Shown one piece after another: positions 1 through 64,000 of a DNA stretch of 64,000 nucleotides (positions within the stretch are counted from its first letter, which is position 1; the number at the start of each line of letters is the position of its first letter). A program made the position numbers and the translations under genes. Source of the DNA: Sphingobacteriales bacterium. GTDB taxonomy: Bacteria > Bacteroidota > Bacteroidia > Chitinophagales > Chitinophagaceae. The stretch is taken from NCBI GenBank assembly GCA_016185185.1, contig JACPOD010000073.1, forward strand, positions 1-64,000. Direction: 5' to 3'. The notes under the pieces were generated by a model. That model was not told where the DNA came from. It searched no databases and was given only the letters and a program-made list of their open reading frames with translations.

Positions 1-1
1 T

Positions 2-163
2 GAAATAGCCCAGGAAGGCGGGTTGGAAAATTTGTTGTGGCATAAGATTAATATCCGCAATGGGATTTATTTGTTTAAAGGGGCACTCACTAACTTTCAT
101 CTTAGTCAGCGTTTTGATTTGAAATATACGGATTTGAATTTGCTGATTGCGAGTAAGCGGTAA
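2..163 (+). CDS. Alanine dehydrogenase, C-terminal fragment (probable)
   Basis: This is the last 53 codons of a gene that begins before the window, ending in TAA. The frame reads ...NIRNGIYLFKGALTN... then DLNLLIASKR at the end. From memory this matches the extreme C-terminus of Bacteroidota alanine dehydrogenases, which end in a similar 'NGVYLYKGxLTN...DLNLL' block. Alanine dehydrogenase interconverts L-alanine and pyruvate with NAD and ammonia. The catalytic and NAD-binding regions lie outside the window, so the call rests only on tail similarity. The gene converges on the minus-strand ABC ATPase two bases downstream, with no terminator hairpin between them. Confidence 0.55.
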   Translation, partial: EIAQEGGLENLLWHKINIRNGIYLFKGALTNFHLSQRFDLKYTDLNLLIASKR

Positions 164-165
164 TA

Positions 166-819
166 CTATTTGTAATCTATAATCCTCAGCACTTCTTTAC
201 AAAACCCATACTCCTGTTTATCATTACTGCTTACAATTACTAATCGGTTGTTACAGTATTCAGCAATTAACTGTTGGTATTGAGCAATACCACTTTCATC
301 TAAGTTGGTGCAGGGTTCATCTAAAAAAACTACAGGAACATCCGCAAAAATAGCCTGCGCCAGTTTTACCCGTTGCTTCATTCCACTGCTGAAATAGCGT
401 ATTTGTTTTTGAGCTGCTTTTTCTAAACCCAAAGCTTCAATTATCTTCCTCACATCAAAACCCGGCAATAAATTTTTAAACTGAAAATGAAAAGAAAGAA
501 ATTCTGTTAACGTCATCTCTTCAATCAGATCGAAATATGGAGCACAGAAAGAAAGATGCTGGTAGTAGTTAGTTGACAGATGACGGTTGATAGATGACAG
601 TTGTTTTTTTTCTGTTAACTGCAAACTGTCATCTGTCATCTCCACAGAGCCTTCACTATTATCAATCATGCCTGCAATTACCTGTAATAAAGTTGATTTA
701 CCTGATCCATTAGGCCCTGTAATAGCATAGTGAACACCGCTTTCAAAGCTGTAGTTTACATGCCGGAATATCCACTCCCGGTTGAAACGTTTGCCTACAT
801 CAGAAAGCGTAATCTTCAT
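166..819 (-). CDS. ABC transporter ATP-binding protein
   Basis: A single nucleotide-binding domain of 217 residues. Walker A is GPNGSGKST (about residues 36-44), the signature is FSSGMKQR (about 143-150) and Walker B is VVFLDEP (about 163-169), so it should bind and hydrolyse ATP. It has no membrane segment. A permease partner is not next to it, so the substrate is unknown; the nearest neighbours make lipid A. Its 5' end overlaps the 3' end of lpxA by 20 bases, which suggests co-transcription. Residues about 60-84 (DDSLQLTEKKQLSSINRHLS) are encoded by a word-like DNA repeat at 572-642 and look like an in-frame insertion in a surface loop after the first beta strands. Confidence 0.88.
   Translation of the reverse strand: MKITLSDVGKRFNREWIFRHVNYSFESGVHYAITGPNGSGKSTLLQVIAGMIDNSEGSVEMTDDSLQLTEKKQLSSINRHLSTNYYQHLSFCAPYFDLIEEMTLTEFLSFHFQFKNLLPGFDVRKIIEALGLEKAAQKQIRYFSSGMKQRVKLAQAIFADVPVVFLDEPCTNLDESGIAQYQQLIAEYCNNRLVIVSSNDKQEYGFCKEVLRIIDYK
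572..642. repeat. CTGTCATCTGTC-type word repeat, inverted, inside the ABC ATPase gene
   Basis: On the plus strand, 572-603 is made of TGACAGATGAC-like words and 612-642 carries the complementary words (ACTGTCATCTGTCATC), with a T-rich spacer between. The two halves could form an imperfect hairpin. The same words occur at 38086-38114, 52147-52177 and 59807-59860. The stretch stays in frame and adds about 25 residues to the ATPase. Confidence 0.75.
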
Positions 820-1606
820 TCATTCCATCTTTAGTGAAGCGGCGGATAATACCTGCCTGTGACGCTTTTACAAAAGAAAGTATTTCTTCTTTAACTGGTC
901 CGGCAGCAACTTGTTTGTCAATAATATCAAGTGCAGCAGAAGTAGTATGTCCCTGCACAAAAAGTATGTGATAGATTTTTGAGATCTCATCAATGGTTTC
1001 TTTACTAAAGTTGCGGCGTTGTAAGCCCACTACATTAATACCAATATAACTAAGCGGCTCCCGGGCAGCTCTAACATACGGAGGCACATCTTTTCGAATA
1101 GCACTTTGTCCGGCAATATAGGTGTGTGCTCCAATTCTTGTAAACTGGTGAGCCCCGGTCATTCCGCCAATGATGGCATAATCTCCCACATCTATGTGGC
1201 CAGCTAGGTTTACACTATTGGCTAAAATTACATTGTTACCGATGATGCAGTCATGCGCCACGTGGGCATAAGCCATAAGGAGGCAATTTTTGCCCACCAC
1301 TGTTTTCCATTTATCTGAGGTGCCAATATTTACTGTTACACATTCACGAATTACACTATTGTCTCCAATCTCTGCAATAGTATTTTCGCCACGATACTTT
1401 AAGTCTTGTGGTTTACCACCAATAACTGCACCGGGGTAAATTTTACAATTCATCCCAATTCTTGCACCGGGCATAATTACTGCATGGCTCATGATATGAC
1501 TACCCTCACCAATAATAGTGTCGCCATGTATTACGGCAAAGGGATCAATGGTAACATTATTACCTATCTGCGCATGGGGATCAATATGGGCCAGTGTACT
1601 TATCAT
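800..1606 (-). CDS. lpxA: UDP-N-acetylglucosamine acyltransferase LpxA
   Basis: LpxA catalyses the first step of lipid A synthesis, moving a 3-hydroxyacyl chain from acyl-ACP to the 3-OH of UDP-GlcNAc in the cytoplasm. The 268-residue protein shows left-handed beta-helix hexapeptide repeats over residues about 1-190 (for example IGNNVTIDPFAVIHGDTIIG) and the family's C-terminal helical part. The expected catalytic histidine lies in the AYAHVAHDCIIGNN segment (about residues 117-130). Length is normal for the family. Start ATG at 1606 sits 6 bases after the stop of lpxC-fabZ, so the two are surely one transcript. Confidence 0.95.
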   Translation of the reverse strand: MISTLAHIDPHAQIGNNVTIDPFAVIHGDTIIGEGSHIMSHAVIMPGARIGMNCKIYPGAVIGGKPQDLKYRGENTIAEIGDNSVIRECVTVNIGTSDKWKTVVGKNCLLMAYAHVAHDCIIGNNVILANSVNLAGHIDVGDYAIIGGMTGAHQFTRIGAHTYIAGQSAIRKDVPPYVRAAREPLSYIGINVVGLQRRNFSKETIDEISKIYHILFVQGHTTSAALDIIDKQVAAGPVKEEILSFVKASQAGIIRRFTKDGMNEDYAF

Positions 1607-1612
1607 TCGATG

Positions 1613-3031
1613 TTACTTGGGGCGTTTTACAATTTGTGCGGTCAAATTAGCTTCTGTAACCAATTTGTCGCCAACATAAATTGTTCCCTTCATTTCGCAA
1701 ATACCACGACGGATGGGGCTGATGAGCTCCATCTTTAAAATTAATGTATCGCCGGGAACAACTTTTTGTTTGAATTTACAATTATCGATCTTTAAAAAAT
1801 AGGTATCGTATTTATTTTCCTTATCGTCTTTTGGAATGGCTAAGATGCCACCGGCCTGCGCCAGTGCTTCTACCTGTAATACGCCGGGCATAACACTATT
1901 GTTTGGAAAATGACCCATAAAAAAAGGCTCGTTATAGGTTACATTTTTTATTGCCACTACATGTGTATCCGACAGCTCAATTACTTTATCGATCATTAAG
2001 AACGGGTAACGGTGGGGCAAAATATTTTCTACCGCCTGCACATCATACACCGGCGCTTTGGATGGGTTGTATGCCGGTATATCTAATTTGTGTTTGTTCT
2101 TTTTAATGTGTTCTTTAATCTTCCTGGCAAAAGCAACATTACTTGCATGACCCGGCCTGTTAGCGATGACATGCGCTTTAAACGGATACCCAACCAATGC
2201 CAGATCACCAATCATATCTAATAATTTGTGACGGGCCGGTTCGTTTGGAAAACGAAGTTCCAGGTTATTTAAAATCCCTTCATCGCTAACCTTTACATCT
2301 TTCTTGTTAAAAAGTTTGGATAAACGCTTTATCTGGTCATCTGTAACCGGCTTATCCACCACTACAATAGCATTATTGATGTCACCACCTTTAATAAGGT
2401 TATGCTCCACTAAGTATTCCAGCTCATGAAAGAAACTAAACGTACGGCAGGGGGCAATCTCTGCATTAAATTCGCTGATGTCGTGTAATGTGGCATGCTG
2501 TGTACCCAATACCGGGGAATTAAAATCGATCAATGTATTGACCCGGTAAGTATGATAGGGAAGCGCAACCATCTCCACGTTTTTCTTTTCATCAATAAAA
2601 GAAATATTGTGGTCAATGTTGTAATAGATTTTTTTAGCGTCTTGTTTTTTTGTGCCGGTTTTGGTAAGTGCTTCCACAAAAGGGGCGGCACTGCCGTCAA
2701 GTATAGGTACTTCATCGCCATCCAGTTCAATCAGGGCATTATCAATACCGGTACCTACTAAAGAGGCCAGCAAATGTTCAATGGTACTCACTTTGGCACC
2801 ATTGGCTTCCAGGGTAGTACTGCGCATGGTTTCGGTTACATTGTCCACATCTGCTTTAACTTTTGGCTGACCAGCAAGATCTATCCGCTGAAATACAAAA
2901 CCTGTATTTGGCTCGGCGGGTTTGATGGTCATTGTAACCGACTGACCGGTATGAATTCCCACACCAGAAATGGTAATTGGTTCCCTGATCGTATGCTGAA
3001 AGGATTGTGTGCTTCCGTTCACGTTCTCCAT
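1613..3031 (-). CDS. lpxC-fabZ: Fused LpxC deacetylase / FabZ dehydratase
   Basis: A bifunctional enzyme typical of Bacteroidota. The N-terminal part (about residues 12-300) is UDP-3-O-acyl-GlcNAc deacetylase, the committed step of lipid A synthesis; zinc-site motifs are STIEHLLASL, HKLLDMIGDLAL and RPGHASNVAFA. The C-terminal part (about 325-472) is 3-hydroxyacyl-ACP dehydratase, with HRYPFLMIDKV and the active-site block GHFPNNSVMPGVLQVEALAQ. The fusion couples acyl-chain supply to lipid A. I chose ATG at 3031; an in-frame GTG at 3037 would add two residues but lies inside a possible -7 element (TACTTTCG, minus strand 3037-3044). Between this gene and lpxD lie about 200 bases in which I see no gene. 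Confidence 0.96.
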   Translation of the reverse strand: MENVNGSTQSFQHTIREPITISGVGIHTGQSVTMTIKPAEPNTGFVFQRIDLAGQPKVKADVDNVTETMRSTTLEANGAKVSTIEHLLASLVGTGIDNALIELDGDEVPILDGSAAPFVEALTKTGTKKQDAKKIYYNIDHNISFIDEKKNVEMVALPYHTYRVNTLIDFNSPVLGTQHATLHDISEFNAEIAPCRTFSFFHELEYLVEHNLIKGGDINNAIVVVDKPVTDDQIKRLSKLFNKKDVKVSDEGILNNLELRFPNEPARHKLLDMIGDLALVGYPFKAHVIANRPGHASNVAFARKIKEHIKKNKHKLDIPAYNPSKAPVYDVQAVENILPHRYPFLMIDKVIELSDTHVVAIKNVTYNEPFFMGHFPNNSVMPGVLQVEALAQAGGILAIPKDDKENKYDTYFLKIDNCKFKQKVVPGDTLILKMELISPIRRGICEMKGTIYVGDKLVTEANLTAQIVKRPK

Positions 3032-3235
3032 GGGCACGAAAGTATGAAATATCAGTGATTTAAGTTGAAAACTAAGGAGTGTTTGGTTTATGGCATGTTA
3101 ACAGGGAAAATTGGGTTATACCTTTTTATGGTTGTACTAATTGTTGCAATGAAAAAAAGGATATGGTCATTAAAACCATTGTAACTTATTAAGCATAAGT
3201 AACAGTGCTGTTTATTTAATCATCAGGTAAATAAC

Positions 3236-4288
3236 TTAAACGCTTGCTTTTTCTGCTAGTAGTTGTTTCACTAAATTTTCTAATTCCATAATCCGCTTTT
3301 CCAACTCAGGTAAGTTGCGGAAGATGGCCTGGCTGCGCAGCATGGAAGTATAGTCATATGCAGGACTTCCTGTTAAAGCTGTATTGGGATTTTTTACGGA
3401 TTTACTTACACCGCTTTGTGCATTTATTTTAGTGCCATCTGCAATTTGAATATGTCCGACTACACCGGCTTGTCCGCCGATCATTACGTTATTGCCCACT
3501 TTGGTACTTCCACTAATGCCGACCTGCGCAGCAATAACTGTATTGTTACCTACTTCCACATTATGGGCTATCTGGATGAGGTTGTCTAATTTAGCACCTG
3601 CACGAATGATAGTGGAGCCCATAGTTGCACGGTCTATGGTGGCATTGGAACCCACTTCCACATTATCTTCAATAATTACATTACCAATTTGCGGAACTTT
3701 TTTATAACTACCGTCTGCCTGCGGGGCAAATCCAAACCCATCGCCGCCAATAATACTGCCGGCATGAATAATAACGTTTTTGCCAATAATACAGTCGTGG
3801 TAAATTTTAACCCCGGGATGTATAATACTATTATCTGCTATGTGAACATTTTCGCCTACATATACATGCGGGAATATCTTAACGTTGTTACCGATAACAG
3901 CTTTATCGTTGATATAGGAAAAAGCACCTACAAAAACATTTTTACCAAGAGTAGCAGATTTGGCCACATAGCTGGGATCTTGCACTCCACTTAACTGCTG
4001 GGTCATCAATTCCTGGTATTTGCTTAACAAAGTGGCAAACGCAGTATAAGCATCAGGAACTTTAATAATGGTGGAGGCAACAGATTGGCGAAGTTCCTGG
4101 CCTTCATTAATTAATAAAACAGAAGCCCTGGTAGTATACAGATACTCTTCGTATTTGGGATTGGCTAAAAAAGCTAATTGACCGGCTCCGGCTTCTTCAA
4201 TTTTTCCAAAGGAACTAACAGTAGCATCCGGGTTTCCCTCGATTTTACCGTTGACCAGTAAGGCTATTTGCGTGGCAGTAAATTGCAT
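3236..4288 (-). CDS. lpxD: UDP-3-O-acylglucosamine N-acyltransferase LpxD
   Basis: LpxD adds the N-linked 3-hydroxyacyl chain to the LpxC product in lipid A synthesis. At 350 residues it has the family layout: an N-terminal uridine-binding domain (about 1-100), a long hexapeptide-repeat beta-helix (about 105-320) and a C-terminal helix ([20 protein letters not shown]) that packs in the trimer. The segment [15 protein letters not shown] (about 176-190) and [16 protein letters not shown] (about 231-246, with the likely catalytic histidine) are characteristic. It lies upstream of lpxC-fabZ and lpxA in the same direction. A TTG...TATTTTCA pair on the minus strand around 4343-4371 is a weak promoter candidate. 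Confidence 0.95.
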
Positions 4289-4389
4289 CTATAATCGCAT
4301 TATTTCATTAATATCAGTCATATACCTTCAGCCTCTAATGTATGAAAATACAAAAATCCTGTTTTCAACAACCAATGAGTTAAAGTTTT

Positions 4390-5528
4390 TTATCCGGGGC
4401 AGCAAAAATAGTGTTTTTTAACTGGGCCGGTTATATCCTGTTGTATCAGGGCATTATCAACATTGGAAATGTCTTTTACTGTGCCGTCTTTATACAATAT
4501 ATGAATGTTTTCCTGACCCACATTATAAGTCCTGTTCTCGGCAATGCCTTCAAAAACAAAATAAGTTCCCGCTTCCTCTTCACTAATGCCCAATTGCTGC
4601 GCTACTGTATTTGTTTTGTTTTGTTTGATGGAAGGGTTTACTGCTTCGGCCAGGAATTTTACTTTCAGTAATTTTCTATCCACTAACCAACGGCAAAGCA
4701 GGGATAATATTTTATCGGGATGGTTAATCCAGTTTTTGATAGCCCCCAGCACATCATAATCATCCAGCAGGCAAAATTTTTCAAGGTTACCGGCAATTAC
4801 TCCGGTACCATTATTTTCCAGAAAGAAATTTAAATTGGCTGAATTGGAAATATTTTTTTCTCCCTGGGTTGCTAAATATTTGGCTCTCGATAAAATTTTA
4901 ACCAGCATTTCTTCTGCGCTTAAAACAGTTTTATGCAGGTAAGCCTGCCAGTACATCAACCGCCTGGCCACTAAAAATTTTTCAATAGAGTAAATTCCTT
5001 TTTCTTCAATCATCAGTTCTCCATTGTGGACTACCGGTCCACATCCAGTTGACCAGATATTAATTGATGTAAAAATTTTTTTGGGTGATTGCCGGTAAAA
5101 ATATCAATAGCTGTTTGCAGTTGCCCGTCAAACTCTTTGTTGAGTTGCTGCATGATGAGGAGACTAATGGCTTCATGATGAACATCTTCAATTACTACGG
5201 TTTCCAAAGCATGACTGAAAGGGCCGTGTCCTATATCGTGCAGGAGAATGGCAATTTTTGCCCCAATCTCTTCTTCAGTTGTAATATCAACCCCTTTACT
5301 TTTTAATTCATTCAACGCACTGCCCATTAAATGATAGGCGCCAAGTGCATGATGAAACCGGCTGTGTACTGCACCCGGGTACACCAAATGAGCCATTGCC
5401 AGTTGATGAATGCGGCGCAAACGCTGATACCAGGGATGAGAAATGACCCGAAAGATAAGCGCATTATCAATCGTAATAAATCCATAAACCGGGTCGTTTA
5501 TAATTTTGCGGAAACCCATTTGCTGCAT
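4390..5528 (-). pseudogene. HD-domain phosphohydrolase, broken by internal deletion and frameshift
   Basis: Two open frames together make one HD-superfamily hydrolase of the dNTPase/YdhJ type. The N-terminal piece (5031-5528, 165 residues) has HSRFHHALGAYHLM and LLHDIGHGPFSHALE and stops after QLDVDR at 5031. The C-terminal piece (ATG 5013 to 4390) opens in another frame with VVHNGELMIEEKGIYSIEKF just upstream. In relatives I expect about 30-35 residues between these blocks, beginning LDYLRRDSF and ending just before the VxNGEL stretch. Those codons are missing here and the reading frame changes, so about 100 bases appear to have been lost near 5025-5040. It may be a real pseudogene or an assembly error; a shortened two-piece protein is less likely. 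Confidence 0.75.
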
Positions 5529-5561
5529 TCAATTTGTTAAAAAATAATTTTTAAAGGGTAA

Positions 5562-5569
5562 CAAAAGTA
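5562..5569 (-). promoter_or_regulatory. Candidate -7 element for the HD-hydrolase gene
   Basis: Read on the minus strand the sequence is TACTTTTG, a full match to the Bacteroidota -7 consensus TAnnTTTG, 33 bases before the ATG at 5528. No clear TTTG element lies at the usual distance upstream, so it is a half-supported promoter. Confidence 0.45.
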
Positions 5570-5682
5570 CAAAGGGGCAAACGGATAAAATAATTTTATT
5601 AGTTTGAGCTGTGATAAAATGAGTATATCAAGTTTATACAGACAAAAGAATATCTCAAAACAACAAACCACAAACGGATAAC

Positions 5683-7239
5683 ATGACTTTAGCAAAAATT
5701 CTTTGGGTAGATGATGAAATAGAAAGTTTACAGTCTCAAAAACTTTTTTTAGAGAACAAGGGCTACGAAGTACATACGCTTACCAATGGGTTTGATGCGA
5801 TTGATTATGTAAAAGAGAACCCGGTGGATGTAGTATTGATGGATGAAACCATGCCCGGGTTAACAGGGTTGGAAACTCTTGCCAAAATAAAAGAAATAAA
5901 CCAGCAAATACCCATTGTTCTCATCACCAAAAATGAAACAGAGAATTTAATGGATGAAGCGATTGGGTCGCAGATAAGTGACTATTTAATTAAACCGGTT
6001 AATCCAAACCAGGTATTGCTGAGTCTTAAAAAGATTATTGATAACAAAAGACTCGTTTCAGAAAAAACCACATTGGCCTACCAGCAACAGTTCCGTAATT
6101 TATTTGTGGCATTAAACAGCAATCCAAATTATAACGAGTGGATGGAGATTTATAAAAAACTCATTTATTGGGAACTGGAAATGGAAAAAAGCGATAGCCC
6201 TGAGATGCGTGAAATATTTCAAACCCAAAAAAGCGAAGCGAATACAGAGTTTTTCAAGTTTATCTCCCGCAATTATTCCAAATGGGTGGGTCCAAAAAGC
6301 GGAGAAGCGCCAATAATGAGCCATACACTGATGCAGTATAAGGTATTGCCACATTTAGAAAAAGGTACACCCCTGTTCTTTGTATTGATTGATAATCTTC
6401 GGTATGACCAATGGAAAGCTATACAACCCATTTTTGCCGAAAGTTTCAGAATGGTAGAGGAAGAAACTTTTTATTCCATTTTACCTACCGCCACACAATA
6501 TTGCCGTAATGCGATTTTTGCCGGACTAATGCCAGTAGATATAGAAAAACAAAATCCTGTACAATGGAAAAACGATGATGAAGAAGGCGGGAAAAATTTA
6601 TTTGAAGAAGAGTTTTTCAGGGCACAGTTAAAACGGTTAAAAAAAGATACTATCAAATTCAGCTATACAAAAGTGGTTAATCATCACGACGGACAGAAAC
6701 TGGTAGATAATATTCATAACCTGATGCAGAACGATTTAAATATTATCGTTTATAATTTTGTGGATATGCTGAGTCATGCAAGAACGGAGATGGAAGTACT
6801 GAAAGAATTAGCTAATGATGAAATGAGTTACCGTTCCATTACCGCCAGTTGGTTTGAACATTCACCCCTGCACCAGGCATTAAAGAAAATTGCAGATAAA
6901 AAAATTACATTAGTGCTGGGAACAGACCATGGTAGTGTAAGGGTGCAAAGCCCGGCAAAAGTAATTGGCGATAAACAAACTACGACCAACCTTCGTTACA
7001 AGCACGGAAGAAATTTGAATTACGAACCGAAAGATGTACTTGCCTTTCGTGACCCGAGAGAAGCAGGGTTACCCGTTCCAAATGTAAATTCGTCCTACAT
7101 CTTTGCAAAAGAGGACTTGTTTTTATGCTACCCGAACAATTATAATTACTACGTTAACTATTACCGCAATACGTTTCAGCATGGCGGTGTGAGTTTGGAA
7201 GAGATGATTGTGCCAGTTATAAGGATGACAAATAAGTAA
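5683..7239 (+). CDS. porX: PorX, response regulator with PglZ-type effector domain
   Basis: PorX is the response regulator of the PorX/PorY pair that controls the type IX secretion system in Bacteroidota. The 518-residue protein has a receiver domain (residues 1-120: acidic VDDE at 9-12, phosphoacceptor Asp54 in VLMDETMPG, and the conserved lysine in LIKPVNP), a helical linker, and a PglZ / alkaline-phosphatase-superfamily domain (about 200-518). Metal-site motifs are DNLRYDQW, NFVDMLSHART and GTDHGSVRV, followed by a late HGRN. The C-terminal RNTFQHGGVSLEEMIVPV is strongly conserved. Length is typical. It starts a plus-strand series; the sensor PorY is not in the window. Confidence 0.93.
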   Translation: MTLAKILWVDDEIESLQSQKLFLENKGYEVHTLTNGFDAIDYVKENPVDVVLMDETMPGLTGLETLAKIKEINQQIPIVLITKNETENLMDEAIGSQISDYLIKPVNPNQVLLSLKKIIDNKRLVSEKTTLAYQQQFRNLFVALNSNPNYNEWMEIYKKLIYWELEMEKSDSPEMREIFQTQKSEANTEFFKFISRNYSKWVGPKSGEAPIMSHTLMQYKVLPHLEKGTPLFFVLIDNLRYDQWKAIQPIFAESFRMVEEETFYSILPTATQYCRNAIFAGLMPVDIEKQNPVQWKNDDEEGGKNLFEEEFFRAQLKRLKKDTIKFSYTKVVNHHDGQKLVDNIHNLMQNDLNIIVYNFVDMLSHARTEMEVLKELANDEMSYRSITASWFEHSPLHQALKKIADKKITLVLGTDHGSVRVQSPAKVIGDKQTTTNLRYKHGRNLNYEPKDVLAFRDPREAGLPVPNVNSSYIFAKEDLFLCYPNNYNYYVNYYRNTFQHGGVSLEEMIVPVIRMTNK

Positions 7240-7373
7240 AATCGCCCAATCTCAAAAGGGAGTTAAAACTTACTAAGAGATTGTGGATAATAAATAAAAA
7301 ATTCATTTAGATTAATAGTAATGGCTTCAATATTTTTGGGGTTCAACAAAACAGGCCTTTTTGGGGATTGACT

Positions 7374-7643
7374 ATGAAATACGTACAAAGCACATTGGAT
7401 AAAATTGAAAAAGTAGTGGAAGAAGCCGGATATGTTATCCGGTTTGAAAGGGGTACATTTCAAAGCGGTTATTGCATTCTGCAGCAAAGAAAAGTTGTGG
7501 TGCTGAATAAATTCTTACAAACAGAAGGCCGCATCAATACACTGATTGATTTAATGCCACAATTAGAAATAAATATTGATTTACTTACCCATGAATCGCA
7601 AAAGGTTTATGATGAAGTAATGAGTCAGCGGGAAGAAAAGTAA
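7374..7643 (+). CDS. Small conserved protein of unknown function
   Basis: An 89-residue protein from ATG at 7374 (an in-frame TTG at 7368 is less likely). It begins MKYVQSTLDKIEKVVEE and contains GYVIRFERGTFQSGYCILQQRKVVVLNKFL, which looks like a compact alpha-beta fold. There is no signal peptide or membrane segment. I believe close relatives occur widely in Bacteroidota as uncharacterised proteins, but I cannot name a function. It lies 134 bases after porX, and that gap holds nothing I recognise. Confidence 0.75.
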   Translation: MKYVQSTLDKIEKVVEEAGYVIRFERGTFQSGYCILQQRKVVVLNKFLQTEGRINTLIDLMPQLEINIDLLTHESQKVYDEVMSQREEK

Positions 7644-7730
7644 TTACCGTTTTATTTTACAAAAAGATATTTAATCTGCAGTTCTTAATCCGGAAATGTG
7701 TACTCACCATTTTCTTCCTAATTTTGATCT

Positions 7731-8510
7731 GTGTTAATTCCCCCATTAAAAATTACATTTCTCGGTACCGGCACCAGTAGTGGTGTCCCGATGATTGGTT
7801 GCGATTGTGAAGTATGCACTTCTGCCAATAAAAAAGATAAACGACTTCGGTCAAGTTTATTAGTACAATCTCCAACCACCACTTTAGTAGTAGATACCGG
7901 GCCCGATTTCAGGTATCAAATGTTGCGGATAGGGTTAAAGCATTTGGATGCAGTTGTATTTACACATCCGCATAAAGATCATATTGCCGGGCTTGATGAT
8001 ATCCGTGCTTTTAATTTCTTCAGTAAAAAACCAATGGAAATCTATGCTGATTCACTGACGGAAGAAGCTTTGAGAAGAGACTTCTATTACGCCTTTGCTG
8101 ATTTTAAATATCCGGGGGTACCCGAAATGAAACTGAATGAAATTGATTTAACCCCCTTTATAGTAGGTGATATACCCGTTACCCCGGTACAGGTATGGCA
8201 TTTAAAAATGCCGGTGCTGGGTTTTAGGTTTGGCGATTTTACGTATATCACAGATGCCAATCGTATTGATGACAGTGAAAAAGAAAAGATATTGGGTAGT
8301 AAATACATTGTATTAAATGCACTTCGCAAAAAGAAACATATCTCACATTTTACACTGGATGAAGCTGTGGAGCTTGTAAACGAATTAAAAATACCCAATG
8401 CTTATTTTACACATATTTCTCACCAGTTAGGTAAGCATGACACTATTAATGCTGAGCTTCCAGGGGGAATGGAGCTGGCTTATGATGGGTTAATCGTGAA
8501 TTTGCCTTAA
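7731..8510 (+). CDS. MBL-fold metallo-hydrolase (PhnP/YcbJ-like)
   Basis: A 259-residue metallo-beta-lactamase-fold hydrolase. The N-terminus has FLGTGTSSGVPMIGCDCEVC, the hallmark of the phosphodiesterase-like MBL group related to PhnP. Metal ligands are in FTHPHKDHIAGLDD (about 78-91), the later YITDANR and the terminal FTHISHQLGKH. The Cys pair in CDCEVC may form a zinc knuckle as in PhnP. The only plausible start is GTG at 7731; no ATG is available before the conserved beta strand. The substrate is probably a cyclic or small phosphodiester but is not shown by the sequence. Confidence 0.88.
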   Translation: MLIPPLKITFLGTGTSSGVPMIGCDCEVCTSANKKDKRLRSSLLVQSPTTTLVVDTGPDFRYQMLRIGLKHLDAVVFTHPHKDHIAGLDDIRAFNFFSKKPMEIYADSLTEEALRRDFYYAFADFKYPGVPEMKLNEIDLTPFIVGDIPVTPVQVWHLKMPVLGFRFGDFTYITDANRIDDSEKEKILGSKYIVLNALRKKKHISHFTLDEAVELVNELKIPNAYFTHISHQLGKHDTINAELPGGMELAYDGLIVNLP

Positions 8511-8530
8511 AAAATACCACTTACTGGTAA

Positions 8531-8561
8531 TTGACTTTTCTTTTTTTATGGGGTAACTTTC
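8531..8561 (+). promoter_or_regulatory. Promoter for the helix-hairpin-helix gene
   Basis: TTG at 8531-8533, a 20-base spacer, then TAACTTTC at 8554-8561. This matches the Bacteroidota pattern TTG-N20-TAnnTTTG except for the final base. The start codon follows at 8579, so the leader would be very short. Confidence 0.5.
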
Positions 8562-8578
8562 CTTTATAAAGCTTTATC

Positions 8579-9559
8579 ATGAAAAAAGAATGGGTTAAAG
8601 ATTATTTCACCTTTACTAAAAAAGAACGTACCGGAATAATTGTATTGGTCATTCTTGTACTTATTTTACTTTTCATCCCTTATTTATTTCCTTATTTAAA
8701 AAAGAGACCAAAGCATAATAATGCAGAATTTGAAAATGAAATCGCAAAACTTAAGCAATTAAAAATCGATTCTTCACAAGCTCACAATTTAGTAAGACGT
8801 ACTAATAACGATGATAATGATAATGACGGGCAGGTTGATTATTACCAGCCCAAAAAAAGAAATGATGAGGAGAACCGCAGGGGGGAATTATTTGCATTTG
8901 ATCCCAATACTGCAACGGGTGCAGAATGGAAGCGGTTGGGTATAAAAGATAAAACCATCCAAACCATACAAAACTATTTGAGTAAAGGTGGCAGGTTTCG
9001 AAAACCAGGAGATTTATATAAAGTGTATGGATTGAAGGAAGAAGATGTTACAAGAATGATTCCTTATGTTGCTATTAAGAGTGAAACGGTATCTGAAACT
9101 TTTAAAGAAACACCATCAATTGTATATGAAAACAAAAAAGCGAAATCTTTTTCCGTACAAATAGAAATCAACACTGCGGATACAAACACTTTAATTGTAT
9201 TACCAGGTATTGGTTCCAAACTTTCACAACGAATCATCAACTTTAGGGATAAACTGGGCGGTTTTTATTCTGTAGAACAAGTTGGAGAAACATTTGCTTT
9301 GCCTGATTCCACATTTCAAAAAATAAAACCAAACCTGATTTGCAATACTTCATTACTCAAAAAAATAAACATCAACACAGCCGACCTTAACATCCTCAAA
9401 GCACATCCTTATATCCGCTATGCATTAGCTAATGTGATCATTCAATACCGGAACGAACATGGTAATTACAATTCCGTTGATGACCTCCGTAAAATTTCAA
9501 TGATGACAGATGAACTCTTTCGAAAAATTTCCCCTTATCTTACCATAGAAAACGAATAG
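8579..9559 (+). CDS. Membrane-anchored helix-hairpin-helix protein (ComEA-like)
   Basis: A 326-residue protein with one N-terminal membrane segment (about residues 19-41, IIVLVILVLILLFIPYLFPYL) and three helix-hairpin-helix modules: FDPNTATGAEWKRLGI (about 105-150), INTADTNTLIVLPGIGSKLSQRIINFRDKLGGF (about 197-230) and ININTADLNILKAHPYIRYALANVIIQYRNEHG (about 262-295). Such modules bind DNA non-specifically, and anchored forms occur in DNA-uptake protein ComEA. Residues about 45-100 are charged and low in complexity, as expected of a linker. A role in DNA binding at the envelope is inferred; no other competence gene lies nearby. Confidence 0.85.
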   Translation: MKKEWVKDYFTFTKKERTGIIVLVILVLILLFIPYLFPYLKKRPKHNNAEFENEIAKLKQLKIDSSQAHNLVRRTNNDDNDNDGQVDYYQPKKRNDEENRRGELFAFDPNTATGAEWKRLGIKDKTIQTIQNYLSKGGRFRKPGDLYKVYGLKEEDVTRMIPYVAIKSETVSETFKETPSIVYENKKAKSFSVQIEINTADTNTLIVLPGIGSKLSQRIINFRDKLGGFYSVEQVGETFALPDSTFQKIKPNLICNTSLLKKININTADLNILKAHPYIRYALANVIIQYRNEHGNYNSVDDLRKISMMTDELFRKISPYLTIENE

Positions 9560-9571
9560 CGAAATTAACGC

Positions 9572-9590
9572 CTAACAATTGTTAGTTTTT
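9572..9590 (+). terminator. Weak terminator-like palindrome
   Basis: A 14-base palindrome CTAACAATTGTTAG followed by five T residues, just after the helix-hairpin-helix gene. The stem is short and AT-rich, so termination would be weak. Confidence 0.35.
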
Positions 9591-9619
9591 AATTATATTG
9601 CGTACCAATTTAATGTCAA

Positions 9620-10762
9620 ATGCACTTTCAAACGGATGAATTAACACAGCAGGTAGCTTCTACAGCTAGAGATTTTGCTAACCAACATATCAAACCCCAT
9701 GTGATGGAATGGGACGAGGCGCAGCATTTTCCGGTTGAGATTTTTAAGGAAATGGGTAAACTTGGTTTAATGGGAGTGCTTGTTCCACATGAATATGGAG
9801 GCGCTGGTTTAGGTTACCAGGAATATGTTCATATCATTTCCGAAATAGCAAAAGTTTGCGGCTCAGTTGGTTTAAGCCTGGCTGCCCATAATTCTTTATG
9901 CACAGGGCATATTCTTGCTTTTGCTAACGAAGAGCAGAAGCAAAAATATTTGCCCAAACTCGCCACGGCTGAATGGATTGGTGCCTGGGGGCTAACAGAA
10001 GCCAATACCGGAAGTGATGCAGGTAATATGAAAACAACTGCTGTAAAAGATGGAGATCATTGGATCATTAACGGAACAAAGAACTGGATAACGCATGGAA
10101 GAAGTGATGATGTAGCTGTAGTTGTTTGCAGAACCGGGGAACCCAGAACCAGCGGTAATGCCACAGCCTTTGTTATTGAAAAGGGCACACCCGGATTTAG
10201 CGGTGGAAAGAAAGAAAACAAACTGGGCATGCGGGCAAGCGAAACGGCCGAAATGGTTTTTGATAATTGCCGTATTCCGGATTCAAACAGGTTAGGTGAG
10301 GTGGGGGATGGGTTTCGTCAGTCATTAAAAGTACTGGATGGCGGAAGGATATCCATTGCTGCATTATCTATCGGTATTGCCAAAGGAGCTTATGAAGCGG
10401 CATTAAAATATTCAAAAGAACGTTACCAGTTTGATCAGCCCATTTGTAATTTCCAGGGTATATCATTCAAACTGGCTGACATGGCAACGGAAATTATGGC
10501 AGCAGAATTATTAACCATGCAGGCTGCGGATAAAAAGAATCATAAATTACCAATGACCAAAGAAGCAGCGATGGCAAAATATTATGCCAGTGAAGTAGCA
10601 GTAAAAGTTGCTAATGATGCGGTGCAGATATTTGGCGGATATGGTTATACGAAAGAATTTCCGGTAGAAAAATTTTACAGGGATGCCAAATTGTGTACTA
10701 TAGGAGAAGGAACCAGTGAAATTCAGAAGTTAGTTATTTCAAGAGAAGTGTTACGACAATAA
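9620..10762 (+). CDS. Acyl-CoA dehydrogenase
   Basis: A 380-residue FAD flavoprotein that oxidises acyl-CoA to the trans-2-enoyl-CoA, passing electrons to electron-transfer flavoprotein in fatty-acid or branched-chain catabolism. Family signatures are clear: GLTEANTGSDAGNMKTTA (about 128-145), YSKERYQFDQPICNFQGISFKLADM (about 267-290) and the C-terminal FGGYGYTKEFPVEKFYRDAKL with the catalytic Glu in IGEGTSEIQ (about 363-371). The motif placing resembles butyryl/short-chain enzymes, but chain specificity cannot be read reliably. Length is normal. A rho-independent terminator follows at 10795. Confidence 0.92.
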   Translation: MHFQTDELTQQVASTARDFANQHIKPHVMEWDEAQHFPVEIFKEMGKLGLMGVLVPHEYGGAGLGYQEYVHIISEIAKVCGSVGLSLAAHNSLCTGHILAFANEEQKQKYLPKLATAEWIGAWGLTEANTGSDAGNMKTTAVKDGDHWIINGTKNWITHGRSDDVAVVVCRTGEPRTSGNATAFVIEKGTPGFSGGKKENKLGMRASETAEMVFDNCRIPDSNRLGEVGDGFRQSLKVLDGGRISIAALSIGIAKGAYEAALKYSKERYQFDQPICNFQGISFKLADMATEIMAAELLTMQAADKKNHKLPMTKEAAMAKYYASEVAVKVANDAVQIFGGYGYTKEFPVEKFYRDAKLCTIGEGTSEIQKLVISREVLRQ

Positions 10763-10794
10763 CGATAATCGCCTCTGCGATTGCTTGCAAACGG

Positions 10795-10819
10795 TCCCGC
10801 TGTAATGGCGGGATTTTTT
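10795..10819 (+). terminator. Rho-independent terminator after acyl-CoA dehydrogenase
   Basis: Stem TCCCGC (10795-10800) with GCGGGA (10808-10813), 7-base loop, then six T residues. The T tract touches the stop codon of the convergent small gene at 10818. Very similar stems occur at 33881 and 46446. Confidence 0.8.
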
Positions 10820-10988
10820 ATCCCATAAAATCTGAATCATCTTTTTTTGCCCCTAATAAATTATCAACCGCTCCTGCCAGCATGGGAAATTTCTCCGTCA
10901 CAAAATCTTTAATCGTCTCTAATACTTTCTTCGCCTGTTCATCTGTAAGACCCGCATTCGCTTTTAAGCGTTCAACTAAATCGTTCAT
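10818..10988 (-). CDS. Small 56-residue conserved-looking protein
   Basis: An open frame of 57 codons from ATG at 10988 to TAA at 10818. The product begins MNDLVERLKANAGLTDEQAK and continues with KVLETIKDFVTEKFPMLAGAVDNLLGAKKDD. The sequence predicts two amphipathic helices and a charged tail. It resembles, from memory, small Bacteroidota proteins of the DUF2267/DUF2780 kind, in which a 'GLTxEQA' helix is followed by a hydrophobic helix. Codon use and amino-acid composition look like a real gene, and a terminator for clpX lies upstream. No function can be assigned. Confidence 0.6.
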   Translation of the reverse strand: MNDLVERLKANAGLTDEQAKKVLETIKDFVTEKFPMLAGAVDNLLGAKKDDSDFMG

Positions 10989-11020
10989 ATCATTTTTTTT
11001 TAAGTTTAAAGGTATCGTAT

Positions 11021-11049
11021 AAAAAAACCGTTCCTGTTATAAGAACGGT
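11021..11049 (-). terminator. Rho-independent terminator after clpX
   Basis: On the minus strand, stem ACCGTTC (11049-11043) pairs with GAACGGT (11033-11027), followed by a run of T residues (11026-11021). It ends the clpX transcript 31 bases after the stop. Confidence 0.8.
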
Positions 11050-11079
11050 AAATATTTTTCAATTTTCCACTTTCAATTC

Positions 11080-12312
11080 TTATGCTACTTTCAGCAGACT
11101 CATCTTACTCTTATCAAATTTGCGTTGTGCATAGTCCAGCGTCAATACAAACTCTTTTGTTTTGGTAGAGGGAAGTTCAAACATAGCATCCGTTAAAATA
11201 CTTTCGCAAATGCTGCGTAAACCTCTTGCCCCTAATTTGTATTCCATTGCTTTATCTACCATAAAATTCAACACATCATCTTCAATAGTTAAAGCTATAC
11301 CTTCTATGTCAAACAATTTTTTGTATTGCTTTATTAGGGAGTTCTTAGGGTCAGTAAGAATTGAACGTAAAGTTTCTTTGTCTAGCGGATTAAGATGTGT
11401 AACTACCGGTAACCTTCCCAGTAATTCAGGGATCAATCCAAAAGATTTCAGATCCTGCGCATTTACATACTGCAGTAAATTTTTCTTTTGAAACTCCTGT
11501 AATTCTTTGTTTACATTAAAACCTATTGCCTGTGTGTTGATGCGGCGTCCAATCACCCTGTCAATTCCATCAAAAGCACCACCACAAATAAAAAGGATAT
11601 TATGCGTATTTATTTTAATCAGTTTTTGCTCCGGATGTTTTCTTCCTCCCTGCGGTGGAACGAGTACTTCGGTTCCTTCGAGCAATTTCAATAAACCCTG
11701 TTGCACACCTTCCCCACTTACATCCCGTGTAATAGAAGGGTTATCTCCTTTACGGGCTACTTTATCAATTTCATCAATATAAACGATTCCTTTTTCTGCA
11801 GCGGCAACATCATAATTACAAACCTGTAATAAACGGGTTAAAATACTTTCTACATCTTCGCCCACATAACCTGCTTCTGTAAATACGGTAGCATCAACGA
11901 TTGCAAATGGAACATTGAGTAGTTTAGCAATTGTTTTAGCCAGTAAGGTTTTACCGGTACCGGTTTCACCCACCATTATAATATTGCTCTTTTCTATTTC
12001 AACTTCGTTATCTGTTTTTTGATTTAACCGTTTGTAGTGGTTGTACACTGCAACTGCTAATACTTTCTTTGCATCATCCTGGCCAATTACATATTCATCC
12101 AAAAACTTTTTAACCTCCATGGGTTTTTTAACCGTGAGCTTAAATTGTGACGGATGATTTTCATTGCGGATGAGCAACTCCTGTTCTATTATTTCCTGTG
12201 CATGTTCAACACAGTTTTCACAAATATGACCTTCTTGTCCGGCAATAAGGATCTTCACCTCATCACGGCTTCTGCCACAAAAAGAACAATGTAAAGTGCT
12301 TGATTTAGCCAT
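11080..12312 (-). CDS. clpX: ATP-dependent protease ATPase subunit ClpX
   Basis: ClpX is the AAA+ unfoldase that feeds substrates into the ClpP chamber. The 410-residue protein has the N-terminal zinc-binding domain (CSFCGRSRDEV...CENC, about residues 10-34), Walker A GETGTGKT (about 115-122), Walker B VYIDEIDK (about 178-185), the RDVSGEGVQQ pore-region block and sensor-2 motif LGARGLRS. The IGF loop needed for ClpP docking is visible as IGFNVN (about 264-269). It lies in the minus-strand series tig, clpP, clpP, clpX, the common arrangement for this protease. Confidence 0.97.
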   Translation of the reverse strand: MAKSSTLHCSFCGRSRDEVKILIAGQEGHICENCVEHAQEIIEQELLIRNENHPSQFKLTVKKPMEVKKFLDEYVIGQDDAKKVLAVAVYNHYKRLNQKTDNEVEIEKSNIIMVGETGTGKTLLAKTIAKLLNVPFAIVDATVFTEAGYVGEDVESILTRLLQVCNYDVAAAEKGIVYIDEIDKVARKGDNPSITRDVSGEGVQQGLLKLLEGTEVLVPPQGGRKHPEQKLIKINTHNILFICGGAFDGIDRVIGRRINTQAIGFNVNKELQEFQKKNLLQYVNAQDLKSFGLIPELLGRLPVVTHLNPLDKETLRSILTDPKNSLIKQYKKLFDIEGIALTIEDDVLNFMVDKAMEYKLGARGLRSICESILTDAMFELPSTKTKEFVLTLDYAQRKFDKSKMSLLKVA

Positions 12313-12340
12313 TAGTTGGTCGATTGTTGACTGTAAAAAT

Positions 12341-12368
12341 AAAAAAACCCCTGAATTGCAAGGGTTTT
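12341..12368 (-). terminator. Terminator between clpP and clpX
   Basis: An inverted repeat AAAACCC / GGGTTTT with an 11-base loop; A and T tracts on both flanks make it usable in either direction. It lies between the downstream clpP and the clpX start region, so clpX may be partly transcribed from its own promoter. Confidence 0.6.
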
Positions 12369-12391
12369 ATTTCTGCTCGCATGAGCTTTAG

Positions 12392-13021
12392 TTATAATTT
12401 GTCCAGAATCTTATCTACAATACCATAGGCAACCGATTCTTTGGCATCCATCCAGTAATCACGGTCGAAATCTTTCATCACCTGCTCAACAGTCTTGCCG
12501 CAATTATCGGCAAGTATTTTGGCACCCATTTCTTTGGTTTTAAGGATTTGTTCTGCCATAATTTCCAAATCGGCACTGGTACCACGTCCACCACCGCTGG
12601 GCTGGTGTATCATTACTTCGCCACTGGGGAATATAAAACGTCTTCCTTTTTTGCCACCACTCAATAAAATGGAACCCATTGAAGCTGCCATGCCCATACA
12701 AACAGTTGAAACCGGCGATTTGATCAATTGCATTGCATCATACATTACCATTCCACTGGTTACAATACCACCGGGACTGTTGATGTAAAATGTGATTTCT
12801 TTACCGGGATCTACCGCATCCAGGTATAATAATCTTGAAGTAATATCTTTTGCACTTTTATCGTCCACTACACCCCACAGAAAAATTTTACGCTGCTCAA
12901 TAAATTTTTTGTCAAACTGCCAGCCACTCATCATCTTTTCCATAGGTATTTCTACCGGCGATGGTGCTTCCGGTTCCTCATCATCAAAACGAAATGGCTT
13001 TTTATAATTGTTGAAATTCAT
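12392..13021 (-). CDS. clpP: ClpP protease subunit, second paralogue
   Basis: A 209-residue serine peptidase of the Clp complex. The catalytic serine is Ser114 in GMAASMGS and the histidine His139 in MIHQPSGG; the acidic member is in the [20 protein letters not shown] block. FYINSPGG forms the oxyanion region. The N-terminal 35 residues are acidic and proline-rich ([14 protein letters not shown]), longer than the mature form of classic ClpP, and may be a propeptide. It lies 32 bases downstream of another clpP; the two may form mixed rings, as reported in some bacteria with two adjacent copies. Confidence 0.95.
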
Positions 13022-13053
13022 AATTTATTTTTTGAAATGATTAACTTAAACAG

Positions 13054-13749
13054 TTATTTATCTTCTTTTAATTTTCTTGGATTCATTAACAAAACTTCAT
13101 CTACCAGTCCATAGTCTTTCGCTTCAGTAGCTGTCATCCAGAAATCACGGTCAAAATCTTTAGAAATTTTTTCAACATCCTGCCCGCTGTGAAAAGCAAT
13201 TACATCGTACAATTCTTTCTTCAGTTTTTTTACTTCATTCACAGTGATCAATACATCACTTGCCTGGCCGCCTGCACCGGCGCTGGGCTGGTGCATCATG
13301 ATGCGGGAATGTTTTAATGCTGTACGTTTTCCTTTAGTACCTGCAGTTAACAATACCGAAGCCATAGAAGCTGCCACACCAATACAAATGGTAGATACAT
13401 CAGCTGAAATATATTGCATGGTATCGTACACCCCCAGGCCGGCATATACACTGCCACCGGGGCTATTAATATACATCTGTATATCACGGCTGCGGTCGGT
13501 ACTTTCTAAAAACAGCAATTGCGCAACAATAATATTACCTACTTCTTCACTAATGGGGTAGCCAAGGAAGATGATACGGTCCATCATTAACCTGCTGTAC
13601 ACATCCATTACTGCCACATTCATCGGACGTTCTTCAATAATGTTGGGCGTTAAAGCCGTAGGCATAGCATTGGCATACTGGTGCAGAGTGGCACTCGAAA
13701 TGCCACGGTGCTTTACAGCATATTTTTCAAATTCTTTTGCGTGGTTCAT
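13054..13749 (-). CDS. clpP: ClpP protease subunit, first paralogue
   Basis: A 231-residue ClpP. Catalytic Ser128 is in GVAASMAS, His153 in MMHQPSAG, and the acidic residue is in the DFDRDFWMTATEAKDYGLVDEVL block. MYINSPGGSV is the oxyanion/substrate strand. The N-terminus carries about 45 extra residues before the conserved core (MDVYSRLMMDRIIFLG), again suggesting an N-terminal propeptide. It is the first clpP after trigger factor. The 308 bases upstream (13750-14057) hold only the tig terminator and no gene that I can see. Confidence 0.95.
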   Translation of the reverse strand: MNHAKEFEKYAVKHRGISSATLHQYANAMPTALTPNIIEERPMNVAVMDVYSRLMMDRIIFLGYPISEEVGNIIVAQLLFLESTDRSRDIQMYINSPGGSVYAGLGVYDTMQYISADVSTICIGVAASMASVLLTAGTKGKRTALKHSRIMMHQPSAGAGGQASDVLITVNEVKKLKKELYDVIAFHSGQDVEKISKDFDRDFWMTATEAKDYGLVDEVLLMNPRKLKEDK

Positions 13750-13991
13750 ATTGTAATTATATAATTTCTGAAAGGCAATTTAAGTGATTTGACTCTTCAA
13801 ATACCATGCGGGGAAAAAAATCGGACAAAATAACAGACCACCAGTGCCCTGAAGGGGAACTTAGTTAGTTATTGCATCATTAATTACTTTTTTATAAAAT
13901 GGTTATTTTTTTTATCTGTGTACCCGGCGAAATCACTTTGTTCAACTGCATTTGCGTCGCACACTTGTACAATATTAATAATCTGAGCAAA

Positions 13992-14021
13992 TAAAAAAGC
14001 TGAAGAATCATTCTTCAGCTT
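13992..14021 (-). terminator. Rho-independent terminator after tig
   Basis: A near-perfect palindrome of 25 bases (13997-14021, AAGCTGAAGAAT with its complement around one central base), with a run of T residues on the minus-strand exit side. Next to it, 14024-14059 carries word-like repeats (ATTCACGACTTGGGATTCACG), just before the tig stop. Confidence 0.8.
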
Positions 14022-14057
14022 CAGCATTATTCACGACTTGGGATTCACGGTTCACGA

Positions 14058-15431
14058 TTAGTGATGGTGATGTTCATGCTCTTTCTGCAGCTTGCCAAAA
14101 TCTTCAGCACTGATTTCTTTTTCAACAGGAGTGATTTGTGTTTCGGCCCAGTTAAATAATTTTTCAGTGATGAGGCGACGGTAGGTACTGTCTAATTGCT
14201 GCTCGTCTTTCATCATACGATCCACATAGCTATCCAACCAATCCACATTATCACCCAAATTCATCTGGCCAAAATATCCCATTACCTGCTGCTTCATATA
14301 ATTGCGCAGTTCTTCCTGGTTTACTTCTAAATTATTTTCTTTGATCAGTTTATCGCTTATCAATGTCCATTTTAACTGGTTGCTGAAAACAGGATATTCA
14401 GCTTCTGCTTCATCCGCTGACTTTGGTTTTTCTCCACCCGTTTGCAACCACTTTTTAAGGAAGGTTTCCGGAAATTCCATGTTGGTTCCATCCACCAGCG
14501 CATGATATAACTCATGATGTAAATGATTACGGCTTTGTGCTGCCCATGCATTTTCAATTTCTTCTTTTATGGCTGCTTTAAAATCTTCCGGTGTAGTAAT
14601 TTCTTTTGCAGGATACACTTCCTTAAAAAATTCTTCATTCAGTTCTCTCTTTTCTACCAACCCAACTTTTGTAATTGTCATGTTGAAGAACTTATCAGCA
14701 GCACCTTCTGTATCTTTTATTTTTAAATCACTTAAAACCCAGTCCAGTTCTTTATCATCAAAAGCTGTATTCAATTGCAGGTTCACCACATCATCTTTTT
14801 TCTTCCCTTGCAATTCCTCCTGGTATTTTTTGGTAAAATATTTTACTAAAAGGGAATTTTCGCCACTAACACCTCCTTCAATTACATTACCGTCTTTATC
14901 TGTTTCCTCAAATTTTACATTCAGTACATTATCTTCAACAGTTACGGTTTCCGGTTCACTCATTTTGCCATGACGCATCACCAGGCGTTCCACTTCGCTC
15001 TGAATCATTTCATCGGTCACATTAACTTTATAACGGGTGATTTTAGATTTTTTAAATGCATCCACTTCAAAATTGGGTTTCAATCCAATTTCAAAATTGA
15101 AAATATACTCATCCGGAGTATCCATGTTAATTTTAGATGCATCACTTTCAACGGGTAAGGGTTGAGCAAAAATGTCTAACTGCTCTTTCGCCATAAAATC
15201 ACTCAATCCTTTTTCCACACTTTTAATTACTTCATCCGCAAAGATGGCTGGACCATGCATTTTTTTTACTACACCTGTGGGTACCATTCCTTTACGAAAG
15301 CCGGGAATGTTAGCCACTTTTGCATATTGTTTTAGAGCCTTTTCAAAAGAAGGGAAATAATCTTCCTTACTCACTTTTACACTCAGCTTATCCGTTAATA
15401 AGCTTACATTTTCTCTTGTAACTGTTGCCAT
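14058..15431 (-). CDS. tig: Trigger factor
   Basis: A ribosome-associated chaperone and peptidyl-prolyl isomerase of 457 residues. The N-terminal ribosome-binding domain has the signature FPSFEKALKQYAKVANIPGFRKGMVP (about residues 27-52, GFRKG loop). A PPIase-like region (about 150-245) is degenerate compared with classic FKBP domains, which is usual in Bacteroidota, and the C-terminal chaperone arms follow. The protein ends in HEHHHH, a short metal-binding-like tail. It precedes clpP-clpP-clpX, an arrangement that joins folding to degradation. Confidence 0.93.
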   Translation of the reverse strand: MATVTRENVSLLTDKLSVKVSKEDYFPSFEKALKQYAKVANIPGFRKGMVPTGVVKKMHGPAIFADEVIKSVEKGLSDFMAKEQLDIFAQPLPVESDASKINMDTPDEYIFNFEIGLKPNFEVDAFKKSKITRYKVNVTDEMIQSEVERLVMRHGKMSEPETVTVEDNVLNVKFEETDKDGNVIEGGVSGENSLLVKYFTKKYQEELQGKKKDDVVNLQLNTAFDDKELDWVLSDLKIKDTEGAADKFFNMTITKVGLVEKRELNEEFFKEVYPAKEITTPEDFKAAIKEEIENAWAAQSRNHLHHELYHALVDGTNMEFPETFLKKWLQTGGEKPKSADEAEAEYPVFSNQLKWTLISDKLIKENNLEVNQEELRNYMKQQVMGYFGQMNLGDNVDWLDSYVDRMMKDEQQLDSTYRRLITEKLFNWAETQITPVEKEISAEDFGKLQKEHEHHHH

Positions 15432-15435
15432 TTGT

Positions 15436-15530
15436 AATGGTTTAAAAAGTTTAAAAGTTGAATGGTTAAAGCTTTTTCATATTTCAAGGTCAACTTGAAA
15501 CATTGAACCTTAAACATTCAACTTTGAATG
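15436..15530. repeat. Word-like repeat, left flank of tRNA-Leu
   Basis: AT-rich words such as GTTTAAAAAGTTTAAAAGTTGAATGG and TTCAACTTTGAATG fill the space between tig and the tRNA gene. Related words in the opposite sense fill 15614-15710 on the other side of the tRNA, so the tRNA gene is bracketed by imperfect inverted repeats. Confidence 0.5.
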
Positions 15531-15612
15531 TGCGGATGATAGGAATCGAACCTACATGGATTGCTCCGCCAGATCCTAAGTCTGGTGCGTCTGCCAGTTT
15601 CGCCACATCCGC
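15531..15612 (-). tRNA. tRNA-Leu (anticodon UAG)
   Basis: Read on the minus strand the gene starts GCGGATGTGGCGAAACTGGC and ends with the T arm GGTTCGATTCC and CATCCGCA. The 7-base acceptor stem GCGGATG pairs with CATCCGC, with A as discriminator. The anticodon arm is CCAGA-CTTAGGA-TCTGG, giving anticodon TAG, which reads CUA (and other CUN) leucine codons. A long variable arm typical of class II tRNAs is present, and CCA is not encoded. Confidence 0.95.
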
Positions 15613-15613
15613 A

Positions 15614-15710
15614 GCGAAAGTTAAAAGGTCTAAGGGTTGAAAGTTTAAAGTTGATTGCCGTTGCAGAAATCAACTTTTAAACCATTAAACCAGTCAACTT
15701 TTTTTCGAGG
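15614..15710. repeat. Word-like repeat, right flank of tRNA-Leu
   Basis: Contains GTTGAAAGTTTAAAGTTGATTG and AATCAACTTTTAAACCATTAAACCAGTCAAC, which form an imperfect inverted repeat with each other and resemble 15436-15530. This stretch would be the leader of the tRNA transcript if the promoter at 15713 is used. Confidence 0.5.
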
Positions 15711-15712
15711 CG

Positions 15713-15720
15713 CAAAGGTA
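15713..15720 (-). promoter_or_regulatory. Candidate -7 element for tRNA-Leu
   Basis: TACCTTTG on the minus strand is a perfect TAnnTTTG match, about 100 bases before the tRNA. No good TTTG is seen 20 bases upstream. Confidence 0.45.
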
Positions 15721-15778
15721 GGGTAATTCATCATAAAATAGAAAAGCAAGATGATTTATGTAAATTCGTAGACTCATT

Positions 15779-18016
15779 ATGGCCGAACCTGTTGAAATAG
15801 CAAAGTATAACCTCACCCGGGAGCAGGAAAAGAAAGATCTCCTGCGCCAGTATCGTTCGCTGTTGCGGGCACTAAAGCCAAAATTAAAACCGGGGGATAA
15901 GGAGTTGGTCCGCACTGCTTTTGAAATGGCAGCAGAAGCGCATAAAACCATGCGTCGTAAAAGCGGCGAACCGTATATCACCCATCCATTGGCTGTTGCT
16001 ATGATTTGTGTAGAGGAAATTGGGTTGGGTGTACGTTCCTCCATTTGTGCTTTACTGCACGATACAGTAGAAGATACGGATGTTACCCTGGAAGATGTGG
16101 AAAGAGAATTTGGTACTGAGATAGCAAGGATCATTGACGGGCTTACAAAAATTGCGAATGTGGTAGATGCCAACACCACACAGCAGGCAGAGAATTTTAA
16201 AAAGATTTTATTAACGCTGACTGACGACCCGAGGGTCATTTTAATAAAGCTGGCCGACCGTCTGCATAACATGCGTACGCTGGACAGTATGAAGCATGAA
16301 AAGCAATTGAAAATTTCTTCTGAAACAGTTTATGTGTATGCTCCGCTTGCCCATCGTATGGGTTTATACAATATTAAAACGGAGATGGAAGATCTTTCGA
16401 TGAAATATCTTGAACCTGAAGAGTATAAAGAAATAGCGCAAAAACTGGCAGAAACAAAAAGAGAACGGACAAGATTTATTAATGAATTCATCCGCCCGAT
16501 AAAAGATAAACTGGAGCAGGGTAACTTTAATTTTGAAATTCATGGTCGCCCTAAAAGCATTCACTCTATCTGGAATAAAATAAAGAAGAAAGGCGTATCC
16601 TTTGAAGAAGTATATGACCTGTTTGCCATTCGCATTATTTTAGACTCTCCACCTGAAAAAGAAAAAGAAGACTGCTGGAAAGTATACTCAATGATTACGG
16701 ACGAATACAACCCTTCGCCTGAACGTTTGCGTGACTGGCTTAGTAATCCAAAATCAAATGGATACGAAGCCCTGCATACAACCGTTATGGGTCCGCAGGG
16801 AAGATGGGTGGAAGTGCAGATACGTTCCAAACGTATGAACGAGATAGCAGAAAAAGGATTGGCGGCTCACTGGAAATATAAAGAAGGAGCAGGTGAGGAA
16901 GGAAGGTTTGAGCAGTGGTTCCAGCAAATAAGAGAAGCTTTAAATAACCAGGATTCAAATTCGCTTGATTTTTTACAGGATTTTAAAACATCTTTTCTTG
17001 CAGAAGAAATTTATGTGTACACACCCAAAGGAGATGTAAAGATGCTGCCACTTGGAGCAACTGCTTTGGATTTTGCTTTTTCCGTTCATAGCATGGTAGG
17101 AAGTAAATGTATAGGCGCCAAAGTAAATCATAAACTGGTTCCTATCAGTCATAAATTAAGAAGCGGTGACCAAATTGAAATCATAACATCTGCCAAACAA
17201 AAGCCTAATGAAAACTGGCTGAATATTGTTGTAACAGCTAAAGCGAAATCAAAAATTAAAGATGCACTCAAAGAAGAAAAAAGAAAAATTGCCGATGAAG
17301 GAAAATATTTGCTGCAAAGAAAATTAGAACAACTTGGGGTATCGTTTAATCAGCATAATATAGAAGAACTGGTGGTGTTTTACAAGTTGCCTTCACCGCT
17401 GGATTTTTATTATAAAATAGCTGTAAAAGAAATTGATTTAAAAGAATTAAAAGAGTTCCAGGTTTTGGGGGATAAAATAATACCACCTAAACCTGTAAAA
17501 CCACTTGTTGAACATAAGGACGAAGAAAGTTTAAAAGCAGGAAATAAAAAAGATGCAGAACTCATCATCTTTGGAGAAAGTAGTGACCGGATTGTGTACA
17601 ACCTGGCTGCCTGTTGTAAACCAATACCCGGAGATGATGTATTTGGTTTTGTAACTACCGGGAAAGGATTAACGATTCATCGGACCAATTGTCCTAATGC
17701 TGCCAAACTGCTGGCAAACTATGGTCACAGAGTAGTTAAAACAAAATGGGTTAAAAATAAAGAGATCTCTTTCCTCACCGGTATCAAGATCGTTGGATTA
17801 GACGATGTGGGTGTTGTAAGTAAAATAACCAATCTTATTTCCGGGGAATTAAGGATTAATATCAATGCCATTACCATTGAAGCAAAAGAAGGTTTGTTTG
17901 AAGGGAATATAAAATTATATGTGCACGATAAAGAAGAATTGGACAAACTTGTTAACCGCTTAAAAAGTTTACCCGGCATAGAATCTGTTGACCGGTATGA
18001 TACGGAAGCAGCATAG
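15779..18016 (+). CDS. rsh: Bifunctional (p)ppGpp synthetase/hydrolase, RelA/SpoT family
   Basis: Makes and degrades the stringent-response alarmone (p)ppGpp. The 745-residue protein has the long RSH order: HD hydrolase (about 45-200, with YITHPLAVA and intact HDTVED at about 95-100), synthetase (about 240-370, RPKSIHSIWNKIKKK and the NPKSNGYEALHTTVMGP block), TGS domain (about 405-465, IYVYTPKGDVKMLP), a conserved Cys/His region (ACCKPIPGDDVFGF) and a C-terminal ACT domain (about 665-740). The intact HD box implies active hydrolase as well as synthetase. It is probably the main RSH enzyme of this genome. Neighbours give no operon context. Confidence 0.94.
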   Translation: MAEPVEIAKYNLTREQEKKDLLRQYRSLLRALKPKLKPGDKELVRTAFEMAAEAHKTMRRKSGEPYITHPLAVAMICVEEIGLGVRSSICALLHDTVEDTDVTLEDVEREFGTEIARIIDGLTKIANVVDANTTQQAENFKKILLTLTDDPRVILIKLADRLHNMRTLDSMKHEKQLKISSETVYVYAPLAHRMGLYNIKTEMEDLSMKYLEPEEYKEIAQKLAETKRERTRFINEFIRPIKDKLEQGNFNFEIHGRPKSIHSIWNKIKKKGVSFEEVYDLFAIRIILDSPPEKEKEDCWKVYSMITDEYNPSPERLRDWLSNPKSNGYEALHTTVMGPQGRWVEVQIRSKRMNEIAEKGLAAHWKYKEGAGEEGRFEQWFQQIREALNNQDSNSLDFLQDFKTSFLAEEIYVYTPKGDVKMLPLGATALDFAFSVHSMVGSKCIGAKVNHKLVPISHKLRSGDQIEIITSAKQKPNENWLNIVVTAKAKSKIKDALKEEKRKIADEGKYLLQRKLEQLGVSFNQHNIEELVVFYKLPSPLDFYYKIAVKEIDLKELKEFQVLGDKIIPPKPVKPLVEHKDEESLKAGNKKDAELIIFGESSDRIVYNLAACCKPIPGDDVFGFVTTGKGLTIHRTNCPNAAKLLANYGHRVVKTKWVKNKEISFLTGIKIVGLDDVGVVSKITNLISGELRININAITIEAKEGLFEGNIKLYVHDKEELDKLVNRLKSLPGIESVDRYDTEAA

Positions 18017-18161
18017 TCATATTATCAAATTATGCCATGTTGCTTAAAAAAACCCTCAAGTTTTCATGAATTAATAAATTAACCTAAATTTACTTGTCCC
18101 TTCTTACCAACAAGGGATTGTTCTATCAGCTGACAGCTTATTATTGACTAAAAAAAACAAC

Positions 18162-20945
18162 ATGAAACAAGTATTTACCAAGCTCTGCTTTATGCTGCTA
18201 TTGGTTACAGCAACCTCTGCAGTTATGGCTCAATTTACCGTTAGCGGTACTGTTACTGACGCAAGCAGTAACCCCCTTTCTGGTGTATCAGTAAAAATTA
18301 AAAATACCAGTACGGGTATTTCAACTGATGCAGCAGGAAAATTCAGCATTAATTTACCAGGTGTAAAAGGAACGCTGGAATTTTCTTATGTAGGTTATCA
18401 AACACAAACTGTAACAGTTTCATCCACCACAGGAAGTCTTTCCATTAAACTTGAAGAAGCAAATACAAGTCTTGATGAGGTGGTGGTAGTAGGTAGCCGT
18501 GCATTACCACGTTCATCGGCCAGCACCCCGCTGCCGGTTGATAACCTGGATGTAAGCGTATTAAAAACCACCGGGCAAACAACTTTTGATAAAGCGCTAC
18601 AATACCGTGTGCCATCTTTCAATACGGTGAATACCCCGGTTAACGATGCTACAACTTTGCTAGATCCATATGAAATAAGAAACCTTGGACCAAGCCGTAC
18701 ACTGATACTCATCAATGGTAAAAGGAAAAACCTGAGTTCACTTTTATATGTACAGTTTTCTCCTGGTCGTGGTGAAACAGGGGCAGACTTATCTGCAATC
18801 CCAACAGATGCAATAAAAAGAGTGGAGATACTGAGAGATGGAGCCTCTGCACAATATGGTTCTGATGCTATTGCTGGCGTTATGAACGTGATACTAAAAG
18901 ACAGGTTTCAATATAGTTCACTTACGTTAAAATCTGGCGTAACAAGTAAAGGCGATGGCGCTACTTACGGTATAGCTTATAATGGTGGTGCAAATATTTC
19001 TAAAAAAGGATTTATTAATTATACAGTGGATTTTAGTCAGCAAAACAATGCTGTTCGTTCTGGGATAATTGATGTACCTACAGAAATTGCAACATTTGGT
19101 AACCCTTCACAGCCATTAACTAGTCAGCCCAATAAATCTATAGTTGATTATTTAAAGGTATATCCCAATGCGAATAATACCAATGGTACCGGTGAAATAA
19201 CTGCCGCTAAATTCAATTATAATTTGGGCATTCCTATTGGAGAGAACGGGCAGTTTTACAGCAACGCAGGTATTGTTGCTAAAAAAGCAATTAGTAATGC
19301 CAACTTCCGTACTCCTTACTGGAGAACGGATGCCGGGTTACTGCACAACCGTGTTCCGGGGGCTCCTAATTATACTGGTGGAAACAATCCCTTATATGAA
19401 GGATATATTGGATACCGCCCCAGTTTTGAAGGTGACCTTCTTGATTATAACGCAACCTTTGGTGTTAAATATGAAAAGAATGGCTGGAAACAGGACGTAA
19501 GCTTTACCATGGGTGGTAACCAGCAATTATATACTGTAGAAAATACAGTGAACCGTACATTAGGTACAGCCAGCCCCACAGCGTTTAAGCCGGGTGGTTT
19601 CCGTTTCAGTCATTTAGTTGGTAACTATGATGTTTCAAAATCACTAACAGATAATTTCAGTTTGGCATTTGGTACAGAGATCAGAAACGAAACATATAAA
19701 ATTATATCAGGAGATACTGCTTCTTATTCTGGTGAAGGTGCAAACTCATTTCCCGGTATCCGTGCTGAAAATGCTTCCACCAATAGCCGTTTCAACTTTG
19801 GCGCTTATGTGGATGCAAGCTGGGATATAACAAAAGATTTCTTATTAAACGGGGCATTCAGAACAGAAAAGTATAGTGACTTTGGTAATGCAAATGTTTG
19901 GAAAGTATCTTCCCGTTATAAATTTGCTGAAGACAAAGTGGTGATACGTGGTTCTGCTTCTACTGGTTTCAGGGCTCCTACATTACACCAGATTTATGCA
20001 CAGTCAACACAAGCTTCTTTTGTGGCTGGTACTATTCAATTATCTGGTTTATTTAATAACAGAAGTAAGCAGGCTTTCTTACTTGGTGTACCCCGTTTAA
20101 AACCAGAAAAATCAGATAACTATACTATTGGTCTTGGTTTTACCCCGAACAGGAATTTAAGTTTCACATTTGATTACTATAATATTACTATTAAAGACAG
20201 GGTTGTTTACAGTTCATCTATTTCAACCAGTGATCCAAGCACACAATTATACCAAATTCTCCAGGCAGCGGGTGTAGTTCAGGCAAACTTCTTCATTAAT
20301 GGTATTAAAACAAGAACAAGCGGTATTGACTATGTTGCCAGTTACCGTAATATTCCTTTGGGTAATGCCAAGCTTGGAATTAATGTTGCTGGTAATGTTG
20401 CTATTTCTAATGAAATTCTTGGTAGCCCTAATAATCCAAAACCAATAAGCGATGCAGGTGGTGATATCCTGAGTGCACAAATCCGTTCATTATTAACGGA
20501 AAGCCGTCCTAAATTTAAAACGGTGTTAGGACTGGACTTAAGTGTTCAAAAATGGAATTTTAATTTAACCAATACTTTGTTTGGCCCAACTAAATTCCAG
20601 GATTTAGATAATGGCGGAAGCATTATGAATAATATCAAACAAGTATTTAAATCAGCCGTAGTTACTGATTTAAATATTGGCTACGATTTTACTGATAAAA
20701 TTTCAGCTTCTTTTACAGTAAACAATCTTTTCAATGTTCTTCCAAAATGGAAACTGGAATTGACTGGTAAATCTTCCGATGCAAATTATGCAGCCGCAGC
20801 GGCTACACTGGCTAATCCTGCTGATAAAAGTTTATTAGAAGGATTCCTTAGTTTCAGTGGTCGTTACCGCATACTGGGTTATAATGGATCTCAATTCAGT
20901 CAATTGGGTACCATCTTTAATGCTTCTGTTAACTTTAAGTTCTAA
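18162..20945 (+). CDS. TonB-dependent outer-membrane receptor
   Basis: A 927-residue outer-membrane importer driven by TonB. A signal peptide (residues about 1-23, ending AVMA-QF) is followed by a carboxypeptidase-regulatory-like beta domain (about 25-105, VSGTVTDASSNPLSGVSV), a plug domain (about 110-240, with ILRDGASAQYGSDAIAGVMNVILK) and a 22-strand barrel ending in an aromatic residue (VNFKF). Start ATG at 18162 gives a proper signal peptide; TTG at 18144 would add MTKKNN and is less likely. There is no SusD-like lipoprotein next to it, so it is not a polysaccharide-locus pair. The plug resembles receptors for metal chelates more than SusC, but the ligand is unknown. Confidence 0.93.
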   Translation: MKQVFTKLCFMLLLVTATSAVMAQFTVSGTVTDASSNPLSGVSVKIKNTSTGISTDAAGKFSINLPGVKGTLEFSYVGYQTQTVTVSSTTGSLSIKLEEANTSLDEVVVVGSRALPRSSASTPLPVDNLDVSVLKTTGQTTFDKALQYRVPSFNTVNTPVNDATTLLDPYEIRNLGPSRTLILINGKRKNLSSLLYVQFSPGRGETGADLSAIPTDAIKRVEILRDGASAQYGSDAIAGVMNVILKDRFQYSSLTLKSGVTSKGDGATYGIAYNGGANISKKGFINYTVDFSQQNNAVRSGIIDVPTEIATFGNPSQPLTSQPNKSIVDYLKVYPNANNTNGTGEITAAKFNYNLGIPIGENGQFYSNAGIVAKKAISNANFRTPYWRTDAGLLHNRVPGAPNYTGGNNPLYEGYIGYRPSFEGDLLDYNATFGVKYEKNGWKQDVSFTMGGNQQLYTVENTVNRTLGTASPTAFKPGGFRFSHLVGNYDVSKSLTDNFSLAFGTEIRNETYKIISGDTASYSGEGANSFPGIRAENASTNSRFNFGAYVDASWDITKDFLLNGAFRTEKYSDFGNANVWKVSSRYKFAEDKVVIRGSASTGFRAPTLHQIYAQSTQASFVAGTIQLSGLFNNRSKQAFLLGVPRLKPEKSDNYTIGLGFTPNRNLSFTFDYYNITIKDRVVYSSSISTSDPSTQLYQILQAAGVVQANFFINGIKTRTSGIDYVASYRNIPLGNAKLGINVAGNVAISNEILGSPNNPKPISDAGGDILSAQIRSLLTESRPKFKTVLGLDLSVQKWNFNLTNTLFGPTKFQDLDNGGSIMNNIKQVFKSAVVTDLNIGYDFTDKISASFTVNNLFNVLPKWKLELTGKSSDANYAAAAATLANPADKSLLEGFLSFSGRYRILGYNGSQFSQLGTIFNASVNFKF

Positions 20946-20966
20946 AGAACGATAGTTTATTTATTA

Positions 20967-20999
20967 AAAGGGTGTGAACAACTTCACACCCTTTTTTAT
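20967..20999 (+). terminator. Rho-independent terminator after the TonB receptor
   Basis: Stem AAGGGTGTGAA / TTCACACCCTT with a 4-base loop and a following T tract, 22 bases after the stop codon. A strong, well-formed hairpin. Confidence 0.88.
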
Positions 21000-21022
21000 T
21001 TTAGAGATAGTAGTGCTTACCC

Positions 21023-21030
21023 TATTTTTG
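21023..21030 (+). promoter_or_regulatory. Candidate -7 element for purA
   Basis: TATTTTTG matches TAnnTTTG exactly, 20 bases before the purA ATG at 21051. The upstream -33 element is not clear, partly because the terminator of the previous gene lies there. Confidence 0.45.
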
Positions 21031-21050
21031 CCACTTCTTAATTAAACATA

Positions 21051-22316
21051 ATGGTAGATGTAATTTTAGGCCTTCAGTGGGGCGATGAAGGAAAAGGCAA
21101 AATAGTTGATTATTTTGCTCCGCAATATGATGTAGTTGCCCGTTTCCAGGGAGGCCCCAATGCCGGACATACTTTATATGTAGGCGGAAAGAAAACGGTT
21201 TTGCACCAAATCCCTTCCGGTATTTTTCATGAAGACAAAGTAAATCTTATTGGCAATGGAGTAGTGCTGGATCCTGTTACATTAAAAAGAGAATGTGATA
21301 CGGTAAAATCATTTGGAGTTGATGTAAAGAAAAATCTTTTCATAGCAGAAAGAACAAATTTGATTTTGCCTACACACAGGGCTTTGGATAAAGCTGCCGA
21401 ATTAGCCAAAGGCAATGAAAAAATTGGTTCTACTTTAAAAGGTATTGGTCCTGCTTATATGGATAAAACCGGACGTAATGCCTTACGTGTGGGAGACCTG
21501 CTGGATAAAAACTTTACCACCCAATACATAAAACTTCGTTTAAAACATCAGAAATTACTGGATAGCCTGAATTTTTCAGAAGATATAACAGCATGGGAAG
21601 AAGAGTTTTTTGAATGTATTGAATTTCTTCGCCAGTTAAATATTGTAAACGGGGAATACTTCATTAACGATAAAATAAGTAAAGGCAATAAAATACTGGC
21701 CGAAGGTGCACAGGGCAGTATGCTGGATGTTGACTTTGGTACTTTCCCTTTTGTTACCTCTTCCAGTACTATTTCAGCGGGTGTTTGTACCGGATTGGGT
21801 ATTGCTCCCCAAAAAATTAAAGAAGTAATTGGTATTACTAAAGCATATTGTACAAGGGTAGGTAGCGGACCTTTTCCCACAGAGTTAAATGATGAAATGG
21901 GGGAGTTGTTGCGAAAAATAGGAAACGAATTTGGAGCAACCACTGGCCGGCCCCGCCGTTGCGGGTGGATCGATCTGGTAGCATTAAGGTTTGCCTGTAT
22001 GATAAATGGCGTAACGCAGCTGGTAATGACAAAAACAGATGTACTGGATTCTTTTGCAGAACTACAGGCTTGTGACCAATACCTGGTAAATGGAAAACCT
22101 GAGAATTGCGTACCTTTTCAAATGACACGGGTTGCTATAGATCCTGTTAATAAGAAAATACCGGGCTGGCAAACCGATATTACTTCATTAAAATCCCATA
22201 ATGAATTACCTGAAAAATTAAAAAGCTATATTAGCTATATAAATAGTGCGTTAGGAGTGCCGGTAAAGTATATTTCCAATGGGCCGGACAGGGAGCAAAT
22301 TATTGAAACAATATGA
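21051..22316 (+). CDS. purA: Adenylosuccinate synthetase
   Basis: PurA joins IMP and aspartate using GTP to make adenylosuccinate, the first committed step to AMP. The 421-residue protein has the P-loop-like GLQWGDEGKGK (about 7-17), NAGHT (about 38-42), the IMP-contact region GSTLKGIGPAYMDK and the TTGRPRRCGWID block (about 297-308), all intact. Length is normal. It is followed 87 bases later by the acidic protein gene. Confidence 0.97.
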   Translation: MVDVILGLQWGDEGKGKIVDYFAPQYDVVARFQGGPNAGHTLYVGGKKTVLHQIPSGIFHEDKVNLIGNGVVLDPVTLKRECDTVKSFGVDVKKNLFIAERTNLILPTHRALDKAAELAKGNEKIGSTLKGIGPAYMDKTGRNALRVGDLLDKNFTTQYIKLRLKHQKLLDSLNFSEDITAWEEEFFECIEFLRQLNIVNGEYFINDKISKGNKILAEGAQGSMLDVDFGTFPFVTSSSTISAGVCTGLGIAPQKIKEVIGITKAYCTRVGSGPFPTELNDEMGELLRKIGNEFGATTGRPRRCGWIDLVALRFACMINGVTQLVMTKTDVLDSFAELQACDQYLVNGKPENCVPFQMTRVAIDPVNKKIPGWQTDITSLKSHNELPEKLKSYISYINSALGVPVKYISNGPDREQIIETI

Positions 22317-22403
22317 TCAATTAACGGGTCAAAAAAATAATGTAAAAAATTTGGCCAAGTAAAAAACAGTTCGAAATTTTACTGTACTAAATCCTGAATT
22401 AAA

Positions 22404-22835
22404 ATGGCAGCTAAATCCGATAAAGGGAAAAAATCTGCATCTGCAAAAACCACAGATGAAACATCTTCACCTAAAGCATCTCCAAAATCCAAAAAGCAAA
22501 TGGAAGAAGATGATGACGATGATGATTTGGATGATGATGAACCGGTAACACCTGTAAAAGGAAAAGCATCAAAATCAAAAACTGATGATGACGATGACGA
22601 TGATGCCGATGTAGAGGATGAAGTGGATGATTGGGAAAAACCCGAAGAAGAGGATGACTGGGATCCTGATTTTGATGAATTTGATGTGCCTAAATCAAAG
22701 GGTAAAAAAGCAGCAGGTGGCGCCAAGAAAGCAAAGGGTGGTGAAGAGGAAGAAGAGTTTAAAGTAGATGATGAGTTTAAAGACCTTGGATTCTTTGATG
22801 ATGATGCAGGTTTTGATGATGATGATGATTTCTAA
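22404..22835 (+). CDS. Highly acidic low-complexity protein, unknown function
   Basis: A 143-residue protein starting with a Lys/Ser/Ala-rich stretch (KSDKGKKSASAKTTDE) and then runs of aspartate and glutamate broken by short basic patches and tryptophans (DDWEKPEEEDDWDPDFDEFDV). It ends GFDDDDDF. It should be largely disordered and strongly negative, with alternating polycation and polyanion blocks like some histone-tail or nucleic-acid mimics. I recognise no family. It lies 9 bases before pabB and shares its direction. The possibility that it is a spurious frame is low, because its composition matches neither shadow frames nor low-complexity noise. Confidence 0.7.
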   Translation: MAAKSDKGKKSASAKTTDETSSPKASPKSKKQMEEDDDDDDLDDDEPVTPVKGKASKSKTDDDDDDDADVEDEVDDWEKPEEEDDWDPDFDEFDVPKSKGKKAAGGAKKAKGGEEEEEFKVDDEFKDLGFFDDDAGFDDDDDF

Positions 22836-22844
22836 TACAATATT

Positions 22845-24131
22845 GTGAAAAGAAAATTTATTTCTTTCCCTGTAAATAATAGTGAAATTTTTAAAATGCA
22901 AATGCTGAGCTGGATTAACCAGTTCAGCATTTGTTGTTTACTGGATAACCATGAGTATCATTCAGAATACAACAGCTATGAATGTCTTGCTGCTGCGGGA
23001 GCGAAAGATTTATATAAAGCACCGGCTGGTAATGCATTAAAGGGATTGAAAGAGTTTCAACAAAAACATAAGGATTGGATGTTCGGTCATTTGTCTTATG
23101 ATTTGAAAAATGAAACAGAAGGGCTGTTCTCTGAGCATGCAGATAGAATTTGTTTTGATGACCTTTTATTCTATGTGCCAATGTATGTTTTCTGCTTGTC
23201 TGCAGATAAAATAGAAATAGGCAGTTGTACCGATGACCATAAAACTGTTTTTGACGAAATAAACAGTATGCTATTGCCCCCCGAAATAAAAACCGAAACA
23301 AAAAAAATAAATCAATGTATTTCAAAAGCAGGTTACCTGCAATCGGTTAACCAGCTTAAAGCACATATTCTGCGGGGAGATTGTTACGAAATAAATTACT
23401 GCCAGGAATTTTTTATCGAGAACTGTACCATTCAGCCTGAATTGATTTATCAATCGCTTTGTAAAGTCTCACCCAATCCATTTTCCTGTTATTATAAAAC
23501 AGATGACAAATATTTGCTTTGTGCTAGCCCTGAGCGGTATATAAAAAAAACAGGTAATAAAATTTTGTCTCAGCCCATTAAAGGAACAACTTCCAGGTAT
23601 ATTGATGATAAAGTAAAGGATGAACAAAACAGGCAATTACTCGAAAAAAGTAGTAAGGACAAGTCGGAAAATGTAATGGTAGTTGATTTGGTTAGAAATG
23701 ATTTATCAAAAGTGTGCAAGGAAGGAACCGTAAAAGCTGAAGAACTTTTTGCAGTATATACTTATCCGCAGGTTTATCAAATGATTTCAACGATCAGCGG
23801 AGAATTAAAAGAAGATGTTTCTTTTACAGATATTATCCGTTCCACCTTTCCGATGGGATCGATGACCGGTGCGCCAAAAAGAAAAGTGTTACAGTTGATT
23901 GAGCAATATGAAACAACAAAAAGAGGTTTGTTTTCAGGAGCAGTAGGATATTTAACTCCTGCCGGTGATTTTGATTTTAATGTTGTTATAAGAAGTATCC
24001 TGTATAACGCTGCCAGTAAATATTTATCCTATCAAACTGGCTCGGGAATAACATTCTATTCAGATGCAGAAAAGGAATATGATGAATGTTTGTTGAAAGC
24101 AAAAGCTATAGAAGAAGTGCTGGGTAATTAA
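22845..24131 (+). CDS. pabB: Aminodeoxychorismate synthase component I (PabB-like)
   Basis: A chorismate-binding enzyme of 428 residues that aminates chorismate to 4-amino-4-deoxychorismate for folate synthesis. Conserved blocks are ILRGDCYEINYCQEF (about 172-186), SQPIKGTTSR (about 242-251), ENVMVVDLVRNDLSKV (about 275-290), FPMGSMTGAPKRKVLQLIEQYE (about 335-356) and the C-terminal YQTGSGITFYSDAEKEYDE. The PIKGT motif favours PabB over TrpE (which has PIAGT). The start is GTG at 22845; no ATG is suitably placed. Its 3' end overlaps the convergent lytic transglycosylase gene by 4 bases. Confidence 0.88.
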   Translation: MKRKFISFPVNNSEIFKMQMLSWINQFSICCLLDNHEYHSEYNSYECLAAAGAKDLYKAPAGNALKGLKEFQQKHKDWMFGHLSYDLKNETEGLFSEHADRICFDDLLFYVPMYVFCLSADKIEIGSCTDDHKTVFDEINSMLLPPEIKTETKKINQCISKAGYLQSVNQLKAHILRGDCYEINYCQEFFIENCTIQPELIYQSLCKVSPNPFSCYYKTDDKYLLCASPERYIKKTGNKILSQPIKGTTSRYIDDKVKDEQNRQLLEKSSKDKSENVMVVDLVRNDLSKVCKEGTVKAEELFAVYTYPQVYQMISTISGELKEDVSFTDIIRSTFPMGSMTGAPKRKVLQLIEQYETTKRGLFSGAVGYLTPAGDFDFNVVIRSILYNAASKYLSYQTGSGITFYSDAEKEYDECLLKAKAIEEVLGN

Positions 24132-25189
24132 TTATTCTTATTTTTTTTCTGTTCCAGTCGTTCCAGTTTAGGATATATTGTTTTCATCCCGTCTTCCCCA
24201 AAAAAATTCACAAGCAGTTGAACGGACTCATTTAGAATAATATTTTTATTGGCGATAAATACTTTCATTTTTTGTTTAGGCAACCGCAAATCATAACTGT
24301 TGGCCGCACTGGCAATGGCGGCATCAAGCCCGGGGTTTAACCTGTTAAACTCAATCATATCCATCAGCAGGTTTTTGGCGATCACGACGGAACTATACCT
24401 GCCATTGATATGCAGTTTTTCAATATTGGGGTCTTCCATAACAGCACTGCTTATGCTATCTGTTTTATTACTTCCATCATTTACCATAGTAGTTACCCCG
24501 CCTTTTCCTTCCATGATATAATGTGTGGCAATAAATTTCTTTACATGGTCCCTTGATTCTGCAGGTAAAAAATATTGCAGTTTCCAAAAATCCCTGCTTC
24601 CTGATTTACGTATTGCTGAATATACATTGGCCGGTCCGCCATTGTAAGCAGCAACTACGAGTAACCAGTCATTCAGATCTTTGTATAAGTAGTTAAGATA
24701 TTTTGCTGCAGCATGTGTACTCTTATAATAGTCAACCCGATCATCCACCCAGCGGTTTACATTTAAGCCATATTCCCGTGCTGTATAAGGCATAAATTGC
24801 CAGGGACCTCTTGCACCAACCCAGGACTCTGCATAATTTTTAAGATTACTTTCAATAACGGCGAGGTATTTTAATTCTTTTGGTAAATGATATTGAGTCA
24901 AAACATTTTCAATCATCAGGAAATAAGGAAGCCCCCAGCCTTTCATTTTTTCTAATCCTTTTTGATGCACTTTTATATAATCCTGTACAAAGCCCCATGC
25001 CATTGGGTGTAACTGAGTTTTATAATCAGTGTTCTGATTAAAACTTTCTGTTTTGAAAAGGGAAGAAAAACCATACCGGGCTACATTATCACTTAACGGT
25101 GTTGTATCCTGTGCGGGTTGGGCTGAAACAATAGTTGTTACAGCTGGGGGAAAGAAAAATGAGCAATACAATAAAAGTTTTTTCATCAT
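24128..25189 (-). CDS. Exported lytic transglycosylase (SLT domain)
   Basis: A 353-residue periplasmic or secreted enzyme predicted to cleave peptidoglycan with formation of 1,6-anhydro ends. A signal peptide (about 1-23, ending VSA-QP) is followed by an SLT domain (about 100-220): catalytic Glu in LKYLAVIESNLKN, then GARGPWQFMPYTAREYGL and VVAAYNGGPANV. LysM repeats, common in MltD-type enzymes, are not seen in the C-terminal third. Start ATG at 25189; the next codon is also ATG. Terminal bases overlap the pabB stop. Confidence 0.88.
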   Translation of the reverse strand: MMKKLLLYCSFFFPPAVTTIVSAQPAQDTTPLSDNVARYGFSSLFKTESFNQNTDYKTQLHPMAWGFVQDYIKVHQKGLEKMKGWGLPYFLMIENVLTQYHLPKELKYLAVIESNLKNYAESWVGARGPWQFMPYTAREYGLNVNRWVDDRVDYYKSTHAAAKYLNYLYKDLNDWLLVVAAYNGGPANVYSAIRKSGSRDFWKLQYFLPAESRDHVKKFIATHYIMEGKGGVTTMVNDGSNKTDSISSAVMEDPNIEKLHINGRYSSVVIAKNLLMDMIEFNRLNPGLDAAIASAANSYDLRLPKQKMKVFIANKNIILNESVQLLVNFFGEDGMKTIYPKLERLEQKKNKNN

Positions 25190-25214
25190 CAATAATTAAT
25201 AAGCCACAAGCCTG

Positions 25215-26657
25215 TTAGTTAACTTTATATTGCTGCATCCATTGATGCGAAAGCTGAAGCAAAGATAACTCATCAAATCTTTTGGTCATAACCTGTAACC
25301 CAAAAGGCATGTTATTACTATGTTTAAATAACGGGATAGAAATAGCCGGAACCCCTGCAAGATTGGCAAATACAGTATAAATATCAGCAATGTACATGGC
25401 AATGGGGTCATCCATTTTTTCACCAATTTTAAAAGCTGTTGCTGGCACAGTGGGCATTATAATAGCCTCAAAATCGTTAAAAACATCACTTGTCTTCTGA
25501 ACTAATAGCTGTCGTACCTGTTGCGCTTTGGTAAAATAGGCATCGTAGTAACCGGCACTTAATACAAATGTGCCAAGCATGATGCGTCGTTTTACTTCTT
25601 TGCCAAATCCCTTTGAACGGTTTTGTTTATAAAACTCAATTAAATCAATTTCTTTGTTGGATGTGCGATAACCATATTTTACTCCATCAAACCTCGATAA
25701 ATTTGAAGACGCTTCTGCTGTGGTTAAAATATAATATGCCGGAACGATGTAATCCAGATAATCAAAACCAACGGCTTCAACAGTATGACCGTCTTTTTTT
25801 AACTGCTCAATAAACTGTTTTATGGTGTGGCTAATTTCACTATCAAGACCGGGATGCTCTAATGCCTCATTGAAATATGCAATCTTATATTTTTTATTTG
25901 TGGCATTGAGTTTTGTTGAGTAGGGTTCAATTGGAAGTAATGAAACGGTGCTGTCAAATTCATCCGGCCCGGAAATTACTTCAAGCACTTTTGCTACATC
26001 GGCAATATTATTGCCAAATATGCCTATTTGATCAAACGAAGAAGCATAGGCAATCAAACCATACCTGGATATTCTTCCGTAGGTTGGTTTTAATCCAACG
26101 ATACCACAAAAATCAGCCGGTTGGCGAACAGAACCGCCAGTATCACTCCCCAGGCTAACCATACATAATCCTGCCTGCACGGCAACAGCAGAGCCACCAG
26201 AAGAGCCACCCGGAACTCTTGTTTCATCCAATGCATTCAGCACATTTCCATAAGAAGAGTTTTCATTGGTAGAACCCATAGCAAATTCATCACAGTTTAG
26301 ATTACCAATGATGATCGCTTCTTCTTCTAATAATTTTTCTATTGCAGTTGCAGAATAAATAGAGTTGAAACCTTTGAGAATGTTTGACGAAGCAGAAACT
26401 GCATGATCTTTATAACATAATACATCTTTTATTCCAACTATTACACCGTGTAGTTTGCCAATTGGTTTTCCTGCTTTTCTATTACTATCCAACTCCAATG
26501 CTTTTTGTTTTGCTTCTTCTGCAAATACATCAATAAAGGCATTGAGGTTATTTTTTTTATTAATTTCAGTTAGATAGAAATTAACTGCATCCAACGAGGT
26601 GGTTTCGCCAGATTGGAGTGCCTGATGATATGCTTCAATTGAAGTAAAAGAAAACAT
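25215..26657 (-). CDS. gatA: Asp-tRNA(Asn)/Glu-tRNA(Gln) amidotransferase subunit A
   Basis: GatA supplies ammonia from glutamine to GatB for correcting Glu-tRNA(Gln) and Asp-tRNA(Asn). The 480-residue protein has the amidase-signature triad Lys-Ser-Ser: catalytic lysine in VIVGIKDVLCYK (about 71-82), GGSSGGSAVAVQAGL (about 150-164) and SDTGGSVRQPADFCGIVGLKPTYGRISRYG (about 170-199). Length matches the family (about 480). GatB and GatC are not in the window, which is common in this phylum. The 99 bases upstream hold a hairpin that may end the tatA transcript. Confidence 0.95.
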   Translation of the reverse strand: MFSFTSIEAYHQALQSGETTSLDAVNFYLTEINKKNNLNAFIDVFAEEAKQKALELDSNRKAGKPIGKLHGVIVGIKDVLCYKDHAVSASSNILKGFNSIYSATAIEKLLEEEAIIIGNLNCDEFAMGSTNENSSYGNVLNALDETRVPGGSSGGSAVAVQAGLCMVSLGSDTGGSVRQPADFCGIVGLKPTYGRISRYGLIAYASSFDQIGIFGNNIADVAKVLEVISGPDEFDSTVSLLPIEPYSTKLNATNKKYKIAYFNEALEHPGLDSEISHTIKQFIEQLKKDGHTVEAVGFDYLDYIVPAYYILTTAEASSNLSRFDGVKYGYRTSNKEIDLIEFYKQNRSKGFGKEVKRRIMLGTFVLSAGYYDAYFTKAQQVRQLLVQKTSDVFNDFEAIIMPTVPATAFKIGEKMDDPIAMYIADIYTVFANLAGVPAISIPLFKHSNNMPFGLQVMTKRFDELSLLQLSHQWMQQYKVN

Positions 26658-26679
26658 GCTGTGAGTTATCTATTTAAAA

Positions 26680-26727
26680 ATTCGGCTAAAGAACAATCAT
26701 TTCAACATGACTGCGCTTCAGCCGAAT
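26680..26727 (-). terminator. Hairpin with T tract downstream of tatA
   Basis: Arms ATTCGGCTAAAG (26680-26691) and CTTCAGCCGAAT (26716-26727) pair with one mismatch around a 24-base loop; the minus-strand exit side continues TTTTTAAAT. The loop is long, so it could be a regulatory hairpin instead. Confidence 0.5.
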
Positions 26728-26756
26728 ATTTACAGGACTTATTTTCAGGAAATAGC

Positions 26757-27014
26757 TTATTGAGCAGTTTTTTCTTCTAACTGTTGTTTTAAGCGTTTAA
26801 TTTCTTCATCTTTATCTTTCTCATTCATGCCGGTTTCTATTTCCCTTTTCACATTATCTTTTGCGTCATTAAACTCACGGATACCTTTACCAATACCACG
26901 CATAAACTCAGGTATTTTTCGACCGCCAAAAAGAACCAGTACTGCTACAACAATAATAATCCATTCCCAACCGGTTGGGGCACCAATTAACATAAGACTA
27001 TTCGATAAAAACAT
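26757..27014 (-). CDS. tatA: Twin-arginine translocase subunit TatA/TatE-like
   Basis: An 85-residue TatA-type protein: a short N-terminal membrane helix (about residues 15-30, WEWIIIVVAVLVLFGGRK), the conserved FGGRKIPEFMRGIGKGIREF hinge and amphipathic helix, then a highly charged coiled-coil tail (NEKDKDEEIKRLKQQLEEK). TatA forms the pore through which folded Tat substrates are exported. TatC is not in the window. A promoter candidate lies just upstream at 27040. Confidence 0.92.
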   Translation of the reverse strand: MFLSNSLMLIGAPTGWEWIIIVVAVLVLFGGRKIPEFMRGIGKGIREFNDAKDNVKREIETGMNEKDKDEEIKRLKQQLEEKTAQ

Positions 27015-27039
27015 GATTGATTTTATTTAAAGTGAAAGG

Positions 27040-27074
27040 CAAAGGTAAAACTAATTAAGATAGCTACCAGCAAA
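27040..27074 (-). promoter_or_regulatory. Promoter for tatA
   Basis: On the minus strand: TTTG (27074-27071), 23-base spacer, TACCTTTG (27047-27040). The -7 element is perfect and the spacer is at the long end of the range. Transcription would start about 20 bases before the ATG at 27014. Confidence 0.5.
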
Positions 27075-27127
27075 CAAAAAACCTATATTTTTTGAATAAC
27101 AGATTATTAACTGTTAAAAAAGAATAA

Positions 27128-27250
27128 TTAACGGAGATGTTTACCGCATTTTTTTGCACCGCCTGCAGCAGCCTGTTGTACTGTTATACCACGGTTACAT
27201 GAAGTGGCAACAAGGGAAATAACTAAAATGGCTAAAAGAACCTTTTTCAT
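27128..27250 (-). CDS. Very small lipoprotein (40 residues)
   Basis: ATG at 27250, TAA at 27128. The product starts MKKVLLAILVISLVATSCNR, a classic lipoprotein signal peptide with the lipobox Cys at about position 18, followed by a 22-residue mature part rich in Ala/Gly/Lys (...GGAKKCGKHLR). The mature part has a single extra cysteine near the C-terminus. It would be exported and acylated. No function is known to me; similar tiny lipoproteins with 'KKCG' tails seem common in Bacteroidota, which I state from memory. The 421-base gap between tatA and rplS is otherwise empty apart from regulatory elements. Confidence 0.7.
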   Translation of the reverse strand: MKKVLLAILVISLVATSCNRGITVQQAAAGGAKKCGKHLR

Positions 27251-27385
27251 TCATTTAATTTTTAAAAGTTAACAGAGGGTTTGGGTTCTTTCAAAAGGAA
27301 GACGGATAATTTAGCTAGTATTTCGCAGGACGGAGATTCAAATATAAGCCAAGAATTCTGATTATACAATACCCAAAAATCAAAC

Positions 27386-27415
27386 CAAAAAAGGGAACCT
27401 CATAGGTTCCCTTTT
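27386..27415 (-). terminator. Rho-independent terminator after rplS
   Basis: Arms AAAGGGAACCT (27390-27400) and AGGTTCCCTTT (27404-27414) with a 3-base loop, and a T tract on the minus-strand exit side. It lies 21 bases after the rplS stop. Confidence 0.85.
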
Positions 27416-27435
27416 AATATCTTTAAAAATGAAGA

Positions 27436-27801
27436 TTAAGCCCCAACAGAAACACGTTTCTTTTCCTTAATTCTGGCACTTTTACCGCTAAGACCACGCA
27501 GGTAAAACAGCTTAGAACGGCGAACACGGCCTGATTTGTTCAATTCAATAGAATCGATATTGGGTGAAAAAACAGGAAAAGTTCTTTCAACTCCAACGCT
27601 ATCACTCATTTTACGAACCGTAAAAGTAGCGGTATGACCTTGTCCCTGGCGTTTAATCACATCACCCCGGAAACCCTGGATACGTTCTTTACCACCTTCA
27701 ACAATTTTATAGTTTACGGTGATGTTATCACCCGCTTTAAACTTGGGGAATTCTTTTTTAGCTGTCAATTGCTCGTGTACAAATGCTACGGCTGCGTTCA
27801 T
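27436..27801 (-). CDS. rplS: 50S ribosomal protein L19
   Basis: A 121-residue L19, located at the interface of the 50S and 30S subunits. The family blocks FKAGDNITVNYKIVEGGKERIQGFRGDVIKRQG and SVGVERTFPVFSPNIDSIE and the C-terminal RRSKLFYLRGLSGKSARIKEKK are intact. It has its own promoter (27823) and terminator (27386), so it is a single-gene unit here, away from the rpsP-rimM-trmD-rplS arrangement of other bacteria. Confidence 0.97.
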   Translation of the reverse strand: MNAAVAFVHEQLTAKKEFPKFKAGDNITVNYKIVEGGKERIQGFRGDVIKRQGQGHTATFTVRKMSDSVGVERTFPVFSPNIDSIELNKSGRVRRSKLFYLRGLSGKSARIKEKKRVSVGA

Positions 27802-27822
27802 GACTTAAAAATTTAAGGAGTG

Positions 27823-27854
27823 CAAAGGTAATAGCCGGAAGGCTATTCGCCAAA
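27823..27854 (-). promoter_or_regulatory. Promoter for rplS
   Basis: On the minus strand: TTTG (27854-27851), 20-base spacer, TACCTTTG (27830-27823). Both elements and the spacing match the Bacteroidota consensus exactly. The ATG is at 27801. Confidence 0.72.
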
Positions 27855-27945
27855 TAATAAAGATAAATATTTGACTCTGTTTAAAATTAAAAAAACAAGC
27901 CTCGCTTTAGCCAGACCTGTCTTTTGGAAATATTGTTTAAAACGG

Positions 27946-29511
27946 TTACCTCGCCACGTTAACAGCTCTTTTTTCCCTGATAACGGTTACTTTAATCTGA
28001 CCGGGGTAAACCATATCGGTTTGAATTTTCTGGGCTATTTCAAAGGAGAGTTTATCGCTGTCCATGTCAGTTACTTTATCAGCCTCTACAATTACCCGTA
28101 ACTCACGGCCTGCCTGTATCGCATAAGCCTTTTCAACGCCCTGGTATGCTAATGCCAGATTTTCCAGGTCTTTGATCCTTTGCAGGTATTGCTGCATGAT
28201 TTCCCTTCTTGCTCCGGGTCTTGCACCACTTATAGCATCACAGGCCTGAACGATGGGGGAGATCACATACTGCATTTCCATCTCATCGTGGTGGGCACCG
28301 ATGGCGTTTACTACGGCCGGGTTTTCACCATATTTTTCTGCTAGTTTAGCTCCCAATAAGGCATGGCTTAATTCGGTTTCTTCATCGGGAACTTTACCAA
28401 TATCATGTAACAAACCGGCACGTTTTGCCAGTTTTGGGTTCATACCTAATTCGGCAGCCATGATGCCACAAAGATTGGCTACTTCACGACTGTGCATGAG
28501 CAGGTTTTGTCCGTATGAAGAGCGGAAACGCATCTTACCAACAATACGGACCAATTCTTTATGCAGCCCATGAACACCCAATTCAATTACTGTTCTTTCG
28601 CCAATTTCCATTACCTGGTCTTCTAACTGCTTGCGGGTTTTTTCTACTACTTCCTCAATACGGGCTGGGTGAATACGACCATCAGCTACTAATCGCTGTA
28701 AACTCAAACGGGCAATTTCACGGCGAAGAGGGTCAAAGGATGACAGTACGATTGCTTCGGGGGTATCATCCACAACAAGATCTACACCAGTGGCCGCTTC
28801 AATAGCACGAATGTTACGGCCCTCACGCCCAATAATTTGTCCTTTTATTTCGTCGCTTTCGAGATTAAAGACTGTAACGGTGTTTTCAATGGTTTGCTCT
28901 GCTGCAGTACGCTGGATAGTTTGGATAACAATCTTACGGGCATCTTTATTAGCCTTTAGTTTTGCATCTTCAATAATTTCCTGTTGTATGGCCAAAGCCT
29001 GTGTTTGGGCTTCCTGTTTAAGGCTTTCAACCAGTTGTGCTTTTGCTTCTTCCGCTGAAAGACCGGCAATTTTTTCCAGGCGGCGAATATGCTCTTCCTG
29101 GTGTTTTTCCAGTTCGGTACGCTTCAGATTTACCACTTCAATCTGTCGGTTAAGGTTTTCTTTTATGGCCTCGTTTTCCTTAACCTGCTTTTCCAAACTT
29201 TCAATCTTTTGATTGATCGTTTGTTCTTTTTGTTTGATGCGGTTTTCTGAATCCCCTATTTTACGGTTGCGATCTAATACCTCTCTATCATGTTCTGCTT
29301 TGAGCTGAACAAATTTTTCCTTGGCTTCCAGTAGCTTTTCTTTTTTGAGGGTTTCGGCTGCGGCCTGGGCGTCGGTGAGAATTTTCCGGGATTGTTCTTC
29401 TGCTTCTTCTACCTGCTTTTTGGTATTCTTGGCGAAAATGATTTTACCCGCCACTATCCCTACGATGAGGGCAATTCCACCAATTATATAAGCTAATAAG
29501 TTGGGTTCCAT
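27946..29511 (-). CDS. rny: Ribonuclease Y
   Basis: A membrane-anchored endoribonuclease that starts mRNA decay. The 521-residue protein has an N-terminal membrane helix (residues about 5-25, [21 protein letters not shown]), a long coiled coil (about 30-200), a KH domain ([19 protein letters not shown], about 217-235) and an HD domain with [14 protein letters not shown] (about 344-357) and AHHDEME. I take ATG at 29511 ([10 protein letters not shown]) rather than the longer frame to 29586, because the family starts directly at the membrane helix. It is followed on the minus-strand map by zapA and a coiled-coil gene upstream. Confidence 0.94.
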
Positions 29512-29677
29512 TGTTTGTAAACAGTTTATTTTTTCCTGATATAATATGCAATCTCTCCATATGGCTCTTTTCCATGAGTGAGACATTAGTTGGCGAAAAT
29601 ACGAAAATTTGCCTCCTAAACATTTGTTTTAACGCTATTTATAGGCAGAAAGTTGAGGGGATAAAAGAAAAATTTAT

Positions 29678-29965
29678 TTAAACCAACTTATCTAACTGTA
29701 ATTCCAGTTTTTTTAGTACCTCCATTACTTCTGTATCATCAGGGTGTGATTCATTTTTGTTTTCCGCTGGTTGGGTGGCATACCATATCAATACCATAGA
29801 AATATAGTCCTGCATATCCTTGCCTGCAAAATTGGTTTTAAATTCAAGAATCTTATCATTGATGGTCTTTATGGTTTTTCGTACCACTTCCTCATCTGTT
29901 GGCTGAACCTTTACCCGATAAGTACGGTCGCCAATCACAATATTTATGGGTATAAGCTCTTGCAT
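29678..29965 (-). CDS. zapA: Cell division protein ZapA
   Basis: A 95-residue ZapA, which bundles FtsZ filaments at midcell. The N-terminal part INIVIGDRTYRVKVQPTDEEVVRKTIKTIND is the family globular head, followed by a C-terminal coiled-coil helix. Length is typical. It is flanked by rny and by a coiled-coil protein plus pheT; a divisome link for the upstream coiled-coil gene is plausible. Confidence 0.85.
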   Translation of the reverse strand: MQELIPINIVIGDRTYRVKVQPTDEEVVRKTIKTINDKILEFKTNFAGKDMQDYISMVLIWYATQPAENKNESHPDDTEVMEVLKKLELQLDKLV

Positions 29966-30107
29966 ATTTCAAAACTGTTTTCTACCTTACGCAACCTTTT
30001 CTGCAGACCTTTTCTTTTACTACCCAAGTTAAGTAAGTTTTTTAATTAATAATCCCACCCTTCCCTAACCAAGAGGCACCACAAAACTAATTGCTTAAAT
30101 TGAAACC

Positions 30108-30362
30108 ATGCTTGCAAAGCTTAAATCTTCTGTATTTATTGATTCACTCACACTTGAGTTTGAAAATGCATTAACATCACCTGTTAAAGCTGTTCTTATT
30201 GATGATAAAGGAAAAATTTGTTGTTCTGTTGAAGCAGAGCCGCCGGTTACCAAATATACTTACAGCTGGCGTGGCCTCAACGACCTGCCATATGGTGTTT
30301 ACACCCTTGAGCTGTCTCAGGGTTCTGATGAACAAAAAATGAGATTGGTAAAAAGGGTGTAG
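30108..30362 (+). CDS. 84-residue protein resembling a free-standing type IX sorting domain
   Basis: The product reads like a single beta-sandwich: SLTLEFENALTSPVKAVLIDDKGKI... then DLPYGVYTLELSQGSDEQKMRLVKRV. The pattern (hydrophobic strand, 'VKAVLIDDKGK', then 'LPxGVYxLxL' and a basic end KRV) is that of the C-terminal secretion signal (type A CTD) carried by type IX cargo. Cargo proteins normally have a signal peptide and a large passenger domain; this gene has neither. It lies alone on the plus strand between two minus-strand division genes. It may be a cytoplasmic protein of the same fold, or a remnant of a cargo protein. Confidence 0.55.
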   Translation: MLAKLKSSVFIDSLTLEFENALTSPVKAVLIDDKGKICCSVEAEPPVTKYTYSWRGLNDLPYGVYTLELSQGSDEQKMRLVKRV

Positions 30363-30365
30363 ATT

Positions 30366-30653
30366 TTATTGTCCAAGCAGGGCTATACAACGGTCCAGTT
30401 CTTTTACAAAAAAGTTTATTTTTTTTTCAAATTCTTTTTTTTCTTCTCCTTCCATTTGCCCGGCTGATGTTTTTAGAATATTTACCTGGAGTTCCAGAAC
30501 TTCCAATTGCTGCCGTAATTCCTGGTTATCGTTTTTAAACTTAGTAAGTTCCTCTTTAAGTAACGCATTCTCCTTTTGTACAGTATCCTGCTTTTTAGCA
30601 ACCTGCTGTAATTTTTGTGAAATACGTTTTATTTGATTTTCATAAACACTCAT
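30366..30653 (-). CDS. Coiled-coil protein beside zapA (ZapB-like role possible)
   Basis: A 95-residue protein that is coiled coil almost throughout (KRISQKLQQVAKKQDTVQKENALLKEELTKF) with a more compact C-terminal stretch (FEKKINFFVKELDRCIALLGQ). I recognise no family by sequence, but the size, coiled coil and position between pheT and zapA resemble the ZapB-type partner of ZapA seen in this neighbourhood in Bacteroidota. Its stop lies 3 bases from that of the convergent 84-residue gene. Confidence 0.65.
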   Translation of the reverse strand: MSVYENQIKRISQKLQQVAKKQDTVQKENALLKEELTKFKNDNQELRQQLEVLELQVNILKTSAGQMEGEEKKEFEKKINFFVKELDRCIALLGQ

Positions 30654-30657
30654 GAGC

Positions 30658-33087
30658 TTACTTTCTTATTTCTGCGTTGAACTCTTTTTCAAATGCCTGC
30701 ATGATCTTGCCCATCATACCATCGATCTCTTTATCTGTTAAGGTCTTTTCATCATCACGGAAAGTGAAACTTACGGCCAAAGATTTTTTCCCGGTACCCA
30801 GTTTATCACTTTCAAATATGTCGAATAAATTTACTGCTTTTAACCGGTTGATCTTTGCTTCCATGGCTGCTTTTTCCACCTGTTCATATTTCACCGTTTT
30901 ATCAACGATCATGGATAAATCCCTTTGCACGGCAGGTAATTTCGGTATTTCAGTATAACTGAGTTTAGATTTAGCTGAAGCCGTTAATAACGTCTGCCAG
31001 TTAAAATCTGCATAAAATACCGGTTGTTTAATATCAAACTGCTGAAGAATTTTATTTTTTACTATCCCAATTTCAAATAAAACATCCCCATTCATTTTTG
31101 CCTGAAGACAGTTGTCCAATTCGTTGTTTACGATCACAGAAAGTTCAGATAAATGAATTCCCATAACATTTAAAATACTTCCCGCCACCCCTTTTAAAAA
31201 ATAAAAATCGGTTTTATGATTTTCTTTTTTCCAGCTATCCTCACTCTTCATGCCGGTGATGTATAAACAGAGGTGGTCTTTTTCTGAATATTTACCCGGG
31301 GCAGAAGTAGCATACGTTTTCCCAAATTCAAAAAACTTTAAATCGTTATTCTTTCGGTTAAGATTATGAACAATACTCTCTAAACCTGTTTGCAGCATCG
31401 ACGGACGCATTACATTCAGCTCTGCACTCAGGTTATTGAGCATTTTTACGGTTGTGCTTAATACCTCTTCACTGTAGTATGCACTGTTGGTTATAGAGTT
31501 GGTAAAAATTTCGCAGAAACCGGCCCCTACTAAAAAGTTTGCAACTTTTTCTTTGTATGCTACCGCATGTTTCATGCTTTCGGTGGACGGTGAGATGGTT
31601 ATAGAAGTTGGTATTTCTACATTATCATATCCATCAATCCGCATAACTTCTTCTACTATATCTGCCGGTAAACTAATATCGGGTTTACTATATGGAACAC
31701 TTACCCTTAATTCATCCATTCCTTCTTTAATAATTTCAAAACCAAGGCCCGTTAAAATTTTCTTTACAGTATCGGCATGATAATTTTTACCACTGAGTTT
31801 TTTGAGGTAATGATTTTTGATAGCAACTTCTGTTTTTGGTTTGGGATGGGGATAAACATCCATTATATCACCGGCAATTTCTCCGCCTGCAATTTCCTTT
31901 ATCAATAAAACGGCACGTTTTACTACGTTAACTGCGTTACTGATATCAACACCTTTCTCAAACCGGGTAGCAGCATCCGTTCGTAAACCGTGACGGAAAC
32001 TTGTTTTACGAATCGTTACAGGGTTGAACCAGGCACTTTCTAAAAAAATAGTTTTTGTTGTATTGCTTACGCCACTGTGCAGGCCACCAAATACACCACC
32101 AATACACATTGGCTCCCCTTCGCCATTGCAAATCATCAAATCTTCAGCACTCAATTTTCTTTCTTTTTCATCCAGCGTAACAAAAGGTGTTCCTTCAGGC
32201 AGGTTCTTTACAATTACTTTTTTATTTTTTATTTCTGCTGCATCAAAGGCGTGTAAAGGCTGCCCGGTTTCATGAAGAATAAAGTTGGTGATGTCAACTA
32301 TATTGTTAATAGGTCTTACACCTATCGACTTTAATTTTTCCTGCATCCACTTTGGACTGGGTTTAATAGTAACACCAGTAATGGTTGCTGCTGCATAACG
32401 CTGGCAGGCTTCTGTATTTTCAATAACTACTTCAAAACCGAGCGATGGAATATCTGCTTTATAAGTTGTGCTAAATGGCGTTTTTACTTTTGCTTCTTTT
32501 CTGTCGTGATGCGTTAGCCAGGCACAAACATCACGGGCCACACCCATATGGCTCATAGCGTCCATCCGGTTAGGTGTTAATCCAATTTCATAAATCCAAT
32601 CAATAAATGGTTTAAAATAATCAGCCGCATCCATGCCCACCACTGCGTTTTCATCCAGCACCATTATACCGGCGTGACTGTCTCCCAATCCAATTTCATC
32701 TTCGGCGCAAATCATACCCTGGCTTTCCACGCCCCGGATTTTTGCTTTCTTCATAGTAATGGGGTCACCCTTTGTTGGATAAATAGTGGAACCAATTGTT
32801 GCTACCACTACTTTTTGGCCTGTGGCAACATTGGGAGCGCCGCAAACAATTTGCAATGGATCTCCATTACCAATATCAACTTTGGTCAATGTTAATTTAT
32901 CTGCATCCGGATGTTTGGATGTTTCCAGTACTTCCCCAATCACCAGTCCTTTCATTCCCCCTTTTATTTCTTCATATTTTTCCAGGCTTTCTACTTCCAG
33001 TCCAATAGAAGTAAGGATGCGGTTTAATCTTTCTGGGTCAATTGCGATGGGTAAATATTCACTCAGCCATTTATAACTAATCGTCAT
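30658..33087 (-). CDS. pheT: Phenylalanyl-tRNA synthetase beta subunit
   Basis: The large subunit of the tetrameric PheRS. The 809-residue protein has the N-terminal tRNA-binding OB fold (about 40-150, SKHPDADKLTLTKVDIG...IVCGAPNV), B3/4 editing region (about 210-400), B5 domain (about 405-475), catalytic-like core and the C-terminal anticodon-binding FDX-ACB domain (about 715-808, IPKLPAVQRDLSMIVDKTV). Start is ATG at 33087 (MTISYKWLSEYL); a longer frame to 33162 would start upstream of the likely promoter at 33109, so it is rejected. pheS is elsewhere. Confidence 0.95.
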   Translation of the reverse strand: MTISYKWLSEYLPIAIDPERLNRILTSIGLEVESLEKYEEIKGGMKGLVIGEVLETSKHPDADKLTLTKVDIGNGDPLQIVCGAPNVATGQKVVVATIGSTIYPTKGDPITMKKAKIRGVESQGMICAEDEIGLGDSHAGIMVLDENAVVGMDAADYFKPFIDWIYEIGLTPNRMDAMSHMGVARDVCAWLTHHDRKEAKVKTPFSTTYKADIPSLGFEVVIENTEACQRYAAATITGVTIKPSPKWMQEKLKSIGVRPINNIVDITNFILHETGQPLHAFDAAEIKNKKVIVKNLPEGTPFVTLDEKERKLSAEDLMICNGEGEPMCIGGVFGGLHSGVSNTTKTIFLESAWFNPVTIRKTSFRHGLRTDAATRFEKGVDISNAVNVVKRAVLLIKEIAGGEIAGDIMDVYPHPKPKTEVAIKNHYLKKLSGKNYHADTVKKILTGLGFEIIKEGMDELRVSVPYSKPDISLPADIVEEVMRIDGYDNVEIPTSITISPSTESMKHAVAYKEKVANFLVGAGFCEIFTNSITNSAYYSEEVLSTTVKMLNNLSAELNVMRPSMLQTGLESIVHNLNRKNNDLKFFEFGKTYATSAPGKYSEKDHLCLYITGMKSEDSWKKENHKTDFYFLKGVAGSILNVMGIHLSELSVIVNNELDNCLQAKMNGDVLFEIGIVKNKILQQFDIKQPVFYADFNWQTLLTASAKSKLSYTEIPKLPAVQRDLSMIVDKTVKYEQVEKAAMEAKINRLKAVNLFDIFESDKLGTGKKSLAVSFTFRDDEKTLTDKEIDGMMGKIMQAFEKEFNAEIRK

Positions 33088-33108
33088 TCTTATTGTTTTT
33101 ACAATGCG

Positions 33109-33116
33109 CAAAGATA
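33109..33116 (-). promoter_or_regulatory. Candidate -7 element for pheT
   Basis: TATCTTTG on the minus strand, a perfect TAnnTTTG, 22 bases before ATG 33087. It supports the downstream start of pheT. The -33 element is poor. Confidence 0.5.
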
Positions 33117-33253
33117 AATGATTGAAGGCAAGCGTAAACAGGGTTTTTGTATCTGAAATCATCTGTACTTATGCCGCAAGTCATGCAAAAAGATTGGGGG
33201 CAGTATTACCTTGGGCACGATAAATAAATTAATAACCGGTAAAAATATTTGTT

Positions 33254-33847
33254 ATGAAAAAGATATTCCTGGTTATTTCCACACTGGCAGTTAATATGAG
33301 TTTTGCCCAATCCTGGGTAAAGAATTATAATCACGTCAATGATTTTTCCTGTGGACTTGCCCTGGTAGAAAAAGACGGTAAACATGGTTTTGTTGATAAT
33401 TCCGGTAAACTGATCGTTCCATTAAAGTATGAAGATGCGATAGCTTTTTCCTGCGGTATTACAGTGGTAATGTTTGAGGGGAAGTGGGGTTATATTGACA
33501 GCACAGGTAAAGAAATTGTAGGGTTTAAATGTACAGATGCTTTTTCCTGCTCTGATGGACTTTGTTTGGTTGCCAAAGACGGCAAATATGGTTTTATTAA
33601 TAAGAAAGGTACCGAAATAATTCCCCTGCAGTATGATGGTGCAGATAGCTATACTGAGGGTCTTGCTGCAGTTAAGAAAAAAGAACTATGGGGGTTTATT
33701 GATAAAAATGGCAAAGAAATAATTGCCCTTAAATTTAATTATGCCCGCTCCTTTACCAATGGCGTGGCACAGGTAATGAAAAATGGCGACTGGATCAATA
33801 TTGATAAAGATGGTAAGCAAGTAAAAGACGATCAGGCTAAAGAATAA
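33254..33847 (+). CDS. Exported WG-repeat protein
   Basis: A 197-residue protein with a signal peptide (about 1-18, ending SFA-QS) and about six WG-type beta repeats, each of about 23 residues (for example LVEKDGKHGFVDNSGKLIVPLKYEDA and KKKELWGFIDKNGKEIIALKFNYA). WG repeats make beta-propeller-like or solenoid surfaces, often in periplasmic or outer-membrane proteins of Bacteroidota. No enzymatic motif is present. A strong terminator follows at 33881 and separates it from the convergent GYF-domain gene. Confidence 0.88.
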   Translation: MKKIFLVISTLAVNMSFAQSWVKNYNHVNDFSCGLALVEKDGKHGFVDNSGKLIVPLKYEDAIAFSCGITVVMFEGKWGYIDSTGKEIVGFKCTDAFSCSDGLCLVAKDGKYGFINKKGTEIIPLQYDGADSYTEGLAAVKKKELWGFIDKNGKEIIALKFNYARSFTNGVAQVMKNGDWINIDKDGKQVKDDQAKE

Positions 33848-33880
33848 AATCTTTTAGTGTTTCATTTTGCAGAAATGGCC

Positions 33881-33914
33881 GTCCCGCTGCCCGAGAGTAG
33901 CGGGACATTTTTTT
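33881..33914 (+). terminator. Rho-independent terminator after the WG-repeat gene
   Basis: Arms GTCCCGCT (33881-33888) and AGCGGGAC (33899-33906), 10-base loop, then a run of seven T residues. The stem is nearly the same as those at 10795 and 46446. Confidence 0.85.
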
Positions 33915-35205
33915 ACAGGTTAGCTGTATATAATCCCAGCTCTTTTGAACTGATTAAACTGATACGGTATTTTACTTCGTATCCCCGGTTGCTGTTGGGT
34001 GCTTTTTGTACCTGTGTTCCGTTTGGCGCTACATTACTAAAGTATATTGTTTCTTTTTTGTATAATTTTTTGCTGGCAGTGTAGTATTCTACTTCTGCCG
34101 CTACCATATCAATGGTATATTGACTGTTGTTGGTAATGGTAAATTCTAAATCACTGATTCCCCCAAACGTTGCTTTTTTGTAATTACTGGCCATAATGCT
34201 GAGCTCTTTGGCAAGATTGACTGCTGGTTTCTTGTTGCTGGTTACTGGTTGTTCGTTGCTTGCTTCTTGTTGCCGGGCAGATATACTTTCTCTTTTAACC
34301 GCCTTCCTGTTTTCAGATACTGGTTTGATGTCAACGACTATATTTTCATCTGGTAAATTTTCCTGTTTGGCCGCAACTTCTTTTTTTTGTGATGGAGCAA
34401 TAATTTTTTTTATTGTTTGATTTGATACTTCTGTATTATTCGCAGATGGGTTTGTTTCTTTTTGTGTTTCAATTATGGGTTGTTGCTCAATAGTAGCGGT
34501 GTTGATTACTTTTGGTTCAGGTGCTTTAGATGCAATAAAATTTTCTGTTACTGGTTTGTTTTTGTTTATAAATAAACCCACGGCAGTACCTGACAATAAT
34601 AAAGCGAGGGCAGCAACAGCAATTTTTAATTTCTCCGGATTAAGAAATTTTTTTTGCTTATTCTTAGTTTGTTTAAGTAAGGAATCAGCATACAATTTTT
34701 TAATATCGTCTAATGGCTGCGAAAACTTTTCTTCTAATTTCGGTTCGTCATTAATAACTATTTTGGGTTTTTCTTCATTTGCATATTCCATTTTTTCAAC
34801 AATGGTTTTTTGAACAGGCATTTTTACAACAGGTTTATTTTGATTGGCAGGAATAGAAACAAAAATTCTTTTTGGCGCTGGTTGCCAGTTACTGGTTTCT
34901 TGTTGCTGGTTATTAGTTAATGAAGGTTGATTTAAAACTGTCGTTTCATTTAATTCTATAGATGTTGTTACGGATGAAACAGTTTGTGCTTGTTCGGGTG
35001 ATTTTTTATAAAACCGGTCGTATGGTTGCTCTTCCACCACGGGGGCATATACTTTTAGTTCTGCAATTTCGCTGGGATAACGCCAACCGGCGCTTTTGCC
35101 CTCAATCCAGACAAGATCATATGGTTTAAAACCTTTTGCTATCATTTGTTCCAGCGTATAAGGACCTTCCTCCTTATTGTTTCGCAACAGAATATAGTTT
35201 GCCAT
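33913..35205 (-). CDS. GYF_2-domain membrane protein, unknown function
   Basis: A 430-residue protein in three parts: an N-terminal GYF_2/DUF4339 domain (residues about 1-55, YILLRNNKEEGPYTLEQMIAKG and WIEGKSAGWRYPSEI), a long disordered, Gln/Glu/Lys-rich linker with one membrane helix in the middle (about 195-215, IAVAALALLLSGTAVGLFIN), and a C-terminal beta domain (about 340-430, FGGISDLEFTITNNSQYTIDMVAAEVEYY). The GYF-type head would be cytoplasmic and the tail periplasmic. Two stretches of the linker (TNNQQQETSNWQPAP and ASNEQPVTSNKKPAV) are encoded by GGTTGCTGG-type word repeats at 34878-34920 and 34221-34275. Confidence 0.7.
   Translation of the reverse strand: MANYILLRNNKEEGPYTLEQMIAKGFKPYDLVWIEGKSAGWRYPSEIAELKVYAPVVEEQPYDRFYKKSPEQAQTVSSVTTSIELNETTVLNQPSLTNNQQQETSNWQPAPKRIFVSIPANQNKPVVKMPVQKTIVEKMEYANEEKPKIVINDEPKLEEKFSQPLDDIKKLYADSLLKQTKNKQKKFLNPEKLKIAVAALALLLSGTAVGLFINKNKPVTENFIASKAPEPKVINTATIEQQPIIETQKETNPSANNTEVSNQTIKKIIAPSQKKEVAAKQENLPDENIVVDIKPVSENRKAVKRESISARQQEASNEQPVTSNKKPAVNLAKELSIMASNYKKATFGGISDLEFTITNNSQYTIDMVAAEVEYYTASKKLYKKETIYFSNVAPNGTQVQKAPNSNRGYEVKYRISLISSKELGLYTANL
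34221..34275. repeat. GGTTGCTGG-type word repeat in the GYF-domain gene
   Basis: Plus-strand words CTGCTGGTTTCTTGTTGCTGG, TTACTGGTTGTTCGTTGC and so on, in frame with the minus-strand gene. The same words are at 34878-34920 and at 51993-52040 in dnaX. Confidence 0.65.
34878..34920. repeat. Second GGTTGCTGG-type word repeat in the GYF-domain gene
   Basis: Plus-strand words CTGGTTGCCAGTTACTGG and TTTCTTGTTGCTGGTTATT, in frame in the linker region of the protein. Confidence 0.65.
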
Positions 35206-35655
35206 AAAATAAATATTGGTAAAGTAGAAGTGAAATCAATCTTACTAATAACGCTAAATCAGTGCCGGATGGCGATAGGATATGTTAGAAATCTGCCAAA
35301 TTTTGAAGCGTAAAAATTTTTACACCGGACGATGTGAATAGTCAGGCGAAGAAGGCGGAAAAAATTTTTAATTTGTGGATTAACACTGATTTTTATGTGG
35401 ATAGACGGATATTTGTGGTGGATAACTGAAAAATTTGTGTTAAGGAGAATGGAATAAGAAATGAATTGGAAAATGATTTTGTACAGTTATCTTCGGCGCC
35501 CATGATGTTTTCGTAACAATTTCTTAATGGTGGTGATGGAAAATTGCTGATAAGAATTACCAAAAGATGAAGTGATTGCGACGCAAGGGACGATGCCATG
35601 AAAAACCTTAGCTGGTAACAATATTTATAAAACCTAACCCTTAAGAATTTTAAGA
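35206..35655. other. 450-base intergenic region upstream of dnaB
   Basis: I see no gene here. It contains word-like repeats at about 35375-35428 (GTGGATTAACACTGATTTT, then GTGGATAGACGGATATTTGTGGTGGATAAC). Around 35310-35325 there is the small palindrome GTAAAAATTTTTAC. The region lies between the divergent GYF-domain and dnaB genes, so promoters for both must be in it, but none matches the consensus convincingly. Confidence 0.5.
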
Positions 35656-37230
35656 ATGGATTTAACCAACCTCAATAAAGACCGGAGTAAAACAAGAAGA
35701 AAAGGTGCCCTTGATTTAAGTACGATGGTGTATGGTAAAGTTCCACCGCAGGCCAAAGAACTGGAAGAAGCGGTGCTGGGTGCCATTATGCTGGAAAAAA
35801 GTGCTTTTGACACGGTAATTGAAATTTTAAAACCCGAATGTTTTTATGTAGAGAGCCACCAGCGGATTTACCGGAGTATGCAAAGCCTGGCACAAAAAAG
35901 TATGCCTATTGATTTGCTTACGGTAGTGGAGGAATTAAAAATAAAAGAAGAATTAGAAATGGTGGGCGGGCCTTATGCCGTTACCAAACTCACCAATGCG
36001 GTGGTATCGTCCGCCAATATTGAAACACACAGCCGTATTATTTTACAAAAATTTATTCAGCGGGAGTTAATACGCATCAGTGGAGAGATCATCAGTGATT
36101 CTTATGAAGATTCTACCGATGTTTTTGATTTGTTAGATGATGCAGAAAGCAAACTGTTTGAAATTACCAATAATCACCTGCGTAAAAACTTTGATAGTAT
36201 TGATACAGTATTGGTAAAAACGATTCAGCGTATTGAAGACATGCGTACCCGGCAGGAAGATATTACCGGTGTACCCACAGGTTTTTCTTCCATGGACCGG
36301 ATTACCTATGGTTGGCAACCTACTGACTTAATTATTTTAGCTGCCCGTCCTTCCGTTGGTAAAACGGCTTTTGCTTTAAACCTTGCCCGCCATGCAGCCT
36401 TGAGTGCAAGCAAACCAACACCAGTTGCCTTTTTTAGTTTGGAGATGAGTGCCGGTCAGCTGGTACAACGTATACTTTCTGCGGAAAGTGAAATATGGTT
36501 AGAAAAAATTGCCCGTGGTAAAATGGAAGAGCATGAGATGAAGCAATTGTATAAAAGAGGGATTGAAAAATTAAGTAATGCCCCCATTTTTATTGACGAT
36601 ACAGCTGCCCTGAACATTTTTGAACTGAGGGCTAAATGCCGACGCTTAAAAAACAAACATAATGTTGGTTTAATCATCATTGACTATTTACAATTGATGA
36701 GTGGTACCGGTGATAACCGCAATGGAAACAGGGAACAGGAGATCAGCCGTATATCACGTGACTTAAAAGGATTGGCAAAAGAATTACAGGTGCCTATTAT
36801 TGCATTGTCACAATTAAGCCGTGCGGTAGAAAGCCGTAAGGAAGGAAACAAAATGCCGCAGTTGAGTGACCTTCGTGAATCGGGTGCCATTGAACAGGAT
36901 GCGGATATGGTGATGTTTCTTTACCGTCCGGAATATTATGATATTACGGCTAATGAAATGGGTGAAAGCAATAAAGGTGAAACGCATGTGCGTATAGCCA
37001 AACACCGTAATGGTTCACTGGAAACAATCAAGCTCCGGGCTTTACTGCATATTCAAAAATTTGTAGAAGATGAAGGAGATTTTGGAAGTGGATTTAACCC
37101 GGGTGGTAATTTCCGTCCGTTGCCTCCGGGCAATACGGGTGAGCCCGGACCAAAATTGTTTATACAGAAAGGCAGTAAGATGAATGACCTGGAATTTGAT
37201 GAAGGGTTTGAGGAAGAGACGCCTTTTTAA
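35656..37230 (+). CDS. dnaB: Replicative DNA helicase DnaB
   Basis: A 524-residue hexameric replicative helicase. The N-terminal DnaB-N domain covers about residues 30-130 (VPPQAKELEEAVLGAIMLE) and the RecA-like motor about 190-465, with Walker A ARPSVGKTAFA (about 234-244), Walker B LIIIDYLQLM and LSQLSRAVESRK. The C-terminus has a Gly/Pro-rich tail (FGSGFNPGGNFRPLPPGNTGEPGP) and ends EEETPF. Nothing suggests a mobile or phage origin. A strong terminator follows at 37272. Confidence 0.96.
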   Translation: MDLTNLNKDRSKTRRKGALDLSTMVYGKVPPQAKELEEAVLGAIMLEKSAFDTVIEILKPECFYVESHQRIYRSMQSLAQKSMPIDLLTVVEELKIKEELEMVGGPYAVTKLTNAVVSSANIETHSRIILQKFIQRELIRISGEIISDSYEDSTDVFDLLDDAESKLFEITNNHLRKNFDSIDTVLVKTIQRIEDMRTRQEDITGVPTGFSSMDRITYGWQPTDLIILAARPSVGKTAFALNLARHAALSASKPTPVAFFSLEMSAGQLVQRILSAESEIWLEKIARGKMEEHEMKQLYKRGIEKLSNAPIFIDDTAALNIFELRAKCRRLKNKHNVGLIIIDYLQLMSGTGDNRNGNREQEISRISRDLKGLAKELQVPIIALSQLSRAVESRKEGNKMPQLSDLRESGAIEQDADMVMFLYRPEYYDITANEMGESNKGETHVRIAKHRNGSLETIKLRALLHIQKFVEDEGDFGSGFNPGGNFRPLPPGNTGEPGPKLFIQKGSKMNDLEFDEGFEEETPF

Positions 37231-37271
37231 AAATCCAAAAAACAAATAGCAAAATCCAAAATGGAAATATT

Positions 37272-37298
37272 GTCCTGTTTAATACAGGACTTTTTTTT
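37272..37298 (+). terminator. Rho-independent terminator after dnaB
   Basis: Arms GTCCTGT (37272-37278) and ACAGGAC (37284-37290), 5-base loop and eight T residues. Between the stop and this hairpin lies another word-like stretch (AAAATCCAAAAAACAAATAGC at 37229-37258). Confidence 0.85.
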
Positions 37299-37346
37299 GC
37301 AAAATGGGTAAATAGAAAAATTGTAATTTTAGATAAATACTTTTTT

Positions 37347-37589
37347 ATGTCGGTAACAGAACTAAAAAAACATTTATACCGGGTGATAAATGAAATAGAA
37401 AACGAGGAAGTTTTAAAAGCAGTACTCACTATTCTTGAATCGGGAAAAGAGGGGATTAAAAATTATCAATTGGATGATGAACAAATGAATATATTAAGGA
37501 AAAGGGAAAAACAATACCTGGGCGGTAAAATGAAATCTTCATCTATAGAAGAGGTTGAAAATAAACTCCGGTCAAAATATGGCATGTAG
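37347..37589 (+). CDS. Antitoxin-like protein of a RelE/ParE-type pair
   Basis: An 80-residue protein starting MSVTELKKHLYRVINEIENE and ending EEVENKLRSKYGM. Size, helical charged composition and position just before a RelE/ParE-like toxin fit an antitoxin of the addiction-module type. No DNA-binding fold can be recognised with certainty. The final 11 bases overlap the start of the toxin gene (ATG 37579), typical of translational coupling. The toxin partner is frameshifted, so this antitoxin may now act alone. Confidence 0.7.
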   Translation: MSVTELKKHLYRVINEIENEEVLKAVLTILESGKEGIKNYQLDDEQMNILRKREKQYLGGKMKSSSIEEVENKLRSKYGM

Positions 37590-37880
37590 AGTTATTATTA
37601 CCGCCGCAGCTGAGTTGGATATTTTTGAAGCCACAGATTATTATGAAAAGCAACTAACCGGGTTGGGGAACAGGTTTTATAAAGAAATAATTTTTTATTT
37701 GAGAAAATTGGAAAATCACCCACAGCATTATTCTTTTTTATTTGACCAATTCCGTTCTGTTTCAACTGAAGTTTTCCTTATTTAATAATTTATAAAATCA
37801 CTGCTTTAAATGAGGTGATTATTTACGGTGTGATGCATAGTAAAACTAATTCTGAAAAAATAAGGAATAGGATTAAATAA
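37579..37880 (+). pseudogene. RelE/ParE-family toxin with a -1 frameshift
   Basis: The first frame, from ATG 37579, gives MACRVIITAAAELDIFEATDYYEKQLTGLGNRFYKEI, a typical RelE/ParE start, and stops at 37785 after EVFLI. The following sequence in the next frame reads LIIYKITALNEVIIYGVMHSKTN...EKIRNRIK to a TAA at 37878-37880, which is the usual C-terminal half (VIIYGVMHSKTNPEK). Loss of one base in the T-rich stretch at 37771-37776 explains the break. The product lacks the final strands and the catalytic C-terminus, so the toxin is probably dead, unless this is a sequencing error in a short homopolymer. Confidence 0.8.
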
Positions 37881-37887
37881 TTTTACA

Positions 37888-38604
37888 ATGAGCCTCCCTT
37901 TTTTTTATATTGAAGCATACACCGCAGATCAACCTTTGATTACTTTAACAGAGGAAGAGTCCAAACACATCATCACTGTATTGCGGATGAAGATGGGAGG
38001 GCAGATGCATTTAACAGACGGCAAAGGAAATTTGATTACTGCTGAAATAATCAATGACCATAAAAAAAAATGTGTGGTAAAAGTGCTGTCATCTGTCATC
38101 TGTCAACCATCATCTAAAAAAATTTCTATTGCAATTTCTTTATTAAAAAATGCCAATCGGTTTGAATGGTTTTTGGAAAAGGCTACAGAGATTGGTGTTA
38201 GTGAAATTATTCCATTACTGTGTGCAAGAACAGAAAGACAAAAATTCCGGCACGACCGGATGAAGAATATTTTGGTGAGTGCCATGCTGCAAAGCCAGCA
38301 GTGCTGGTTGCCAGCGTTAAGTGAGCCGGTTAAGTTTGAAGATTATGTCCGTCGGTCGGGGGCTTCAGACGGGTTAATAAAATTAATTGCTCATTGTGAG
38401 GAAGGGAGCAAACAATCAATAATCAATCTTCAAATTTCCAAATTATCAAATTGTCTGATTGTTATTGGCCCCGAGGGTGATTTTACTAAAGAAGAAATTT
38501 CATTGGCATTGAACAATGAATTTATACCTGTTACATTGGGGGAAACAAGGTTGAGGGCGGAAACTGCCGGTATAGTAGCCGCAACGCTTTTAACTGTAAA
38601 ATAA
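37888..38604 (+). CDS. rsmE: 16S rRNA (uracil-1498-N3)-methyltransferase RsmE
   Basis: A SPOUT-fold methyltransferase of 238 residues that modifies U1498 of 16S rRNA. Family motifs are RMKMGGQMHLTDGKGNLITAEI (PUA-like N-terminal part), NRFEWFLEKATEIGVSEIIPL (about 89-109), AMLQSQQCWLP, IVIGPEGDFT (about 190-199) and the knot end VTLGETRLRAETA (about 211-223). Two stretches are encoded by word-like DNA repeats in frame: SSVICQPSS (38086-38114), at the domain junction, and QSIINLQISKLSN (38411-38455), before the knot. The enzyme is otherwise complete and probably active. Confidence 0.9.
   Translation: MSLPFFYIEAYTADQPLITLTEEESKHIITVLRMKMGGQMHLTDGKGNLITAEIINDHKKKCVVKVLSSVICQPSSKKISIAISLLKNANRFEWFLEKATEIGVSEIIPLLCARTERQKFRHDRMKNILVSAMLQSQQCWLPALSEPVKFEDYVRRSGASDGLIKLIAHCEEGSKQSIINLQISKLSNCLIVIGPEGDFTKEEISLALNNEFIPVTLGETRLRAETAGIVAATLLTVK
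38086..38114. repeat. CTGTCATCTGTC word repeat in rsmE
   Basis: Two overlapping copies of CTGTCATCTGTC followed by AACCATCATC. Same words as at 572-642, 52147-52177 and 59807-59860. In frame. Confidence 0.75.
38411..38455. repeat. CAATCAATAATC-type word repeat in rsmE
   Basis: AACAATCAATAATCAATCTTC followed by AAATTTCCAAATTATCAAATTG. In frame within the second half of rsmE. Confidence 0.55.
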
Positions 38605-38630
38605 GGGAGACAAAACATTGCTGCGGTATT

Positions 38631-38673
38631 TCGCCACAGTAAACTAAGAACTGAAAACGTAGAACCAAAAACT
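38631..38673. repeat. Left word repeat of a pair bracketing the YkuK-family gene
   Basis: Contains GAACCAAAAACT (38662-38673) after AACTAAGAACTG. The exact reverse complement, AGTTTTTGGTTC, is at 39247-39258. The repeat runs into the stop codon of the gene (38672-38674). Confidence 0.6.
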
Positions 38674-39184
38674 AATTCACCACCTTGTTTGCACAACTGC
38701 TGCTGGCAAAGGCTTCGGGTTTGGCTTTAAAGGCAAAGCCCATACCGAGGATATAGCCCATTGCTTCCCGCAACGCTTCGTTGCTTTTAAAGTGCGGGTT
38801 GGTGTTGATGTCGGCATGTACTTCCATATCCACATCATACTCCGTAAACAGATCGCAGAGTTCGTAGGCAATCTCAATGCTTCTTGCTACTTCCACCAGC
38901 ATTCTTTCTTTGATGGAATACTTCTTTTTTGTTTTTTCATTGTGGATGAACATAAAGCCGCCGTGTCCTTCCCGTAAGAAAACAATTACCGTGGCAAATT
39001 CAGTTTCAATACCTTTTACCTGGCTGTCGGTACCAATGCAAACTTTTAATTTGAAACCTTTTTCTGTTTCCCGTACGATGGCGTCTCTTACTTCGTCCTT
39101 GATAGGAATGCGGATATGTTCTCCGTTAAATTTTCTCCAGATCATAAGGATGGGGTTTCTGTAATTTACCGATTTTATTTTCAT
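38672..39184 (-). CDS. YkuK-family (DUF458) RNase H-fold protein
   Basis: A 170-residue protein with the family hallmark VCIGTDSQVKG (about residues 49-59) and a second acidic strand, DMEVHADINTNPHFKSNEAL (about 119-138). Both are in positions expected for an RNase H-like fold, so nuclease activity is possible but not demonstrated for the family. No signal peptide. Its C-terminal residues (NKVVN) and stop are encoded inside a word repeat, and a matching inverted repeat lies just upstream of its start. Confidence 0.8.
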   Translation of the reverse strand: MKIKSVNYRNPILMIWRKFNGEHIRIPIKDEVRDAIVRETEKGFKLKVCIGTDSQVKGIETEFATVIVFLREGHGGFMFIHNEKTKKKYSIKERMLVEVARSIEIAYELCDLFTEYDVDMEVHADINTNPHFKSNEALREAMGYILGMGFAFKAKPEAFASSSCANKVVN

Positions 39185-39240
39185 CCATCCAAACGGCAGA
39201 GGCTAATTGTTTATTAACAGCTGTGGAAAAGGGGAAAGAA

Positions 39241-39316
39241 GTTTATAGTTTTTGGTTCTTAGTTGTTAGTGCTGGCTTTAAGAGATAGATAAAACTTAGA
39301 ACTAAGATCTTAAAAC
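39241..39316. repeat. Right word repeat of the pair bracketing the YkuK-family gene
   Basis: AGTTTTTGGTTCTTAGTTGTTAG (39247-39269) is an inverted copy of the left repeat, followed by AAAACTTAGAACTAAGATCTTAAAACTAG. It ends at the stop codon of the CoA-binding gene. Confidence 0.6.
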
Positions 39317-39678
39317 TAGTATTGTCCTGTGCTGAGCATTACTAGTGTGCAAGCTTCCATTGGTTGTATGTTATTGATTTTAGCCAACGCAAAGAGTTCA
39401 TCATTCTCTGCACCGGGATTGAAAATGATGCGTTTGGGTTTTAAGGAAAGTATATAATCGTAATATTCTTTTTGATGTGCTTCACTTAAATAAAGGGTGA
39501 TGGTATCGATATTTTTAAAAGCTTCTTTTCCGGTTACTATTGGTACATCTGCAACCGAAGTTTTTTTTCGCCCTATTGCCACTACATCGTGTCCGTGGTT
39601 GCGTAACCTGTTTATGGCAAGGTAGCTGTACCGGGATGGATTATCAGAGGCGCCGAGTACGAGGGTTTTTTTGTTCAT
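39316..39678 (-). CDS. CoA-binding-domain protein
   Basis: A 120-residue single-domain Rossmann protein of the CoA-binding family: KTLVLGASDNPSRYSYLAINRLRNHGHDVVAIGRK at the N-terminus, then IDTITLYLSEAHQKEYYDYILSLKPKRIIFNPGAENDELF and the final CTLVMLSTGQY. These are the standard blocks of the YccU-like group. Its ligand or role is not known; it is 9 bases downstream of a TIGR01777 gene and likely co-transcribed with it. Confidence 0.87.
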   Translation of the reverse strand: MNKKTLVLGASDNPSRYSYLAINRLRNHGHDVVAIGRKKTSVADVPIVTGKEAFKNIDTITLYLSEAHQKEYYDYILSLKPKRIIFNPGAENDELFALAKINNIQPMEACTLVMLSTGQY

Positions 39679-39687
39679 GTGGCAAAA

Positions 39688-40671
39688 TTAAAACAAATGA
39701 TACTGCATCCGTGGCACTTTACTGATGATTTCTTTTAACGCATCTTCCAAAAACGGGTATTTAAATTCAAAGCCTGTTTCTAAAATTTTAGTTGGTATAA
39801 CCCACCGGCTTTTTAATACCAGTTCTGCTTCAGTGCCAATTATTGGCGCTCCTAATCGTAGCATCCATTCATATGCAGGTAAACCAAATTTATTTCCAGT
39901 TACTCTTCTTAAGGTATCCATAAATGTTTTGTTAGTGACTGGATTGGGAGAGCAGCAATTAAATGTTCCTTCCAGTTCTTTATGTTCATACAACCATTCA
40001 ATCATACGGCAGGTATCTTTTAAATGTACCCAACTGTACATTTGTTTGCCACTAGCTTGTTTGCCTCCTAATCCAAACTTTAATAAGTTAAAATAGGGGA
40101 TCATTACGCCGCTGGGCCCTAATGATATTGCCATTCGCAATGCTGCCTTTCGGGTGAAGGGTGTACGCTGCTCATAAAACGTTTTTTCCCACAACTGGCA
40201 AACCTGTACTGAAAAATCATTGTGAAACTCACCGGTGTATTCATCCTGGGGTTTATCAGTTGCATGGCGATATATGGTGGCAGAAGAAGCATTGATCCAA
40301 AGTTTTGGCGGAACAGTGCAGTTTCGTATTGCTTCCCCAATTACTTTGGTTGCATTCGTTCTGCTGTCAAAAATTTCCCGTTTGTTTTTTTCAGTGTAAC
40401 GGCAATTAACTGTTTTACCGGCGAGGTTGATTATTAAATCAGCCCCATCCAAACATTTACTCCATTCGCCCAATGTTTTACCATCCCATTGCCGGTATTT
40501 TAAATTCATTTTATCATCATTGCTGATAAAAGAATAATTATTGCGGTTGGTTTTTTGATGGGTGACATTACGGGTGAGAATGGTTATGTCATTTTCATTT
40601 CCAAAGTAACGGCTCATTTCTTCGCCAATAAAACCTGTGCCGCCTGCTATGATGATTTTTTTATTTTTCAT
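39688..40671 (-). CDS. TIGR01777-family oxidoreductase (SDR-like)
   Basis: A 327-residue NAD(P)-binding epimerase-like protein. The N-terminus KKIIIAGGTGFIGEEMSRYF is the nucleotide-binding loop, and LDGADLIINLAGKTVNCRYTEKNK plus RTNATKVIGEAI are characteristic of the TIGR01777 group. A C-terminal DUF1731-like part is present (LPAYEWMLRLGAPIIGTEAELVLKSRWVIPTKILETGFEFKYP). It is about 25 residues longer than usual, with an insert around 38-60 (VTHQKTNRNNYSFISNDDKM). It lies between the CoA-binding and DCC1 genes in a tightly packed minus-strand series. Confidence 0.88.
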   Translation of the reverse strand: MKNKKIIIAGGTGFIGEEMSRYFGNENDITILTRNVTHQKTNRNNYSFISNDDKMNLKYRQWDGKTLGEWSKCLDGADLIINLAGKTVNCRYTEKNKREIFDSRTNATKVIGEAIRNCTVPPKLWINASSATIYRHATDKPQDEYTGEFHNDFSVQVCQLWEKTFYEQRTPFTRKAALRMAISLGPSGVMIPYFNLLKFGLGGKQASGKQMYSWVHLKDTCRMIEWLYEHKELEGTFNCCSPNPVTNKTFMDTLRRVTGNKFGLPAYEWMLRLGAPIIGTEAELVLKSRWVIPTKILETGFEFKYPFLEDALKEIISKVPRMQYHLF

Positions 40672-40683
40672 GATTGAAAATAT

Positions 40684-41508
40684 TTAACTGAAAAGGAATA
40701 ATACAAATCCTGTCATCCCTGCAATATTGAAACTGGCAATCCATTTATTGTTGGGTATGATGCCTGCAAACTCCATCCTTCTAAAGTATTCTTTAAAAAT
40801 AAAAAGCGATACTGCTATTAGCCAAATTGTAATGAATAATGGGTAGGCGCCAAATGTTTTTACCAATACAAATAAAGGCAGCAGAAAAAGATTGGTTAAC
40901 AAAGCCAGCATATTTACCTGTCCAAGATAGTCGAACATTTTTTGCCATTTGAAATGGAGCGATAGCAGGCAGTTCATAGTCACTAAAGCCAAATGGCCAG
41001 CCTGCAACTGCCAGATGCTGATATGGTAAAATGGTAATGGTGATAAAATCAATTTATGAAATGGGAAAAGTAATAATGTATTTGTTATTAGAAAGAGAAA
41101 CATAAATAAGCCACGATAGAAATAATTAAAATCAGGTGCACAATCAATAGCGCCTGTGCCGCATTTAACGGCAACAATTACTTTGCGGTTGAAAGAAACA
41201 AATTTGTAGAGTTTGGATAAAAACCAATAAATAGGTTGTATATGCCCAATTGTTTTTATGAAAGGAATTTTTGAGCCGAGTATTTCCAGCAAGGCATCAA
41301 TGCCATAAGTAACTTTACCTGTTTCAGTATCCAAAAGCGGTATTTCATTGCGGCTTTTATTAAAATCTATTCTTTGTAAATATTTTTCTTCTAAGGAAGA
41401 GAAGGGAAGCTTTCCTGCTTTGTTTAAAAAGCCAAATCTTACAAACTGTGCAGAATACCATTGGCATAAGGGACAGTTATCATCGTATATAAGAAGTTTA
41501 TTTTTCAT
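40684..41508 (-). CDS. DCC1-like thiol-disulfide oxidoreductase family membrane protein
   Basis: A 274-residue protein. The N-terminus LLIYDDNCPLCQWYSAQFV carries the CPLC motif of the DUF393/DCC1 thioredoxin-like family (residues about 7-20), followed by a second soluble half and four to six membrane segments in the C-terminal part (for example GLFMFLFLITNTLLLFPF and FDYLGQVNMLALLTNLFLLPLFVLV). The family is thought to act on dithiols, but no specific reaction is known to me. It is 12 bases upstream of the TIGR01777 gene and 6 bases after the small membrane protein. Confidence 0.82.
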   Translation of the reverse strand: MKNKLLIYDDNCPLCQWYSAQFVRFGFLNKAGKLPFSSLEEKYLQRIDFNKSRNEIPLLDTETGKVTYGIDALLEILGSKIPFIKTIGHIQPIYWFLSKLYKFVSFNRKVIVAVKCGTGAIDCAPDFNYFYRGLFMFLFLITNTLLLFPFHKLILSPLPFYHISIWQLQAGHLALVTMNCLLSLHFKWQKMFDYLGQVNMLALLTNLFLLPLFVLVKTFGAYPLFITIWLIAVSLFIFKEYFRRMEFAGIIPNNKWIASFNIAGMTGFVLFLFS

Positions 41509-41514
41509 GGTTGA

Positions 41515-41886
41515 TTATTTGAGGTGAATCAATTCATGACGGTAAATGCTACTCAATTCTTTATAACAAATCCAGGCGTAATACAAAGCCATAAAAGGAG
41601 CAGCAAACAGCATTACATAATAAATTACAAGCAGAGGGGAAATAATAAAGCCAAGTACAGCAATTACTAGAACGATAAAAACGGTGCAAGTATAGTAATA
41701 ACGTCTGCCACCTGCCTGTGTAAACCAGTTGTGATAAATATGAACAACCATGCCGACCAATTGCCAGCCACCTACTACAAAATACCCCAACAGAAAAGTG
41801 TTGTCTCTCTGAACTAAACTGGTCACCAAAAAGATCACAATCATAACCATGCTTATCAGCAAGTCGTATAATTTAAATTTTTTCAT
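41515..41886 (-). CDS. Small four-helix membrane protein, unknown function
   Basis: A 123-residue protein with four hydrophobic segments (about 7-25, 30-50, 65-90, 92-110) and short charged ends. No motif or family is recognised. It is the first gene of the series with DCC1, TIGR01777 and CoA-binding genes, which suggests a shared envelope or redox role that I cannot specify. Confidence 0.7.
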   Translation of the reverse strand: MKKFKLYDLLISMVMIVIFLVTSLVQRDNTFLLGYFVVGGWQLVGMVVHIYHNWFTQAGGRRYYYTCTVFIVLVIAVLGFIISPLLVIYYVMLFAAPFMALYYAWICYKELSSIYRHELIHLK

Positions 41887-41935
41887 AATTAAGTATTTAA
41901 AAATTTCAGAAATAATTGAAAATACGTTGTCAAAT

Positions 41936-41956
41936 AAAAGCCGGAATCACCGGCTT
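41936..41956 (-). terminator. Rho-independent terminator after the GbsR-type regulator
   Basis: Arms AAGCCGG (41938-41944) and CCGGCTT (41950-41956) with a 5-base loop. The minus-strand exit continues TTTTATTTG. It separates the regulator from the small membrane protein series. Confidence 0.75.
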
Positions 41957-41973
41957 ACCTTTTTAGACGAATG

Positions 41974-42480
41974 CTACTTAAAAAACTTTACCAAAGCTCC
42001 CACAAACCAATTCTCATCAGCCTTTACCATTACCTGCAGCATCTTATCGGCCTGTTGTCCAAATTTTTTGATGCCACTCACCGTATCTACAAACTGTTTT
42101 ATGTTTTTATCTTTTTTATCGCCATCCACATCTTCCAGTTGGTCCAGCAATTTCAGCATTGGTTCCAGCTCACGTTTCTTTCTTTCCTTAATAATTTGCG
42201 TGGCTACTTTCCAGATATCTTTTTCTGCAGTAAAATATTCTTTTCGTTCGCCGGGGATAATTACACGGTCAACCAAACCCCAGTTAATCAAATCACGGAT
42301 ATTCATATTTACATTTCCGCGGCTGATGGAGAGCTGTTCCATCAAATCGTCCTGTGTCAATGGGTCAGGACTGATCATCAGCAGTGCATGTATTTGCGCC
42401 ATAGTCTTATTGATTCCCCAATGGGTACCAAAAGCTCCCCAGGAACTGATGAATTGTTTTTTTGCTTCGGAAAGTTTCAT
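41974..42480 (-). CDS. GbsR/MarR-family transcriptional regulator
   Basis: A 168-residue winged-helix regulator. The DNA-binding core is about residues 25-85 (MAQIHALLMISPDPLTQDDLMEQLSISRGNVNMNIRDLINWGLVDRV), and the wing has GERKEYFTAEKD. A long C-terminal helix probably forms the dimer. It could respond to a small ligand. It lies directly downstream of the type III PKS operon and upstream of the envelope-like series, so it may regulate either; the sequence does not decide. A TTTG-N19-TATTTTTA promoter candidate is just upstream. Confidence 0.88.
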   Translation of the reverse strand: MKLSEAKKQFISSWGAFGTHWGINKTMAQIHALLMISPDPLTQDDLMEQLSISRGNVNMNIRDLINWGLVDRVIIPGERKEYFTAEKDIWKVATQIIKERKKRELEPMLKLLDQLEDVDGDKKDKNIKQFVDTVSGIKKFGQQADKMLQVMVKADENWFVGALVKFFK

Positions 42481-42497
42481 GTGAATGATTTATAACC

Positions 42498-42528
42498 TAA
42501 AAATAGATAGTATTATTGAATTTTCAAA
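42498..42528 (-). promoter_or_regulatory. Promoter candidate for the GbsR-type regulator
   Basis: On the minus strand: TTTG (42528-42525), 19-base spacer, TATTTTTA (42505-42498), one base off TAnnTTTG, 18 bases before ATG 42480. Confidence 0.45.
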
Positions 42529-42547
42529 ACTTTTTGAAAATTAATTT

Positions 42548-43690
42548 TTAAAAGGGCTGCCCATGTGTTTGCCGGATGAGCCACTGACTGATACCCGGGA
42601 TGGGTTTTAGTAAAGCGATGAAAATATTCGTCACCCATGTTTTACCAAAGAAACGCTGGATGATGCGGCCCACTCTTAAACGGCTGCTGAATTGTTTTTT
42701 CCAACGTAATTGATATTGCTTTTCCATTTCTTCTCTTGTCAATTGGCCATTGAGTAAACTGTGGATACAATTAAAAGCAATTTTACTTCCATGCAGGGCC
42801 ATGCTCATGCCATTGCCACAAAGCGGGGTTATTACTCCGGCTGCATCGCCTATCAGCAGCACATGGTTTTCTATTTGTGTTTTGTGGTCAAAACTTATTT
42901 GTGAAATGGTGACCGGCGATTGGTACAGAACTTTTGCAGAAGAAAATATTTTTTGCAGATGGGTGTTTTGCGATAAGATGTTTTTTTCCATTAAAGCAAT
43001 ATTGTTTCCGCAACGGACAAGGTTAGCAGCCGTGGTTAAATAACATAAACAAAACCGATGTTCGTCCACTTGCGATATACCACAATAACCATCTTTAAAA
43101 TTATGAAGGGCAATGGTATCATTGGGCCAATTGGTTTGAATATGATATTTGATGCCGATGTAATTGTTCAGTTTATTGGGCTTGTTTTCTGCAAAACTTC
43201 TTTTCCATTTTATATCCAGGTTGCTGCGTTTGCCAAATGTGCCTGCAGCTACTTTAGAAAGAAAGCTGGCTTTATCCGTTTTAATATGAAAAGTTTCATT
43301 CTCAAAAACAATATCATTCACTTTTGTTTCTTCCATTACTACTACACCGGATGTTTTTGCTATTCGGGCTAAATAATTGTCCAGCATAAAACGACTGATA
43401 CCAAAGCCACCCAGCCCAAGAGTGGTTTGGATTGAATTTCCATTCGGGGCTGATACGATCAGCTTTTTAATTTCAGGTAAGTTCATTTCGCTCAGCGGTA
43501 CACCCAGTTCTTCCAAAAAGTTCCAGGATTCAAAACTGATGTACTCCCCGCACACTTTGTGAAAGGGATACTTTTCTTTTTCGAATAAAATGACCTGATA
43601 CCCCTGTCTGGCGCATTGTATACTTAAAGCAAGACCAGCAAGACCTCCCCCAACAATAGCTAAATCATATGTAGAATTTTCAATACTCAA
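42548..43690 (-). CDS. FAD-dependent oxidoreductase of the type III PKS operon
   Basis: A 380-residue flavoprotein of the geranylgeranyl-reductase / aromatic-hydroxylase group. It has a GxGxxG FAD motif (DLAIVGGGLAGLALSIQC, about residues 9-26), the group signature YPFHKVCGEYIS (about 41-52) and the second FAD motif LLIGDAAGVITPLCGNGMSMALHG (about 275-298). It would hydroxylate or reduce the polyketide or prenylated product. No ATG is available: the only frame start is TTG at 43690, which lies inside a word-like repeat that also ends the upstream methyltransferase gene. Translation is therefore probably weak or coupled. Confidence 0.85.
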   Translation of the reverse strand: MSIENSTYDLAIVGGGLAGLALSIQCARQGYQVILFEKEKYPFHKVCGEYISFESWNFLEELGVPLSEMNLPEIKKLIVSAPNGNSIQTTLGLGGFGISRFMLDNYLARIAKTSGVVVMEETKVNDIVFENETFHIKTDKASFLSKVAAGTFGKRSNLDIKWKRSFAENKPNKLNNYIGIKYHIQTNWPNDTIALHNFKDGYCGISQVDEHRFCLCYLTTAANLVRCGNNIALMEKNILSQNTHLQKIFSSAKVLYQSPVTISQISFDHKTQIENHVLLIGDAAGVITPLCGNGMSMALHGSKIAFNCIHSLLNGQLTREEMEKQYQLRWKKQFSSRLRVGRIIQRFFGKTWVTNIFIALLKPIPGISQWLIRQTHGQPF

Positions 43691-43722
43691 TGCTCAATTT
43701 TCAATGTTCAAAAATAACTAAC
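43672..43722. repeat. Word repeat at the methyltransferase / oxidoreductase junction
   Basis: On the minus strand the words are GAACATTGAAAATTGAGC and ATTGAGTATTGAAAATTC. The repeat contains the TGA stop of the methyltransferase (43703-43701) and the TTG start of the oxidoreductase (43690), and it also codes for the last residues of the former (VIFEH) and the first of the latter (SIENS). Confidence 0.7.
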
Positions 43723-44408
43723 CAGCGAAAAGCCCATTTCCATTTTATATTTACTTGTTTGCAGATTGATAAATTGACAAGGTTCGGTATTTCTTCTTTT
43801 TTAAACCCCCTCCTTACACTTAATGGTGCATCATTTTTAACCAGGTATGATTTTGAAAATAATTTTGTGAGCAGTTTAATGGAATAATAAGCCAACGGAT
43901 GCCGGTGTAAGTCATTTATAAAAAAACCGGTTGCTGAATTTTCTTTCATCCAGTTCAATTGTGTTATTAAATCTTCATCAGTAAAGTGATGACAGAAAAG
44001 GGAAGAAAAAATAATGTCCGGCTTTTGTTCAAACCTCACATTTTTATAATCAGATACAATAAAGTCAACAGTAAAATCCCTGCAATTTTCTTTGGCAAAC
44101 GAAATACAGTCTTTATTAGTATCTATACCAATAAACTTTACAGTTATATTTTTCTTTTTAAACCAATGATGAATAGCTTTCAGATTGTCTCCACCACCGC
44201 AGCCAATTTCACATATAAGTATGTTGACAGGTTGATCAGTTGACAAGTTATTTGTCAGCTCTTTTATTCCATCAATAGTTATTTTATGTCCGCCCAAATA
44301 TTTATTAATAAACTCAAGCTCCTGCATATTTCTTTTGATGTCGCCAAAAGAAATATCATCTCTGTCGAGTAATTCTTTTTGATAGGAACGATGAGAAAAA
44401 TCAGGCAT
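43701..44408 (-). CDS. Methyltransferase of the type III PKS operon
   Basis: A 235-residue class I SAM-dependent methyltransferase. Motif I is VNILICEIGCGGGDNLKAIH (about residues 60-79), followed by VKFIGIDTNKDCISFAKENC, the later FSSLFCHHFTDEDLITQLNWMKENS and GFFINDLHRHPLAYYS. It would methylate the polyketide. Residues TNNLSTDQPVN just before motif I are encoded by a TTGACAGGTTGATC-type word repeat (44222-44260). Its start overlaps the type III PKS stop by 8 bases, consistent with coupled translation. Confidence 0.85.
   Translation of the reverse strand: MPDFSHRSYQKELLDRDDISFGDIKRNMQELEFINKYLGGHKITIDGIKELTNNLSTDQPVNILICEIGCGGGDNLKAIHHWFKKKNITVKFIGIDTNKDCISFAKENCRDFTVDFIVSDYKNVRFEQKPDIIFSSLFCHHFTDEDLITQLNWMKENSATGFFINDLHRHPLAYYSIKLLTKLFSKSYLVKNDAPLSVRRGFKKEEIPNLVNLSICKQVNIKWKWAFRWLVIFEH
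44222..44260. repeat. TTGACAGGTTGATC-type word repeat in the methyltransferase gene
   Basis: Plus-strand words TGTTGACAGGTTGATCAGTTGAC then AAGTTATTTGTCAGCTC, related to the CTGTCATCTGTC family in reverse. In frame. Confidence 0.5.
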
Positions 44409-45513
44409 ATACCGAAGCTACAAAAGTTTCCATTGTAAGACCGGGACCAAAAGCGGCACCAAATACGGCCCCCTCCCGGCCTCCCCCGGGGGGGGAGAAG
44501 TTTGAAAACTCAGACATGATTTCTTTTAATACAAACAAGATAGTAGGTGATGACATATTACCATATTTATTCAGCACTTCATAACTTTCTTTTAATTGCC
44601 CGTTGGAAAAATGAAGCGATTTGTGAATGGCTTCTAATATTCTTTTACCACCGGGATGGATGCACCAGTTGGAAATATCTTTTTGTTGTACACCTGCCTT
44701 TTGTAAAGATTTTTCAACCAGCAATTGAAAATCTTCTTCTATCAACTCCGGTATATAACCACTCAACGTCATCAAAAAGCCGGACGAGGATAATTCCCAT
44801 GCCATATCTTTTTTTCCACGACTGATAATCTCGCTGTAAAAATCTTTTATCACTAAACCCTTTTGCTCAAAATCATCATTGGTAATCAATGCAGCGGCCG
44901 CCCCATCCCCAAACAACATACTGGAAGTAATATTATCCATAGTACCTTCTCTCTGGAAATGGAGGGTGCATAATTCGGTGCACACTATAAGCACCTTCGA
45001 ATTTTTCTCGCTGTTACAAATACTACCGGCCATTTTCATAGCATGAATTGCTGCATAGCAACCCATAAAATTTACAGAAGTGCGGTAAATATTTTTAGGA
45101 AGGTCCATTAAATCCATCACCTGCAGATCCAAACCCGGTGCACTCATACCGGTACAGCTTACAGTGATCAGGTGTGTTATTTCCTGGGGATGGATTTTAT
45201 GCTCAATACAAGAACGTATGGCATCTACACTTAACGGGGCGGCATATTTATTAAACCAAATCATCCGCTTTTCCAATGAAGGGAATGGCTCTAAGTTTTC
45301 ACTTTGCGGATAAAATTTCCAGTCATTCAGGCAACGGCTGTAATCAGGCACTACAGAATACCTGTTGTCAATTCCACTTTGATGATATAAAAATTTCAAC
45401 TTTCTTTTTCCCACATCATCCATGGCATACACCTGCTGCATGAAGTGTAAAATATCTTCCTGCCGGTGTTTGTATTTTGGGACAGCTGTACCAATTGAAA
45501 TTATTTTAGCCAT
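44401..45513 (-). CDS. Type III polyketide synthase (chalcone-synthase-like)
   Basis: A 370-residue homodimeric ketosynthase. The catalytic triad is complete: Cys152 in SVNFMGCYAAIHAMKMA, His286 in CIHPGGKR and Asn319 in KYGNMSSPT. The GFGPG-like loop is AAFGPGLTMET (about 353-363). It would extend an acyl-CoA starter with malonyl-CoA and cyclise to a pyrone, resorcinol or similar ring. A word repeat of the CCCC/GGGG kind encodes an unusual stretch, NFSPPGGGREGAV (about 338-350), just before the GPG loop. It overlaps UbiA by 8 bases and the methyltransferase by 8 bases, which makes a compact operon. Confidence 0.92.
   Translation of the reverse strand: MAKIISIGTAVPKYKHRQEDILHFMQQVYAMDDVGKRKLKFLYHQSGIDNRYSVVPDYSRCLNDWKFYPQSENLEPFPSLEKRMIWFNKYAAPLSVDAIRSCIEHKIHPQEITHLITVSCTGMSAPGLDLQVMDLMDLPKNIYRTSVNFMGCYAAIHAMKMAGSICNSEKNSKVLIVCTELCTLHFQREGTMDNITSSMLFGDGAAAALITNDDFEQKGLVIKDFYSEIISRGKKDMAWELSSSGFLMTLSGYIPELIEEDFQLLVEKSLQKAGVQQKDISNWCIHPGGKRILEAIHKSLHFSNGQLKESYEVLNKYGNMSSPTILFVLKEIMSEFSNFSPPGGGREGAVFGAAFGPGLTMETFVASVYA
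44464..44506. repeat. C/G-run word repeat in the type III PKS gene
   Basis: Plus-strand tract of C runs and G runs (GGCCCCCTCCCGGCCTCCCC followed by a G run, then AGAAGTTTG). It is a relative of the CCCCAACCCCTAAAGGGG repeat at 53374. It stays in frame and codes for a Gly/Pro-rich loop. Confidence 0.6.
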
Positions 45514-46381
45514 GATGATTTAAAATTAATATGGTGATAAATCCCAGGTTAGTACAAACAGAAGCAAGCAAATTCATACGCATGGTGTTTTTGAAATTGG
45601 CTTCCCCTGTGTTTTTCCAAACTTTACCTGCCCAAATAAAGAAATATACGAGAATCGGTAAAAGAAAGATTTGCAGAACCAGGAATTGCGTTGTTTGAAA
45701 GGAAGTAAAGAACAGGTAAGCCAGCATAGCTACTGCCAATGTATATATAAAAGCAGTAAAAATAAAAGTGCCCCGGTAACCGAGTATGGAACTGATTGTT
45801 TTTACACCATCTTTCTTGTCTGCTTCATGCTGGTAAATTTGAGTAAGAGGGTAGAACCCACCGATTAACAAACTGGCAGCAATCATGGCTTCCAAACTTG
45901 TATCAACTGATTTATCGGGATAACTGCTTCCGTAATGAACCATAAAGTAAGTTACACCACCCTGGAAGATCACCACCGTCAAGTAGCCGACAACAGGATA
46001 TTTTTTTAAACGAATGCCGCGGTAACTATAAGCCCTGGAGGCAAGAATATATAATATGATGCAGATGAAAAACCAGCCATTAATGAAGTAACTCAGCACA
46101 ACAGCCATTATATCCATTACAACAGTTGTAATGAATAATTGTTTGGTGGGCTGCATTGGATTTGCCAAACCGCCTATGGGTGTTTCATCCCTGTCCATGT
46201 AAGAATTATAACCATTGCTTGCAGGATAGACTAATAAATGAAGTATAAAAAAAATCAGGATGGCTTTTAACCAGTTAATATCAGGCACCTGGCTTAATGC
46301 AAACCAATAAACAGGCATTAAGAAAACAGAAAAATGAAAACGTAATAATTGAAACGTTGATCTTTGAAGCACCCGGCACAT
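45506..46381 (-). CDS. UbiA-family prenyltransferase of the type III PKS operon
   Basis: A 291-residue integral membrane prenyltransferase with eight or nine helices. The two Asp-rich prenyl-diphosphate motifs are NGYNSYMDRDE (about residues 58-68) and HEADKKDG (about 191-198). It would attach a prenyl chain to the aromatic ring, which could be the type III PKS product. It is the first gene of the operon (ATG 46381). No convincing promoter consensus is seen upstream; a TACCTTAG-like element on the minus strand near 46410 is only a weak hint. Confidence 0.88.
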   Translation of the reverse strand: MCRVLQRSTFQLLRFHFSVFLMPVYWFALSQVPDINWLKAILIFFILHLLVYPASNGYNSYMDRDETPIGGLANPMQPTKQLFITTVVMDIMAVVLSYFINGWFFICIILYILASRAYSYRGIRLKKYPVVGYLTVVIFQGGVTYFMVHYGSSYPDKSVDTSLEAMIAASLLIGGFYPLTQIYQHEADKKDGVKTISSILGYRGTFIFTAFIYTLAVAMLAYLFFTSFQTTQFLVLQIFLLPILVYFFIWAGKVWKNTGEANFKNTMRMNLLASVCTNLGFITILILNHHG

Positions 46382-46445
46382 TTTGATTTGTGAAATTTAA
46401 AACTAAGGTATTATCTGTTATTCATGTGTTATTTATAAAACAGAA

Positions 46446-46466
46446 AGTCCCGCCAAAAGCGGGACT
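46446..46466 (-). terminator. Terminator-type hairpin after the DUF4382 gene
   Basis: Arms AGTCCCGC (46446-46453) and GCGGGACT (46459-46466), 5-base loop, with a moderately T-rich minus-strand exit (TTCTGTTTTAT). Same stem as at 10795 and 33881. Confidence 0.75.
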
Positions 46467-46489
46467 CACACATCTGTACAGGTGCTAAA

Positions 46490-47296
46490 TTATTTTTTCT
46501 CCAGTTTTACAGTATCAACAACGGTTGTTTGACCGAGTGTTACTATTACGCTTCTGGATGCATTTTTATGAATGGTGTCGTTAGGTACATATGAGAATGT
46601 ATAAGTGCCAGCGGCAATATCTCTTACCCAGTATTTACCGGTTGTATCAGTTGCAGTTGATGCAACAGTATCTGCTCCGTTAATAGCATAAACGAAAGTT
46701 TGTACAGAATCAGGTGCTACCACACCTTTTACATTGCCACCAGATGGTGCAAAGGAAATGATACGAAGCACAGGTTTTAAAATGTACTTACCGCTATTGC
46801 CAGCTTTTACAATTGACTTACCAGCATCAAAGTCTAAGATCAGGCGGTATAAAACACCGCCGGTAACATCCTGGTGAATCTGAACTTTTAATCCTGATTG
46901 TTGTGCACTGGGTGTAGTCAGACTAATCTTCTCTCCACTATTAGTGATGATATAATTATTATCGCCCAGCACTAAACGAATTTGTGAAATAGAACCCACT
47001 GGTATTTCTGCATCTGCTAAAATGGTGTCTTTACCATTGGTCAGATCCAGTAAATTATATACGCCGGGATGAGCGCCGCCAACCGTTATTTCACTGGTAT
47101 CACTCATTTTTATTTTTACTTCCCTGATGTCTACCCACACTTCTTTTACATCGGCCGGGCCATCGGTTAAACTAACCTGCAATCTTGGTTTGCTGCTGGT
47201 GCTGCTGCTGCCCGAATTTTTCTGGCAACTAAAAATCAAAACACTCATAGCTACAAGTGCAAAAGCCGGAACGAGCTTGTTTAAATTGAGTTTCAT
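46490..47296 (-). CDS. DUF4382-domain lipoprotein
   Basis: A 268-residue lipoprotein. The signal peptide ends LIFSCQKNSG with the lipobox Cys at about residue 24. Residues about 37-185 are the DUF4382 domain (RLQVSLTDGPADVKEVWVDIREVKI, then LLDLTNGKDTILADAEIPVGSISQIRLVLGDNNYI), a beta-sandwich common in Bacteroidota. Residues about 195-265 form a carboxypeptidase-regulatory-like beta domain (GNVKGVVAPDSVQTFVYAINGADTVASTATDTTGKYWV). It should be an outer-membrane-attached periplasmic or surface protein of unknown role. Confidence 0.85.
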   Translation of the reverse strand: MKLNLNKLVPAFALVAMSVLIFSCQKNSGSSSTSSKPRLQVSLTDGPADVKEVWVDIREVKIKMSDTSEITVGGAHPGVYNLLDLTNGKDTILADAEIPVGSISQIRLVLGDNNYIITNSGEKISLTTPSAQQSGLKVQIHQDVTGGVLYRLILDFDAGKSIVKAGNSGKYILKPVLRIISFAPSGGNVKGVVAPDSVQTFVYAINGADTVASTATDTTGKYWVRDIAAGTYTFSYVPNDTIHKNASRSVIVTLGQTTVVDTVKLEKK

Positions 47297-47477
47297 ACGG
47301 TTTTTTTATAATAATTGAGTTATAAAATAATAGTGACGATATATGGTTTTCAAACATCGTTCCAAAAAAATACAATGTGGATAAGTGGGAGGTTTTTGAA
47401 AGGATAGTACAAAAATAATACTGAACAGTTGCACCTGCAATAGGAAGAATACGATAAAATATCCGCTAATAAGAATA

Positions 47478-47507
47478 AAAAATCCCGTTTTATATAAAAA
47501 CAGGATT
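47478..47507 (-). terminator. Terminator after the pyruvate dehydrogenase E2 gene
   Basis: Arms AATCCCGTTTT (47481-47491) and AAAACAGGATT (47497-47507) with one mismatch and a 5-base loop, followed on the minus strand by a T tract. The rest of 47297-47550 holds no gene I can support. Confidence 0.7.
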
Positions 47508-47550
47508 TAATACATTATGATCTTTTAATTTATGGAACCAATTGTTTCAA

Positions 47551-49167
47551 TTACACCAGCATGGTAACGGGGTTCTCAATGAATTTCTTCAGTGTTTGTA
47601 AAAAGGCAGCACCTACTGCTCCATCCACACTTCTGTGATCACAACTAAGCGTAACCTTCATTACATTTTTTACGGCAAAACTTCCATCAATCCTGCGATA
47701 CACTTCTTCTTTAATTCTGCCTACAGCAAGAATGCAGCTATCCGGCGGATTGATGATGGCTGTAAATTCATCAATATCCATCATACCTAAATTAGAAATA
47801 GTGAATGTGTTGCCACTAAATTCATTTGGTTGCAACTTTTTATCTTTTGCCTTACCGTATAATGTTTTAGCATCTGCGGCGATCTGGCTTAATGATTTTT
47901 GATCGGCAAAACGTATTACCGGTACAATCAATCCATCTTCTACAGCCACGGCACTTCCAATATGTACATGATGCCATTGACGTATATGTTCACCCATCCA
48001 GCTACTATTAACAGCAGGATGTTTTTTTAACGCCATCGCACTGGCCTTTATCATCATATCCTGGAAAGAAATTTTAACCGGGCTTACTTCATTCATTTGT
48101 GTACGTGCAGCCATTGCATTATCCATTTCTAATTCCATAGTGAGGTAGAAATGCGGGGCTGTAAACAAACTCTCACCCAGGCGGCGGGCAATGGTTTTAC
48201 GCATTGATGAATTGGGAATATCAGTATAACCTTCTTCAGCACTTAACGGAGCAAATGCCGGCACCGTTGCTGCTGGCTTAGCGGCAGGAGCCGCACTGGC
48301 TGCAACAGCAGGGGCTACAGATGGCGTATATGTATCCACGTCTTTTTTAATGATTCTTCCACCATCACCACTTCCCTGTACACTGTGCAGATCAATACCT
48401 TTTTCCTGGGCTAATTTTTTTGCTAAAGGGGAGGCTTTAATCCTTCCGTTGCCTGAACCCACTTCTGTTGCTGCGGGAACTGCGGCTGTAACAGCTGGTG
48501 CAGTACTTGCAGCAACATTGCTGCTGGTTACCGGAGCAGCAGGATTATTTAAGGAGCCTAATAATGCACTCACATCTGTTCCTTCTTTACCCACAATAGC
48601 AATGATGTCATTTACTTTAGCAGCCTGGCCTTCTTTAACACCTACATAGAGTAAAGTTCCATCTGCATAACCCATTACTTCCATGGTGGCTTTGTCGGTT
48701 TCTACATCGGCGAGGTTGTCATCACTTTTTACTTTGTCGCCTACTTTTTTATTCCAGGCTACGATCTTTCCTTCTGTCATGGTATCGCTCAGCAATGGCA
48801 TGCGGATAACAGTTACACCTAATTGTTCAGGAGTAATAGTTGCAGCAGAGGCGGCAGCAACAGGAGCTGGTGCCTGAGTTTGAGCCGCCGGGGCCGGTGC
48901 AGCACCTAAATAAGTTTTATAATCTTCGCCGGCTTTACCCACAATAGCAATAATGTCGTTTACTTTGGCCGCCTGTCCTTCGGGAACACCCACGTAGAGC
49001 AGTGTACCATCAGCATAGCCTATTACCTCCATGGTAGCTTTATCGGTTTCTACTTCGGCGAGTACATCATCCCCTTTTACTTTATCGCCTACATTCTTGT
49101 TCCACTTTACAATTTTGCCTTCGGTCATGGTATCGCTCAGGAGCGGCATGCGAATCACTTCAGCCAT
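47551..49167 (-). CDS. pdhC: Dihydrolipoamide acetyltransferase (E2) of pyruvate dehydrogenase
   Basis: A 538-residue E2 that transfers acetyl groups from E1 to CoA. It has two lipoyl domains (residues about 1-80 and 120-200, each with lipoyl lysine in ETDKATMEV), Ala/Pro-rich linkers, the E3/E1-binding domain (about 243-280, IKASPLAKKLAQEKGIDLHSVQGSGDGGRIIKKDV) and the catalytic core (about 315-538) with HFYLTMELEMD and the His-Asp active site SCDHRSVDGAVGAAFL. The two lipoyl domains are near copies, a sign of duplication. Length is typical. E1 and E3 are not in the window. Confidence 0.94.
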   Translation of the reverse strand: MAEVIRMPLLSDTMTEGKIVKWNKNVGDKVKGDDVLAEVETDKATMEVIGYADGTLLYVGVPEGQAAKVNDIIAIVGKAGEDYKTYLGAAPAPAAQTQAPAPVAAASAATITPEQLGVTVIRMPLLSDTMTEGKIVAWNKKVGDKVKSDDNLADVETDKATMEVMGYADGTLLYVGVKEGQAAKVNDIIAIVGKEGTDVSALLGSLNNPAAPVTSSNVAASTAPAVTAAVPAATEVGSGNGRIKASPLAKKLAQEKGIDLHSVQGSGDGGRIIKKDVDTYTPSVAPAVAASAAPAAKPAATVPAFAPLSAEEGYTDIPNSSMRKTIARRLGESLFTAPHFYLTMELEMDNAMAARTQMNEVSPVKISFQDMMIKASAMALKKHPAVNSSWMGEHIRQWHHVHIGSAVAVEDGLIVPVIRFADQKSLSQIAADAKTLYGKAKDKKLQPNEFSGNTFTISNLGMMDIDEFTAIINPPDSCILAVGRIKEEVYRRIDGSFAVKNVMKVTLSCDHRSVDGAVGAAFLQTLKKFIENPVTMLV

Positions 49168-49278
49168 AACAATGAGTTATAATTAAAATGTTTAATAAAT
49201 AGTCTTAATCGAGTGCCGAAATTAAGGTAAAAACAGGAAATAAAGGGGGATTGTTGTGGCAGTAATTTGAAGGATATA

Positions 49279-50244
49279 TTAGGAGAGTTGCTTCGCCGCA
49301 CGCCCAATCAAAGTACCATTATGATACAATTGCAGGATATAATTACCCGGCTGTAGTTTTTCAGCCGATAAAGAAAGCCGTAAGCGTTTGTTCTCACCTT
49401 TTAAATAATCAAACCTCATTTTACGGGAATAAATTTTTTTTCCTTCCCTGGTAGTAAAAGTGCCGCTTTCCCAGGCAGAGGGTTGTAATACCTGCCCATC
49501 GGGTTGCGTTACTACTAAGTCAACTTCTGTATTGTTATACTCGTTGTAATTATTTTTTACCACAAAAGTGGCCACAAACTTTTCTGCCTCCTCTGCATCG
49601 GTTGTTTCTTCTTCTTTTTCATCGGCTATTTTTACAGCTGCCAGTTTAATATCACTGGCTGTAAAATTTAAATTAGCGGCATTGATAGCAGTATTGGTAT
49701 TTTTTTCAGGAATGGGTTTGTTTTCTTCAGTTGTTACAACAGTAACTGGCTCATTCTTTTTTGTTTTAGTATTTAACTGTGTCAGTAAATCTTTCAGCCG
49801 TTTATTTTCATCTTCCACATCCTGGTTACGTTTACTCAGTTCTTCTACTTTCTTTTGCAGTTCACCGATCTTATTACTGGCTAATGAAAAATCAGCGTTG
49901 GTTGTACCTGTTTTTAATAGAGTAGTAATTTCTTTTCTGAGTTTATAAAATTCATTCAGCCGCACCTGCAGGTTACCGGCAATAGTATCCGTATTGTTCC
50001 AGATGGAATCGAGCCGGCTGTCCAGTTCAGTAATCGTAGCCTTGTAAATTTTTTGGAGTGAATCTCTCACCGTAGTGGTAACCGCCACCGCATCCTTTGC
50101 TGTAATGGGGATTACTTCATTATTATTTCCCTTAAAATAAAAACGGAAACCCAACCCAAATAAAATAACCAGGGAAAGAAAAAGCAGTCCTATCGGAAAA
50201 AGGAGCATTAATAATGACCGGGAATCTTTATTATTTTCTTCCAT
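49279..50244 (-). CDS. Single-span coiled-coil membrane protein, unknown function
   Basis: A 321-residue protein: a short cytoplasmic start, one membrane helix (about residues 12-35, LLMLLFPIGLLFLSLVILFGLGF), a long coiled coil (about 50-165, LQKKVEELSKRNQDVEDENKRLKDLLTQL) and a C-terminal beta domain (about 220-321) resembling an immunoglobulin-like fold. The last part, LQPGNYILQLYHNGTLIGRAAKQLS, is weakly like a carbohydrate-binding or sorting-type fold. It precedes the exported phosphatase-like gene on the same strand, 19 bases apart. No family recognised. Confidence 0.65.
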   Translation of the reverse strand: MEENNKDSRSLLMLLFPIGLLFLSLVILFGLGFRFYFKGNNNEVIPITAKDAVAVTTTVRDSLQKIYKATITELDSRLDSIWNNTDTIAGNLQVRLNEFYKLRKEITTLLKTGTTNADFSLASNKIGELQKKVEELSKRNQDVEDENKRLKDLLTQLNTKTKKNEPVTVVTTEENKPIPEKNTNTAINAANLNFTASDIKLAAVKIADEKEEETTDAEEAEKFVATFVVKNNYNEYNNTEVDLVVTQPDGQVLQPSAWESGTFTTREGKKIYSRKMRFDYLKGENKRLRLSLSAEKLQPGNYILQLYHNGTLIGRAAKQLS

Positions 50245-50263
50245 AGTGGGTTATACCGGAGAA

Positions 50264-51454
50264 CTAATGTTTACTGAGTGCTTCCTGTTTGTTGATCGCC
50301 TCATCTACATAAGCAGATATCCAGCCTACCTGCCCGTTTTTCACCAAAAAGAATTCTTTCTTTTCATACAAACCTTCAAACTGGCGCATGATCTTTAGCA
50401 ACAATCCTGTGCCTGCCATTAATGAACGCTGATCAAAAACGCCATTTACTTTTTTTACTTCCCGGGCAACTGCAACTTTATCCACTGCCTCGTCTTTAAC
50501 AGAAGCAACTATTGAGGCATCTGTAAGCGAAGAATAATTTTTATAAATACGTTCGCTAAACTTCATCACATCATCGTAGGTAACGGGTACCACTGAATTA
50601 TTGATCAGCTCTGGGGATATCAGGGTAGCAATGGCCCAGCTGATTCCACCACTGAGTGCGATATAATCACTCATGGGGTAGCCGCCACTTTCGTTTACCC
50701 GTAAAATAATTTCACTTTGTTCGGCGCCGGTTAAAGTGCGGGTTAACTGTCGGCTGTAATTCGTCAGCGATTTATCTTCTTCGCATCTTTTTTCAGTGGC
50801 GTTAGCCGTACTTTTTGTACCCCAGTTTAACTGGAACAATTTAAAATCTTTGGTATTGGTATTATAAAAATAACCACCCTTACTGTTACCACTTCCAATA
50901 TCAATTAAAAAGGTAGCATACCTTCTTGATTCTGGCACAATACCCAAATGCGAAAGAATGGCTTCCTGGTTTACATCAATTACGGGAACAACACGGTTAG
51001 GATCTTTTATTTTTTCTTTAAACGCATCAATCAGCCGGGTTACCCAGGTGGTTTTATTTTCTTTTTCAGCCTGGCCTTTAATACCGCTGCTGATAACCAC
51101 AAATATCCTGTTGGAAGGAACTTTGTAATCCACAACAGAAACAGAGTACAAGCTGAACATTCCCTCCAGTGTGGCCTTAAACGTTTCATCGGTAAAAGAA
51201 ATAAAATCGGTATTTACAGAAGTGTCTTTTAAAATATTAAACGCACCGCTTTTTTTGGCATTTTGGCCAATTTCCAGCAGGCTGAGTTTTACACCTTTTG
51301 ATCCAACATCAATACCGGCATAAACCAGCGAATTTTTGTATTTTAATTTTAAACTGTTTTGGGCAGGAACAAAATAACTGTTCAGTAAAAGGATACCGAA
51401 CAAAAGAATACAATGCCTGTAGAAAACACGCCGCATAGGGTTAGTAATTTTCAT
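50264..51454 (-). CDS. Exported Ppx/GppA-like actin-fold protein
   Basis: A 396-residue protein with a signal peptide (about 1-32, ILLFGILLLNSYFVPA-QN) followed by what looks like an ASKHA (actin/hexokinase/exopolyphosphatase) fold. YAGIDVGSKGVKLSLLEI (about 45-62) is the phosphate-1 loop, FLIDIGSGNSKGGYF (about 166-180) the phosphate-2 loop and YIALSGGISWAIATL (about 246-260) the adenosine-motif strand. Exopolyphosphatase relatives are normally cytoplasmic, so an exported one is unusual. Start is ATG at 51454. Substrate unknown; polyphosphate or a nucleotide is a guess only. Confidence 0.72.
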   Translation of the reverse strand: MKITNPMRRVFYRHCILLFGILLLNSYFVPAQNSLKLKYKNSLVYAGIDVGSKGVKLSLLEIGQNAKKSGAFNILKDTSVNTDFISFTDETFKATLEGMFSLYSVSVVDYKVPSNRIFVVISSGIKGQAEKENKTTWVTRLIDAFKEKIKDPNRVVPVIDVNQEAILSHLGIVPESRRYATFLIDIGSGNSKGGYFYNTNTKDFKLFQLNWGTKSTANATEKRCEEDKSLTNYSRQLTRTLTGAEQSEIILRVNESGGYPMSDYIALSGGISWAIATLISPELINNSVVPVTYDDVMKFSERIYKNYSSLTDASIVASVKDEAVDKVAVAREVKKVNGVFDQRSLMAGTGLLLKIMRQFEGLYEKKEFFLVKNGQVGWISAYVDEAINKQEALSKH

Positions 51455-51535
51455 CAAAAATACTAAAAAGGCCAGCCAGTATGGGGGTCGAATGGTGGTG
51501 TGAAAAAAATGTGACTAAAGAATTGGTATAAATAA

Positions 51536-53371
51536 TTAATAATCCAGTTCCAGATTCAAGCGGTCTTTTAATTCTTTTACCAGCGGATATTGTTCTGCAA
51601 TTTTAAAGAATTGCTCTTTGGTATTGAGTGGTTTTTCTTTGGGCTCAGTATCTTCTGCACTTTCGATCCATGTTAATTGATAGGTGAGGTTTTTATTACC
51701 GAAATGTTTTTGGAGATGATCAATTAACGTTGCTCTTTTTTGTTCGATGAATTTTAACTGGATATTACTGCTCACAATTATTTCAAAACAATTAGCATCG
51801 GCAATTTTTAAGGATGCCATTTTAAAATTAGTGGCTGCGGATGGGTCATTATTCTCTTCTAATTTTTTTATAAAGCTATTCCAGGCTTTATCTAACTCTT
51901 CTGTTGTTAAGGGAATACTGCTGTTGCCATTTACTTTATTATTTTTGGCCACCTGCTGGCGGATCTTTTCTAAGGTGTTGAGCCTGGTTTCTGGAGAATG
52001 GCTGGTTGCTGGTTGCTGGTTGCTGGTTGTTTGTGGTTGGCTCTTTATTTCAGATTTATCCTCTTTAACAACGGAAACAGGTTCTTCAATCGTTAACCTT
52101 GCTTCGCTGCCTTGTTTATTGTTTGTTATCTGCTGATTGTTGCCTGCTGTCATCTGTCCACTGTCATCTGTCAACTTACTTTTCAGCTTAACGGGTGGTA
52201 TAGTACGAAATGCTAAGGGTTTTACACTCTCAACTAGTTTTTTTTTACCGGCTTCAGTATCGCCGGTGAGTTGCAGTGCCTGTACCAGGTAAGTAAGTTT
52301 AATCAATGCTAATTCAACATGAAGGCGTTTATTGCGGGCAGCTTTATAATTGATCTCCGCTTCATTCAACACATTCAACGCACTAATGAGCCAGGAAGCT
52401 GGAACTTTTTTAGCAGCTGCTATATATTTTTCTTTAAAACTTTCTACTGCTTCTAATAACACAGCTGCTCTTTCATCTTTGCACACTAAAAGATTGCGGA
52501 TGAATTCTGCAAAACCATTCAGCACCATGTCCCCTTCAAATCCTTTGCGGTTAATATCATCAAACAAAAGCATGGAAGCGGCAAGGTCCTGTTGTTGCGT
52601 ATAGTCTAATAGTTTGAAATAGTAATCCGCATCTAAAATATTTAAATGCTCTAAGGTATTTTGATAGGTTACTTCACTGTTGGTAAAGCTTACAATTTTG
52701 TCAAGGATACTTAATGCATCCCTCATGCAACCTTCACTCTTTTGTGCAATTACCTGCAGTGCTGCTTTATCTGATTTGATTTCTTCTTTCTGACAGATTT
52801 CTTCCAAATGTTCAACCGTATCATTTAAGGTGATGCGTTTGAAATCAAAAATCTGGCAACGACTTAAAATCGTTGGCAGGATTTTGTGTTTCTCCGTGGT
52901 GGCTAAAATAAAAATGGCATAGGGTGGTGGTTCTTCTAATGTTTTTAAAAAAGCATTGAAGGCCGAAGAACTGAGCATGTGTACCTCGTCGATAATATAT
53001 ACTTTGTATTTACCCGCCTGTGGAGCAAAGCGAACCTGCTCGGTTAATGTACGTATATCATCTACTGAGTTATTACTCGCCGCATCTAATTCATGAATGT
53101 TGAGGGAAGTTCCTTCATTGAACGATTTACAGGAGTTACATTTATTACAGGCCTCTCCATCTTTCTGTATGTTTTCGCAATTGATGCTTTTGGCTAAAAT
53201 ACGGGCACAGGTTGTTTTACCCACACCACGGGGACCGCAAAATAAAAAAGCATGTGCTAACTGATTATTGCGGATGGCATTTTTTAATGTAGTAGTAATA
53301 TGCGCCTGCCCCACAACCGTATCAAAAGTTTGTGGGCGATACTTTCTTGCTGAAACGATGAATTTATCCAT
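51536..53371 (-). CDS. dnaX: DNA polymerase III tau/gamma subunit
   Basis: The clamp-loader subunit and polymerase organiser. The 611-residue protein has AAA+ domain I-II (about residues 1-240: Walker A CGPRGVGKTTCAR, zinc-site CNKCNSC, Walker B IIDEVHMLS, SRC motif), the clamp-loader collar (about 240-360) and a C-terminal region less well conserved. The linker between collar and tail carries two word-repeat insertions: TDDSGQMTAGNNQQITNNKQ (52105-52177) and QPQTTSNQQPATSHSPE (51993-52040). The N-terminal half is entirely normal. Confidence 0.93.
   Translation of the reverse strand: MDKFIVSARKYRPQTFDTVVGQAHITTTLKNAIRNNQLAHAFLFCGPRGVGKTTCARILAKSINCENIQKDGEACNKCNSCKSFNEGTSLNIHELDAASNNSVDDIRTLTEQVRFAPQAGKYKVYIIDEVHMLSSSAFNAFLKTLEEPPPYAIFILATTEKHKILPTILSRCQIFDFKRITLNDTVEHLEEICQKEEIKSDKAALQVIAQKSEGCMRDALSILDKIVSFTNSEVTYQNTLEHLNILDADYYFKLLDYTQQQDLAASMLLFDDINRKGFEGDMVLNGFAEFIRNLLVCKDERAAVLLEAVESFKEKYIAAAKKVPASWLISALNVLNEAEINYKAARNKRLHVELALIKLTYLVQALQLTGDTEAGKKKLVESVKPLAFRTIPPVKLKSKLTDDSGQMTAGNNQQITNNKQGSEARLTIEEPVSVVKEDKSEIKSQPQTTSNQQPATSHSPETRLNTLEKIRQQVAKNNKVNGNSSIPLTTEELDKAWNSFIKKLEENNDPSAATNFKMASLKIADANCFEIIVSSNIQLKFIEQKRATLIDHLQKHFGNKNLTYQLTWIESAEDTEPKEKPLNTKEQFFKIAEQYPLVKELKDRLNLELDY
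51993..52040. repeat. GGTTGCTGG-type word repeat in dnaX
   Basis: Four tandem GGTTGCT units (GCTGGTTGCTGGTTGCTGG) with TGTTTGTGGTTGGC after. In frame, coding a Gln/Pro/Ser-rich linker. Shared with the GYF-domain gene. Confidence 0.75.
52147..52177. repeat. CTGTCATCTGTC word repeat in dnaX
   Basis: Two units, CTGTCATCTGTCC and ACTGTCATCTGTCAACTT. Same words as at 572-642, 38086-38114 and 59807-59860. In frame. Confidence 0.75.
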
Positions 53372-53373
53372 AA

Positions 53374-53400
53374 GCCCCCAACCCCTAAAGGGGAGTAAAT
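53374..53400. repeat. CCCCAACCCCTAAAGGGG word repeat upstream of dnaX
   Basis: GCCCCCAACCCCTAAAGGGG followed by AGTAAAT, an imperfect hairpin beginning 3 bases from the dnaX ATG. Related C/G-run words are in the type III PKS gene (44464). Confidence 0.65.
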
Positions 53401-53483
53401 AATTTTTATAGAACCTGCAATTTAGGGAAAGATGGTGAAGTAAAACAGACCCGGTTTTTGTGAAAAATTACCAGTTTGTGGTA

Positions 53484-53514
53484 TTGTTTAATTCCAGGCA
53501 TTGTGTTTACTTTG
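53484..53514 (+). promoter_or_regulatory. Promoter candidate for the decayed toxin gene
   Basis: TTG (53484-53486), a 21-base spacer, then TACTTTG (53508-53514), one base short of the consensus. It lies 43 bases before the lipoprotein ATG at 53557. Confidence 0.4.
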
Positions 53515-53556
53515 AAACCGACAGTCTTATCAATTATTATTCAAAGCCAACCAACC

Positions 53557-54160
53557 ATGAGAAAAATAATCTCCGTGACAGGCTTTGTCAGTTTTATTCT
53601 GCTCGTACTTTTATTAAGTAATTCCTGTAAAAAAATCAGTGACAAAACACCGGAAAAACCACCGGTTAGTTCAGAAAGGAATGAAGACCTCTTTTTAAAG
53701 ATTCCGGAAAATGCCAGCCCTCAATTAACAGATCTGATTAATGAAATTAAAAGAATCGATGACAAACATCATTTCCTCAACGAATTTGCAAAAAACAATG
53801 GCTTGCCTTTATGGAACAAGGTTATTGCGAACGTACCCATAACAAAAGTTTCTACTCCCGTCATCCCAACTGGAAGAATAGCAGGGTCCGGTAATGAAAA
53901 TGGCTGCAAATGCCAGATATCCCTTTCATATGCAAGATATTTTAAATGGTGTGCCATTAACGACGGCCCAACATCTTGGAAGTCATCCAAATTATACAAG
54001 TCGAGTTACTGCTGAATTAGACAAAATAGTTGATAGATTAAACAAAAATGGCAGCTTTACACCAGAAAATGCTTACCATGAAATTGTAGATTTAACAAAC
54101 AGAATAAAACAAGCAATAATTAATAACCCAAACACTCCTATTGATCAAATAATTTTTTAG
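53557..54160 (+). pseudogene. Decayed lipoprotein toxin with an AHH-nuclease-like C-terminus
   Basis: Frame 1 starts at ATG 53557 with a lipoprotein signal peptide (lipobox region LLSNSCKK) and then SSERNEDLFLKIPENASPQLTDLINEIKRID..., resembling N-terminal parts of large Bacteroidota polymorphic toxins. It ends in noise at 54015. From about 53885 the sense continues in the +1 frame as YPFHMQDILNGVPLTTAQHLGSHPNYTSRVTAELDKIVDRL...NAYHEIVDLTNRIKQAII, which matches the second half of the AHH-type nuclease fold (pattern NGVPL...HLGSHPxY). The His-His catalytic part and the long central region are absent. It appears to be a deletion remnant. The next gene is an immunity-like protein. Confidence 0.65.
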
Positions 54161-54161
54161 C

Positions 54162-54821
54162 ATGAAATATTTCAGAATTTACGAATCAACAAATTTAAAA
54201 GAGATCGGGGCATATCCACAGGCAACTTCGCAGGTGGTATTTGATTTAAAAACGCTAACAAAGCCACATATAAATACTTTTGATCCTTTTAAAAGGCTTC
54301 CTGATGATTTCTTTTTTCCTGTGCAATTGATGACAAAGAAATCTAAGCTGACAGATCTAATCTCATTTGCAACAAATACAAGCTATGGGTTATTTATTTC
54401 AAAAAAACTTTCAGAAATAATCAAACCACATGTTAAGGATAATGCTCAAACGTTCCCGGTACAAGTTTTAAAAAACGATGTTTTAATTGACTATGTGCTA
54501 TTGCATTTTCATCATTTCAGTTTCGAAAATATTGATTACGCTCATACAGAAATTTGGAAAATGAAAAATACATGGGAGAAGGCTGAGCCTTTAAAAATTC
54601 AGGGTGAACAAGAGCTTTTAAAAGCCTTTGATTCATATACATATCCTGAAGGAGTAGAGATTGAACAACTAAGTTTTAAAGAAGATTTGAATGTTCATTG
54701 TTTTTCACTATTTTATCTTTTTTGCGGTAGGGGATATTTTGTTTCTGAATATTTAAGGGAGAAGATTGAAACTGCTGGTTGTACAGGGATACGTTTTTTG
54801 GAAGTTAATGAAAGACTTTGA
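54162..54821 (+). CDS. Probable immunity protein, Imm11/DUF1629-like
   Basis: A 219-residue soluble protein starting 1 base after the toxin remnant's stop codon, as in toxin-immunity pairs. The C-terminal part GRGYFVSEYLREKIETAGCTGIRFLEV (about residues 187-213) matches, from memory, the 'FVSERLxxxLExAxxTGxxF' core of Imm11/DUF1629, and the N-terminus MKYFRIYESTNLKEIGAYPQ fits a small alpha-beta start. Immunity proteins of this group bind the paired toxin. Here the toxin is broken, so the gene may persist as defence against neighbours. Confidence 0.6.
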   Translation: MKYFRIYESTNLKEIGAYPQATSQVVFDLKTLTKPHINTFDPFKRLPDDFFFPVQLMTKKSKLTDLISFATNTSYGLFISKKLSEIIKPHVKDNAQTFPVQVLKNDVLIDYVLLHFHHFSFENIDYAHTEIWKMKNTWEKAEPLKIQGEQELLKAFDSYTYPEGVEIEQLSFKEDLNVHCFSLFYLFCGRGYFVSEYLREKIETAGCTGIRFLEVNERL

Positions 54822-54924
54822 TTCGAATAGTTATACTATGCAGGCAAATTTTATTGACGATGCGGCTTTCAAAAGCCACATCATCAATTTCCAAGTAATT
54901 ATCAAGTAACTAAAATCGTGACCA

Positions 54925-55392
54925 ATGGATGATAATCCAATTGTAGTATGGTATACAAAAGACCAATGGTTATGTGATTTCCTTGTTTCTGTTGATCAAA
55001 AGAACTTGTCTGATGAGGATGCAGCAAGAGAAGCATTTTATAAAGTAGCAGAACATTATAAATTGCCAAAATTTCCATGGGATAAACAAAACAGCGACAA
55101 TGAAGAAGAAAAAATAAGCGTATTTGAAGAAATGGCTATTGCGAAATTTATTTTCCCGGAAGATGAGTTAAAAGGGATTGTAATGTTAGCGCTTTATAAT
55201 GTTTACACCAACGAATTTATTCCGATCGATGATGCTGCGGCTATATACTACGGAGATCATGACCATATCCCGGATCAGTATATGGCTTACTATTTTGGTA
55301 AAGATGTTAATGCAACGCTTCGTTTTGAAATTAGAAATTCATCTTGGGTAGAAGCTGGAGCCACGTTTGTAAGTAAGATAATTAAATGTTAG
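54925..55392 (+). CDS. Unknown acidic protein in the immunity cluster
   Basis: A 155-residue soluble protein from ATG 54925. It is acidic, with segments PIVVWYTKDQWLCDFLVSV, FPEDELKGIVMLALYNVY and a final FEIRNSSWVEAGATFVSKIIK. I recognise no family. Composition, size and position after an Imm11-like gene suggest another immunity protein, but this is inferred from context only. Confidence 0.6.
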   Translation: MDDNPIVVWYTKDQWLCDFLVSVDQKNLSDEDAAREAFYKVAEHYKLPKFPWDKQNSDNEEEKISVFEEMAIAKFIFPEDELKGIVMLALYNVYTNEFIPIDDAAAIYYGDHDHIPDQYMAYYFGKDVNATLRFEIRNSSWVEAGATFVSKIIKC

Positions 55393-55488
55393 TATAATGA
55401 ATGTTTTATTTGTTTTTTTAAAAGCAAAGGAACTTCTACTACGGTATCTAAATTGTTTATTCAAAATTTGTTTAAAAAACCGCAGTTT

Positions 55489-57000
55489 ATGCGTAAAATA
55501 TTCAGAGATGATATGGCTGTAGTTTTTAAACAATCTATGAATTTCAATATATCAGATAAATTTATTGATGCACTTGATTCTGTGTTAACCAGCACCTTTG
55601 AAAAAGAATTAGGCGCTATACAACAACGGGAAATTTTAGGTAGATTAGACCCCGGATCGTATATGGCAGATACCGGGAAAAACAGGTATATTGTAATTTG
55701 CGGTTGCGATATAAAATTCCTTCGCCAGAAATTCCAGATTTGCTGGCAAGTAAAATCAGGTAAACTATTTACATTGGAATCAGATGATTTTGAACAAGAA
55801 GATTTAGATTTTGAAATTTCTGGCATAAACTGGCAAAGGGTAAAAAAAGCATGGAATCGGGTGTTTTTAGCTGATGTGTTATTAAAAGAAAACAAGAACA
55901 GGGTTATTCCTCAGTTTTTCAGCTATGGTTATGCAAAACTATTTTTATCGTATTACGATATTGAGCTTACTGATGCTTTTATTAATTGCGCCAATATTCA
56001 ATTAACAAAATTGCTTGAAAGCTCTACCGGCCTGGAAGTAAGGAGCCATGACATTTGGCTGGAGTTTTCGTCAGAAATAAAATTAGATTATCAATACAAA
56101 AAAAATTCTTATTTATCGGGGGGCAAGATTTTTTTTAAACATGGCCAATACCCTGTTAAAATTTTATGGCAATCAAAATCAGGGCTTATTTATAAACTGG
56201 CGGATGAAAATATTGACTGTAATGATATTGAATTTTCGTTTGAAAATTTAGATGCTGAGATGTGCAGAAGTTATGTGTATCCTGAATGGTCATTGATACG
56301 ACCAGCTATGGTTGAGGATACAATCCGTTCATTTATGAATGAGGGAACAACTGTGTCCAAATCCTTTTTAGCTTGTGCTGACAAACAATTGTATCCCCTA
56401 TTCGAAAATAAGACAGGCATTAAAATAGACCAGCATATTCTTTTACTTTCGGGAGGTAGAGTAAATCCTTACTCATTTGAAAACGGGATTTCAAAACTTA
56501 AAACAAGTCTCTTTGTTAACCATAACTGGAATAACATTACCATAGCCTGGCAATCCAAATCTGGAAAACTATATAAGCCAGACGCTGAAAATATTGATTG
56601 TAACGATATTGAGTTTTGTTTTGAAGGCTTTGATACTGCACTTTACTATATTCAATACTATCCCAAAATTAAAGAACCGCTTAAGCTAAAAAATCTGGGA
56701 TTTGAATTATCTGTTTTACGAATTAGCCTGAACAGCACTTTTACCTTACACTTAAAAAAAGAGCAATCAGATGCAAAACAAAATATAATTGAATCTATAA
56801 ATAGCTTCATTAATGATTACAACAAAAAATCTGAAAAGAAAAACAGGCAACACGGTGTTGTACACAACTGTTATTTTACCATTGATAATAACAATATTTT
56901 CTGTTCAATTGACCTGGGATCAACAGGCATGCATTTTATAAAACAATTGCTCCGATATTTATCAAAATTAAATTCGTTTCAAAAAGTGGAAATCGGCTAA
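55489..57000 (+). CDS. Large protein with three repeated units, unknown function
   Basis: A 503-residue protein from ATG 55489 (the frame is open further upstream to 55393 without an ATG). It contains three versions of one motif: WQVKSGKLF at residue 86, WQSKSGLIYKLADENIDCNDIEFSFEN at 227 and WQSKSGKLYKPDAENIDCNDIEFCFEG at 354. Units 2 and 3 are also very close at DNA level, so at least one duplication is recent. Each unit has a helical stretch before the motif, with a unit length of about 130-140. A C-terminal domain (about 405-503, HNCYFTIDNNNIFCSIDLGSTGMHFIKQLLRYL) follows. I recognise no family. Position after immunity-like genes suggests a multi-domain immunity or effector protein. Confidence 0.7.
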   Translation: MRKIFRDDMAVVFKQSMNFNISDKFIDALDSVLTSTFEKELGAIQQREILGRLDPGSYMADTGKNRYIVICGCDIKFLRQKFQICWQVKSGKLFTLESDDFEQEDLDFEISGINWQRVKKAWNRVFLADVLLKENKNRVIPQFFSYGYAKLFLSYYDIELTDAFINCANIQLTKLLESSTGLEVRSHDIWLEFSSEIKLDYQYKKNSYLSGGKIFFKHGQYPVKILWQSKSGLIYKLADENIDCNDIEFSFENLDAEMCRSYVYPEWSLIRPAMVEDTIRSFMNEGTTVSKSFLACADKQLYPLFENKTGIKIDQHILLLSGGRVNPYSFENGISKLKTSLFVNHNWNNITIAWQSKSGKLYKPDAENIDCNDIEFCFEGFDTALYYIQYYPKIKEPLKLKNLGFELSVLRISLNSTFTLHLKKEQSDAKQNIIESINSFINDYNKKSEKKNRQHGVVHNCYFTIDNNNIFCSIDLGSTGMHFIKQLLRYLSKLNSFQKVEIG

Positions 57001-57079
57001 TTATGTGCCTAATTAATTCTGTTAAATGAATTGCCTGATGTTACTTTAAATTACAAGTCTGTTTTATGTTCTTATATCT

Positions 57080-58240
57080 TTATAAAACAGGGTGCCTTTT
57101 AAACTCCTTCGTCCGGTCAAACAAATACCGGTAAGTAGCCAGGTTCCTGCTTTGTACAGCCCCCAGGTTTTTAGAAATGTTGAGCATCTTGGGATTAAAA
57201 TCTCCCTGCCATTGTAATTCTAATTCTTCATACTGCCGTTTGGGCTGAATAATATTGGCCGCTTCAACAATCATAAAATAATCAACCCCGGTGCCCTGGA
57301 ATTCCGGTACCACGCCAAATACAATACCGGTGAATTTTTTACAAACTTTCCGGTAACGGAGCCATAAAAATTTAAGCTTGCTGAAAAAATTAAATTGGCC
57401 ATCAAGGTATTTAAAGACCTGGTTTAAATCCGGCAGGTTGATCCACATGGCAACAGGTTCCTCTTTATAATAGGCAAACCAAATAATGCTTTCATCCATT
57501 ACCGGTTTCATGGCTTTAAAAATTTTCAAAGCCATTTCGTAACTCATTTCTTTATTTCCCTCATGGCCGGCCCATGCTTTATTATAAACCTGGCAAAAAT
57601 CATTGGCAAATTTTTCAAGTTTATTCTTTTTAATATGCAGCGCTTTAAAATTACTATCAGCTGCAAATTTTTTATGCTGTTCATAAAATTTAGGTTGTAA
57701 TACTGTGTCTATACTTAAATGCCAGCATATTTGATTGTAGAAAACTTTAAAGCCATAATTTTCAAACAGGGTTTTATAATATGGCGGGTTATAATTCATC
57801 AGGTATATAGGCGGTTTAAAGCCTTCGGTAACCAGTCCCCACCATCTGTCTCTTTCGCCGAAATTGATAGGGCCATCCATTGCCTGCATTCCTTTTTGAA
57901 ATAACCAGTGTTTGGCTACATCCAATAACATATCAGCTGCCTGCTGATCATTAATACATTCAAAAAAACCAATACCCCCTATGGGTATTTCATCTCCTTT
58001 GTTTTTATATTTTTTTTGAACAAAAGCAGCAATACGTCCGGTTAAATTTCCTGCATCATCTTTTAATATCCAGCGAACCACTTCTCCGGTGCGGAAGGCC
58101 TTATTCTTTTTTGGATTGAATACATCATTAATATCTTTATCCAGCGGACGTATCCAGTTAGGGTCGTTTTTATATAAGTTGAGGGCAACCTGTAAAAACA
58201 TTTTTTCCAGCGAGGGATCAATAACCTGTATCAGTTCCAT
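57080..58240 (-). CDS. GNAT-like protein, unknown substrate
   Basis: A 386-residue protein from ATG 58240. The C-terminal half carries a GNAT-like acyl-CoA region (CKKFTGIVFGVVPEFQGTGVDYFMIVEAANII, about residues 293-325, with the Q/RxxGxG-like QGTGVD), and the N-terminal half has IGGIGFFECINDQQAADMLLDVAKHWLFQKGMQ, a second GNAT-like half. A tandem GNAT architecture is therefore plausible. It seems conserved in Bacteroidota as an uncharacterised protein. I rejected the longer frame start at 58480 because the protein would run across the promoter region of glpK. Confidence 0.7.
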   Translation of the reverse strand: MELIQVIDPSLEKMFLQVALNLYKNDPNWIRPLDKDINDVFNPKKNKAFRTGEVVRWILKDDAGNLTGRIAAFVQKKYKNKGDEIPIGGIGFFECINDQQAADMLLDVAKHWLFQKGMQAMDGPINFGERDRWWGLVTEGFKPPIYLMNYNPPYYKTLFENYGFKVFYNQICWHLSIDTVLQPKFYEQHKKFAADSNFKALHIKKNKLEKFANDFCQVYNKAWAGHEGNKEMSYEMALKIFKAMKPVMDESIIWFAYYKEEPVAMWINLPDLNQVFKYLDGQFNFFSKLKFLWLRYRKVCKKFTGIVFGVVPEFQGTGVDYFMIVEAANIIQPKRQYEELELQWQGDFNPKMLNISKNLGAVQSRNLATYRYLFDRTKEFKRHPVL

Positions 58241-58315
58241 ATATGGTAGTTGTAAAAATAGATGATTGAAGATAAAAGCAATTACTTTAAATTGACGTTT
58301 AAAATTTATTAACCA

Positions 58316-59809
58316 ATGAGCAAATATATCCTTGCACTCGACCAGGGTACTACCAGCAGCAGAGCTATTGTTTTTGATAAAACAGGTTCGGTAATGGCAG
58401 TTGCACAAAAAGAGTTTGAGCAAATTTTTCCCAAACCGGGATGGGTAGAACATGATGCTAACGAAATATGGAGTACGCAACTTGGCGTGGCGGCAGAAGC
58501 CATTACCAAAGCAGGATTGTCAACAGCGGATATTGCTGCTATTGGGATTACCAACCAACGGGAAACAACAGTGGTGTGGGATAGAAATACCGGTCAGCCC
58601 ATTTACAATGCCATTGTTTGGCAGGATAGAAGAACGGCTGCCTTTTGTGATCAGTTAAGAGGTCAGGGTTTGGATAAAACGATCCAGGAAAAAACAGGAT
58701 TGGTAGCAGATGCTTACTTCAGTGCTACTAAAATAAAATGGATTTTAGATAATGTGGAAGGGGCCAGAGCTAAAGCCAATAAAGGTGAATTAGCATTTGG
58801 CACCATTGATACGTGGTTATTGTGGAATCTTACCAAAGGAAAAGTACATGCCACTGATGTAAGCAATGCGTCCCGCACCATGTTGTTTAATATTCATACG
58901 CTTCAATGGGACGGTGCACTGGAAAATATTTTCAACATTCCCGGTAATATGTTACCTCAGGTTCGCAGCAGCAGCGAAGTATATGGGGATACACAAAATA
59001 TTTTAACGGCGAATAATATTCCTATTGCAGGAATTGCCGGTGATCAGCAATCAGCTTTATTTGGTCAGTTATGTACTCAACCCGGAATGGTGAAGAATAC
59101 ATACGGTACCGGTTGTTTTATGCTGATGAATACCGGTGAAAAAGCAATACCATCCACTAATAATTTATTAACTACGGTGGCGTGGAAAATAAATGGCATT
59201 ACGCATTATGCCCTGGAAGGAAGTGTATTTATTGCAGGAGCTGTAGTACAGTGGCTGCGGGATGGATTGGGAATTATCAAACATTCATCCGATGTGGAAG
59301 AACTGGCTGGTAAAGTAAAAGATAATGGCGGCGTATATGTTGTTCCTGCTTTTACGGGATTAGGAGCACCTTACTGGAACCAGGATGCAAGAGGAACGAT
59401 TGTTGGCTTAACAAGAGGAAGTAATGCATCGCATATTGCAAGGGCAGCGTTGGAAAGTATTTGCTTTCAAACCATGGATGTTTTAAAAGCAATGGAAAAA
59501 GATTCAGGAATTTCTATTAAAGAATTAAGAGTGGATGGCGGCGCCACTGCTAATAATTTATTAATGCAGTTTCAAAGTGATATTTTAAATACCAAAGTGC
59601 TTCGTCCAAAAGTAACGGAGACCACTGCATTAGGTACTGCGTATTTAGCGGGATTGGCTGTTGGTTACTGGAAAAGTATTGAAGACATACAGGAACAATG
59701 GCAAATTGATAAAAATTTCGCTCCTGAAATGAGTGATGAAGATAGAGATGATTTAAGTGAAGGGTGGAAGAAAGCTGTTGATACTACGGTGGCTTGGACT
59801 AGAGTGTGA
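58316..59809 (+). CDS. glpK: Glycerol kinase
   Basis: A 497-residue FGGY-family kinase that phosphorylates glycerol to glycerol-3-phosphate. Signatures are [18 protein letters not shown] at the N-terminus (phosphate-1), [31 protein letters not shown] (about 76-106), [11 protein letters not shown] (about 263-273) and the C-terminal [18 protein letters not shown] (about 404-421). Length matches the family. It begins the set glpK-glpD-glpF, which imports and oxidises glycerol. The TGA stop at 59807 opens directly into a word repeat. Confidence 0.96.
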
Positions 59810-59937
59810 TGACAGTTGACAGCAAACAGATGACAGATGAGAGTTGGGAGTTGACAGTTCGCAGTGAGCACTTATTATTTATAAATTATTATTGATTTTC
59901 ACTATTCACAATTGACCATTCACTATTGACGATACAA
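59807..59937. repeat. Word repeats between glpK and glpD
   Basis: 59807-59860 contains TGATGACAGTTGACAGC and CAGATGACAGATGAG, and 59886-59937 contains TTCACTATTCACAATTGACC and ATTCACTATTGACG. These are the two main word families of the window. The first begins at the glpK stop codon and the second ends two bases before the glpD ATG. Confidence 0.75.
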
Positions 59938-59938
59938 G

Positions 59939-61498
59939 ATGAAGAGAAATGAAATGCTGCAACGGTTAGAAAAACCTGCCGAATGGGATATCATAATTAT
60001 TGGCGGAGGAGCAACTGGCCTGGGTGCGGCAGTGGATGCTGCTTCAAGAGGATACAAAATATTATTACTGGAACAGTATGATTTTGCTAAAGGCACATCC
60101 AGCCGCTCAACAAAATTAGTACATGGCGGTGTACGCTATTTAGCACAGGGGAATATCAAACTGGTAAAAGAAGCATTAAGGGAACGGGGGATCTTATTAA
60201 GAAATGCTCCGCATATTACCAATAATGTTGCTTTTGTTATGCCTTCCTATCACTGGTGGGAAAAATATTATTATGGTTTTGGCTTAAAGATTTATGACTT
60301 GCTTGCCGGTAAATTGGGTTTAGGAAAAACAGAGATGCTTTCAAAAAAAGCCACTATTAAATATCTGCCCACCATTAACCCAAAAGGAATGAGTGGAGGA
60401 GTTGTTTATCATGATGGCCAGTTTGATGATGCAAGATTAGCTATTAATTTGGCACAAACAGCAGTGGAGCAGGGTGCAACTGTTATTAATTATTGCAAAG
60501 TTGTGGGTTTAAGAAAAGGGATTAAAAAAATTAATGGAGTGTTTGTACAGGATGTACTGAACGGAAAAGAATATGAATTAAAATGCAAAGTAGTAATCAA
60601 TGCTACCGGTGTTTTTACAGATGATATTATTAAGATGGATGATAAAGAGCGGCAGGAATTAGTTTCACCATCACAAGGCATACATTTGGTAGTGGATAAA
60701 AAGTTTTTTCCGGGCGAAAGATCACTGATGATCCCTAAAACAGATGACGGCAGAGTATTGTTTGCTGTTCCCTGGCATGATAAAGTGGTACTCGGTACAA
60801 CGGATACACCTGTTGAAGAACATTCCCTGGAGCCTGTTGCTTTTGAAGATGAAATTGAATTTATACTGTCACACGTCAACCGGTATTTAAATGTTGATAT
60901 ACAAAGACGGGATGTAAAAAGTGTTTTTGCAGGATTGCGTCCGCTGGTGCATATGAAAGGACAAAAGAATACTGCTTTATTAAACCGTGATCATACCATT
61001 GTTGTTTCTGTTAGCGGGTTGGTGAGTATTACCGGCGGGAAATGGACCACTTACCGTAAAATGGCAAAAGATGTGGTGAACAATGCAGCTTTTGTTGCCA
61101 AACTTCCAAAGAAAGAATGTATAACAGATGAATTAAAGATCCATGGATATACAGACATAATTAATAGTAATGACCCGCTTCATTACTATGGAAGTGATGC
61201 AGCGAAAATAAAAGAATTGCAGAATGAAATCCGGTTATTAAAAGAACCCATTGCTGAAGGGTTACCTTATACAAAAGCAGAAATAATCTGGGCTATACGG
61301 CATGAAATGGCAATGACTGTGGAAGATGTGCTGGCAAGAAGAACACGATTGTTGTTTTTAGATGCTAAAGCAGCTGAAATATCAGCTCCATTGGTTGCAA
61401 AACTGATGGCAGAAGAAATGAACAAGGATGAAGACTGGCAGCAAGAACAGATACGAAGATTTAATGAAGTAGTAGATAATTATATTTTAGAAGATTGA
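59939..61498 (+). CDS. glpD: Glycerol-3-phosphate dehydrogenase/oxidase
   Basis: A 519-residue FAD enzyme oxidising glycerol-3-phosphate to dihydroxyacetone phosphate, feeding electrons to quinone or oxygen. The FAD motif is IIIGGGATGLGAAVDAASRG (about 19-38), with GTSSRSTKLVHGGVRYLAQG (about 56-75), LVSPSQGIHLVVDKKFFPGE, FAVPWHDKVVLGTTDTPVEEH, and the C-terminal ITGGKWTTYRKMAKDV. Length is typical. It is separated from glpK by 129 bases of repeats and is followed by an aquaporin gene, which supports a glycerol-use operon. Confidence 0.95.
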   Translation: MKRNEMLQRLEKPAEWDIIIIGGGATGLGAAVDAASRGYKILLLEQYDFAKGTSSRSTKLVHGGVRYLAQGNIKLVKEALRERGILLRNAPHITNNVAFVMPSYHWWEKYYYGFGLKIYDLLAGKLGLGKTEMLSKKATIKYLPTINPKGMSGGVVYHDGQFDDARLAINLAQTAVEQGATVINYCKVVGLRKGIKKINGVFVQDVLNGKEYELKCKVVINATGVFTDDIIKMDDKERQELVSPSQGIHLVVDKKFFPGERSLMIPKTDDGRVLFAVPWHDKVVLGTTDTPVEEHSLEPVAFEDEIEFILSHVNRYLNVDIQRRDVKSVFAGLRPLVHMKGQKNTALLNRDHTIVVSVSGLVSITGGKWTTYRKMAKDVVNNAAFVAKLPKKECITDELKIHGYTDIINSNDPLHYYGSDAAKIKELQNEIRLLKEPIAEGLPYTKAEIIWAIRHEMAMTVEDVLARRTRLLFLDAKAAEISAPLVAKLMAEEMNKDEDWQQEQIRRFNEVVDNYILED

Positions 61499-61622
61499 GA
61501 ACTGTAGTTGATGAATCGCTATCGGAAAATAAATTTTATTATCTTCAATCGCTATATTTATTTATTCAGTTACTGGTTATCAGCACAAGCAATCAGTAAC
61601 GATCAACCAAAAAAGATTGCTT

Positions 61623-62330
61623 ATGTCTCCTTTTTTAGCCGAATTCACGGGCACAGCATTATTAATTATTTTAGGCGATGGTGTTGTAGCCAATGTGGTT
61701 CTGAATAAAACAAAAGGCAACAACAGCGGCTGGATTGTAATTACATTCGGTTGGGCCATTGCTGTATTCGTTGGGGTATATTCCAGCGCAGCAGCAAGCG
61801 GAGCACATTTAAATCCAGCTGTTACGATTGGTTTAGCATCTATTGGAAAATTTGAATGGGCCAGTGTCCCCTTATACATTGGTGGCCAAATGCTGGGAGC
61901 TATGGCAGGTGCATTACTTGTATGGGTTGCTTATCGTCAGCACTTTGCTGAAACGGATGATGCCAATGCCAAGCTGGCTGTTTTTTGTACAGGACCTGCA
62001 ATAAGAAGCGGTATTAATAATTTGCTAACAGAGATCATTGGCAGTTTTGTTTTAGTATTTGGCGTGTTATTTATTTCTAAACCGCATGATACTTTAGGAG
62101 CATTAGATGCATTGCCGGTAGCCTTATTAGTATTAGGTATAGGAATAAGCTTAGGTGGGCCAACCGGCTATGCCATAAACCCGGCAAGAGATTTGGGCCC
62201 CCGTATCATGCATTTTATATTACCCATCAGCGGAAAAAGAGATAGTGACTGGAGTTATAGCTGGATACCGGTTGTTGGGCCAGTAATTGGCGGGGTGGTG
62301 GCAGCTTTACTTTGGAATCTGATGCAATAA
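61623..62330 (+). CDS. glpF: Aquaglyceroporin (glycerol facilitator)
   Basis: A 235-residue membrane channel with six helices and two NPA motifs: GAHLNPAVT (about residues 60-68) and GYAINPARDLGPR (about 180-192). The Asp after the second NPA (NPARD) is the mark of glycerol-conducting GlpF rather than water-only channels. Start is ATG at 61623; the in-frame TTG at 61617 is less likely. Position after glpD completes the glycerol uptake and catabolism set. Confidence 0.92.
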   Translation: MSPFLAEFTGTALLIILGDGVVANVVLNKTKGNNSGWIVITFGWAIAVFVGVYSSAAASGAHLNPAVTIGLASIGKFEWASVPLYIGGQMLGAMAGALLVWVAYRQHFAETDDANAKLAVFCTGPAIRSGINNLLTEIIGSFVLVFGVLFISKPHDTLGALDALPVALLVLGIGISLGGPTGYAINPARDLGPRIMHFILPISGKRDSDWSYSWIPVVGPVIGGVVAALLWNLMQ

Positions 62331-62343
62331 AAAATCATCTTTT

Positions 62344-62366
62344 ATTTGTATTTAAATAATACAAAT
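62344..62366 (+). terminator. AT-rich hairpin after glpF
   Basis: Perfect inverted repeat ATTTGTATT / AATACAAAT with a 5-base loop. It has no T tract, so it may only be a weak terminator or a transcript-end stabiliser. Confidence 0.35.
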
Positions 62367-62450
62367 GCTCAACGCAACAGCCGGTGCAGCAGGTCTTCCA
62401 AAGTCGGTAACAACTTCCTTTTAAATATTTAAAAAATAGCCATTTTCTAA

Positions 62451-62481
62451 TTGGCAGATAATCCCCGCTCCCTTACCTTTG
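62451..62481 (+). promoter_or_regulatory. Promoter for atpD
   Basis: TTG (62451-62453), a 20-base spacer and TACCTTTG (62474-62481): a full match to the Bacteroidota housekeeping consensus. The ATG lies at 62521, giving a leader of about 33 bases. Confidence 0.7.
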
Positions 62482-62517
62482 CGGCCGGAAAAGAATCCTC
62501 ACTTTAATAAAGATTGA

Positions 62518-64000
<1,483 letters not shown>

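Follow-up and report, generated by a model that had tools for sequence, protein, structure and literature searches.

Gene organization of the locus

Within the 64,000-nucleotide stretch of DNA that was analyzed (the window), four genes form a one-strand set at positions 42548-46381, all encoded on the minus strand. The first (45506..46381, 291 aa) specifies an integral membrane protein of the UbiA superfamily, a proposed prenyltransferase recognized by Pfam PF01040, AlphaFold/Foldseek comparison and motifs. It is followed by a type III polyketide synthase (T3PKS; 44401..45513, 370 aa), proposed from Pfam, its catalytic triad and alignment with 1ted/1tee to be a long-chain alkylresorcinol synthase; by a class I SAM-dependent methyltransferase (MT; 43701..44408, 235 aa), whose nearest NCBIfam model is PRK06202; and by an FAD enzyme (42548..43690, 380 aa, TTG start) with the fold of PHBH, flavin halogenases and geranylgeranyl reductases, a proposed ring hydroxylase or oxidase. 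The stop of the UbiA gene overlaps the start of the T3PKS gene by 8 nt (ATGGCTAA, 45506..45513, minus strand), the T3PKS stop overlaps the MT start to the same extent (ATGCCTGA, 44401..44408, minus strand), and 10 nt separate the MT and FAD genes. The initial annotation had described four co-oriented genes with 8-base overlaps at the first two junctions; this layout is confirmed, and Pfam backs each assignment.

An intrinsic-terminator-like hairpin of 10 pairs, a consensus match only, is located between a DUF4382 gene and the UbiA gene (46445..46467, minus strand). It likely marks the upstream border of the transcription unit, splitting the operon from the DUF4382 gene, but taken alone it is weak evidence, because the window contains 10 terminator-like sites against 4.3 expected.

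Downstream, 67 nt past the FAD gene and on the same strand as the operon, lies a gene for a MarR/GbsR-like regulator (41974..42480, minus strand; MarR_2, 36.2 bits, cut-off 27). The GbsR label is loose, since the top NCBIfam model of this protein, CudC, scores 51.7 bits, far under its cut-off of 218. The regulator also adjoins the FAD gene in both genomes of the same genus (L036, L037), and it is possible that in the host genus it represents a fifth operon gene. It is not a constant part: a GbsR-type regulator is present in 20 of the 63 named loci whose sequence runs on for 3 kb or more past the FAD gene, and is found no more than 1.5 kb from that gene in 12 of 80. The former count rules out the invariable association with a GbsR-type regulator that the initial annotation had raised. 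Other candidates for constant operon genes were likewise rejected. An ORF of about 490 aa after the FAD gene occurs in four loci only (L041, L043, L045, L049), with no Pfam match in the two copies scanned (L041, L045), and a cluster of about 250-aa proteins is present in three loci only (L039, L041, L049), its scanned L041 copy matching TonB_C.

Sequence and structure of the encoded proteins

The first protein belongs to the UbiA family by its PF01040 score (71.2 bits, cut-off 34.2). Its AlphaFold model (pLDDT 92.5) has AfUbiA (4tq4) and DGGGP synthase (7bpu) as top Foldseek matches and also matches 4od4 and UBIAD1 (8djk), with TMq of 0.60-0.70 over the four structures. In place of the canonical NxxxDxxxD and DxxxD motifs, it carries NxxxDxD (N59-S-Y-M-D63-R-D65) and QxxxD (Q184-H-E-A-D188). 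Only 4 of 119 UbiA sequences retain the final Asp of motif 1, and Q184 takes the place of Asp in all 118 that are readable at this site. Seven residues, N56, N59, D63, D65, Y118, R124 and K126, are invariant (119/119; the UbiA set, like those of 133 T3PKS and 116 FAD sequences, includes some genomes twice). A paralogue from the same genome, L003, has canonical motifs (NDYFDINID, DIEDIEGD). Querying 72,556 plasmid records with the UbiA protein gave no match at E 0.01. Judging by its sequence, the protein appears to be a variant of the UbiA superfamily, with prenyl transfer as the presumed activity.

The second protein is a type III polyketide synthase by its scores to Chal_sti_synt_N and Chal_sti_synt_C (97.1 and 86.8 bits, cut-offs 27 and 27). 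The Cys152-His286-Asn319 triad is intact in all 133 aligned sequences, and the small Cys182, at a site that differs between PKS18 (1ted) and the mutant 1tee, is found in 132 of them. Among solved structures, the alkylpyrone synthase pks18 (1ted) is the second-best profile match (225.1 bits). The enzyme does not classify as the 3,5-dihydroxyphenylacetyl-CoA synthase DpgA, scoring 152.5 bits to NF042429 (cut-off 425). The methyltransferase matches Methyltransf_31 and Methyltransf_25 (43.8 and 43.5 bits, cut-offs 27 and 27) and stays under the PRK06202 cut-off of 243 (123.5 bits); at locus L224 of family f44, the MT that follows the T3PKS exceeds it (259.6 bits).

The FAD enzyme matches FAD_binding_3 (36.3 bits, cut-off 22). 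Its best NCBIfam match, the geranylgeranyl reductase family TIGR02032, reaches 101.6 bits, below the 158.8 that define membership. The predicted model (pLDDT 87.2) aligns with 8zop (VIA-align Z 37.5), PltA (36.8), the Thermoplasma geranylgeranyl-reductase-like 3oz2 (33.4) and PHBH 1ykj (33.3). The GxGxxG and GD motifs of the PHBH-like fold are present (G14, G16 and G19 in 115/116 sequences, G281/D282 in 116/116), as are KVCGEY and GYCG, although a shared fold shows no function. A DG motif is usual in PHBH-fold FAD monooxygenases (group A). Here GTFGKRS is found instead, and the place of the Asp is taken by F, Y or W in 112 of 116 sequences. At L224, the sole f44 locus scanned, the protein in the FAD slot resembles aromatic hydroxylases, scoring 174.7 bits to PRK08244 and 133.4 bits to Ubi-OHases, both under cut-offs.

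When the plasmid collection was queried with the FAD and T3PKS proteins, proteobacterial clusters homologous by HMM scores were retrieved. A Roseomonas cluster has T3PKS, MT and FAD genes in line, and in a Psychrobacter cluster the T3PKS is accompanied by FAD and MT genes on the opposite strand, its FAD protein giving the weakest HMM score (60.4 bits). For the FAD homologues on Hymenobacter DG01 and Bernardetia plasmids (43% and 42% identity), the PLSDB gene tables, which are incomplete, list no T3PKS in the surrounding 6-7 kb; therefore, the presence of the FAD enzyme is not in itself a sign of the pathway. A Paenibacillus region from the same searches is without annotation.

Conservation and co-occurrence in Bacteroidota

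Within the family, 77 loci out of the best 80 with names share the order UbiA-T3PKS-MT-FAD and the common strand, and this recurrence argues that the grouping is more than chance. Two of the exceptions (L072, L117) run into contig ends; the third (L064) differs: UbiA and T3PKS are present, MT and FAD absent within its 17 kb. Separate, non-conserved neighborhoods, proposed initially as grounds for rejecting the operon, were thus not seen within the family; gene order changes outside it. The absence of a called T3PKS ORF from L210, L232, L237, L238 and L240 was taken for a fault of the simple ORF caller. Across 63 of the 80 loci, the four proteins show correlated distances (r 0.53-0.70); the remaining 17 had missing or short ORFs.

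At the level of the phylum, the searches covered 395 genomes and scored only about 4-7 candidates in each, which makes absences soft. Strong matches to the UbiA subfamily (226-497 bits) occur in 26 genomes from seven families of the phylum sample; all 26 are among the 27 best T3PKS carriers, so that not one has a strong UbiA without a T3PKS (0/26). This strong set excludes 14 genomes of family f44 with weaker UbiA matches (107.6-126 bits), none of which is near a T3PKS. Whereas 179 of the 395 genomes have a T3PKS, it is present in 82 of 82 that encode the FAD enzyme and in 97 of 98 that encode the MT; the hypergeometric co-occurrence values ignore shared descent. Taking genes as linked if they are on the same contig less than 10 kb apart, UbiA is far from the T3PKS in 6 of the 26 strong-UbiA genomes, FAD is unlinked to it in 5 of 26 and MT in 1 of 24. 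Because six genomes keep both UbiA and T3PKS unlinked, their pairing is not mere neighborhood. The persistence of co-occurrence where the genes are unlinked supports the idea that all four serve one pathway. Two genomes (G444, G621) possess T3PKS, UbiA and FAD, with no MT match at E 1e-30. A second T3PKS class is accompanied by FAD and MT in 32 genomes lacking a strong match to the UbiA subfamily (among the loci, L258-L262 and L264), which makes the polyketide a more probable substrate of FAD and MT than a prenyl chain.

Relation to known gene clusters

According to the initial annotation, the added prenyltransferase set this operon apart from actinomycete pathways. That distinction finds no support, given the agq genes of Actinoplanes and a Gephyromycinifex gene neighborhood (PMC8779670). 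The agq genes of Actinoplanes missouriensis, comprising the T3PKS AgqA and agqB-D, are reported to yield alkyl-O-dihydrogeranyl-methoxyhydroquinones, an alkylresorcinol being prenylated and hydroxylated into a prenylated methoxyhydroquinone (PMC10896814, PMC7692728, PMC3569393). Actinoplanes belongs to another phylum, and the joint presence of T3PKS, UbiA-type protein, methyltransferase and oxygenase is a likeness by enzyme type only, with atypical UbiA motifs here. In the actinobacterium Gephyromycinifex, genes for UbiA, T3PKS, methyltransferase and FAD-dependent oxygenase are adjacent in an alkylresorcinol-type cluster, for which the available text proposes no prenylated product; its methyltransferase is of the isoprenylcysteine carboxyl type (ICMT), whereas the MT of our operon matches soluble class I models (PMC8779670). 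The losA locus of Micromonospora endolithica (loseolamycins) likewise has UbiA-family and methyltransferase genes near an alkylresorcinol-making T3PKS, but with an acyl-CoA dehydrogenase between, no FAD oxygenase among the genes described in the available text, and unprenylated alkylresorcinols as the products of T3PKS expression (PMC7587189).

Sets of T3PKS, MT and oxidoreductase have also been published in cyanobacteria and planctomycetes (PMC8086630, PMC10896814). The hierridin B genes hidABC of picocyanobacteria and the Planctomycetota operon place the same three enzyme types side by side, an adjacency also seen in our operon and a likeness by enzyme type; their T3PKS makes a long-chain alkylresorcinol whose ring is methylated (PMC8086630, PMC10896814). 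Reported identities of the planctomycete proteins to HidA-C are 48-55%, and the T3PKSs of such planctomycete operons make pentadecyl- or heptadecylresorcinols (PMC10896814), Corynebacterium glutamicum having served as host for planctomycete T3PKSs. Their order, MT-oxidoreductase-T3PKS, differs from UbiA-T3PKS-MT-FAD, and the accounts available describe no prenyltransferase there except in one Raphidiopsis cluster. Flexirubin-type dialkylresorcinols (darA/darB) are resorcinol lipids of the same phylum, Bacteroidota, but are made by DarA and the ketoacyl-ACP-synthase-III-like DarB rather than by a type III PKS with UbiA (PMC9606717). The Bacteroidota gene set is thus probably a variant of sets known in other bacteria. 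A literature search found no published description of the operon in Bacteroidota, a result that supports its absence from print only weakly.

Discussion

Taken together, these observations make it reasonably probable that the operon serves an endogenous pathway to a phenolic lipid, a membrane-embedded prenylated alkyl-hydroquinone or quinone. The T3PKS would load a long-chain acyl thioester, add malonyl units and cyclize the chain into an alkylresorcinol; the methyltransferase would place an O- or C-methyl group on the ring; the FAD enzyme would hydroxylate or oxidize the ring towards a hydroquinone or quinone; and the UbiA-family membrane protein would attach an isoprenyl chain. We infer which starter unit and prenyl donor are used, which type of ring is formed, where it is methylated, to which atom the prenyl chain is joined, in what order the steps run and what biological role the pathway has. 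A prenylated, methylated and oxidized phenolic or quinone-like lipid, as envisaged initially, remains the most likely product type. Several observations count against the pathway: the non-canonical second UbiA motif and the rarity of the last Asp in the first, the FAD enzyme without the DG Asp and with curated models below cut-off, the genes not found in G444, G621 and L064, and the plasmid FAD homologues with no T3PKS annotated beside them. So does a planctomycete test in which adding MT and FAD enzyme gave one methylation and no role was assigned to the latter (PMC10896814).

Might the UbiA-like protein do something other than prenylate the polyketide? Its altered acidic motifs could mark a changed activity, such as use of a different donor, lipid headgroup exchange, or scaffolding or transport of the phenolic lipid. 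Across the subfamily, Q184xxxD188 stands in for DxxxD and the third motif 1 Asp is mostly gone, in contrast to the canonical paralogue, which speaks for such a change, and the seven invariant residues suggest that the protein does something specific. However, N59, D63, D65 and D188 are still there, fold and Pfam match prenyltransferases, and O-prenylation of a small polyketide by a membrane enzyme has precedent (PMC4044012), so we regard a changed activity as unlikely, if worth keeping in mind. Slightly less probable still is that the T3PKS makes an alkyl-alpha-pyrone, which the MT, FAD and UbiA proteins would decorate into a pyrone meroterpenoid. The profile match to pks18 favors this, but an FAD ring hydroxylase would be expected to act on an aromatic ring, and in planctomycetes and cyanobacteria, T3PKSs accompanied by an MT and an oxidoreductase yield alkylresorcinols (PMC10896814).

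We give a similarly low chance to a prenyl-reductase role for the FAD enzyme. Like a geranylgeranyl reductase, it would saturate the prenyl chain, and the dihydrogeranyl group of the agq products might hint at such a step. TIGR02032 as best NCBIfam match and the resemblance to 3oz2 are in line with this role; yet that match is under the curated cut-off, and the model resembles halogenases and hydroxylases no less closely (Z 37.5-33.0). Since a close FAD homologue accompanies the T3PKS in the 32 genomes without a strong UbiA-subfamily match, prenyl reduction ranks second as the FAD role, although prenylation by a different UbiA paralogue is conceivable in them. Finally, the genes might be together by chance or through inherited order only. 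The correlated protein distances do not speak for a joint pathway here, as shared host descent would give the same, but co-occurrence outlives linkage of UbiA, FAD and MT alike. Chance or inherited order is largely contradicted, and we consider it very improbable.

Returning to the phenolic-lipid pathway, a bolder and rather doubtful version would make the operon a polyketide counterpart of the ubiquinone pathway. The ring would then come from the T3PKS instead of from chorismate and be prenylated, methylated and oxidized in the manner of UbiA, UbiG and UbiH. Several Bacteroidota families would in this way keep a second lipoquinone, other than menaquinone, as a membrane redox carrier or antioxidant, and the QxxxD site of its UbiA enzyme would be a new kind of active site. 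Should the product be a quinone, a polyketide-derived carrier would be added beside menaquinone; polyketide quinones have been reported as electron carriers in oxygen-poor niches in Mycobacterium tuberculosis (PMC10896814). The QxxxD subfamily would also be a good case for probing the function of the acidic motifs. The four genes are carried by named cultured strains (Niastella, Flavihumibacter, Flavisolibacter, Terrimonas and others), which makes the product directly testable. Given the pairing of UbiA and T3PKS in 26 genomes of seven families, prenylated phenolic lipids of an uncharacterized class may be widespread in Bacteroidota.

Operon organization and conservation

The four genes at 42548-46381, encoding in transcription order a UbiA-family protein, a type III polyketide synthase (T3PKS), a methyltransferase (MT) and an FAD enzyme, constitute a real and conserved operon. 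The initial annotation described four genes running in a single direction with 8-base overlaps at the first two junctions, and the coordinates bear this out: all lie on one strand, stop and start overlap by 8 nt at both UbiA/T3PKS and T3PKS/MT, and MT and FAD are spaced by 10 nt. A terminator-like hairpin is located immediately upstream of UbiA. All four enzyme types are backed by Pfam above cut-off; the best NCBIfam models are right in kind, with scores below their cut-offs. The window has a GC content of 38.1%, and the source genome (2.84 Mb, 122 contigs, 81% complete) encodes two polyprenyl synthases, candidate suppliers of the prenyl donor.

A first search of relatives yielded T3PKS matches at E 0.001 or better in 30 of 59 genomes. 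Within the GTDB contig collection, the order UbiA-T3PKS-MT-FAD on a single strand was found in 77 of 80 named loci, a figure that applies to close relatives, these being the best 80 of 551. Their record titles carry Chitinophagaceae or its genera, Sphingobacteriales, Chitinophagales and other Bacteroidetes or Bacteroidota names, as well as one uncultured bacterium. Two exceptions are cut by contig ends (L072, L117) and the third (L064) is without MT and FAD. Median gaps, measured between best BLAST segments, are 10, 28 and 35 nt. The MarR/GbsR-like regulator gene downstream of FAD, proposed as a possible constant neighbor, is present in 20 of the 63 loci whose sequence extends 3 kb or more beyond FAD and is therefore no fixed part of the operon. 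Among the partly annotated neighbors in the relatives' loci, we saw no further gene constantly beside the four. A conserved ORF of ~490 residues directly follows FAD in four loci (L041, L043, L045, L049), in some of them succeeded by a TonB_C-type protein; the two copies scanned have no Pfam match. Directly before UbiA, two congeneric genomes (G065, G077) encode a 706/708-residue protein that carries a type IX secretion signal of the CHU_C kind (L187:4769-6889, L275:5590-7716); UbiA adjoins T3PKS in the first only.

Co-occurrence across the phylum

The same four-gene order thus holds among close relatives, but not in other families. There, among 80 loci (in five of which a simple ORF caller gave no T3PKS ORF), UbiA may be divergent from T3PKS, FAD and a divergent UbiA may accompany T3PKS and MT, or T3PKS-MT-FAD may occur without a nearby UbiA. 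The strongest evidence came from profiling 395 whole genomes of the phylum. Strong matches to the UbiA subfamily (226-497 bits) occur in 26 of them, and weaker ones (107.6-126 bits) in another 14, which all belong to a single family (f44). When the genomes are ranked by T3PKS score, all 26 are in the top 27, where the one other genome (G571) belongs to f44. Taking linkage as the same contig and less than 10 kb, UbiA is unlinked from T3PKS in six of the 26 (335-720 kb apart in three, on other contigs in three), FAD in five of the 26 and MT in one of 24, two of the 26 (G444, G621) having no MT match. Such unlinked co-retention is hard to explain through hitch-hiking. T3PKS matches are present in all 82 genomes with the FAD enzyme (E 1e-40) and in 97 of 98 with the MT (E 1e-30), compared with 179 of 395 genomes overall. 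All of these co-occurrence figures ignore common descent and derive from a limited number of candidates scored per genome.

Two T3PKS PARTNERSHIPS were distinguished: another 32 genomes in the same class combine the FAD enzyme with a second-class T3PKS, which matches the window T3PKS model at E about 1e-54 to 1e-64, and none of the 32 has a strong match to the window's UbiA subfamily. Therefore, MT and FAD belong with the polyketide and UbiA with one T3PKS lineage. Six second-class loci were read (L258-L262, L264). ORF calls place FAD, MT and T3PKS in line in five; in L262 the caller missed MT, which the MT search places between FAD and T3PKS. Fatty-acid-synthase-like genes follow, identified by Pfam in L258 and L054 as SDR, FabA-like, ketosynthase and phosphopantetheinyl transferase. 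This second cluster type (L258: about 5500-11900), with SDR in three of six loci and the FabA-like dehydratase in five of six by the ORF caller, also has a ~100-residue protein, the L258 copy of which has no Pfam match. Its composition suggests that a T3PKS receives its acyl starter here from a supply of its own.

In L224, the f44 locus scanned, the slot after T3PKS-MT holds another kind of flavoprotein, whose closest models are aromatic hydroxylases (PRK08244, 174.7 bits against a cut-off of 644; UbiH-type, 133.4 against 224.65); the L224 MT scores above the PRK06202 cut-off. Judging from this one locus, sequence similarity supports ring hydroxylation as the probable role of the slot. In f44 genomes the T3PKS locus is often found some 10-14 kb into its contig (e.g. 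G457, G368, G534, G519, G548), as though it adjoined a repeat, for instance an rRNA operon.

Enzymes

All 133 sequences retain the T3PKS catalytic triad, and 132 of them Cys182. Cys182 aligns with a residue that is Cys in the PKS18 structure 1ted and Phe in 1tee, the C205F mutant, whose acyl tunnel is reportedly narrowed. The UbiA model is confident (pLDDT 92.5) and its structural neighbors have the UbiA fold. Motif 1 keeps N59, D63 and D65, the final Asp of NxxxDxxxD occurring in 4 of 119 sequences, and motif 2 reads Q184xxxD188 in the same survey; L003, a UbiA paralog in the same genome, has the usual motifs. The FAD enzyme shares its fold about equally with flavin halogenases, with PHBH and with a geranylgeranyl-reductase-like protein (Z 37.5-33.0), and its chemistry is therefore left undecided by the fold. 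On a Hymenobacter sp. DG01 plasmid (L268, 3119-8128), an FAD-enzyme homolog lies together with an isonitrile synthase gene and a TauD/TfdA dioxygenase, with no annotated T3PKS in that stretch; the flavoprotein may serve another purpose there.

Known relatives and proposed pathway

Of 96 planctomycete T3PKS genes, 58 share an operon with MT and oxidoreductase genes; the enzymes tested make pentadecyl- and heptadecylresorcinols, and co-expression of Gimesia MT and FAD gave one methylation, probably on carbon, with no FAD role assigned (PMC10896814). One of 47 cyanobacterial hierridin-like clusters includes a prenyltransferase (PMC8086630). The agq genes of Actinoplanes, known from citing papers, produce prenylated, hydroxylated alkylresorcinols (PMC10896814, PMC7692728, PMC3569393), their membrane prenyltransferase acting on oxygen (PMC4044012). 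Gephyromycinifex groups UbiA, a stilbene-synthase-type T3PKS, a methyltransferase and an FAD oxygenase side by side as here, the methyltransferase being an ICMT (PMC8779670). Given these precedents, a prenylated, methylated, oxidized alkylresorcinol pathway is not a new idea, and agq and Gephyromycinifex speak against the initial view that the added prenyltransferase sets the operon apart from actinomycete pathways. The portions of the literature searched yielded no description of the Bacteroidota form, its breadth in Bacteroidota or the altered UbiA motif.

In the most economical pathway, T3PKS would convert an acyl starter into an alkylresorcinol, which would be methylated, oxidized at the ring and prenylated; we infer the starter, the order and positions of these steps and the final redox state. 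Beside the four, the partly annotated neighbors include no conspicuous gene for a dedicated exporter or for acyl activation, which would be in keeping with a lipid that stays in the membrane and is not secreted as an antibiotic. The operon would gain in significance should its product turn out to be a lipoquinone or its QxxxD UbiA to perform novel chemistry.
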